From IMG/VR virus record IMGVR_UViG_3300035698_007621, positions 1 to 33,842 of that record: a stretch of DNA of 33,842 bases; one strand, 5' to 3'. The stretch is from a virus. The stretch's first letter is position 1. Each line of letters opens with the position of its first letter. This document shows, piece after piece, positions 1 through 33,842 of the stretch. The notes below the pieces were generated by a model. The model ran no database searches, was not told the origin of the DNA, and saw only the letters and a program-made list of their open reading frames with translations. The position numbers and the translations under genes are program-made.

Positions 1-56
1 ATAAAAAATATTTTAATTCAGAACAAGAGGTAAGAATAGAATTTAGAAATATTTAA
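1..56 (+). CDS. C-terminal end of an unknown gene entering from the left
   Basis: Frame 3 is open from the window edge to a TAA at 54-56 and reads KKYFNSEQEVRIEFRNI. The mixed, non-repetitive composition looks like the tail of a real protein. The stop lies three bases before the ATG of the next gene, as expected for tightly packed co-directional phage genes. Nothing can be said of function. Confidence 0.45.
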   Translation, partial: KKYFNSEQEVRIEFRNI

Positions 57-59
57 ATT

Positions 60-461
60 ATGACAAAAATTCAAGAAAAAATAATTAAAATACAACAAAT
101 AATAGAAAAAGATTCATATAGAAAATTTATGATTTTTTTATCACATGTTGATGATGTTGTTCATTTTGATTTTAGAAATATTAAATATTCTAAAGAAAAT
201 AAAACTGGTTTTGATAAGACATTTGATTTAATGAATGAATTGGGATTATTATATATTGCATATAAAGCTGATGGAATGAATACATTTTATAATATTTCAA
301 ATTATAATATAAATACTCAATTGATTATTGATTATTTAGAAAAAGATGCAGATGTTAATGCGTATTTAAATAGAGATTTAAGAACAAATAATAGATTAAA
401 TAAGAAATTTAAGAATATCATCAAATTATTAAAAGAAACATATAAAATTAAAAATGAATAA
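60..461 (+). CDS. hypothetical protein, 133 aa
   Basis: I do not recognise this protein. It is Lys/Asn-rich and probably mostly helical, with a short aromatic stretch around residues 22-40 (KFMIFLSHVDDVVHFDF) and a basic C-terminus. No signal peptide, membrane segment or catalytic motif is visible. The start follows an A/T-rich stretch without Shine-Dalgarno sequence, as is usual in Bacteroidota genes. Its last eight bases overlap the ATG (454) of the small membrane-protein gene that follows, which suggests translational coupling. Confidence 0.6.
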   Translation: MTKIQEKIIKIQQIIEKDSYRKFMIFLSHVDDVVHFDFRNIKYSKENKTGFDKTFDLMNELGLLYIAYKADGMNTFYNISNYNINTQLIIDYLEKDADVNAYLNRDLRTNNRLNKKFKNIIKLLKETYKIKNE

Positions 462-686
462 AAGAGAAGATTTTTTTGATAAATATATGATAATAACTCC
501 TTTAATAATAGCTATTTTGGGAACTATTGGGTTATTTGTCATAACATTTGGTACCATACGAATAAGCACCGGCTAACTCCGTTAATATTTTATGCTTTTA
601 TTATATGTGGATTAATGATATTTTCAATATTATGGCAAGCACCCAAGATAACCAATTATTTAAATAAAAATAACCAAATTAAATAA
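454..686 (+). pseudogene. two-helix small membrane protein gene broken by a 32-base insertion
   Basis: From the ATG at 454 the frame reads MNKREDFFDKYM, then a hydrophobic segment (IITPLIIAILGTIGLFVITF), then runs into the 16S-like insert and stops at 574-576 after 40 codons. A different frame from 582 to 686 reads a second hydrophobic segment (LIFYAFIICGLMIFSILW) and a polar tail ending at TAA 684-686. Removing exactly 550-581 joins codon 547-549 to codon 582-584 in frame and gives one 67-residue protein with two adjacent membrane helices. I infer that the intact gene encoded a helical-hairpin membrane protein and that the insertion frameshifted it. A 40-residue single-helix product could still be made. 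Confidence 0.6.
550..581 (+). other. 16S rRNA-derived fragment (helix 18 5' strand, Bacteroidota type)
   Basis: The stretch starting GGTACCATACGAA and continuing AAGCACCGGCTAACTCCG matches the universally conserved 16S rRNA sequence at about E. coli positions 485-515. The GGTACC...GAATAAGC part has the form seen in Bacteroidota 16S genes. It holds the 5' strand of helix 18 (the 530-loop stem) and stops just before the GTGCCAGC loop sequence. It is far richer in G+C than its surroundings and interrupts a membrane-protein reading frame. No other part of a 16S gene is present, so it is not a functional rRNA gene. The match is from memory of the conserved sequence, not from a search. Confidence 0.8.
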
Positions 687-734
687 ATAATTAAATAGAA
701 AAACAATAATAAATAATTAATTTAAATTAAAAAT

Positions 735-1424
735 ATGAATAATATGAATAAAGATTTTACAAAATTTGCAAAAAGTCAAGGAATATCAAGTATGAATTTA
801 CATAATTACAATAGTATTGTAAGTAAACAAATTAAAAACAATAATTATATTTCTCCAACAATTATTGAAGAAAGACAAATGAATGTTGCACAAATGGATG
901 TATTTTCCAGACTTCAAATGGACAGAATTATTTTTTTAGGAACTGATATTAATGATTATGTTGCTAATGTAATTCAAGCACAATTATTATTTCTTACATC
1001 AACTGATCCAGAAAAAGATATAACAATTTATATTAATAGTCCTGGTGGTAGTGTTCATGCAGGATTAGGAATTTATGATACTATGCAATTAATTGAACCT
1101 GATGTAAGCACAATTTGTACAGGAATGGCAGCATCAATGGGAGCTATATTATTAACTGCAGGTCAAGATGGTAAAAGATTTGCATTACCACATTCAAGAA
1201 TACTTATACATCAACCAATGGGTGGAACCCAAGGTCAAGCATCTGATATGGAAATTGTAGTTAAACAAATCAATATTCTTAAAAAAGAATTATATGAAAT
1301 TTTATCCTCTCATTCTGGACAAACATATAAAAAGATTGAAAAAGATTCAGACAGAGATTATTGGATGATTGCTCAGGAAGCAAAAGAATATGGTTTGATT
1401 GATGATATTTTAAAAAGAAAATAA
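735..1424 (+). CDS. clpP: ATP-dependent Clp protease proteolytic subunit ClpP
   Basis: A full-length ClpP serine peptidase (family S14, 229 aa). The conserved core begins near residue 42 (PTIIEERQ) after an N-terminal extension of about 40 residues. The catalytic triad is visible by alignment with E. coli ClpP: Ser134 in GMAASMGA, His159 in LIHQP, and Asp208 in SDRDYW. The INSPGG oxyanion-type motif is at 100-105. In bacteria ClpP forms a 14-mer barrel fed by ClpX or ClpA ATPases; no partner ATPase is encoded in this window, so it may use a host unfoldase. In phages it could act in host takeover or as a prohead-type protease, but that is inference. A convergent terminator follows downstream. 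Confidence 0.95.
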   Translation: MNNMNKDFTKFAKSQGISSMNLHNYNSIVSKQIKNNNYISPTIIEERQMNVAQMDVFSRLQMDRIIFLGTDINDYVANVIQAQLLFLTSTDPEKDITIYINSPGGSVHAGLGIYDTMQLIEPDVSTICTGMAASMGAILLTAGQDGKRFALPHSRILIHQPMGGTQGQASDMEIVVKQINILKKELYEILSSHSGQTYKKIEKDSDRDYWMIAQEAKEYGLIDDILKRK

Positions 1425-1425
1425 T

Positions 1426-1563
1426 ATTAAAATTAAAAGAAAAAAAGAATTAACATTAACTGAAGTAAAAGAAAGATTTTATATTATCCATAAAAATACT
1501 GGTTGGGAAGGTTGGATTGATTTTTTATCAAAAAATAATAAAAAAGAACCATTAATTTTTTAA
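1426..1563 (+). CDS. possible small protein without ATG start, about 45 aa
   Basis: Frame 1 after clpP is open from 1414 to TAA 1561-1563 and reads like coding sequence: TLTEVKERFYIIHKNTGWEG, then WIDFLSKNNKKEPLIF. There is no ATG in this frame; an ATT at 1426 is the first plausible initiator. The stop lies inside the terminator hairpin. It is either a small gene using a rare start or the surviving 3' end of a decayed gene. No function recognised. Confidence 0.35.
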   Translation: MKIKRKKELTLTEVKERFYIIHKNTGWEGWIDFLSKNNKKEPLIF

Positions 1564-1572
1564 TGGCTCTTT
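1543..1572. terminator. bidirectional intrinsic terminator between clpP and the gp32 gene
   Basis: An inverted repeat AAAGAACCATTAA / TTAATGGCTCTTT encloses four T. On the plus strand there is one A-C mismatch; on the minus strand it becomes a G-U pair, so the hairpin is stronger for minus-strand transcripts. T tracts follow on both strands. It sits between convergent genes. Confidence 0.7.
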
Positions 1573-1601
1573 TTATTTTTCTATAATAACTTGATTATTA
1601 A

Positions 1602-2558
1602 TTAATCAATTGAAAAGAAATCATCTGCAGCAGTAACATCATCATTTTGAAATGATTCAACTTCTTTTTTCTCGGTTGATGTAGCTTGTTGATTTGCAAC
1701 ATAAACTTCTTCTCCATTCAAATTAGCGAATATTGAATTAATTTTTGTTAGCATTTCATCATCCCATATTTTAGGTTTATAATCATCTAAATTCACCTCT
1801 TTTACAGTTAAAAATTCTTTAATTTTTATTTGTACTTTTGAATTTGAAATTTTACCATTTTCATCAATTGGTACAGATCTCCATATTTCTTTTTTTTCGT
1901 CATAAAGTCTAAGTGGTTCTGTATCCGTAAATGCAGACGTATCATAATTTTGATATCCTGCTTTTTCTTTGATAATTAATTTAAAATCTTTCCCATAAAT
2001 TATATCAAAAACATTTACACTTTTCCCCGACACTTCTCCTTGTCTTTCAGAATTAATTTTATTTTTAATAGTATAACCATAAGGATATACTAAAACTTTT
2101 CCTACTAAATCTGGATATTGTTCATCTTCAACAATTAATACATAAGAATAATATTTAGTTGTTCTATTTAATAATTGTGCTTTTGCGTTGTCTGCTGCAT
2201 TTTTAGAATTAAATAATTTCCAATATTCAGTACATAATGGACAATCTTTATCATAATTTTTCTTACAATCATAATATCCAGATATACCAGAAACATTTTT
2301 AATATCCACATAATGTACATGTTTTTCTATGGCACTTGGTCCAATTTTCCCATTTTCTAAAATGTTAGGAAGAAATCTTAAAGTTGCACGATATCCTATT
2401 TTTTTATCTTTTGCATCAGTTAATTTTGGTCTGTAAATTCCATCATTGATGGTTGGTTTGTTGTCAAAAACTGACATTGTTTCATCATCTGCTTTCACTC
2501 CGGAAAACAAAAAATCATCTGCTAAATTTTCATTTAAATTTTCACTCATATTTTTCAT
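1602..2558 (-). CDS. 32: single-stranded DNA-binding protein, T4 gp32-like
   Basis: 318 aa, near the length of T4 gp32 (301 aa). The N-terminal part is acidic and Asn-rich. The OB-fold core has the typical YRATLRFLPN stretch (56-65), and the zinc ligands are His80 or His82, Cys98, Cys106 and Cys109 (YDCKK...DCPLC). SYVLIVEDEQYPDLVGKVLV matches the gp32 core pattern ending in EGKVF. An Asp/Glu-rich tail ends DDVTAADDFFSID, the region that in T4 recruits replication and recombination partners. It should coat single-stranded DNA and work with UvsX and the gp41 helicase encoded further on. The leader shows repeats and a hairpin suggestive of T4-like autogenous control. Confidence 0.88.
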   Translation of the reverse strand: MKNMSENLNENLADDFLFSGVKADDETMSVFDNKPTINDGIYRPKLTDAKDKKIGYRATLRFLPNILENGKIGPSAIEKHVHYVDIKNVSGISGYYDCKKNYDKDCPLCTEYWKLFNSKNAADNAKAQLLNRTTKYYSYVLIVEDEQYPDLVGKVLVYPYGYTIKNKINSERQGEVSGKSVNVFDIIYGKDFKLIIKEKAGYQNYDTSAFTDTEPLRLYDEKKEIWRSVPIDENGKISNSKVQIKIKEFLTVKEVNLDDYKPKIWDDEMLTKINSIFANLNGEEVYVANQQATSTEKKEVESFQNDDVTAADDFFSID

Positions 2559-2575
2559 AATATTTTTTATATGAG
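2545..2575 (-). promoter_or_regulatory. hairpin enclosing the gp32 start codon
   Basis: On the minus strand CTCATAT and ATATGAG form a 7-bp stem. The loop between them holds the first ATG (2556-2558), and the second in-frame ATG (2547-2549, codon 4) lies in the distal arm. Folding would hide the initiation region. Short A/T stems arise often by chance here, so a regulatory role is only a suggestion. Confidence 0.35.
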
Positions 2576-2586
2576 GATAATTGTTT

Positions 2587-2668
2587 TAATCCATTAAATC
2601 TTTAAAATCTTTTAAATTTATTATTCTTTTAAATCCTTTAATTCTGTTAAATCTTTTAAATCCTTCAT
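2587..2668 (-). repeat. A/U-rich direct repeats in the gp32 leader with a 15-codon micro-ORF
   Basis: Read on the minus strand, the leader repeats a unit close to GGATTTAAAAGATTTAA about four to five times, giving many UUAAA elements in the RNA. T4 gene 32 mRNA has a translational operator with an unstructured UUAAA-rich tract bound cooperatively by gp32 beyond a pseudoknot; this tract is in the matching place. It also contains an ATG-started reading frame at 2668-2621 encoding MKDLKDLTELKDLKE, which may be a leader peptide or chance product of the repeats. Confidence 0.5.
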
Positions 2669-2978
2669 AATGATTTTTTAAATATGGAAATCTAACCATA
2701 TATAAATATATTAAATATTTAAAAAAAGTTTTTAATTTTTTCTTTTATATTTAACTTATTAAAAATTAATATTAAAGCGCTTTAAATATTAAATTTGTTT
2801 ATATATTATAACATCAAATAAAAGTTTTAAAATAATTTTAATCTTTTCAATTTAAGTTATAAATTATATAACATATATATTTATTATAAAAAATGAATTT
2901 TAGAAAGTTTGATAAATGATTGATAATCAATATATTACAAATTAGATAATAACTTGATTTTTAAGATTTTAAAAAAAA
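2669..2978. other. gene-free A/T-rich stretch between gp32 leader and next gene
   Basis: No convincing coding frame is present. It holds a perfect 14-bp palindrome TTAAAGCGCTTTAA at 2772-2785, the only G+C-containing symmetric site here, and an inverted repeat GTTATA/TATAAC at 2856-2872. The palindrome could be an operator for the gp32 gene. The sequence ATAATAACTTGATT at 2946-2959, just after the stop of the 116-aa gene, also occurs at 1582-1595 just after the gp32 stop. No Bacteroidota-type promoter was found. Confidence 0.4.
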
Positions 2979-3329
2979 TTAAATTATTTTTAAATTTTTT
3001 ATTTCAGTCAAAATAGATTCATAATTTTTAAAATTTTTCATAATTTTTTTTTCATAATTAGGATCTTTCATAATTTTGTATTTAATCATATTATTTAAAG
3101 CATTAACTAAAATAGAAGAAGTTATATTTGAATAATTTATATTTTTATTTTTAAATACAGATAATACATGAAGTTCAATATCAAGACAAAAATTATCATA
3201 TAAAATATACCTTTCATCTATTTTTAATTGTTTTAATAATTTGTTAATATTATTCATAAATTCTTTTAATTCTTTATAATATTCAACAAATATGTATTCA
3301 ATTTTTTCTTTAATAATATTTAAATTCAT
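2979..3329 (-). CDS. hypothetical protein, 116 aa
   Basis: Not recognised. The protein is Ile/Asn/Lys-rich and looks helical throughout, with probable coiled-coil character in residues 1-40 (YYKELKEFMNNINKLLKQLK). No membrane segment, signal peptide or metal motif is seen. It lies on the minus strand, divergent from the large structural gene that starts at 3396, so the 66-base gap between them must hold promoters for both directions. Confidence 0.55.
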   Translation of the reverse strand: MNLNIIKEKIEYIFVEYYKELKEFMNNINKLLKQLKIDERYILYDNFCLDIELHVLSVFKNKNINYSNITSSILVNALNNMIKYKIMKDPNYEKKIMKNFKNYESILTEIKNLKII

Positions 3330-3395
3330 ATTTTATTATATATTTTTTTTGAAGAGTTCAATTTTAATATATAATTTAAAATTATACAAATTGAT

Positions 3396-6300
3396 ATGTC
3401 AATACCATTAAGATATGATGATTTAGGAACAATAAATGCAGTTAAATTAATACCAAAAATAGATAAATACAATGGATATATTCAACTTTATACAGAATTA
3501 GATTCTCATATAGAAGAAGGGGATACAGTATTTATTACATTTAGTGGAGATACTGCAAATTATCCAGATTCAAGTATAGATTTAGATAATTATATTTATA
3601 TGATAAAATCTGAAGATTTTATCTATTCTGATTATGTAACAGGTTATAAAGTTATTTATGTAAATAAAAATAATAATTCATTTGTTATTGATAGAAGTAT
3701 ATTAACAATACAAACTGATGAAATTTATAATCATTATGTTAGTAAAGTTGTTGTAAAAGATATGACAATAGAAAAAGGTCAAATAGATTCTACATTATTT
3801 AAAAATGTAAATTTAAATAATGATGGTGTAACTGATGATGTAACTTGGATTCAAGGGGTTGTATTAAATGGTGATATTAATAATGTTGATTTAACAAATA
3901 AATATGAATCTAATTATATTACTCAAAAATTAGAATATGTTGATACAACATATAATTATACTAAATATATTAATTTAAATAATAATTCATTTGGATATTC
4001 ATTCTATTATAATTTAACATCATCAATCACAAATAGTGTAATATATGCTGGGGTTTTTTATAATTGTAATTTATCATCTACAACTCAAAAAATAATCAAT
4101 GGGGGATATTTTGAACAATGTACAATTGATAATTATATAATTAATGATGGTTATTTTAAAAATACGATATCATTAGCAGATAATATTATATGGAATAACG
4201 GAACATGGGATGGAAATATATTTACAATTTTATCTTGGGGTAATGGGTTATTTTTAAATGGTCAATTTGGTTTTGATGGAACTTCATCTCATACTTGGGG
4301 TAATGGATATTTTGTTGATGGTACTTATAAAGGATCTTTATGGAATGATGGAAATTTTCAAGGTGGAAATTATATTGGGTCATATTGGACTACAGGTGGT
4401 CAAGAATTTTCATCAATTTGGGAAAATGGTATTGTGAATGGTGGTGTTTTATCTGGGAAAACTTCTGGAAATACTAATGAATTAATTTTTAGAAATGTTA
4501 ATATAAATGATGGTTCACTATATAATTTAATAATTAATAATTCTATAATAAATGGAGGAGAAATTAATACATCAATTATTAAAAATTCTGTAATTACAGG
4601 TGGTCAAGTTTCGGGAAGTACAGTTTTTAATTCATCAATATCAAATGGTTCATTATTAAATAGTGATTTATCATATAATAATTTTGAAAATTTAAATTCA
4701 ATAATTGATGAATCTGTATTTTTATTTAAAAATACAATAAATTATGCAACAATTTCTAATAGTTATTTTGTAAATCCCACAACAGTAAATAATGGAAATT
4801 TTACTAGTAATATATTTTCATTAGATGTGAAATCTGGCTTAAAAGGAACAGTTAGAAGTAAATATTTAACAAGTGCAAGTACAATTGAAGAAATTATTTA
4901 TATTGAATTTGAAAATGGTCATTATTTTACATCTGCTGATTCAGGAAAAACAATATATTTATGTGGATTCGAAGTATTAAATTTAAATACAGGATTTACA
5001 ATTTCACCATATACAAAATATAAAATTCCTGGAACAACAACTGTATTTAATTCTGTTGGAGATAATTATATTTTAGTCGAGGAAACAATGGAAGATTATT
5101 ATCAAGGAATAAGTGGATTTATTTCAATATATGATTTAGAAAATATACCATCTGCAACAACAACAATTAATAATGGGTTGTTTAATTCTGATGAATTTAT
5201 AGGAAATGCTAATATTTATAATGGTGTTTTTAATTCCACAACAATGAGAAGTGGAATAACATTTTATAATGGTGAATTTAAAGGAGGTAATTTTAGTTCT
5301 ACAATAGAAGATTCTGAAAATATTTGGATTAATGGGAATTTTCATAATGGGAATTTTGGTAGAACATTAACTAATGATTATCCAACTATCCACGTTTCAA
5401 TGTTTTCTGATCATACAGAATTAATTACTAATACAACAGCCACAACAAATATTGTTATAGAAGAAATTTATCCATTGATAATATATACTCAGAATAAAGT
5501 TTCTGAAGATATTTCAAATAATTATATGACTACTTTCTTAAATTCATTAGCTTGGGAAGATGAACAAATTTTACCAACAACATCTCCACAAGGAGGAACT
5601 TATTCAATAAATCCAGCTAAAATAGTTTTTAAAGTTAATTGTGGAATAGATAAATTATTAATGTTGAGTTGGTTAAAAGAATCAAGTAAAAGTTTAGATA
5701 TAATTGATCCAAATTATACAATAGTTAATCCGGATACTGGATCAACTGATATTTATCAATCATTTAATGATTTATATGGTAGTAATGATTATATATATGA
5801 TGGTTATACTTATGATTCAGGAGATTATGTTTATCTTATTTTTAAATCAGATATTATTAATGATATTTATATTAATGCATCTCAAAATGAAAAATATGCA
5901 TATGATAAAAATTTTAAAAATGCCTGGTCTATCGCAAATTCTGGTTATTATACACATCCATTACCTGTTTTAAGTGCCGTAACTACTATTAATAGTGGTG
6001 GTACTGATAATGTTTCAGGAGTAACGACTTATGAAATGAATTATGATGATGCGGGAGTTCCTCAAACTTCTGGAACAAATTGGATTTATGGTTCACCAAT
6101 TCCACCATGGTGGTGTGATATTAATACTGGCACATCAACCCATTATGTGAATTGGGAAGGTTTAATAACTGGTGCAACAGGATTAAGTTTTGATACACCT
6201 GAATCTTTTGCTGATGATTCTGTTGAAGAATATAATATTGCAATTTCTGGTGCATCAACAACAGGACTTGAATATTTAATTGAAGATTCAAATAATTTCT

Positions 6301-7583
6301 TAAGTAAAGAACAAGAATTTTTTAATTCAACTTTACAAACACCCTTTGGTAATAATTTTTATGAATGGATGAAATATCATATTGGATTTAAAAATTCTCG
6401 TGGTCATATAACATCTGGATTAACAAGTAAATATGAAACAACATCTAACATAACAAGTAATATTTTACATTGGGATTATACTGGAATTACTAATGAAACT
6501 TGGATTCCTGTTCATAATATTGGTGGATATAATTCATATAATGGATATACCCCTATAAGTAGTGATGATGGTGGTATAATTTGGACTGGATTAACAAATA
6601 CTGCAAATACTTATCAAATACTTGTGAATTTTACTGGAGATATAAGTATTGCATTTCATTCTGAACAACCAAGTGGAGTGACATCATATATGAAATCTAT
6701 ATCTAAAACATCAACTAATATTAATAATAATGTTGAATTTTTATTTGATAATATACCTGCAAATGCGCATTGGATTTCTATTGCTAATAATGCATATTCT
6801 GTTGTGAAATCTGTTGAAATGTATAGAAAATATAATTTGTCTGAAATTGATGGTAATTATATTATACCAAATACTGGATTAAGTTGGTATGGTGTTCCAA
6901 TGGTGGATCAAAATATAAATTATAATGATGATCAAATGATTACATCTGCATCTTCAATATATAATTATAATTCACAGGAAACAATAATATTTGAATCATA
7001 TTGGAAATTTAAAAAGAATTTGATTAAAAATAATAAAATTGAATATTATTTATTAAATTCAACAGAATCAGTATTTTCTAATTATTATAATGAAGATTAT
7101 TATGATGATGGTTCAACTGGGAATGTTGCTGATGTTGTATTTACTACTGATGAAAAAGTTGAATTTCAAACTTGGAATTCAAATATTCAAACAAGTATGA
7201 TTAATTTTAATAGAGTTTGTGGAATTCAAATGAAAACTGTAAATGTTCCTTCACCAATAATTGATTCATATAAAGATGATTTTTATAATGGCAATTTTTA
7301 TAACGGGGTGTTTTATGGTAAATGGCATGATGGTAAATGGGGTAATGGAGAATTTAAAGGTTGGAATTCTGCGACAACAATTACGACTTCAGGATCAAGT
7401 CAACATCTTCAATCACCAATAGCAATAAATATTACTAATGCTTTAAATGTAACACAATTTTATGAAAATTATAATCATTTAAAAAAGAAAGATTTATATT
7501 ATGATATTGCTCCTTGGGATGATGCAAATAAAAAGAAATCTGAAATTATTTCAATAAAATTACCTAATAAATATAGAAGTTAA
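3396..7583 (+). CDS. large repetitive virion protein, probable tail fibre or adhesin-type structural protein
   Basis: 1395 aa, the longest gene here. After an N-terminal region of about 150 residues it is dominated by short beta-strand repeats rich in Asn, Gly and aromatic residues. From about residue 265 the pattern is W-x-N-G-x-(F/W), for example WGNGLFLNGQF, WGNGYFVDGTY and LWNDGNFQGG. Near 1296-1325 MORN-like units appear (FYNGVFYGKWHDGKWGNGEF). Such regular strand-turn repeats suggest a beta-helix or beta-solenoid, common in phage fibres and host-binding proteins. The central and C-terminal parts are Thr/Ser/Asn-rich. No enzymatic motif or signal peptide is visible. It lies apart from the baseplate block but could form part of the same tail. 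The exact role is inferred. Confidence 0.6.
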   Translation: MSIPLRYDDLGTINAVKLIPKIDKYNGYIQLYTELDSHIEEGDTVFITFSGDTANYPDSSIDLDNYIYMIKSEDFIYSDYVTGYKVIYVNKNNNSFVIDRSILTIQTDEIYNHYVSKVVVKDMTIEKGQIDSTLFKNVNLNNDGVTDDVTWIQGVVLNGDINNVDLTNKYESNYITQKLEYVDTTYNYTKYINLNNNSFGYSFYYNLTSSITNSVIYAGVFYNCNLSSTTQKIINGGYFEQCTIDNYIINDGYFKNTISLADNIIWNNGTWDGNIFTILSWGNGLFLNGQFGFDGTSSHTWGNGYFVDGTYKGSLWNDGNFQGGNYIGSYWTTGGQEFSSIWENGIVNGGVLSGKTSGNTNELIFRNVNINDGSLYNLIINNSIINGGEINTSIIKNSVITGGQVSGSTVFNSSISNGSLLNSDLSYNNFENLNSIIDESVFLFKNTINYATISNSYFVNPTTVNNGNFTSNIFSLDVKSGLKGTVRSKYLTSASTIEEIIYIEFENGHYFTSADSGKTIYLCGFEVLNLNTGFTISPYTKYKIPGTTTVFNSVGDNYILVEETMEDYYQGISGFISIYDLENIPSATTTINNGLFNSDEFIGNANIYNGVFNSTTMRSGITFYNGEFKGGNFSSTIEDSENIWINGNFHNGNFGRTLTNDYPTIHVSMFSDHTELITNTTATTNIVIEEIYPLIIYTQNKVSEDISNNYMTTFLNSLAWEDEQILPTTSPQGGTYSINPAKIVFKVNCGIDKLLMLSWLKESSKSLDIIDPNYTIVNPDTGSTDIYQSFNDLYGSNDYIYDGYTYDSGDYVYLIFKSDIINDIYINASQNEKYAYDKNFKNAWSIANSGYYTHPLPVLSAVTTINSGGTDNVSGVTTYEMNYDDAGVPQTSGTNWIYGSPIPPWWCDINTGTSTHYVNWEGLITGATGLSFDTPESFADDSVEEYNIAISGASTTGLEYLIEDSNNFLSKEQEFFNSTLQTPFGNNFYEWMKYHIGFKNSRGHITSGLTSKYETTSNITSNILHWDYTGITNETWIPVHNIGGYNSYNGYTPISSDDGGIIWTGLTNTANTYQILVNFTGDISIAFHSEQPSGVTSYMKSISKTSTNINNNVEFLFDNIPANAHWISIANNAYSVVKSVEMYRKYNLSEIDGNYIIPNTGLSWYGVPMVDQNINYNDDQMITSASSIYNYNSQETIIFESYWKFKKNLIKNNKIEYYLLNSTESVFSNYYNEDYYDDGSTGNVADVVFTTDEKVEFQTWNSNIQTSMINFNRVCGIQMKTVNVPSPIIDSYKDDFYNGNFYNGVFYGKWHDGKWGNGEFKGWNSATTITTSGSSQHLQSPIAINITNALNVTQFYENYNHLKKKDLYYDIAPWDDANKKKSEIISIKLPNKYRS

Positions 7584-7599
7584 ATATTTTTTTATATCT

Positions 7600-7803
7600 T
7601 TAAAAAGCAAAATAAATTTTAAATTCTTTTTCTGTAAATATTTTATTGTTTATTTTTCTATATATTTTATATCTATCATTAATTTTATCTACTAAATACC
7701 ATTGATTTTTTTCATAAACAGGTTCATCACCATCATAACAATCTAAAAAATAATCTTTTATACACATAACTATGTTATGTTCCCCATAATTCATTTTTCC
7801 CAT
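7600..7803 (-). CDS. hypothetical protein, 67 aa
   Basis: A small soluble protein with an aromatic, mixed-charge sequence (DEPVYEKNQWYLVDKINDRY), which could be a small beta-barrel or SH3-like fold. It lies 13 bases downstream of the spanin-like gene on the same strand and converges on the fibre gene. I do not recognise a family. Confidence 0.5.
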   Translation of the reverse strand: MGKMNYGEHNIVMCIKDYFLDCYDGDEPVYEKNQWYLVDKINDRYKIYRKINNKIFTEKEFKIYFAF

Positions 7804-7816
7804 AATATATTTTTTT

Positions 7817-8296
7817 TTAAAATAATAATAATACTATTAATCCTACACCAACTCCCCAAGAAACATATTTTTGTATTTTCTGATTTCTGATTTCTTTTTT
7901 ATAAACTTTTTCTTTTTCTTCCATTTCAGATTTACAATTTTGAGTTTTCCCCTGTTCATCTTTATTGATTTCATTTTTAGTTTCAATAATTGTATATAAA
8001 TTATCAATCTTATTTTCATATTGTATTGAAATATTATTAAAATCAATTACTTTTTCTTGATATTTATCAAAATAAAAATCTCTTTGTATTAATCCATTAA
8101 ATAAATATGCTGTTTGTTCAGTATAAAAACAATAATATGTACTATCTCCCATCTTAATTACTTTTGGGGTTAAATCAATATTAGTAATTGAATCTTTATT
8201 AGTAATTTCTGTTGGTATTGTATCCTGAGAATAAGCTGACAACATTATCAGGCTTAAGATTAGTAAAAGGTATATACGTAGCTTTTTCATTATCAT
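7817..8296 (-). CDS. exported protein with signal peptide and C-terminal membrane segment, possible outer spanin partner
   Basis: 159 aa. Residues 1-24 form a signal peptide (KKLRIYLLLILSLIMLSAYS) with likely cleavage before Gln-Asp. A periplasmic domain follows (TYYCFYTEQTAYLF), then a coiled coil around residues 85-135 and a terminal hydrophobic helix (YVSWGVGVGLIVLLLF). No lipobox Cys is present, unlike a classical Rz1 lipoprotein. Its first 98 bases overlap the end of the upstream gene in another frame, the arrangement typical of Rz/Rz1 spanins, which disrupt the outer membrane at lysis. ATG at 8296 and 8290 are both possible. It may alternatively be another envelope protein. Confidence 0.5.
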   Translation of the reverse strand: MIMKKLRIYLLLILSLIMLSAYSQDTIPTEITNKDSITNIDLTPKVIKMGDSTYYCFYTEQTAYLFNGLIQRDFYFDKYQEKVIDFNNISIQYENKIDNLYTIIETKNEINKDEQGKTQNCKSEMEEKEKVYKKEIRNQKIQKYVSWGVGVGLIVLLLF

Positions 8297-8564
8297 TTTG
8301 TTTATTTTTTATTGAATCAATATTTAATGTAATTTCTTTATTTTTACCAAATAATGAATCTATTTTATTATTTTTTAATTGAATTTGGTTATTTAAACTA
8401 TCTTCTATATTTTTATGTTTTAATTCAATTGAATCAATTTTATTTTTATAAGTATTTGTTTTATTATTAAACACAACATATCCAATTATTAAAATAATTA
8501 TTGTGTATATTATAATAAATATTATCTGTTTTTTCTTGTTTGTTTTTTCTGATGATTCAACCAT
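8199..8564 (-). CDS. membrane-anchored coiled-coil protein, possible inner-membrane spanin (Rz-like)
   Basis: 121 aa with a short Lys-rich cytoplasmic N-terminus, one membrane helix at about 13-33 (IIFIIIYTIIILIIGYVVF), and a long heptad-like periplasmic segment with repeated I-D-S-(I/L) units (IDSIEL, EDSLNN, IDSLFG, IDSIKN). This is the topology of inner-membrane spanins (Rz). The downstream signal-peptide gene starts inside its 3' end, as Rz1 does in Rz. A TTAATATATAAA motif lies 20 bases before the start. No holin or separate endolysin was identified beside it, so the lysis role is inferred from topology and overlap. Confidence 0.5.
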   Translation of the reverse strand: MVESSEKTNKKKQIIFIIIYTIIILIIGYVVFNNKTNTYKNKIDSIELKHKNIEDSLNNQIQLKNNKIDSLFGKNKEITLNIDSIKNKQNDNEKATYIPFTNLKPDNVVSLFSGYNTNRNY

Positions 8565-8584
8565 ATTTATATTTATTTATTTTC

Positions 8585-8596
8585 TTTATATATTAA
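8585..8596 (-). promoter_or_regulatory. TTAATATATAAA motif upstream of the Rz-like gene
   Basis: An exact 12-base motif on the minus strand, 20 bases before the start codon at 8564. The identical motif occurs on the plus strand at 8672, the same distance before the divergent gene at 8703, and before three other minus-strand starts. It could be a phage promoter element similar in kind to T4 late promoters (TATAAATA). Confidence 0.35.
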
Positions 8597-8671
8597 ACTG
8601 ATAGTGTTCTAAACAATTTTTTACAATAATAATTTCAAAACTATTTTAATTTAAAAAATGGCTTTTTTTTA

Positions 8672-8683
8672 TTAATATATAAA
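8672..8683 (+). promoter_or_regulatory. TTAATATATAAA motif upstream of the Gln-rich protein gene
   Basis: Exact copy of the 12-base motif, ending 19 bases before the ATG at 8703 and arranged divergently with the copy at 8585-8596. A similar element, ATTTATATATAAA, precedes the gene at 29447. Confidence 0.35.
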
Positions 8684-8702
8684 AGAAAAAATAAATTATA
8701 TT

Positions 8703-9215
8703 ATGGAAAATATGAAAAATATGAAAGATTTCAAAAATTTGAAAAATAGTAAAACTGTAAATGAATCAACTATTACATTAGGAGACACATTTAAAGTTAG
8801 AAATTCAATTGATATACCTAAATCTTTAATTGCAAGTTATATGAAAAAAGTTAAAGATGAAACTGGGGAAAAATTAGAAGATAGATTTGGTAAAGAAGAA
8901 ATCGCTGAAATGTTGGTGGATTTTATGACAACTAATTATTTAAATATTGAAAATTTCCCAACATCTATTGTTCTTGGTGATGTAAGTACAAGTGTTCAAC
9001 CACAAATGCAAACACAGATACAACAACCACAAATTCAAATGCAAGATACTCAATCACAGAATCCTCAAGCACAAGAAACTGCACAAGACATTCCTGCACA
9101 AGAAATTCAAACTCAAGTACAACCTCAAGGACAAGTACAACCTCAAGGACAATTACAACCTCAAGGACAAGGACAAGGACAAATTCAAACAACAGCTAAT
9201 AGTCAAGAAATATAA
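8703..9215 (+). CDS. Gln/Pro-rich tailed protein, 170 aa, possible virion protein
   Basis: Three parts are visible. Residues 1-21 (MENMKNMKDFKNLKNSKTVN) are Lys/Asn/Met-rich and resemble a short targeting leader, with Glu at the end. Residues 22-95 look like a compact helical domain (FGKEEIAEMLVDFMTTNYL). Residues 96-170 are a low-complexity Gln-rich tail with PQGQ repeats encoded by three 18-base units. An intrinsic terminator follows directly. I do not recognise a family. The leader and neighbours suggest a structural or capsid-packaged protein, but this is not shown. Confidence 0.6.
   Translation: MENMKNMKDFKNLKNSKTVNESTITLGDTFKVRNSIDIPKSLIASYMKKVKDETGEKLEDRFGKEEIAEMLVDFMTTNYLNIENFPTSIVLGDVSTSVQPQMQTQIQQPQIQMQDTQSQNPQAQETAQDIPAQEIQTQVQPQGQVQPQGQLQPQGQGQGQIQTTANSQEI
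9120..9173 (+). repeat. tandem repeat, three 18-base units
   Basis: The unit CAACCTCAAGGACAAGTA is repeated three times with differences only in the last bases, followed by further GGACAA hexamers. It encodes QPQGQV-type hexapeptides inside the Gln-rich tail. Copy number is likely to vary by slippage. Confidence 0.85.
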
Positions 9216-9230
9216 AAAAATTAATATATA

Positions 9231-9267
9231 AAAAAAATCTCAATTGATCGAGATTGAGATTTTTTTT
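9231..9267 (+). terminator. intrinsic terminator after the Gln-rich protein gene
   Basis: Perfect inverted repeat: ATCTCAAT at 9237-9244 pairs with ATTGAGAT at 9253-9260, extended by an A run on the left and a T run on the right to a 14-bp stem. It is followed by a T tract and lies 16 bases after the stop codon at 9215. Confidence 0.85.
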
Positions 9268-9289
9268 ATTTATAAAATAACTAAATACC

Positions 9290-9835
9290 ATGTTAAAAAA
9301 ATATAGTAATTTTAATTCTAATGAATGTAAAGATAAAAAAGATAGTATTAAAATCCCATCTATTGAGAAACCTGTTATCAAAAATCCCAAAGTTTCTATA
9401 TCAAAAGATGCAAAAATGATGAAACCTATTTCTAAAAAACCTAAAGAACCTAAAGCAGAAGTTGAAGAACCAAAATTAGAAGAAAATTTAGAATATATTT
9501 TTGATGGTAAAGTTGTGAATTTTAAAAAATTAATTAAACCATCTGATACTTTAAAATTATTAGAATCAAAAAATATTTCAAAAGAAAAACTACATTATAT
9601 AATTACAGAACAAAATAATTCATTGGTTGTACTTAAATATAATATTGATACAGATATTAAATTAAACATTTTTTCAAAAACATTATTAGATTATTATAAT
9701 AAAAATGAAAAATTAAAAAATATAATGAAAAATATTGAAATTATTGGTACAGAAACATATGCTATAATAAAAAATATTCCTAATTTAGAAATTAGAGATA
9801 TGATTAGTGAAAATATTAAAAAATTATTAAAATAA
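9290..9835 (+). CDS. hypothetical protein, 181 aa, with Lys/Pro-rich N-terminal linker
   Basis: Residues 1-65 are disordered and rich in Lys, Pro and Ser (SKKPKEPKAEVEEPKLEE). Residues 66-181 look like a folded domain beginning YIFDGKVVNFKKLIKPSDTL and rich in Ile, Leu and Asn. No catalytic motif, signal peptide or membrane helix is seen. It starts 22 bases after the preceding terminator, so it probably has its own promoter. Its 3' end overlaps the convergent 134-aa gene by nine bases. Not recognised. Confidence 0.55.
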   Translation: MLKKYSNFNSNECKDKKDSIKIPSIEKPVIKNPKVSISKDAKMMKPISKKPKEPKAEVEEPKLEENLEYIFDGKVVNFKKLIKPSDTLKLLESKNISKEKLHYIITEQNNSLVVLKYNIDTDIKLNIFSKTLLDYYNKNEKLKNIMKNIEIIGTETYAIIKNIPNLEIRDMISENIKKLLK

Positions 9836-10231
9836 TTCTTTCTCCATTATTTTTAAACATTGAGTAACTCCAAATTTAGACCCATTTATCACATATCCAT
9901 ATAAACTAAATATACTTTCTTCTTTTGGTACTTTCCCAAACCAACCATTATTATTACATATTTGATTAATATCATTTTGATATTTAAGATAAAAATCAAA
10001 AATCTCACCATCTTCAACAAAACCAATTAATGGATTATCATTTAAATTTCCAGCAGATTTATTAATAAAATTTTGAACATCAACTAATTCTTCAGTATTT
10101 TCAATGGATTCTTCTAATAGTAATAAAATCCCTCTTTTTAATGTTATATAATCATCTTTTAATTTATCTTTTAATTTGTCATCTAAACTTTCATAAAGAT
10201 AATCTTTATATTTTTCTGTGTATTTTTCCAT
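9827..10231 (-). CDS. hypothetical protein, 134 aa, with tag-like N-terminus
   Basis: The N-terminus MEKYTEKYKDYLYESLDD resembles the short amphipathic tags of T4 capsid-internal proteins and contains L-Y-E, which fits the (L/I)-x-E cleavage pattern of prohead protease gp21. The rest is a small domain with GNLNDNPLIGFVEDGEIF and a C-terminal GYVINGSKFGVTQC. No enzymatic motif is recognised. A TTAATATATAAA motif lies just upstream at 10236-10247. It sits next to two other genes with similar N-termini, suggesting a shared fate in the virion. Confidence 0.5.
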   Translation of the reverse strand: MEKYTEKYKDYLYESLDDKLKDKLKDDYITLKRGILLLLEESIENTEELVDVQNFINKSAGNLNDNPLIGFVEDGEIFDFYLKYQNDINQICNNNGWFGKVPKEESIFSLYGYVINGSKFGVTQCLKIMEKELF

Positions 10232-10235
10232 ATAA

Positions 10236-10247
10236 TTTATATATTAA
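10236..10247 (-). promoter_or_regulatory. TTAATATATAAA motif before the 134-aa gene
   Basis: Exact copy of the 12-base motif on the minus strand, four bases before the ATG at 10231 and overlapping the end of the upstream gene. The very short gap would give an almost leaderless transcript if this were a -10-type element, so a promoter role is uncertain. Confidence 0.25.
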
Positions 10248-10888
10248 ATTTTCTTTACAATTTCTTCAAATTCATCAATATTATTTATATTTATTAAAAG
10301 AACCGGGGAATCTGTCCAAACTTCTAAATTTTTAGAAATATTATTTAATTTTTTATTATTACATATTTTAAATCCTAATTTTTCAGGAGTATAATCTTTT
10401 AAAAGTTCTTGTTCATATTCTTCTATATGATTCAAATAATCTTCTACATCAAATCTATTAAAATTTTGTATCTCATAAAATTTTGTATCTTGAATATCAT
10501 TTGATGGCACTACTCCCCATTTTGTATTATCATATGGTATAACTCGATAAAAAGAATTACTAAATGCTCTAATAGTATTTAAACTGCAAATTAATTCTCT
10601 TTTTGGATAATTTTTCCAAGGTTCTGTATGATTTATAATAAATGTGTATGTATTTTCTCCATTCATATAAGCAGAATTTCTAAATTTTTTTCCTTTATAT
10701 AAATATGTTGATTTAGTTAAAGATTTATTCCATTTTAACCATTTTTTATTAATATTAACAGAACGAAATATTTTAGTATCATCAAATAAAAATTCTTTAC
10801 AATTATCTTTAAATAATTGAATAATTTCATATATATTTTCATTATTCTCAAATAATTTATATGTTTTTAAATAATTTAACATTATCAA
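10244..10888 (-). CDS. tagged protein, 214 aa, possibly ADP-ribosyltransferase-like
   Basis: The N-terminus (LNYLKTYKLFENN) has a KTYKLFE tag with an L-F-E cleavage-like site, as in T4 Alt and internal proteins. The body has KIFRSVN (a possible Arg of an R-S-E type site) at about residues 39-45, then RELICSLNTIRAFSNSFYRV and IPYDNTKWGVVPSNDI. This last block resembles a family seen in T4-like phages (pattern S-L/T-x-x-R-A...YRVIP...GVxPSxD) that may have an ADP-ribosyltransferase fold; this is from memory and low confidence. If right, it would be an injected enzyme modifying host proteins. It lies between two other genes with tag-like N-termini. Confidence 0.4.
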   Translation of the reverse strand: MIMLNYLKTYKLFENNENIYEIIQLFKDNCKEFLFDDTKIFRSVNINKKWLKWNKSLTKSTYLYKGKKFRNSAYMNGENTYTFIINHTEPWKNYPKRELICSLNTIRAFSNSFYRVIPYDNTKWGVVPSNDIQDTKFYEIQNFNRFDVEDYLNHIEEYEQELLKDYTPEKLGFKICNNKKLNNISKNLEVWTDSPVLLININNIDEFEEIVKKI

Positions 10889-10897
10889 TTTTTATTT

Positions 10898-11449
10898 TTA
10901 TCCCCATTGTGAAGACCCTCCTGCATTTGTTGTAGGTTTACGATTTGGAGCATATTTAGTTAAATCATCACTTGTTTGATAAGTCATCATTTTAGCATCT
11001 TTTTCATCATCAGAATATTTTTTAATTTTCTCTTTTCTTTTCTTTTGCATAACTTTTGCATTATTGCCTCTTTTATTTTTCACAGATTTAACTACACTTT
11101 TAGTTGTATCTGGAACTGATGTTCCACTTGGACCATCTCCACCATCAAAAGTTGGTTGATTAGGATTATTATTAATTCTCATATTAGGTCCTTGATGACT
11201 ATCAATACCAAATGTGCCTTTTTTATTATAATCTATATCACTATATTTTTCAAATGTTAAAACATGATTTAATTTTTCAATAACTTTACCAGTTAATGAT
11301 GTTGTTAATTTTTTCTTAGGAATTTTATGATAATGTTTGACAGATGCCCCTTTAGAATTTAAGAATGTTTTTTTAGATACTTTTTTTTCTTTTTTATCTC
11401 CATCATAAAGATAATATTGGATTTCTCCATATGTTTTTATATTTTTCAT
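10898..11449 (-). CDS. basic, partly disordered protein, 183 aa, possible virion protein
   Basis: The N-terminus MKNIKTYGEIQYYLYDGD is tag-like. The remainder is rich in Lys, Gly, Ser and Asn with a disordered middle (GGDGPSGTSVPDTTK), a strongly basic segment at about 123-145 (KNKRGNNAKVMQKKRKEKIK), and a Gly/Ser tail ending SSQWG. A second tag-like stretch, VLTFEKYSD, occurs near residue 63. It follows the gp5-like gene on the same strand after 37 bases. The basic character would suit a DNA-associated capsid protein, but no family is recognised. Confidence 0.45.
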   Translation of the reverse strand: MKNIKTYGEIQYYLYDGDKKEKKVSKKTFLNSKGASVKHYHKIPKKKLTTSLTGKVIEKLNHVLTFEKYSDIDYNKKGTFGIDSHQGPNMRINNNPNQPTFDGGDGPSGTSVPDTTKSVVKSVKNKRGNNAKVMQKKRKEKIKKYSDDEKDAKMMTYQTSDDLTKYAPNRKPTTNAGGSSQWG

Positions 11450-11486
11450 ATCTTATATATAAAAATTAATAAGTATTTTTTAGAAA

Positions 11487-13529
11487 TTAGATAAAAAGTG
11501 TCTTTATATTTTTGTCTCTTAATATTTGATTAAGAAATTCAAGTTCTGAAGTTTTTAATTCTTTTTTAAACCATTGAGTTAAATTTCTTTTTTTCTTTTT
11601 TAAAATTTTTATTCCAAAAGCGGTATTTAATTCATGAACATCATCATCAGTTTTCATTTTTTTTATAACAACATAAATAGCATCTTCATCATCATTAGAT
11701 TTATTCATCGCATCATATAATTTTTGTGCAAAACTTTTATAAGAAACAAGAGTATATGATAATTGTTTCTTTTTTACTGGTGATTCTTCGTTATAAACAG
11801 TAGGTCCGGTGTACATCCAATGCCATCTTTCCCAATTTTCAGATACAACATTATTTCTTTTTGCATATCTTTCAGATGATGGACCACCCCATTTAATTCT
11901 TTGAATTTTCCATTCTTTTTCTTGTGATTTCTTTTTTAACCATTTATATAAGCCAGTCCCCCCTTTATGTTGACTATCAATTCTTCTTGTGCCATTAATA
12001 TCAATGGCAATACCCCAACCATGAGGACTTGATCCTGCGGATGCCGCAACATCTTTTCCTTGAGAGATTTGCAAAGCTATTTGTTGTGCTACAGTTCTAT
12101 ATGCAGAATCTTCTCCGGAAATATCTAGTGGTTTTCCAGATTTATTTTCTGATGCAGCTTTCCAAGCATTATTTAATTTTATAAATTCTTTTGATGCATT
12201 TTTTTCTAATAAAATTATCATCTCTTTTCCCTTCACTGTAAACCCTTCAACTTCAGTTAAATCACTAGCATTAATTTTTCCATTTTCTAATATCTTTCCA
12301 CTTTTTAATGTTTTTGTTGGTCCTTTTTTACCTGATGAAGTATATCCAACAGGGGAATCAGAAGTTGTTGTATATGATCCATAAGTTTCATTTTCAACTG
12401 GTGGTGCTTCAAATGAATCTGCAGATCTACCTTTTCTACCAACCCAAAAATTATCATAAGGATCACTTGGTGTTGATTCTGTTTCTATTTCTGGTATAAA
12501 TATTTTTCTTTCTTCTACATTTTCAGTTGTTTCAAAATTATATTTTTCATCTCCAGACAGATTTTTATTTAACCATTCACTATTATTTAAAATTTCTGGT
12601 TCAATATATTTAATTTCTGGTGCATCCCCAGTTTGATCTTCTCCTCCTCCAACAATTTTACCATCATCAACTAATTTATCTGCTGGATTAGGTTTACTTG
12701 TTTGAACTTCAGTATTATCTTCTTCTCTTTTTTCAGTAATTTTTTTCTTAATTTCTGGTTTAATTTGTGGAGAATTTAATATTTTATCATCATTAATATC
12801 AATAACATCATCTTGTGCTGGTGAATCTTTTCTATTTTCACCAACATTTTTACAACTTCCATTATCAACAATTTTTACATGTTGACTTAAAAATGTTTTT
12901 TTCAATACCTGATATTTTTGAATTTCAATATCAACTAATGGTTTTACAATAGGCACACCAGTATTACCAATTAATGATATTGGTTTTAATAATGTATTCA
13001 TAAATCCATCAAACCAATCTAAAAAATGATCACCTAACATCGCACTTTGATTTGAATAATTATGACCTAAATGTAATTCTTGATTATTATCTTTTAAATG
13101 TATATCTATACCATCATCTTTTATTGATAATTGATTAAATTTATAATCTAATCTTAGATTTGTATCATCAGCATACATTTGTGTTCTATGATCCATTAAT
13201 AATGCTGTAAAATTAGCATATTCTTTATCATCTAGGTCATTTAATTTTTGTTGTAAATTTGTATTATATTTTTCAGAATAAATATATTGTGGTTCATAAA
13301 CATTTCCATGTACAAAAATAACATTAACTAATTTTCCAATAGCAGGAACACAAAATGATTTACCATTTAAACTACGTTGTGGTTCTGCCCAAGGAATATC
13401 TTCTAATGGAATTTCATTAAAAACATTTTGTACTCGAACTTTTATTCTTCCTATACGTTTTTCATCATTTACATCTTCAACTATTCCAACAAATATTACA
13501 TCTTTTAAATTTAATTGATTAAAAATCAT
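11487..13529 (-). CDS. 5: baseplate central spike protein, gp5-like, with M15 D-Ala-D-Ala-type peptidase domain
   Basis: 680 aa. Residues 1-90 match the gp5/VgrG OB-fold (VIFVGIVEDVNDEKRIGRIK, DIPWAEPQ, VIFVHGN). A low-complexity linker follows. At about 410-590 lies a zinc peptidase of the M15/VanY type: H503-x-x-G-x-A-x-D510 in SSPHGWGIAIDI and E567-x-x-H570 in ERWHW supply the metal and catalytic residues. T4 gp5 carries a muramidase at the equivalent functional position, so here peptide-bond cleavage in peptidoglycan replaces glycan cleavage. A short helical C-terminus ends in LRDKNIKTLFI. It should form the trimeric needle below the gp27-like hub and locally open the cell wall at injection. 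The neighbouring genes are baseplate genes. Confidence 0.85.
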   Translation of the reverse strand: MIFNQLNLKDVIFVGIVEDVNDEKRIGRIKVRVQNVFNEIPLEDIPWAEPQRSLNGKSFCVPAIGKLVNVIFVHGNVYEPQYIYSEKYNTNLQQKLNDLDDKEYANFTALLMDHRTQMYADDTNLRLDYKFNQLSIKDDGIDIHLKDNNQELHLGHNYSNQSAMLGDHFLDWFDGFMNTLLKPISLIGNTGVPIVKPLVDIEIQKYQVLKKTFLSQHVKIVDNGSCKNVGENRKDSPAQDDVIDINDDKILNSPQIKPEIKKKITEKREEDNTEVQTSKPNPADKLVDDGKIVGGGEDQTGDAPEIKYIEPEILNNSEWLNKNLSGDEKYNFETTENVEERKIFIPEIETESTPSDPYDNFWVGRKGRSADSFEAPPVENETYGSYTTTSDSPVGYTSSGKKGPTKTLKSGKILENGKINASDLTEVEGFTVKGKEMIILLEKNASKEFIKLNNAWKAASENKSGKPLDISGEDSAYRTVAQQIALQISQGKDVAASAGSSPHGWGIAIDINGTRRIDSQHKGGTGLYKWLKKKSQEKEWKIQRIKWGGPSSERYAKRNNVVSENWERWHWMYTGPTVYNEESPVKKKQLSYTLVSYKSFAQKLYDAMNKSNDDEDAIYVVIKKMKTDDDVHELNTAFGIKILKKKKRNLTQWFKKELKTSELEFLNQILRDKNIKTLFI

Positions 13530-13548
13530 TTTTTATTTTTTATTTATT

Positions 13549-15024
13549 TTAAAATATTTCTGCTATTACATCACCTAATAAATCTGATGATAAACCTTTT
13601 CCAAAATTTTCTAAAGATAATGTTCTAAAATCTTCACTATAAACATTATCTGGATTTATTATTGGTAAATTTGTTGTTTTTCTAATTTGATTAATTAACC
13701 CACCAATTAATGTTCCTCTTATTTCTTCAAATCTATTAATTAATTGATCTCCAAAAATATCTACATTATTAATAATAGAATTTTTAAGATTATCAGTTAA
13801 AGAATTACCAGAAATTTTATCAAATGTTTTTATTTTCTTATTAGATTTACTTATATTACTAAATTTTAATTCTTTATTAGATTTATTTTCAAAAAATATA
13901 GATGGATTTAAATTTCCAGCTCTAAAAATATTCTCTGATTTATTTTTAATAATTCTTGCATAATTTTCATCTATTAAATTTGATGAAAATGTTTTAGATA
14001 TTGATTTATAAGAAATTTTTAAATTTAAATTATTTGCAGCAGTATCAAATTTTGATTGACCTGCCATAGTTATAGCTTGTTTATGTGATTGACTTTCAAC
14101 AAAATCAAAATTACAATCATGTAATTTATACATAATATATGTCTTAGTATCAATTACTTTATTTTGATTATTAGTATGAAATTTAAATGCTCGAATATCA
14201 TTTATTTTAATTATCATATCAAATCTTAAACAATTATCTGGAATTAATTTTCTTTGATTTTTATAAGAATAAATTAAATTATTATATAATTCTGCTAAAT
14301 AATATGTTCTTAAAGATACATCTTCAGTTAATGTGATAGTGATTAAATTTTTTTCATATTCAACCATTTTATTATTTAATTTTTCTAAACCTATAATAGT
14401 TTCAACATAATGTTTTTTATTTTTTGTATTCTTATGTCCTAATGATGAATCCATAGAAATAGAAAAAATATCTTTTAAACTTTGTAAAAATAAAATTAAT
14501 ATTTTCTCTCTTTGTGCAATTTCTGGAATATTTGAATATTTTTGAATAAATTGTAAAGCGGAATTTTTTACTCCAATATTCCCATTATCATAATTAAATA
14601 ATGGAGATTCATTTGATAAAAATAAAACTTCAAATCCTAAATATGTAGGATCTTCATAATCATCAGTATTATATAAAAATGTTTCTTCTGCATCTGTTTG
14701 TCTAATATTATGTTGTTCTAAATCATATGCGTAATCTTGATTAAAAGTAGTAGTTTGATCTTTATTTCCTATAATTTGGAGAGTGCCATCTTTATTTATA
14801 GTTTTTGGTTGTTTTAATATTCCATTTTCATCAACTTCTAAATAACCCTGAACATATCCAAAATTTGTAGCATTTGACTGAAATAAATCATCATTCACAT
14901 CATCACTATTATATTCTGAATTTGCAACAATATCATTACTTTTAATATTTCTAATATCATTAGTTATATTATTTTTAGTATCTTTTAAATTTGAAGCAAT
15001 ATTACCACCTGTTAAATTAGCCAT
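13549..15024 (-). CDS. probable baseplate or tail-tube-associated protein, 491 aa
   Basis: It lies between the gp5-like spike gene (19 bases away) and the gp27-like hub gene (5 bases away), in a head-to-tail minus-strand group, which strongly suggests a baseplate role. The first 130 residues are Asp/Asn-rich. Residues around 275-355 (CLRFDMIIKINDIRAFKF; YIMYKLHDCNFDFVESQS; NLKISYKSISKTF) have the alternating pattern of tail-tube-like beta domains and may correspond to T4 gp54- or gp48-type tube initiators. The C-terminus contains repeated Gly/Ile/Leu stretches (IRGTLIGGLINQI). The family assignment is tentative. Confidence 0.5.
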   Translation of the reverse strand: MANLTGGNIASNLKDTKNNITNDIRNIKSNDIVANSEYNSDDVNDDLFQSNATNFGYVQGYLEVDENGILKQPKTINKDGTLQIIGNKDQTTTFNQDYAYDLEQHNIRQTDAEETFLYNTDDYEDPTYLGFEVLFLSNESPLFNYDNGNIGVKNSALQFIQKYSNIPEIAQREKILILFLQSLKDIFSISMDSSLGHKNTKNKKHYVETIIGLEKLNNKMVEYEKNLITITLTEDVSLRTYYLAELYNNLIYSYKNQRKLIPDNCLRFDMIIKINDIRAFKFHTNNQNKVIDTKTYIMYKLHDCNFDFVESQSHKQAITMAGQSKFDTAANNLNLKISYKSISKTFSSNLIDENYARIIKNKSENIFRAGNLNPSIFFENKSNKELKFSNISKSNKKIKTFDKISGNSLTDNLKNSIINNVDIFGDQLINRFEEIRGTLIGGLINQIRKTTNLPIINPDNVYSEDFRTLSLENFGKGLSSDLLGDVIAEIF

Positions 15025-15029
15025 TATGT

Positions 15030-16472
15030 TTATTTTTTATTTTTTGATTCTCTTCTAGGAAAATTATACACATCAGTTAATTCTCTTTTTACTAATGTTA
15101 ATTCTTGAACATTACCTTCTTTTGTTGAAAATGTGAAATTAATTGCAGTAATTAACCATTCACCAGATAATTTATTTATAATCTTATTATCATATTGCCC
15201 TTCATCTTCAATATTTTCTGGTCTTTTACCATAAACTTCTTCTTCATTATCAGGTTTTCCGAAATTATATAATTCAACCAACACTTTTTGAAATCTATAT
15301 AAACCATAATTTGGTTTTTTCATTTTTATAGATATTTTTAATTTTTGTAAAAATTTTAAATTATTAGTATTTTGTAATGAAGAATGTAAATAATTTTTAT
15401 GTACATTATCATTATCTAATTTTCCCATCCAATGTCCTCGAATAGATTCATTGTATAAAGTATTATTATCTGGATTACCTTTTAAAATAATCCCATTTGG
15501 TCCACTTTCAGAAATTGAATCTAATAAATATTTATTTATTTTATCTTCAGAAATATTATAAGATGTAAATCTATATCTATATCCATATTCAACATTAATT
15601 TCAGTTGATTTGTTTATAACTGTGTATTTTTCAATATATAATGTTGTATCTGCTTTATCTTCATTATTAGATAATATTAATGGTATTGGTTCTTCTTTAT
15701 CATCTTTTAAAACTGATTCAGTATCATTAATAGTCATTTGAGTTGATATATCAGAATTTATTTGTTTTTCAATATCTACATAATTAAAATTATAATAAAA
15801 ATCTATATATCCAAATAAAAATGTTGTATCATCCAAATAAGAATGATTTACAATATCTCTAATAAATTCATGTTTAAAATATGCTGGATTAATCCAAGTC
15901 ATAGAATCATTAGTATCAGTTATATTAGATGCAAATCCAAGTTTCATTAAATTTGTCATATTATCTAATACATTATAACTTGTATCTTTATAACTTTCAA
16001 ATTTACAAAGAAATAAATCATCTATATTTAAAATACCAGTTAATTTTAATGATATTGTGTTTGCACTTGTCCCTTTTATTGTTTTGAAATCCATTATTTT
16101 GAAATCCATTTTAATATCCATAAATCCTTTTGAAGTAGATTTTTTATAAACAGAAACTATTGAATCATCTAATGGATAATTTTCATCAATTAAATGAGAT
16201 GTTGGATCTGAAAACTCAATTTCAATTGAAGGATACATAGCATCATTAAATATTTTTAAATATTTAATATTTTCATTTTCAACTTGAACACCATCAATAT
16301 AAACTAAAGGATATTTTCCAACTTCACCTGTTTGATAATCAGCATCTTCATCACTAATATCTTTTACTGTTTGTCCTGCAGCTTCTAATCTATTTTTTTT
16401 ATCCTCATTTGTTCCAAAATCATATTCTAATGGTTTTGTTTCAATTAATGATCTTCTTTTTATTTCTATCAT
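15030..16472 (-). CDS. 27: baseplate hub protein, gp27-like
   Basis: 480 aa. The segment YPLVYIDGVQVENENIKYLK followed by IEIEFSDPTSHLIDENYPLD is typical of the first beta-barrel of T4 gp27-like and gpD-like hub proteins. The end (GEWLITAINFTFSTKEGNVQ, then ELTLVKREL) matches the last barrel of this family. gp27 forms a trimeric ring that joins the tail tube to the gp5 spike; the gp5-like gene is two genes downstream. No enzymatic motif is present. The ATG follows TTAATATATAAATTT closely, and no other in-frame Met lies near it. Confidence 0.68.
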   Translation of the reverse strand: MIEIKRRSLIETKPLEYDFGTNEDKKNRLEAAGQTVKDISDEDADYQTGEVGKYPLVYIDGVQVENENIKYLKIFNDAMYPSIEIEFSDPTSHLIDENYPLDDSIVSVYKKSTSKGFMDIKMDFKIMDFKTIKGTSANTISLKLTGILNIDDLFLCKFESYKDTSYNVLDNMTNLMKLGFASNITDTNDSMTWINPAYFKHEFIRDIVNHSYLDDTTFLFGYIDFYYNFNYVDIEKQINSDISTQMTINDTESVLKDDKEEPIPLILSNNEDKADTTLYIEKYTVINKSTEINVEYGYRYRFTSYNISEDKINKYLLDSISESGPNGIILKGNPDNNTLYNESIRGHWMGKLDNDNVHKNYLHSSLQNTNNLKFLQKLKISIKMKKPNYGLYRFQKVLVELYNFGKPDNEEEVYGKRPENIEDEGQYDNKIINKLSGEWLITAINFTFSTKEGNVQELTLVKRELTDVYNFPRRESKNKK

Positions 16473-16475
16473 AAA

Positions 16476-16518
16476 TTTATATATTAAAATATTTCATTCA
16501 ATATTAAAATTTTGTTTT
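16476..16518 (-). repeat. intergenic repeat, copy 1 (upstream of the hub gene)
   Basis: A 43-base sequence beginning TTTATATATTAAAATAT on the plus strand and ending CAATATTAAAATTTTGTTTT recurs at 19174-19216 with one mismatch. Both copies lie just upstream of minus-strand baseplate genes and before a plus-strand gene. Each contains TTAATATATAAA on the minus strand and a TTTG on the plus strand. It probably carries divergent promoter elements. Confidence 0.7.
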
Positions 16519-16602
16519 ATAAAAAATTTATTTGTTATAGATAAAATAATAGATTTTAAAAATAATCTTACAACAATATAAAAATATTTTTATATAAAGA
16601 AA

Positions 16603-16956
16603 ATGAATAAAGAAAAATTTTTAAAATTATTAAATAATTGTATTCAAATGAAATCTGATAATTCAATATTTTATTATTATAATAAAAATATTGATAGACA
16701 ATTAAAATTAAATAAGTTATTAAATCAAAAAAAAGAAATTAATATTAATTTAGATGAAAAAAAGAAAGATATATTATTTGAACAAGAATTAAAAAATAAA
16801 ATATTATGGATAAATTATTATCACCCTTTTTATGGCGATAATTATTATGAAACCAAAAATATGATTGAAGAGTGGTTGAATGAAACTACAAAATGGAGAG
16901 AATACTCAATTATTATTACTCCATATTCAAAAGCTCATTTTGATTTGACAAAATGA
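16603..16956 (+). CDS. hypothetical protein, 117 aa
   Basis: A Lys/Asn-rich helical N-terminal half (LLNQKKEININLDEKKKDIL) is followed by an aromatic segment (WINYYHPFYGDNYYETKN) and a Trp-rich end (EEWLNETTKWREYS). It is inserted in the opposite orientation among minus-strand baseplate genes. Part of its 3' end is duplicated just downstream in decayed form. No family is recognised. Confidence 0.5.
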   Translation: MNKEKFLKLLNNCIQMKSDNSIFYYYNKNIDRQLKLNKLLNQKKEININLDEKKKDILFEQELKNKILWINYYHPFYGDNYYETKNMIEEWLNETTKWREYSIIITPYSKAHFDLTK

Positions 16957-16964
16957 AACTATAT

Positions 16965-17040
16965 GAAACTATAAAATGAAGAGGTTATTCAATGTACTTT
17001 TTACTTGATATACCATACTTTGAATGAAACTACAACTTAA
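16965..17040 (+). pseudogene. decayed partial duplicate of the 3' end of the 117-aa gene
   Basis: From 16965 the frame reads E-T-I-K-stop-R-G-Y-S, matching E-T-T-K-W-R-E-Y-S of the gene just upstream, with TGA at 16977-16979 in place of the Trp codon TGG. It then continues MYFLLDIPYFE to another TGA. Short copies of TGAAACTAYA recur at 16881, near 16954, at 16964 and at 17024. It appears to be a tandem duplication that has lost coding function. Confidence 0.5.
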
Positions 17041-17055
17041 TTTATTTCCAATGAA

Positions 17056-17517
17056 TTATGATATTCTTGAACTTATTTGTATTTTTTTAGTTTTTTTATT
17101 AACTGTTAAATTTTCTAATCCTTTTGGTTTTATTGTTGGTGGAACACCTTTTTTCCTATTTGAATCAATTCTTGTATTTTTATTTGGTTTTGCTAATTTA
17201 TCATAAACTGTTTCTAATTCTTTTTCTAATTCTTTTAATATTCCTATATTTTCAAGATAAGTATATTTAATCTCATCTCCTTCTTTAATTGAATACATAT
17301 TAACAATATTATTCATTATCATTAATTCTTCTTCATAAATAATTGAACCATATATTCTTTCAGATAATTTATCTAATCTCATTTCTTCATTTCTTTCAAC
17401 ATAAGTTTTAAAAATAGTTAATTTATTAGTTTTATCAACATATGTTTGTTTAAATATATTGAATAAATTATCTTGATTAATATCTCTTTTTAAATTATCT
17501 AATGTAAAACTTTTCAT
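17056..17517 (-). CDS. probable baseplate wedge protein, gp53-like (LysM/tail protein X-like)
   Basis: 153 aa. The central part (ERNEEMRLDKLSERIYGSII, then NNIVNMYSIKEGDEIKY) has the sequence pattern of phage gpX/LysM-like baseplate proteins: a D-x-(L/I)-S-x-(R/K)-(I/V)-Y-G motif followed by N-N-I and I-x-x-G-D. T4 gp53 contains a related domain. The C-terminus is a Lys/Pro-rich tail (RKKGVPPTIKPKGLENL). It is 18 bases downstream of the 540-aa structural gene on the same strand and within the baseplate block, which supports the call. Confidence 0.5.
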   Translation of the reverse strand: MKSFTLDNLKRDINQDNLFNIFKQTYVDKTNKLTIFKTYVERNEEMRLDKLSERIYGSIIYEEELMIMNNIVNMYSIKEGDEIKYTYLENIGILKELEKELETVYDKLAKPNKNTRIDSNRKKGVPPTIKPKGLENLTVNKKTKKIQISSRIS

Positions 17518-17535
17518 TTTTAATTTTATATTTTC

Positions 17536-19158
17536 TTATATAACTTTATTTATTGATATATTTGCCCCTTTTCCAGAATTTGCTTTTTTATCATAAACTC
17601 TTTTATAACCATTATTAAACATTGCAAAAATTTCTTGTCCTCCTAAATTTCTACCTAATGAAATTTTTATTTCAGTTTCTAATCTTGTTGGTATATCATT
17701 ATATCCTAATTCATTTTTAAATTTAATATTAACATCGTCAACTTTAATGTTTCCTAAACTTACAAATGGTGAATATGGGTTTCCAATAGTCAGATGCCAA
17801 GGTGTTGTATTCTCTCCTGTAATAACACCTAAACCACCTTTAAGAGGCCATTTCCATTTAGCTACAGTACTTGCTAAAATAGTTTGAATTGCCACTCCAA
17901 TTAAATTACCATCATCATCTTTTTTTCTATCTTCTTTTGGTATATTTTTAAATTTATTTCCTATACTTGTAACTATATCTAATTTTTTATCTGTTGTTTT
18001 ATCTGTTTTTGTTTTATCTGTTTTTGTTTTATTTCTACCCATTCTTTCTTCATATATTTCTTCATCAGTTTTTTTTTCTTCAGTTTTTTCTTCATCAGTT
18101 TTTTTTTCAAACGCACTTTTTAATTGTTTAAATAAATTAGATATTGCATTAATAAATGCAGTCATTACTGACATTATAAATGTCCACCAAGCATCAAGAG
18201 TATTTTTCGTTGTTGCATTTCTTAATTCATTTAATACATCTGAGTCTTTATTACCAAAAAAAACAGTATCAGAGGTTCCCATTCTTGTTAAATTTCTTAT
18301 AATATCTTGCATTGCAGAACCTGGATCAATATCTCCAATATATTTTTGTTCATACCCTGTTTTTAAAGTCATTGTCATCGTTGATTTTAACCCATATCCT
18401 GTATCTGGACTAATTGCTCTTGTTGCTGCTTCTTGTAATACATCAGGATTACCAAATGGTATTTTATCAAAACCAAAATCATTAGTTATTCCCATTTCTT
18501 TAAGAAATCCCATTAATAATCCTTGTGACCATCCTGGTAATGACATAATACTTGCAGTTTTAAATTTAAATTCTTTTTCCATCATTTTCATCAATACTTC
18601 ATCAACTCTATCAGTTGTTATTTTCCATTCTTCATGAAAATCAATATTAAAAAAATCTTCTTTATCTGGTGTGATCCACCCAGCAACTGTTGCCATTGGA
18701 TATTTTGTTCCATCTTTCCAATCTAATAAATTATCTGGGACCACATCTCCTTCTTTAAATCTTCTTAATATCCATAAACGATTTATAGGATAAACTCCCA
18801 AATTAGTTAAATATGTAAAATCAGCAGCAACTAATCTAACACTTTCAAACCCTTTAACTTCAAAATCTTTTAATAATCTTAAATAAGGATTTAAATAATC
18901 ATTATGTTGATAAATATTTTCTTTATAATAATTTTTAATATTACCATCTTTATTACCTTTAAAAACAACTATTCTTTTTGGATCTTTTTGTTCTGCGGTT
19001 TTTTTACGAATAATTTTACCATCGGCTGATTTTTCAATACTAAGTTCCCCTTGTAATTGATTCCAAATAGTATCTTTATTTTCATTATTATATAATGTTG
19101 GGATATGAGTTAAGAAATTTAATTCACAAGAATATCCATCTACTGAGTAAAATGACAT
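17536..19158 (-). CDS. tail tube/baseplate-associated structural protein, 540 aa
   Basis: The first gene of the minus-strand baseplate group. The N-terminal part (FEVKGFESVRLVAADFTYL; YPINRLWILRRFKEGDVVPD) and the C-terminal part (PWHLTIGNPYSPFVSLGNIK, then ARNLG-like GRNLGGQEIF) are well structured. The latter resembles tail-tube-like domains of T4 gp48/gp54-type proteins found in marine T4-like phages. Between them, about residues 340-400, is a Lys/Glu/Thr-rich linker with repeated KTDEE and KTDKT units, preceded by an amphipathic or weakly hydrophobic helix (FIMSVMTAFINAISNLF). No enzymatic residues are seen. A tube-cap role is a tentative inference. Confidence 0.5.
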   Translation of the reverse strand: MSFYSVDGYSCELNFLTHIPTLYNNENKDTIWNQLQGELSIEKSADGKIIRKKTAEQKDPKRIVVFKGNKDGNIKNYYKENIYQHNDYLNPYLRLLKDFEVKGFESVRLVAADFTYLTNLGVYPINRLWILRRFKEGDVVPDNLLDWKDGTKYPMATVAGWITPDKEDFFNIDFHEEWKITTDRVDEVLMKMMEKEFKFKTASIMSLPGWSQGLLMGFLKEMGITNDFGFDKIPFGNPDVLQEAATRAISPDTGYGLKSTMTMTLKTGYEQKYIGDIDPGSAMQDIIRNLTRMGTSDTVFFGNKDSDVLNELRNATTKNTLDAWWTFIMSVMTAFINAISNLFKQLKSAFEKKTDEEKTEEKKTDEEIYEERMGRNKTKTDKTKTDKTTDKKLDIVTSIGNKFKNIPKEDRKKDDDGNLIGVAIQTILASTVAKWKWPLKGGLGVITGENTTPWHLTIGNPYSPFVSLGNIKVDDVNIKFKNELGYNDIPTRLETEIKISLGRNLGGQEIFAMFNNGYKRVYDKKANSGKGANISINKVI

Positions 19159-19173
19159 ATATTAATTTTTATT

Positions 19174-19216
19174 TTTATATATTAAAATATATCATTCAAT
19201 ATTAAAATTTTGTTTT
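19174..19216 (-). repeat. intergenic repeat, copy 2 (upstream of the 540-aa structural gene)
   Basis: This 43-base copy differs from the one at 16476-16518 by one base. It contains TTAATATATAAA on the minus strand, 15 bases before the start at 19158. Its TTTG (19209-19212) is the -33 box of the plus-strand promoter described separately. Confidence 0.7.
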
Positions 19217-19239
19217 TATGAAAAAATATTATATCTTTG
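19209..19239 (+). promoter_or_regulatory. Bacteroidota-type promoter TTTG-N19-TATCTTTG
   Basis: TTTG at 19209-19212 and TATCTTTG at 19232-19239 are separated by 19 bases, a full match to the Bacteroidota -33 (TTTG) and -7 (TAnnTTTG) consensus. Transcription should begin around 19245. That places the upstream in-frame ATG at 19218 before the transcript and selects the ATG at 19266. Confidence 0.75.
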
Positions 19240-19265
19240 TAAAAAATAATTATTATAAAAAAAAT

Positions 19266-19559
19266 ATGAACCTCACATTAGAAATTATTAACAAATATAA
19301 ATTACCAAAAGAAATATGGACCCCAGATTATGATGATAAAGGATATGAATATACATTACCCAATGGTATAATTCTAACAACTTTATTTGTTTGTAATAAT
19401 GAACCATGCAAAAGTGATTGTTTAGATGGGTTAGATGGTTGGATTTACATCACAACTGAAGAAGAACTCAAAGAATTAATAAATTTAAATTATGAAGAAG
19501 TTTTATCTAAGATTCAATTAGAAAATGAAGATTTCGATATTGAAAAATATTTAGATTAA
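19266..19559 (+). CDS. hypothetical protein, 97 aa
   Basis: The frame is open from an ATG at 19218, but the promoter boxes lie within 19209-19239, so the ATG at 19266 (MNLTLEIINKYKLPKEIW) is the likely start. The protein is acidic, with a compact centre holding three Cys (FVCNNEPCKSDCLDG) and a Glu/Asp-rich C-terminus (LENEDFDIEKYLD). No signal peptide or membrane segment is present. The Cys cluster could bind metal. The family is not recognised. It is a single-gene unit on the plus strand among minus-strand genes, probably expressed by host RNA polymerase. Confidence 0.6.
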   Translation: MNLTLEIINKYKLPKEIWTPDYDDKGYEYTLPNGIILTTLFVCNNEPCKSDCLDGLDGWIYITTEEELKELINLNYEEVLSKIQLENEDFDIEKYLD

Positions 19560-19642
19560 TCTTTATAAAAAATTAACAACATCTTTACCCTTAATTTTTG
19601 ATTATTGTTTAATTCTTTTATTGTTGGTATTTTTATTGTCAT
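19556..19642 (-). CDS. possible 28-aa peptide
   Basis: An ATG at 19642 opens MTIKIPTIKELNNNQKLRVK followed by MLLIFYKD and TAA at 19556-19558. The start resembles small phage proteins beginning with an M-(T)-x-(I)-P-T-I-K-E-L motif followed by K-V-R-V, which I recall as a recurring tiny gene in T4-like phages. The end may be frameshifted or decayed. Its stop overlaps the end of the convergent 97-aa gene. Confidence 0.3.
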   Translation of the reverse strand: MTIKIPTIKELNNNQKLRVKMLLIFYKD

Positions 19643-19674
19643 AATATTTTTTTATTTATTTTATATATATATTA

Positions 19675-20076
19675 TTAATAATCTTTTATAATTTGAGAAG
19701 AATTAAAATTTGATAAATTATCAAATACTTCATTTAATATTTCTTTATCATCAATAAATTCATCATAAAAAAGTAACACATTAAAATTTATATCAAATTC
19801 TACCATTTCTTTTAATTTAAATAATTGTTCTATTTTTATTTCATTTGTTGAAAAATCTGGAATATAATAAATATCTTTACCTCTTTTTAACCCATGATTT
19901 ATTCTTGTATAAACCATTAAATTGAAATAATCTTTATGTTTTTGAGAATCATTTTCAATTTCATAATCATTCATCAATTCATTGATATCAACAATTATTT
20001 TGTTTCTAACTCTGTTTATTTTAATATATTTATCGAATTTTCTTCTTTGTTTAATTAATGTGATATAAAAATTCAT
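19675..20076 (-). CDS. hypothetical protein, 133 aa
   Basis: A compact alpha/beta-looking protein. It contains IDINELMNDYEIENDSQKHK, GLKRGKDIYYIPDF, and FDINFNVLLFYDEFIDDKEI near the end. The pattern of two strands ending in acidic residues (YYIPD and LLFYDEF) after a helical region is reminiscent of small P-loop-like or kinase-like phage proteins, but no Walker A motif is present, so no activity is assigned. A TATATTTG -7-like box lies upstream. Confidence 0.5.
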   Translation of the reverse strand: MNFYITLIKQRRKFDKYIKINRVRNKIIVDINELMNDYEIENDSQKHKDYFNLMVYTRINHGLKRGKDIYYIPDFSTNEIKIEQLFKLKEMVEFDINFNVLLFYDEFIDDKEILNEVFDNLSNFNSSQIIKDY

Positions 20077-20110
20077 ATAATTCTCTTTTATTTTTTAACT
20101 TTTTTATAAA

Positions 20111-20118
20111 CAAATATA
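20111..20118 (-). promoter_or_regulatory. possible Bacteroidota -7 box TATATTTG before the 133-aa gene
   Basis: TATATTTG on the minus strand fits TAnnTTTG and lies about 35 bases before the ATG at 20076. No TTTG is seen at the expected -33 distance, so this is a weak candidate. Confidence 0.3.
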
Positions 20119-20189
20119 ATATATTTATATATAATGTTTCAGATATTTGTATATATTCAAAGATGTTAGGTCATTAATAAAAAAGATCA

Positions 20190-20268
20190 AAATATTTATA
20201 TTTTTTAAATATTTATTAAAACTTTTATTAAGAATGAACTAAAATATGTTAAGATTTTAAAAAATCTT
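20190..20268 (+). promoter_or_regulatory. two inverted repeats in the uvsX leader
   Basis: AAATATTTA (20190-20198) pairs with TAAATATTT (20206-20214). AAGATTTT (20251-20258) pairs with AAAATCTT (20261-20268), about 20 bases before the uvsX ATG at 20289. The second stem has an AA spacer only, so it may be read as DNA symmetry rather than an RNA hairpin. They lie in a 212-base gap with no gene. Confidence 0.35.
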
Positions 20269-20288
20269 TAAAAAATAATCCATCCTAA

Positions 20289-21221
20289 ATGGCAAAAAAA
20301 AGTCCCGATTTATCTTTTAAAGATATAAAAACAATGATGGAAAATATTTCCAAAAAAACAGCAATTTTAATAGATGATAATTTAAAAGAAAAACAATATA
20401 TTGATACAGGGGTTTATATGTTAAATGCACTATTAACAAAATCCATATTAAATGGAGGTGTGCCAGATAATAGATTTACAGTATTTGCTGGGCCTGAATC
20501 AGTTGGTAAATCATATATTTGTTATAATATTGCAAGAAATGCTCAAAAAATTGGATATAATGTTATTTATATTGATACTGAACAATCAATAGAATTATCA
20601 GATTTAGTAGATTTTGGAATTGATATTGATAATAAATTTATGTTAATTCGTTCAAATAAAGTTGAAGATATTAAAATTATGTTAACTCAATTATTAGATG
20701 AATTAAAAGAAAAAAAATTAGCAGGTGTTGATATTGGAAAAACTATTATATTTTTAGATTCTATTGGACAATTAGCTTCAAGAAAAGAAGTTGAAGATGC
20801 AAAAGAAGGAAAAAATAAAGTTGATATGTCAAGAGCAAAAGCAATTAAATCTTTATTTAGAATTATTAGTTCCGATTTAGGATTTTTAAATATTCCTCTT
20901 GTTGCAACAAATCATGTTTATATGTGTTTCACAAAAGAAACCCAAGTTTTAATGTCTGATGATACATATAAATATATTAATTTGATTAATATTGGAGAAT
21001 ATGTTAAAACATTAGATGGTGATAAACCTGTTGAAGATATTGTTGAATTTAATAATTCAACAATAATGGAAATAATTTTAGATGATGGAGAAATCATGAA
21101 ATGCACAAAAAATCATAAATTTTTGATTAATGAAGATTGGAATGAAGATGAAAATTCTTCTTGTTGGATTGCAGCAGAAGATTTGAAAGAAAATCAAATT
21201 ATTTTAGCTATAAGTGAATAG
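20289..21221 (+). CDS. uvsX: UvsX/RecA recombinase N-terminal half fused to a split N-intein
   Basis: 310 aa. Residues 1-212 are the N-terminal part of a T4 UvsX-like recombinase: Walker A GPESVGKS (68-75), Walker B TIIFLDSIG (152-160, Asp157), and PLVATNHVYM ending at the edge of the DNA-binding loop L2. At Cys213 the sequence changes abruptly to an intein N-terminal part: block A CFTKETQVLM and block B KCTKNHKFLI with T-x-x-H (Thr273, His276). The frame stops at 21221 after a 98-residue N-intein. All three frames between here and the next gene contain stops, so this is a true split and not one frameshift. The C-terminal half lies in the next gene. Splicing would give a 403-residue UvsX, close to T4 UvsX (391). 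Confidence 0.9.
   Translation: MAKKSPDLSFKDIKTMMENISKKTAILIDDNLKEKQYIDTGVYMLNALLTKSILNGGVPDNRFTVFAGPESVGKSYICYNIARNAQKIGYNVIYIDTEQSIELSDLVDFGIDIDNKFMLIRSNKVEDIKIMLTQLLDELKEKKLAGVDIGKTIIFLDSIGQLASRKEVEDAKEGKNKVDMSRAKAIKSLFRIISSDLGFLNIPLVATNHVYMCFTKETQVLMSDDTYKYINLINIGEYVKTLDGDKPVEDIVEFNNSTIMEIILDDGEIMKCTKNHKFLINEDWNEDENSSCWIAAEDLKENQIILAISE
20925..21218 (+). other. split N-intein of uvsX
   Basis: 98 codons from Cys213 (TGT at 20925-20927) to the last residue before the stop. The Cys nucleophile follows extein Met212. Block B contains Thr and His in TKNH. The expected C-terminal partner is at 22531-22653. Confidence 0.88.
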
Positions 21222-21285
21222 ACTTGGTTAGTAGTAATAAATGGTATTTTTAAATTAATATATAATTAAAAAAGAAATATCATTT

Positions 21286-23229
21286 ATGCAACTAACAAAA
21301 GAAAATTTAATTGAAAGAATAAAAAAATCAAAAAGTACAGGACAAATTATGAAATCAATCAAAAAAAATAATGATTTTTTAGAAATAATTATATCAAAAA
21401 CAAAGTTTTTAAATAATGTTACTATTTCTGAAAGAATTTTTAATATTAAAAATAATTATAACGAAATTCAAAAATGTGATTGTGGGACAAAATTAACTTG
21501 GAACAAAAAAAGATTTTATAATAAAAGTTGTGGAGATTTAAACTGTTTATCAAAAATAAAAGGACAGTTATCAAAAAAACAAACTATAGAAAAAACAAAA
21601 AAAATAAAACAAACTAAATTAGAAAAATATGGTGATGAAAAATATAATAACATAAAAAAACAACAAAAAACTAATTTAGAAAAATATGGAGAAATATCAT
21701 ATACAAAAACTAATGAATATAAAAAAATGATGATTGAAAAATATGGATATGTATCTCCTTTTGAATTAAAAGAAACTCACAAAAAATCAAAAGAAACATT
21801 AAAAAAAAGATATGGTGTTGAACATAATTTTAAAATAAATGGAATGAAAGAAAAAATTATTAAAACATGGATTAATAATTTTGGAGAAAATAATCCTATG
21901 AAACATCAATTAAATATTGATAAAGCAATTGAAACAAATATAAAAAAATATGGTTATAAATCTCCTATGATGAATGAAAAAATAAAAAAGAAATCTCAAA
22001 ATACATTAATGAAAAATTTTAATGTTACTTCACCATTAAAATCAAAGATTATTTATCAAAAATTTGTGGAAACTTGTTTAAAAAAGTACGGTGAAACACA
22101 TTATATGAAAAATTCAAAATTTTTTGATAATTTTTTTAAAAAAGCAAATAAATCATCTTATAAAGAATATAAATTAAATGAAAAAATTTTTTATTTACAA
22201 GGATATGAAGATTATGTATTAGAAAAATTAGTAAATAAATATAATATTGATGATATTTATATTTCAAATGAAGAAATAACACAACAAATAGGCAAAATTG
22301 AATATAATGGAATAGATGAAAAATCACATAAATATTATCCTGATTTTTATATAAAATCAGAAAATTTGATTATTGAAGTTAAATCAGATTATACATATAT
22401 CACAGATTTAGAAAAAAATTTATTAAAACAAAAAGCTTGTTTAGAATCTGGTATAAATTTTCAATTTATGATTATTGATAAAAAGACATATAATAATTGG
22501 AAATCAAAAAAAAAAAATAAAAATAAAAATATGAAATTTATTAATAAAAGAGTAATATCTGTTAAAGAATTAACAGAAAAAGACACAACTTATGATATGA
22601 AAGTAAAAGATTCTCATCATTATATATTAAAAAATGGGATAGTTAGTCATAATACTCAAGATTTATTTCCAAAAACTGTTCAATCAGGAGGTAAAGGAGT
22701 AGATTATTCAGCATCAACAATTGTATATTTAACTAAAGCAAAACTTAAAACTGGAACAGAAGATGATTTAGATTTAGGAGCTTCTGGTATTATTGTAACT
22801 GCATTAGCAAGAAAAAACAGAAATGCAAAACCAAAAAAGATTAAATTTGAAATTAATCATAGTTTAGGTACTAATAAATTTAAAGGATTAGAATATTTCT
22901 GTACTCCTGAAAATTTTGAAAATATTGGTATTGCAAAAGTAAAAAAAGTTATTGATAAAAAAACTAAAGAAATAACTTATACACAAGGGGGTACTAAATG
23001 GTTTGTAAAACATTTAGATAAATCTTTTTATGAAAAACAACTTTACACTAGCAAAATTTTTACACAAGAAATTTTAGAAAAATTAGAACCAATTATTTAT
23101 AGATATTTTAGTTATATTTCATATGATGAAATGGTTAAAATTAATGAAGAAATGGATCATAAATATCAAGATTTTGAAGAAGATGATTTTGATATTGATT
23201 CAGATGATGAAAGTTCATTATTTGATTAA
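21286..23229 (+). CDS. uvsX: homing-type endonuclease fused to split C-intein and UvsX C-terminal half
   Basis: 647 aa in three parts. Residues 1-415 are an endonuclease. A Cys-rich element comes first (KCDCGTKL...KSCGDLNCLSK, 63-90). Eight repeats centred on KYG follow (Gly at 116, 135, 154, 177, 200, 223, 269; a variant at 246), then a PD-(D/E)xK-like nuclease core (YPDFY, Asp353; IIEVKS, Glu364 and Lys366). Residues 416-456 are a C-intein beginning with Met: block F TYDMKVKDSHHYIL and block G NGIVSHN, with cyclising Asn456. Thr457 is the +1 residue, and residues 457-647 are the UvsX C-terminus (TQDLFPKTVQSGG, then an acidic tail). The fusion passes through 12 consecutive A. The C-intein Met could also serve as a separate start. 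Confidence 0.88.
   Translation: MQLTKENLIERIKKSKSTGQIMKSIKKNNDFLEIIISKTKFLNNVTISERIFNIKNNYNEIQKCDCGTKLTWNKKRFYNKSCGDLNCLSKIKGQLSKKQTIEKTKKIKQTKLEKYGDEKYNNIKKQQKTNLEKYGEISYTKTNEYKKMMIEKYGYVSPFELKETHKKSKETLKKRYGVEHNFKINGMKEKIIKTWINNFGENNPMKHQLNIDKAIETNIKKYGYKSPMMNEKIKKKSQNTLMKNFNVTSPLKSKIIYQKFVETCLKKYGETHYMKNSKFFDNFFKKANKSSYKEYKLNEKIFYLQGYEDYVLEKLVNKYNIDDIYISNEEITQQIGKIEYNGIDEKSHKYYPDFYIKSENLIIEVKSDYTYITDLEKNLLKQKACLESGINFQFMIIDKKTYNNWKSKKKNKNKNMKFINKRVISVKELTEKDTTYDMKVKDSHHYILKNGIVSHNTQDLFPKTVQSGGKGVDYSASTIVYLTKAKLKTGTEDDLDLGASGIIVTALARKNRNAKPKKIKFEINHSLGTNKFKGLEYFCTPENFENIGIAKVKKVIDKKTKEITYTQGGTKWFVKHLDKSFYEKQLYTSKIFTQEILEKLEPIIYRYFSYISYDEMVKINEEMDHKYQDFEEDDFDIDSDDESSLFD
22506..22517 (+). repeat. 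run of 12 A joining endonuclease and C-intein frames
   Basis: The homopolymer lies 13 bases before the internal ATG at 22531. With 11 A the endonuclease frame would end at TGA overlapping that ATG (ATGA), giving two genes; with 13 A it would stop at once at TAA. The fused reading depends on exactly 12, or on another number of the same phase. Confidence 0.9.
22531..22653 (+). other. split C-intein of uvsX
   Basis: 41 codons from ATG 22531 (MKFINKRVISVKEL) to Asn456 (AAT at 22651-22653), followed by Thr at 22654-22656. It has block F with DSHHYIL and block G ending GIVSHN. Its length and Met start are typical of natural split C-inteins. Confidence 0.88.
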
Positions 23230-23250
23230 AAAAATTACAATATAAGAAAA

Positions 23251-24579
23251 ATGCCGGAAAAAATAAATATAGGACTTGAAAAAGTCTTTTTTCATCATAT
23301 ATTAGAAAACCCAGAACAATTTTATAAAGTAGAAACTCATTTTTTTAAAAATGATGATATTCAATATATTTATAATGTTGTAAGAGAACAATATATTATT
23401 AGTAAAAAAGTTGCATCATCTCAACAAATTTTAGCAATGGTTAAAATAAATGATATTAAAAATCAAATATCAGATAATTTAGTAAAATCTTTATTAAAAG
23501 GTGATAATTCTTCTTATGAAGAAGAATGGATTATACCAAGATTCAAAGCATGGAAATTAACAAAATTAATAAAAAATAATGTGTTAAAATCTATTGAATA
23601 TATTAGAGGAATCGAAGAAATTGATTATGATAATATTGTTGATATTTCATCTAAAATTAGACAAATGTTTAATGATTCAAAATTAATTGATGATGATGAT
23701 ACTGATTTAGGTGATGATTTTGATGATCCCGAAAGTCATAAAATAACAGAAATTACTAAGAAAATATCTTCAGGATGGCCAACTATTGATAAAGTAATGG
23801 AAGGAGGATGGGATCAAGCATCTTTAAATGTTTTAATGGGAGAAACTGGAGTTGGTAAAAGTATGTGGATGCAGAATATTGCCACACAAACCGCAGATCA
23901 GGGAGGTAATGTGTTATTTATAACACTTGAAATGGGAAGTCAAAAATGTATGAAAAGAATGGGATCAATGCGATTAAAAATTCCTATTAAAGAATATAAT
24001 AAAAGGGCAAAAGATACTATTTTTATGAAAAATAAGATTAATAGTCTTAAAATGAAAAATGGAGGAATATTTAATGCAAAACCTGGAAAAATTATTGTTA
24101 AAAAATATGACACAGGAACTTGTACAATAACTGATATCGATAATTTTATAACTAAATTTGAAGAAAAAAAAGGAATAAAAATTAATATGGTTATTGTTGA
24201 TTATATTAATATTATGGGAATTGAAAAAGGATTAGATTTTGCAAATATGTTATTTTTAAAAGGGAAACATTTAGCTGAAGGATTAAGATATATTGGAGAT
24301 AGACATAATTGTGCAGTTATTACTGGATCACAAACAGATAAAGCTGTTTGGGGGGCAAGTGATATTGATTTAAAAAATATGCCAGAATCAAAAGCAATTG
24401 CAGAAACCGCTGATTCAGTTTGGGCAATAATTCGAAATCCAGAAATGAAAAAGAATAATATATATAGATTTAAAATTTTAAAATTACGAGATTCTGAACA
24501 TTCAGGTGAACAAATAAGATTTGATTTTAATACAACATTTTTGGTAATGGAAAATGATGAATTTGTTGGTATAGTTTAA
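23251..24579 (+). CDS. 41: replicative DNA helicase, T4 gp41/DnaB-like
   Basis: 442 aa. The N-terminal domain (1-160) is followed by an acidic linker (DDDDTDLGDDFDD) and a RecA-fold motor domain. Walker A is GETGVGKS (197-204); the LEMG motif follows at 226-229; Walker B is MVIVDYINIM (313-322, Asp317); and a sensor-type motif VITGSQTDK contains Gln361. It should unwind the fork as a hexamer moving 5' to 3' with a primase partner, which is not in this window. It begins 21 bases after the uvsX C-terminal gene. The helicase gene, a known target of split inteins in phages, is uninterrupted here although both neighbours are split. Confidence 0.92.
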   Translation: MPEKINIGLEKVFFHHILENPEQFYKVETHFFKNDDIQYIYNVVREQYIISKKVASSQQILAMVKINDIKNQISDNLVKSLLKGDNSSYEEEWIIPRFKAWKLTKLIKNNVLKSIEYIRGIEEIDYDNIVDISSKIRQMFNDSKLIDDDDTDLGDDFDDPESHKITEITKKISSGWPTIDKVMEGGWDQASLNVLMGETGVGKSMWMQNIATQTADQGGNVLFITLEMGSQKCMKRMGSMRLKIPIKEYNKRAKDTIFMKNKINSLKMKNGGIFNAKPGKIIVKKYDTGTCTITDIDNFITKFEEKKGIKINMVIVDYINIMGIEKGLDFANMLFLKGKHLAEGLRYIGDRHNCAVITGSQTDKAVWGASDIDLKNMPESKAIAETADSVWAIIRNPEMKKNNIYRFKILKLRDSEHSGEQIRFDFNTTFLVMENDEFVGIV

Positions 24580-24620
24580 GATAAAAAACACAAACTTAAT
24601 TTTTGAATTAAGATAAAAAA
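24576..24620 (+). repeat. short direct repeat and hairpin between gp41 and the acidic protein gene
   Basis: TTAAGATAAAAAA occurs at 24576-24588 and again at 24608-24620. Between them, CTTAATT (24595-24601) pairs with AATTAAG (24606-24612) across a TTTG loop. It may be a weak attenuator or a processing site in a polycistronic transcript. Confidence 0.4.
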
Positions 24621-24633
24621 AAGATAAAACATA

Positions 24634-25314
24634 ATGTCAAAGAATATAGATGAAAATTTTAATGATGAAGATTTTAATGATGAAAATTTTAATGATGAAG
24701 ATTTTAATGATGAAGATTTTAATGAAGAAGATATTGATAATAAAATTAAGATTGATGAAGAAATTAATAATGAAGAAATTAATAATGAAGAAATCCCAGA
24801 TACAAAATTTGAAATTTTATTTAAAAATAATGCTAATAAACATAAATTAGAAGGTACTCATTCATTAAAAAGAGATACTATATTTATGGGAAAAGAAGAA
24901 GAGGAAGAAGATAAAAATCCAATATTTGATATTATAGCGAGTTTTGATCAAAAATATGAAATAGAAAAAGGTTCAACATATGAAGCAGAAAATAGAAATA
25001 ATGAAAATTATTTACATAAAAAACAATTATGTGAAGATATATACAAAATTTTAGAATCTGAAACTAATATAAATTTTATTATGAATAGAAGAAAACCAAA
25101 TAGACAAACATTTAACAATTATTATAAAATGTGTATTGATGATTTAAATATAAAATACACTAAATCAGAAATATTTGTTGAATTATCATATTATTTTACA
25201 GATAATATTTTTAATATGTTTAAGTTACTTGACAAAACTCATGCAACAGGAATAATATTAGAATTAAAAGAAAAAGGATATTTAACAGATATTGGAAATA
25301 TTAACTTTATTTAA
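24634..25314 (+). CDS. acidic hypothetical protein, 226 aa
   Basis: Residues 1-56 are extremely acidic low-complexity sequence: five FNDED-type pentapeptides and then repeats of INNEE. The remainder contains THSLKRDTIFMGKEEEEEDK, a probable helical region and a C-terminal domain ending TGIILELKEKGYLTDIGNIN. No catalytic motif is recognised. Its location between the helicase and ribonucleotide reductase genes suggests a replication-associated role, and the acidic N-terminus could mimic DNA or bind a basic partner, but both are guesses. Confidence 0.55.
   Translation: MSKNIDENFNDEDFNDENFNDEDFNDEDFNEEDIDNKIKIDEEINNEEINNEEIPDTKFEILFKNNANKHKLEGTHSLKRDTIFMGKEEEEEDKNPIFDIIASFDQKYEIEKGSTYEAENRNNENYLHKKQLCEDIYKILESETNINFIMNRRKPNRQTFNNYYKMCIDDLNIKYTKSEIFVELSYYFTDNIFNMFKLLDKTHATGIILELKEKGYLTDIGNINFI
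24658..24732 (+). repeat. tandem 15-base repeats
   Basis: Five units of about TTTAATGATGAAGAT encode the FNDED pentapeptide repeats. A second array of 15-base units (AATAATGAAGAAATT) follows near 24763-24795 and encodes INNEE. Both are prone to copy-number change in frame. Confidence 0.8.
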
Positions 25315-25342
25315 AATAATATAAAAAAATAATTAATAGAAT

Positions 25343-26233
25343 ATGAATAAAAATAATGTAATATTAAAAACTATTAAAAAGAAATATACAAGAAGTGAAG
25401 TTTTTGATGCAACATTAAAATATTTTAATGGAGATGAATTAGCAACTAACGTTTGGATAAATAAATATTGTTTGAAAGATTCAGATAATAATTTATTTGA
25501 ACTTACCCCAGATGATATGCATAAAAGATTAGCAAAAGAAATATCAAGAATAGAACAAAAATACCCAAATCCAAAATCAGAAAAAGAAATTTTTGATTTA
25601 ATAAAAAATTTCAAATATATTGTTCCTCAAGGAGGACCTATGTCGGGAATTGGTAATGAAAAACAAATAGTTAGTCTTTCCAATTGTTTTGTAATTGGAA
25701 AAGGAGATAATGATTCTTATGGTGCAATAATGAAAATAGATGAAGAACAAGTCCAATTAATGAAAAGAAGAGGTGGAGTAGGTCATGATTTAAGTCATAT
25801 AAGACCAAATAAATCTGACGTTAAAAATTCAGCTTTAACATCAACAGGAATTATTCCATTTATGAAAAGATATTCAAATTCTACAAGAGAAGTTGGACAA
25901 GATGGAAGACGTGGAGCATTAATGCTTAGTTGCTTCTCTCCTGATACTTATGTTTTAGTTGATAGTGGATGGGAAAAAATATCTAATGTTATAAATAATT
26001 TAAAAACAGGGGAAAATATTAAAGCATGGACACATGAAGGATTTAAAGATATAATAGATTATCAAGAATTTGAAGATAGAGATATTTATGAAATAGAAGC
26101 TGAAAATGGAAAAATAATTAAAGTGACAGGAGATCATAAATTTATGGTTAAAAATTTAACCACAAATGAGGAATATTTAAAAGCAGTTATTAATATTGAT
26201 GTTGAAAATGAAGAACTTATTTTTTATATGTAA
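25343..26233 (+). CDS. nrdJ: class II ribonucleotide reductase N-terminal part fused to a split N-intein
   Basis: 296 aa. Residues 1-196 are the start of an adenosylcobalamin-dependent ribonucleotide reductase (NrdJ), with VSLSNCFVIG (Cys115, one of the redox-active cysteines), MKRRGGVGHDLSHIRP and GQDGRRGALMLS. At Cys197 the intein begins: block A CFSPDTYVLV and block B KVTGDHKFMV (Thr262, His265). It ends at 26233 after 100 intein residues. The C-terminal part follows two genes later, with a free-standing endonuclease between. All frames between this gene and the next carry stops. This is the fractured-gene arrangement described for phage-like NrdJ and other loci in marine metagenomes. No ATP-cone is present at the N-terminus. 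Confidence 0.9.
   Translation: MNKNNVILKTIKKKYTRSEVFDATLKYFNGDELATNVWINKYCLKDSDNNLFELTPDDMHKRLAKEISRIEQKYPNPKSEKEIFDLIKNFKYIVPQGGPMSGIGNEKQIVSLSNCFVIGKGDNDSYGAIMKIDEEQVQLMKRRGGVGHDLSHIRPNKSDVKNSALTSTGIIPFMKRYSNSTREVGQDGRRGALMLSCFSPDTYVLVDSGWEKISNVINNLKTGENIKAWTHEGFKDIIDYQEFEDRDIYEIEAENGKIIKVTGDHKFMVKNLTTNEEYLKAVINIDVENEELIFYM
25931..26230 (+). other. split N-intein of nrdJ
   Basis: 100 codons starting at TGC 25931-25933 (Cys197), immediately after the conserved RRGALMLS extein sequence. T-x-x-H of block B is TGDH. The partner C-intein is at 27282-27398. Confidence 0.88.
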
Positions 26234-26251
26234 TTTTTTATACTTTTTGAC

Positions 26252-26273
26252 TGTTATATATTTATATATAACA
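26252..26273 (+). promoter_or_regulatory. hairpin just upstream of the nrdJ endonuclease gene
   Basis: Perfect 9-bp inverted repeat TGTTATATA / TATATAACA around a TTTA loop, ending 16 bases before the ATG at 26290. Free-standing homing endonuclease genes in T4 often have upstream RNA hairpins that limit their translation; this could play the same part. Confidence 0.5.
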
Positions 26274-26289
26274 ATAAAGAACTAAAAAA

Positions 26290-27285
26290 ATGAAAGATGT
26301 AAAATTTAAAAAAATAAAAGAATCACTTTATATAGATACGTATATTATTAATCAAAAAAGTATAATTATAAATGATATCAAAATTGATTTAGAAACAAAG
26401 AATGCATATTCAACTTTAAGTCATTATCTTAAAATTAGTGGTACAACATTAAATGATTATTTAATTAATGAAATAAATGGAGATATATGTATTCATTGTG
26501 GAGAAAAAATAAATAAAAGTAATTTTTCCAGAAAGAAATTTAAAAATTATAAATTTTGTAATAAATGTAATTCTGAAAAAATAAGAAATTTATATAGAAA
26601 TAAAAATTGTATTATTTGTAATAAAATTTGTCTTGATAAAGATATTATTTTTTCAACATGTGGATCAAGTAAATGTTTAAATAAACATAGAAAAAATATA
26701 AATGATAAAATATCATCTACACATTGGACAAAAAAAGAAAATTATCAAGAAATTGAGAAAAAAAGAATAAAAAAGAGAAAAGAAAATGATATATTATTTA
26801 ATAGAATATATATTCCTTGGAATAAAGGGAAAACAGGAATATACTCAAAAGAAACAATAGAAAAAATTAGAAACGCTACTATTAAACAAATGAAAAAAGG
26901 TAGAATTAAAAAAACAAAACAAGAAAAAATATTTGAAGAATTTCTTATTAATAATAAAATAAATTACACATATTCTTATATTTATAAACGAAGACAATTT
27001 GATTTTTTACTTCATGATTATAAGTTAATAGTTGAATTACAAGGTGATTATTGGCATGCTAATCCAGATTATTGGGATATTTATGGTAATGATCCAACAA
27101 AAAAGAAATTGTATGAAACTCAAATTATGAAGAAAAAAGATGATATAATAAAAAAACAATTAATAAAAGATTCTAAATTTGATTTTGTTGAATTTTGGGA
27201 ATATGATATACATAATAATTTTTCATATGTAATAGAAACTTTAATCACAAGTTTTAATATAAAAATAAATAAATTTAATAAATGA
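26290..27285 (+). CDS. free-standing homing endonuclease, Vsr-like with zinc-finger and NUMOD3-like elements
   Basis: 331 aa. Two Cys-rich elements come first (CIHCGEK...CNKCNS at about 66-93 and CIICNKIC...CGSSKC at about 106-131), then a NUMOD3-like DNA-binding stretch (WNKGKTGIYSKETIEKIRNA). The nuclease core FDFLLHDYKLIVELQGDYWH followed by ANPDYW matches the very-short-patch-repair-like (EDxHD-type) fold of endonucleases found inside fractured genes. It probably cuts uninterrupted nrdJ alleles and spreads the insertion. It lies between the N-intein gene and the C-intein gene and its stop overlaps the next ATG (ATGA at 27282-27285), indicating translational coupling. It carries no intein sequence itself. 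Confidence 0.85.
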   Translation: MKDVKFKKIKESLYIDTYIINQKSIIINDIKIDLETKNAYSTLSHYLKISGTTLNDYLINEINGDICIHCGEKINKSNFSRKKFKNYKFCNKCNSEKIRNLYRNKNCIICNKICLDKDIIFSTCGSSKCLNKHRKNINDKISSTHWTKKENYQEIEKKRIKKRKENDILFNRIYIPWNKGKTGIYSKETIEKIRNATIKQMKKGRIKKTKQEKIFEEFLINNKINYTYSYIYKRRQFDFLLHDYKLIVELQGDYWHANPDYWDIYGNDPTKKKLYETQIMKKKDDIIKKQLIKDSKFDFVEFWEYDIHNNFSYVIETLITSFNIKINKFNK

Positions 27286-27398
27286 AAAAAACATATAGTA
27301 AACTAAAAAAAATAACTAAAAAAGGAAAATCTACAGTTTTAGATTTTACTGTAAAAGATACACATAAAATTTTAGCTAATAATTTTTATACCTCTAAT
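27282..27398 (+). other. split C-intein of nrdJ
   Basis: 39 codons from ATG 27282 to AAT 27396-27398, followed by Cys TGT 27399-27401. The Met start overlaps the stop of the endonuclease gene. It is similar in length and block structure to the uvsX C-intein but differs in sequence and in +1 residue. Confidence 0.88.
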
Positions 27399-29357
27399 TG
27401 TGATGTTAGACATCCTGATTCTCAAGAATTTATGAATGCAAAAATGATAGAAGGGGAATTAACAGGAGCAAATATATCATTAAAATTAACAGATGATTTT
27501 ATGAAAGCTGTTATTGATGATAAATCATTTACTCAAATGTATCCTGTAAATTCAAAAAATCCGAAAATTCATTTTGAAACTAAAGCTAAACCTTTCTTTA
27601 ATCAAATTGTACACAATGCATGGAAATGTGGAGAACCAGGGATATTGTTTTGGGATACTATTATTAGGGAATCTGTTTCAGATGCTTATGAAAATGAGGG
27701 ATTTAGGACTGTCAGTACCAATCCTTGTGGGGAATTACCCTTACCACCAAATGATTCTTGTAGATTACTTTCACTTAATTTATATTCATATGTTGTTAAT
27801 CCATTTACTAAAGATGTATATTTCGATTTTGACTTATTTAAAGAACATATTTATTATGCACAAAGAATAATGGATGATATTGTTGATTTAGAAATTGAGA
27901 AAATTGAAAAAATTCTTGAAAAAATTGATTCAGATCAAGAACCAGATCATATTAAAAATACTGAACGAAATTTATGGGAAAATATGATATTAATGGCAAA
28001 AAAAGGTAGAAGATTAGGAATTGGAATTACTGCTGAAGGAGATATGTTAGCTGCATTAGGTTATACTTATGGTACAGTAGAGGCAACTGAATTTTCAACA
28101 AATCTTCATAAAAATATGGCAATAAATATTTATAAATCTTCTTGTTTATTAGCACAGGATAGAGGGTCATTTGAAGTTTTTGATTATGAAAAAGAAAAAA
28201 ATAATATTTTTCTCAATAGATTAGCTAATGAAGATTCTGAATTAAAAGAATTATTGAAATTAGGCAGAAGAAACATTGCGTTATTAACAATAGCCCCAAC
28301 GGGATCTGTTAGCCTTATGACACAAACCACATCTGGTATTGAACCAGTGTTCCTAGTTGCATATAAACGAAGACGAAAAATTAACCCAAATGATAAAAAT
28401 ATTAAAGTACAATTTATTGATGAGTCTGGAGATTCTTGGGAAGAATATCCTGTATTTCATCATCATTTCAAAACTTGGATGAAAGTAAATAATTATGATT
28501 TAAATATAAATTATTCTAAAGAAGAATTAACTGAATTAGTGAAAAAATCACCATATTGGAAAGCTACTTCAAATGATGTTAATTGGGTTGAAAAAGTAAA
28601 AATGCAAGGGAAAATTCAACAATTTGTGGATCATTCGATAAGTTCTACAGTAAATTTACCAGAAAATATTAAAGAAGAAGTTGTTGGTCAAATTTACAAA
28701 ACTGCTTGGGAAACTGGTTGTAAAGGGGTTACTGTTTATAGAGATGGTTGTAGATCAGGAGTTTTAATATCTGATGATAATAAATCTATCAATGAAATTA
28801 TTAAAGAAAATAATGCACCAAAAAGACCAAAAAAATTAAAATGTAATATTTTAAGATTTCAAAATAATAAAGAAAAATGGATTGGATTTGTTGGATTACT
28901 TGAAGATAGTCCTTATGAAATTTTCACTGGATTATTAGAATCCTTTTTTATTCCAAGTTATGTTGATCAAGGGTGGATTATTAAAAATAAAGATAAAAAA
29001 GGAAAATCAAGATATGATTTTATTTATATTGATCGTGATAGTTATGAACAAGATATGCGAGGATTATCAAGAGCTTTTAATAAAGAATATTGGAATTATG
29101 GTAAATTAATTTCAGGAGTAATTAGACATGGTATGCCAATCCCAAATGTGATAAATTTAATTGATTCTTTAGATATGCCAGATACAATAGTATCTTGGAA
29201 AGGAGGAGTTAAAAGAATGTTGAAGAAATATATTAAAGGTGACGAAAGTCAAGAAATTTGTCCAATATGTGGAAATAAAACTACATTTTCTGAAGGATGT
29301 TTAATTTGTGCTGACACAGAAGAAAAACCTGGATGTGGTTGGTCAAAGTGTGGTTAA
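27282..29357 (+). CDS. nrdJ: split C-intein fused to class II ribonucleotide reductase C-terminal part
   Basis: 691 aa. Residues 1-39 are the C-intein (block F VLDFTVKDTHKILAN, block G ending FYTSN, Asn39). Cys40 is the +1 residue of the extein, which reads CDVRHPDSQEF. The catalytic centre is STNPCGELPL, with thiyl-radical Cys149, Glu151 and redox Cys160 eleven residues later, as in NrdJ. The phosphate/substrate loop APTGSVSLMTQTTSGIEP follows at 338-355. The C-terminal region holds GVTVYRDGCRSG and a zinc-binding-like tail with Cys660, 663, 673, 676, 685 and 690. Spliced NrdJ would be 848 residues. It makes dNTPs using vitamin B12 coenzyme, which the host must supply. A strong terminator follows. 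Confidence 0.92.
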   Translation: MKKTYSKLKKITKKGKSTVLDFTVKDTHKILANNFYTSNCDVRHPDSQEFMNAKMIEGELTGANISLKLTDDFMKAVIDDKSFTQMYPVNSKNPKIHFETKAKPFFNQIVHNAWKCGEPGILFWDTIIRESVSDAYENEGFRTVSTNPCGELPLPPNDSCRLLSLNLYSYVVNPFTKDVYFDFDLFKEHIYYAQRIMDDIVDLEIEKIEKILEKIDSDQEPDHIKNTERNLWENMILMAKKGRRLGIGITAEGDMLAALGYTYGTVEATEFSTNLHKNMAINIYKSSCLLAQDRGSFEVFDYEKEKNNIFLNRLANEDSELKELLKLGRRNIALLTIAPTGSVSLMTQTTSGIEPVFLVAYKRRRKINPNDKNIKVQFIDESGDSWEEYPVFHHHFKTWMKVNNYDLNINYSKEELTELVKKSPYWKATSNDVNWVEKVKMQGKIQQFVDHSISSTVNLPENIKEEVVGQIYKTAWETGCKGVTVYRDGCRSGVLISDDNKSINEIIKENNAPKRPKKLKCNILRFQNNKEKWIGFVGLLEDSPYEIFTGLLESFFIPSYVDQGWIIKNKDKKGKSRYDFIYIDRDSYEQDMRGLSRAFNKEYWNYGKLISGVIRHGMPIPNVINLIDSLDMPDTIVSWKGGVKRMLKKYIKGDESQEICPICGNKTTFSEGCLICADTEEKPGCGWSKCG

Positions 29358-29380
29358 ATTATGAATAAAAATTAAATGTC

Positions 29381-29417
29381 AAAAAAATGTCTAAAATAAC
29401 ATTTTAGACATTTTTTT
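29381..29417 (+). terminator. intrinsic terminator after nrdJ
   Basis: Perfect 17-bp inverted repeat (AAAAAAATGTCTAAAAT and its complement) with a three-base AAC loop and a T-rich 3' arm, 23 bases after the nrdJ stop. It closes the plus-strand replication block. Confidence 0.9.
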
Positions 29418-29446
29418 ATTTATATATAAAAGAAAAATATAAACAT

Positions 29447-30175
29447 ATGAACAAAACAACAACTAAAACATTTTCGATTGATTCAGAACTTTACAAAAAA
29501 TTTGAAAAATTATGTGAATCAAGAAGTATTACCAAATCAAAAATCATACAAAAAGCAATTAAACAATTTCTTGTTGATAACATCCCAATGGAAAATACTT
29601 TTTATGTATTAAAACATGATCTTGAAATCTGTAATTATTTAACAATCACAGATAAAGAAGATGAATTTGTAGTATTAAGTAATGGAAGTAAAATTAATGT
29701 ATTTGATTTTGATAAAATCTATGAAGAAGTAGATTCAGGAGTAATAAAGACTTTAGATATTATCAGAAATAATAAATCAACTTTAACAATAGATAATCTT
29801 GGATTAAAAGATTCTTTAGAAAAAGTAGATAAATATCATGAAAAAAGTAGATTTGATACAAATCATCAAATTATTACGAAATTTAAAGATGAAAATTTAC
29901 AAGAGAGAGAACATAAGACTATATTTGAGAATCACAATTTAAATTTAGAAGATTTACAAGATGATGATGAAGAAATTGAAATTGAAAGTGTAGAAAAATT
30001 TCATAATACTAATTTTAGTGATCCAGAAAAAATAATTGATGCTTTAAATAAGATAGAAAATCCTATTGAAATAAGTAAAATAATTATGGAAAAACATATT
30101 AATGTTGTTGATAATATTGCATTAGAAAAAAATGTAGATAAATTTAAAGATATTCAAAAACAAATGCCTAAATAG
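29447..30175 (+). CDS. ribbon-helix-helix DNA-binding protein, 242 aa
   Basis: Residues 5-45 (TKTFSIDSELYKKFEKLCES, SITKSKIIQKAIKQFL) fit a ribbon-helix-helix (CopG/Arc-like) domain: a short strand with alternating residues followed by two helices. The remaining 200 residues are Lys/Glu/Asp-rich with an acidic stretch (LEDLQDDDEEIEIESVE) and no recognised fold. It is probably a phage transcription regulator acting as a dimer, but RHH domains also occur in plasmid-type and structural proteins. It starts 29 bases after the nrdJ terminator, behind an ATTTATATATAAA element at 29418-29430, so it is likely transcribed separately. Confidence 0.7.
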   Translation: MNKTTTKTFSIDSELYKKFEKLCESRSITKSKIIQKAIKQFLVDNIPMENTFYVLKHDLEICNYLTITDKEDEFVVLSNGSKINVFDFDKIYEEVDSGVIKTLDIIRNNKSTLTIDNLGLKDSLEKVDKYHEKSRFDTNHQIITKFKDENLQEREHKTIFENHNLNLEDLQDDDEEIEIESVEKFHNTNFSDPEKIIDALNKIENPIEISKIIMEKHINVVDNIALEKNVDKFKDIQKQMPK

Positions 30176-30716
30176 ATTTAGATTTAAATATTTTACAATG
30201 TGATTTATTTATTTTTATTTTATCAATAATTTCAAAATAATCATTATTAATAATTGGATATTTGCTTGGAGATATTAAAACAAAATACTCACAATTTGTA
30301 GATAAATTATACATCAAATTATTAAAATAAGATGATTCACATAAATGTAATGCATAAGAACAAATAATAGTTTGTGTTTTAATATTTAATCCATTTGTTG
30401 CAATTTCTTCAAAAGACACATTTATACATTTTTTATCAGTATTTTTGCTATAAACATCACATAAATATAGATCAATTCCAATTCCATCAGTAATAGATTT
30501 AGTATTAAGAAATGTAGTAATTTCTCCATTACCACAACCTAAATCAATAAATTTTGTAATATCTATTTTTTCTATAACCCAATCTAAGCATAAATGAATA
30601 TTATCAAGATGTGGATTTATATAGGAATTTTTATTTTGTTTATAAAAATTTTGAACTCCCAGTTTAGAATATTCATCTCTAATTCCATATTCATTTATAG
30701 ATTTAATATATTTCAT
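30168..30716 (-). CDS. class I SAM-dependent methyltransferase with tag-like N-terminus
   Basis: 182 aa. Motif I (FIDLGCGNGE, residues 56-65) binds S-adenosylmethionine, GIGIDLYLCD is the motif II strand with its acidic residue, and TQTIICSYALHLCES is the motif IV region. The target cannot be read from sequence; no DPPY/NPPY motif of DNA amino-methyltransferases is present, so a small-molecule, protein or RNA substrate is possible. The N-terminus MKYIKSINEYGI resembles the tags on the two upstream genes and holds I-N-E, a possible prohead-protease site. It is the last of three closely spaced minus-strand genes and overlaps the convergent RHH gene by eight bases. Confidence 0.7.
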   Translation of the reverse strand: MKYIKSINEYGIRDEYSKLGVQNFYKQNKNSYINPHLDNIHLCLDWVIEKIDITKFIDLGCGNGEITTFLNTKSITDGIGIDLYLCDVYSKNTDKKCINVSFEEIATNGLNIKTQTIICSYALHLCESSYFNNLMYNLSTNCEYFVLISPSKYPIINNDYFEIIDKIKINKSHCKIFKSKSI

Positions 30717-30719
30717 AAT

Positions 30720-31046
30720 TTAAGATATTTTGTCCATATAATTTTTATATGAATTTAAATAAAATTTTTCATTTTCAATATCAAAAATGAATGTTTTCTT
30801 ATTTACTTCTTTCATATTAATATAATATGCTATTGATTTTCCATCTTTTTCTATTAATTCAACATCACCAACACTTTCAATAATGAATGATATTTTTTCT
30901 AATATATTTTCAACATCAGATTTTTTTTCATAGGAATTTATAATTTCAATAATATCTTCACTATTATCATTAAAATACTTAACAATTAATTCATTTAATG
31001 TGTTATTATTATATTTTTCAAATAATTTTATATATTTCATTTTCAT
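30720..31046 (-). CDS. tagged hypothetical protein, 108 aa
   Basis: The first 14 residues, MKMKYIKLFEKYNN, are identical to those of the next gene upstream, encoded by a 40-base perfect repeat. L-F-E fits the (L/I)-x-E cleavage pattern of T4 prohead protease. After the tag the protein is small and helical with a beta-rich end (VELIEKDGKSIAYYINMKEV). No family is recognised. It is one base downstream of the preceding gene and three bases before the methyltransferase gene, forming a compact operon of tagged proteins. Confidence 0.55.
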   Translation of the reverse strand: MKMKYIKLFEKYNNNTLNELIVKYFNDNSEDIIEIINSYEKKSDVENILEKISFIIESVGDVELIEKDGKSIAYYINMKEVNKKTFIFDIENEKFYLNSYKNYMDKIS

Positions 31047-31049
31047 ATT
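31010..31049 (-). repeat. 40-base repeat encoding the MKMKYIKLFEKYN tag, copy 1
   Basis: Identical over 40 bases to 31221-31260; it covers the start region and first 13 codons of the 108-aa gene. The sequences just upstream (TTCTTTTT on the plus strand) are also similar. Confidence 0.9.
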
Positions 31050-31257
31050 ATGGTTTCTTTTTATTTGCTATTATATATTCTTCTTTACTCAAAGTTAATA
31101 CTTTATATCCAAATCCTTGTTCTCGTTTCCATTCATAACATAATGCTTCTGTTCCATAATATAACGCAATATTTGTGTTTTTTATTACATCTACTACTTT
31201 ATGGGTTTTCATATCATTGTTATATTTTTCAAATAATTTTATATATTTCATTTTCAT
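31048..31257 (-). CDS. tagged small hypothetical protein, 69 aa
   Basis: It starts with the same MKMKYIKLFEKYNN leader as the next gene, followed by an unrelated domain (MKTHKVVDVIKNTNIALYYG, then YEWKREQGFGYKVL). An internal Met directly after the leader could start a leaderless form. No family is recognised. It is the first gene of the minus-strand group, divergent from dnaJ. Confidence 0.5.
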   Translation of the reverse strand: MKMKYIKLFEKYNNDMKTHKVVDVIKNTNIALYYGTEALCYEWKREQGFGYKVLTLSKEEYIIANKKKP

Positions 31258-31260
31258 ATT
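31221..31260 (-). repeat. 40-base repeat encoding the tag, copy 2
   Basis: Perfect copy of 31010-31049, 211 bases away in direct orientation. Recombination between the copies would delete the 69-aa gene cleanly while keeping the tag on the next one. Confidence 0.9.
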
Positions 31261-31319
31261 GTGACTTCTTTTTAAATATATATTAAAAACAAAACATTAA
31301 AAAAGAAGTATAAATAAAT

Positions 31320-32342
31320 ATGAATTTAAATAAAAATTATTATCAAATACTTGAAGTAACAAATCAATCAGTAATTTCAGATATAAAAAAGAATTATAAA
31401 AAATTAGCTTTAAAATATCACCCAGATAAAAATAATGGAGATAAAGTTAAAGAAGAAAAATTTAAAGAAATTTCTGAGGCATATTCTATTATAAGTGATC
31501 CAAAAAAGAAACAAGAATATGATATGAGATCTCCACATGGGAGAAATTATTCTCCTCAACATCAAAATCCATTTGGTGGAAATTTTGGTGGTGGTGGATC
31601 ATCAATATTTGATGATATATTTGGTGATATATTTAATGGAAAACCATTTAACCCATTTCAACAACAAGAACAACAATTTCAAGAAAATTTAAATATTCAA
31701 ATAAATCTTGTTATTTCATTAAGAGATGTCTATAAGGGAACCCCAATAAATATAAAATATAAAAGAAATATTCATTGTCCTGATTGTCTTGGTACTGGAT
31801 TTGATAGAAATAGTCATTCAGATGAATGTTTTGCTTGTAATGGTACTGGAAAAGATCAATTTGGGCAACCTTGTAAATATTGTCATGGAAATGGCCGAAT
31901 ATATTCTGAAACTTGCCCTAAATGTAATGGGGAAAAAGTAATAAGTGTAGATGTTAATTTTAATTTAAGTGCAATTGAAGATATTAAAAATTCAACAACA
32001 AGAGTATTGAAAAATTATGGTCATCAATCAAAATATTTTAGAAACAAAAAAGGAAATTTATTATTAAATATTATTTATAAACAAGTAAAAGATTATAAAA
32101 TAATTGATAATAAACTTTTTTATAATTTAAATTTACATTTTGATGATGCTATAAAAGGTGCTAAAATTTCATATAAAAATTTAGATGATAGTAAATTAGA
32201 TATAAAAATTCCAAAGAAAACACAAGATGAAGATATTATTAAAATTAAAAATAAAGGATTAATATTTAATGGGAAAAGAAATGATTTATATTTTAAAATA
32301 AATATAATTATTGATTATGATAAATATCAAAAATCATTATAA
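31320..32342 (+). CDS. dnaJ: DnaJ (Hsp40) co-chaperone
   Basis: 340 aa, full type-A DnaJ architecture. The J domain is at 1-70 with HPD (34-36), followed by a Gly/Phe-rich region (PFGGNFGGGGSSIFDDIFGD, 84-103). Four zinc-finger repeats are CPDCLGTG (153-160), CFACNGTG (170-177), CKYCHGNG (185-192) and CPKCNGEK (199-206), then the C-terminal substrate-binding domains. It should stimulate ATP hydrolysis by a DnaK, presumably the host's, since no DnaK is present here. A phage might use it in virion assembly or in replication complex remodelling. It lies alone on the plus strand, divergent from the tagged gene group, and its stop overlaps the convergent 108-aa gene. Confidence 0.95.
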   Translation: MNLNKNYYQILEVTNQSVISDIKKNYKKLALKYHPDKNNGDKVKEEKFKEISEAYSIISDPKKKQEYDMRSPHGRNYSPQHQNPFGGNFGGGGSSIFDDIFGDIFNGKPFNPFQQQEQQFQENLNIQINLVISLRDVYKGTPINIKYKRNIHCPDCLGTGFDRNSHSDECFACNGTGKDQFGQPCKYCHGNGRIYSETCPKCNGEKVISVDVNFNLSAIEDIKNSTTRVLKNYGHQSKYFRNKKGNLLLNIIYKQVKDYKIIDNKLFYNLNLHFDDAIKGAKISYKNLDDSKLDIKIPKKTQDEDIIKIKNKGLIFNGKRNDLYFKINIIIDYDKYQKSL

Positions 32343-32663
32343 AATTCTTTTAAATTTTTCTTCTCTTAATAATTGTGTTGATATTTCTTTCCATTCTACT
32401 TTATTATATGATTGCCCATTAATATAAAATTCACCTTCACCACTTGGTGTTCCCAATTTATTTAAATATTCAATTGCAGGGCCAGTTAATTTATGATATT
32501 TTCCATTAAATTTATGTTCAATTCTATCTTTAAATAATATCTTTTGAATTTTAGTTTTATCTGTTAACCAATTTAATACATTAATATCTTGAATATAAAA
32601 TTCAATTAATTTTTTATTTTTTTCTTCTATATCAATTATTTTTAATATGTCTTTATATTCCAT
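32337..32663 (-). CDS. hypothetical protein, 108 aa, with HxLxGPAIEY-type repeat
   Basis: The C-terminal half contains a motif seen in many phage proteins: KFNGKYHKLTGPAIEYLNK, then GEFYINGQSYNKVEWKE. It resembles a MORN-like beta-hairpin pair (pattern G-x-x-H-x-x-x-GPA...W/F-x-INGxxY). The N-terminal half is helical. Function is unknown. It follows the small membrane protein gene by two bases. Confidence 0.5.
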   Translation of the reverse strand: MEYKDILKIIDIEEKNKKLIEFYIQDINVLNWLTDKTKIQKILFKDRIEHKFNGKYHKLTGPAIEYLNKLGTPSGEGEFYINGQSYNKVEWKEISTQLLREEKFKRIL

Positions 32664-32665
32664 AT

Positions 32666-32869
32666 TTATAATTTAATGTATTTGATTATATTCCCAATGA
32701 AATCTGTAACCCATTGACCTATAAATTGTCCTATATTTTGAGGAAATATTAATATAGAAAGAAAGAATAATAATAATATTATTTTTATTTTATTCTTTTT
32801 TAAAAATGTAATAAAATTTAAATATTTTATTTTTTTTCTTTTCGCATCTTTTTTTCTGATGTCATCCAT
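32666..32869 (-). CDS. small single-pass membrane protein, 67 aa
   Basis: A basic N-terminus (RKKDAKRKKIKYLNF) is followed by a hydrophobic helix (IKIILLLFFLSILIF) and a short amphipathic tail (FIGQWVTDFIGNIIKYIKL). The positive N-terminus suggests N-in orientation in the inner membrane. It could be a holin-like or superinfection-related protein, but nothing specific supports either. Confidence 0.55.
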   Translation of the reverse strand: MDDIRKKDAKRKKIKYLNFITFLKKNKIKIILLLFFLSILIFPQNIGQFIGQWVTDFIGNIIKYIKL

Positions 32870-32912
32870 AAAAATTATGTTTATATTATATATTCTGAAT
32901 TAAGATTATAGT

Positions 32913-33842
32913 TTATTTCTTTTTAAAAGTTTTCACCATTTTTGGAAACCATTCTTTAGTTGATAAATATAAATCTATAAAAATATTATTTTTCTTATCA
33001 TCTCTAAATATTCTTGAAATAGCTTTTGAATTAATGATAATAATTTCATCTTTATTATCTAATAATAAAACATCATATGATAAATGTCCATCATCCCATT
33101 TATTATAATTATTTATATCTAATGTGGAATTAAAAATAATATATGTATATTTCTTTTCACTGGTCCATTTAGATATTAAATTACTATCCCCACCAATTCT
33201 TTTAACTTGAATTGTTGTTCTTTCTTTTCTATAGTTCAATGCAATTACATCAATTCCACCAATATCCTGGTTAGGATTTGCTGGATTAGCATCAGAATAA
33301 GGTATTTTTGGATTAGAATTAATTAAGGTAATTACATCATCTTCAGATTTATTTGCAATGTTGGTAATATCTTGAATTATATTAAACCATTTAATAAAAT
33401 TTTCTTCTGTGAAAATAATATCTTTCTTTTTTAATAAATTGCTTATTTTTCCATAATCTTCTTCATTTGTTGAATATGTACCAATTAATTTCCCAATTAA
33501 TCCAATTATTTTTCGATTTCTTGGCATTTGATTAATAATTCTAATTAAATCTTGATCTCCATTTTTATCTAATTCATTTTTTAAATTAATTATAATTGAA
33601 CTATCTCCTTTATATTTATATACCCAAGCAAATATTAAAAATCTAAATAAACTTGCATAATTTAATGGTGTTACTCTATTTTGTTTTAATAAATCTTGTT
33701 TATATGTTGATGGATTAATTGTTCTTATATTTAATTTACCATTATTTTTAATTGTTGTATATTCATTAATAAATGGGTATGTTAAAAGATAATTTTTATC
33801 ATTATTAATATTTTCTTTTATGTAATTATTATATTTCTTTAT
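32913..33842 (-). CDS. partial nuclease-like protein (Mrr/PD-(D/E)xK type), entering from the right edge
   Basis: The frame is open from the window edge (33842) to the stop at 32913, at least 309 residues. The ATG at 33527 is internal, because coding-like sequence continues upstream (NPSTYKQDLL, LNYASLFRFLIFAWVYKYKG). The likely active-site block is GGIDVIALNY...TTIQVKR, with Asp at 33249-33251 and the QVKR codons near 33199-33210. This is the (D)-x(n)-(E/Q)-x-K layout of restriction-endonuclease-like proteins such as Mrr. It might degrade host DNA or act in recombination. The nuclease assignment is moderate, the partial status certain. Confidence 0.55.
   Translation of the reverse strand: MKKYNNYIKENINNDKNYLLTYPFINEYTTIKNNGKLNIRTINPSTYKQDLLKQNRVTPLNYASLFRFLIFAWVYKYKGDSSIIINLKNELDKNGDQDLIRIINQMPRNRKIIGLIGKLIGTYSTNEEDYGKISNLLKKKDIIFTEENFIKWFNIIQDITNIANKSEDDVITLINSNPKIPYSDANPANPNQDIGGIDVIALNYRKERTTIQVKRIGGDSNLISKWTSEKKYTYIIFNSTLDINNYNKWDDGHLSYDVLLLDNKDEIIIINSKAISRIFRDDKKNNIFIDLYLSTKEWFPKMVKTFKKK

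Follow-up and report, generated by a model that had tools for sequence, protein, structure and literature searches.

Probable fusion and local copying of a leader-coding repeat at two adjacent gene starts in a Mahaphage-like huge phage, and its likeness to T4 capsid targeting sequences

Why should two neighboring phage genes, with products that are otherwise unrelated, begin with the same run of some forty bases? The question is raised by a virus record of 33.8 kb and 22% GC, analyzed here over its whole length of 33,842 nt and called 'the window'. Its replication and tail genes match those of the huge phages LR756501/LR756503 (735 kb), LR756504, LR745206, and LR756502, which makes the window a piece of the genome of a Mahaphage-like huge phage. 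The Mahaphage clade is that in which Al-Shayeb et al. placed their largest genomes, with predicted Bacteroidetes hosts (PMC7162821).

I use here the term 'leader' for the N-terminal peptide in question, 'tagged' for a gene carrying a leader, and 'body' for what follows the leader. The features of the locus are these:

31220..31260, minus strand: repeat copy 1, spanning the 69-aa gene's start codon plus the codons of its leader
31048..31257, minus strand: 69-aa gene, leader MKMKYIKLFEKYNND plus body MKTHKVVDV..., the body being untagged in other phages
31210..31212, minus strand: Met16 codon, an ATG inside the 69-aa gene that lines up with the starts of untagged homologues
31009..31049, minus strand: repeat copy 2, spanning the 108-aa gene's start codon plus the codons of its leader
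30720..31046, minus strand: 108-aa gene, leader MKMKYIKLFEKYNN, body unrelated to that of the 69-aa gene
30168..30716, minus strand: 182-aa SAM-dependent methyltransferase, leader variant MKYIKSINEY, absent in aligned homologues of other phages

A repeat at two adjacent gene starts

The longest exact direct repeat in the window is 41 nt (31009-31049 = 31220-31260, offset 211), with a repeat search extending it to 59 nt at 93% (31005-31063 / 31216-31274). By comparison, the longest direct repeat averaged 18 nt over 60 order-2 Markov simulations and never exceeded 23. The repeat reads AAT + ATG AAA ATG AAA TAT ATA AAA TTA TTT GAA AAA TAT AA, and a nearby ribosome-site-like stretch, AAAAAGAA, is also common to both gene starts. 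Beyond the leader the products part company, that is, BLASTP of the 69-aa versus the 108-aa protein confines the match to residues 1-22, with MKMKYIKLFEKYNN in common and nothing beyond. An earlier note on this DNA, which had described a perfect 40-base repeat at two gene starts and the divergence of those genes past it, was correct on both counts, save for the exact length.

Given the codon bias of this genome, 14 identical residues would be encoded by 14 identical codons with P = 0.13. What is notable is thus the common leader sequence and the adjacency of its copies, rather than agreement at silent sites. A 17/20 upstream identity of the pair was likewise set aside as strong evidence, as 11 of 13,953 pairs reach 17/20, in a count which is anchored on the second Met and takes in coding bases. 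The term 'DNA cassette', as used in the earlier note, survives only in part: across the genome it is the leader codons that are shared, with no excess of identity upstream, and codon bias weakens the DNA-level argument. Loss of the 69-aa gene by deletion via the repeat, which that note also envisaged, was not observed, with the sole other assembly (IMGVR 3300025669_003144) retaining the 3' end of this gene and stopping there. The DnaJ loci of relatives, at 30-35%, are too distant for a comparison of gene content at the repeat site.

Junctions between leader and body

The body of the 69-aa protein has homologues in IMG/VR contigs 3300022848_000777 and 3300023240_001391 (52 aa, 63% identity) and in contig 3300042991_000632 (58 aa, 43% identity). 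In both of these sequence lineages the homologues are untagged, their start Met aligns exactly with Met16 of the 69-aa protein, and an in-frame stop codon, which precedes that start by 4 or 6 codons, leaves no space for a leader. It is this combination, of start at Met16 and closely preceding stop, that argues for fusion of the leader onto an existing reading frame. Met16, by homology, is the fusion point, and possibly it is a second start as well. A search for the leader pattern in two of the phages with untagged homologues returned background only (one match with one control match in the one, zero in the other).

The 69-aa gene ends with AAA AAG AAA CCA TAA, which is similar to the stretch upstream of the first leader copy (AAAAAGAA), whereas the untagged homologues have other endings. 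This likeness suggests that the body may have been placed with a leader copy on either side. Neither the 69-aa nor the 108-aa body, stripped of its leader, found a match in the phage collection; a weak, 11-residue match of a stripped body in bacterial genomes is a chance one, to another frame of an unrelated gene. The 108-aa body yields no convincing family, with the best, DUF5461 (E=0.008), below the cut-off. A 78-aa antisense ORF (31050-31286, plus strand) had been the first ORF caller's choice instead of the 69-aa gene, and is rejected because the latter has homologues in other phages.

The methyltransferase gene, which directly follows the 108-aa gene, supplies a second leader-fusion junction, as shown by homology. 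Here the alignment sets MKYIKSINEY/GIRDEYSKLGV of the window against M/GVRDEYSKYGV of phage LC76P1 (the slash marking the junction), i.e., MGVRDEYSKYGV stands in LC76P1 where the window has MKYIKSINEYGIRDEYSKLGV, such that the original Met would have been replaced. The methyltransferases of GAP32, XacN1, and LR756501 also are without the leader; that of XaC1, with an annotated start that differs, was left out of the comparison.

Fusion of the leader to the 69-aa body is, on these alignments, strongly supported and very probable, and parsimony would make its direction one of leader gain rather than loss. The earlier suggestion of leaders fused to new reading frames is, that is, well supported from two sides, by 69-aa homologues which start at Met16 and by methyltransferase homologues which start just after the leader. 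If targeting is what the leader does, then these would be clear cases of gain of a targeting signal by fusion, one of them still showing the start codon that the gene had before. Such a step has been proposed for T4, as one that 'may represent an evolutionary mechanism' (PMC9026906).

The leader in related huge phages and its likeness to capsid targeting

The leader has the consensus M-K-[YH]-[LI]-K-x-[FY], then [hydrophobic]-x-E, with [EN] at position 8 in the iterated profile. It is found on 50 of 932, 101 of 949, and 129 of 974 ORFs of three nearly whole relatives of 635-642 kb, versus 14 of 12,322 internal Met. Position 4 is L/I/V/F in about 99% of leader genes and position 7 is F/Y in about 96%, though the profile partly selects for both; hydrophobic-x-Glu ends at positions 8-12 in 235 of 331 leader genes versus 37 of 331 control stretches, with LFE at this place in the window pair. 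As synonymous leader codons vary across genes, the constraint acts on the leader protein. The bodies, by contrast, are nearly all mutually different: the 332 tagged genes fall into 208 body clusters, of which 168 are singletons, and include lysozyme, transglycosylase, HD, NUDIX, SET, HNH, and PQ-loop domains. In LR756502 (L062:11122-16154) there are about nine consecutive same-strand leader genes (MKHLKRYNES, MKHLKTYKLYES, ...), several of them in one large paralogous body family.

Further N-termini in the window are leader-like or match the core of the T4 type:

10898..11449, minus strand: leader-like N-terminus MKNIKTYGE, profile score 9.2
10244..10882, minus strand: leader-like N-terminus MLNYLKTYKLFENN, from the ATG at 10882
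9827..10231, minus strand: N-terminus MEKYTEKYKDYLYES, matching the T4-type core [FY]xx[FY]x(1-2)E[ASNG]

Leader forms resembling MKYIKEYEEFLLEA are seen in LR756500 and forms resembling MIKKYIQFINEA in LR756501, the latter phage being the closest relative by tail protein and yet possessing a different leader form. As sequences, the forms in these two phages are a bridge to MKTYQEFIAEA of T4. The papers searched, which leave out most of the subscription literature, do not describe a leader of this kind in huge phages.

The T4 proteins IPI, IPIII, and Alt are delivered with the phage DNA. In T4, proteins are brought into the head by the capsid targeting sequence (CTS), which gp21 cuts, with residues 4 and 7 important to targeting and residues 8 and 10 to processing (PMC9026906). 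The CTS has been suggested as a route by which T4-like phages acquire varied proteins (PMC9026906), and anti-defence proteins such as T4 IPI, and probably IPIII, act in the host from the first moment of infection (PMC9026906, PMC9391042). T4 also rearranges and deletes genes via short repeats, with loss of ipIII affecting host range (PMC9391042).

The leader resembles the CTS in being an N-terminal stretch of about 10-20 residues which starts with M-K, has at each of positions 4 and 7 a residue that is hydrophobic or aromatic, has hydrophobic-x-Glu behind these, and is carried by unrelated bodies. The T4 genes ipII and ipIII indeed have the same layout as the window pair, i.e., adjacent genes with unrelated bodies and a 47-nt identical start/CTS repeat. 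In contrast, the leader consensus is longer, its position 4 is mostly aliphatic where that of T4 is aromatic, and leaders are found on 50-129 genes in the three relatives versus a handful in T4, with leader targeting and cutting being predicted from sequence. The difference from T4 lies in the scale of leader use and the clarity of the fusion points.

Short common sequences at gene borders also define the mobile regulatory cassettes of T4-type phages, which may promote shuffling of small non-essential genes. Those cassettes carry promoter and stem-loop elements between genes, whereas the window repeat is protein-coding. Another comparison is with the inner-head propeptides of SPN3US and phiKZ, N-terminal sequences of head proteins that are removed C-terminal to Glu, as is predicted for the leader; they differ in that several exceed 100 residues, they occur on few proteins, and the SPN3US cleavage motif is A-x-E. 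In SPN3US, gp53 and gp54 have identical 15-residue N-termini on diverged proteins (PMC5694885).

Does the leader then direct proteins into the phage head? In these relatives, the first 22 residues show roughly 4-10-fold enrichment for the T4 core pattern [FY]xx[FY]x(1-2)E[ASNG]. Matches to gp21-type (S77) and gp23 genes are present in all huge-phage relatives scanned, only one S77 match being above Pfam's cut-off, and the gp21-type protease frame lies just upstream of the gp23-type capsid gene. The gp23-type capsid propeptides contain a candidate cleavage site, read from the sequence as QINE/NAY or similar. As the window has no head genes, a protease for it can be inferred from relatives only. 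Packaging, by this resemblance to the T4 CTS, is a reasonably probable leader function. Several points count against it or fit it poorly: the residue after the predicted cut in the window pair is K, versus the A/S/N common elsewhere; a PQ-loop membrane domain, a poor fit with head cargo, is present in one or more of the tagged proteins; 50-129 tagged genes per genome is far more than the few of T4; and LR756501 has, as noted, a different leader form.

In L018-L022, L026, and L027 the gp21-type protease domain is part of open frames that, at 635-811 codons, far exceed T4 gp21 in length; the long frames upstream of the capsid gene possibly are protease-scaffold fusions.

A real and transferable leader might instead have a different role, for example in bringing proteins to a membrane or replication compartment, in RNA binding, or in boosting translation initiation. 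That is a somewhat doubtful but not idle suggestion, as very many genes are tagged, some with domains not obviously suited to heads (the PQ-loop protein again), and as leaders contain many Lys and aromatic residues. Nevertheless, positions 4 and 7 are constrained and a hydrophobic-x-Glu motif stands right behind them, which along with the T4 core pattern and the candidate capsid-protein cleavage site points to head assembly, while freely varying synonymous codons argue against a purely nucleotide-level role. The ribosomal protein bS21, which acts in the cytoplasm, is without the leader; the idea that the basic/aromatic N-terminal extensions of huge-phage bS21 (PMC7162821) are the leader was tested and not supported.

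Probable local copying of the leader

Two leaders of the same genome typically agree at only about 4-5 of 12 residues, and just 4 of 14,899 within-genome pairs (332 tagged genes, window plus relatives) share all 12. Among those pairs the window pair has the second-longest exact leader DNA run. The longest, of 45 nt in LR756502, was rejected as a comparable case as it is the palindromic intergenic region of a divergent pair. The two tagged genes of that pair, at L063:5108-5135, have start codons 26 bp apart.

Local copying was assessed in LR756504, LR745206, and LR756502, using same-strand tagged genes no more than 1.5 kb apart and with unrelated bodies. Such pairs share 4.73 of 11 leader residues versus 3.71 +/- 0.16 when permuted (0/500), and runs of at least 18 nt are found in 4.6% of them versus 0.4% (2/500). 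In the three relatives these pairs display no excess of identity upstream or in the body, and short-range spread thus would seem to be general, with the leader itself as its unit. Local copying is well supported, i.e., quite probable, and the short-range duplication posited in the earlier note gains statistical support from three related genomes. Since codon bias gives identical codons 13% of the time, conversion, duplication, and protein-level selection are not fully separable.

Confinement of that genome-wide signal to leader codons is also what would be expected of gene conversion, that is, of two neighbors already tagged with their leaders then homogenized by recombination, such that identity reflects leader-to-leader copying rather than acquisition. 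As the sole explanation this is improbable, for in two other lineages the 69-aa body lacks a leader and begins where the junction lies; the leader consequently was gained at some point, though conversion may have acted later. Distinctly improbable is that there was no recent DNA copying at all, just a leader constrained as protein in a genome with, at 22% GC, few alternative codons. While the above P = 0.13 and the protein-level constraint with varied synonymous codons both are consistent with this, the usual disparity of leaders within a genome and the rarity of 12/12 pairs are not. Nor is it expected that one exact peptide, MKYIKLFEKYN, should occur twice side by side here and otherwise, in any codons, in only one other contig, of the same phage, among 2.9 million viral contigs. 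Plain tandem gene duplication followed by divergence of bodies does happen to tagged genes in this group, since one paralogous body family found in LR756502 and LR745206 accounts, after profile search, for 96 of the 332, but for the window pair it is hardly credible, as there is no similarity beyond residue 22, neither body is among the matches listed for the 96-member family's profile, and the 69-aa body has its own homologues elsewhere, which already contradicts duplication.

The reading preferred here, and considered somewhat probable as a whole, is that the repeat is the coding sequence of a transferable, T4-CTS-like leader which was locally copied and fused in frame, presumably toward packaging. 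A neighboring leader copy would have been duplicated, probably from a local source, and fused in frame onto the front of a small gene then arriving, with Met16, going by homology, as what remains of that gene's own start codon; the adjacent methyltransferase would have been given its leader likewise, with its Met replaced. The leader might then direct the protein into the assembling head, where a gp21-type prohead protease could cut after [hydrophobic]-x-E (LFE/K or INE/Y), leaving a nearly native protein in the head, perhaps to be delivered with the DNA as are IPI, IPIII, and Alt. It is a tentative extension, with the chances slightly against it, that Mahaphage-like huge phages run a large head-cargo programme. 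T4-CTS-like tags on roughly 5-13% of ORFs (three nearly whole relatives) would have spread by local copying and in-frame fusion onto new genes, making packaged, injectable proteins in one step. Were this true, the leader would be a widespread cargo-loading label, on up to about 130 genes per relative, and if it is a packaging tag then sequence alone would indicate which of the many uncharacterized huge-phage genes act in the host from infection's first moment.

Elsewhere in the window, at 20289-23229, intein halves (CFTKETQVLM... and ...HHYILKNGIVSHN) appear, from translations only, to break up a RecA/UvsX-like gene; two ORFs are separated by a stop and a short gap, and the arrangement resembles a split intein carrying an endonuclease-like insert. 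A ribonucleotide-reductase gene (25343-29357) is fractured likewise, its N-terminal part ending in an intein-like start, followed by a separate endonuclease-like ORF (26290-27285) and then a C-terminal part which opens with an intein-like end. A 1395-aa protein (3396-7583) with repeated N-G-x-F-type motifs is possibly tail-fibre or adhesin-like, with no PHROGs match at 0.1. At 24634-24753, tandem 15-nt repeats encode the repeated DEDFN / DENFN units with which a 226-aa protein opens.
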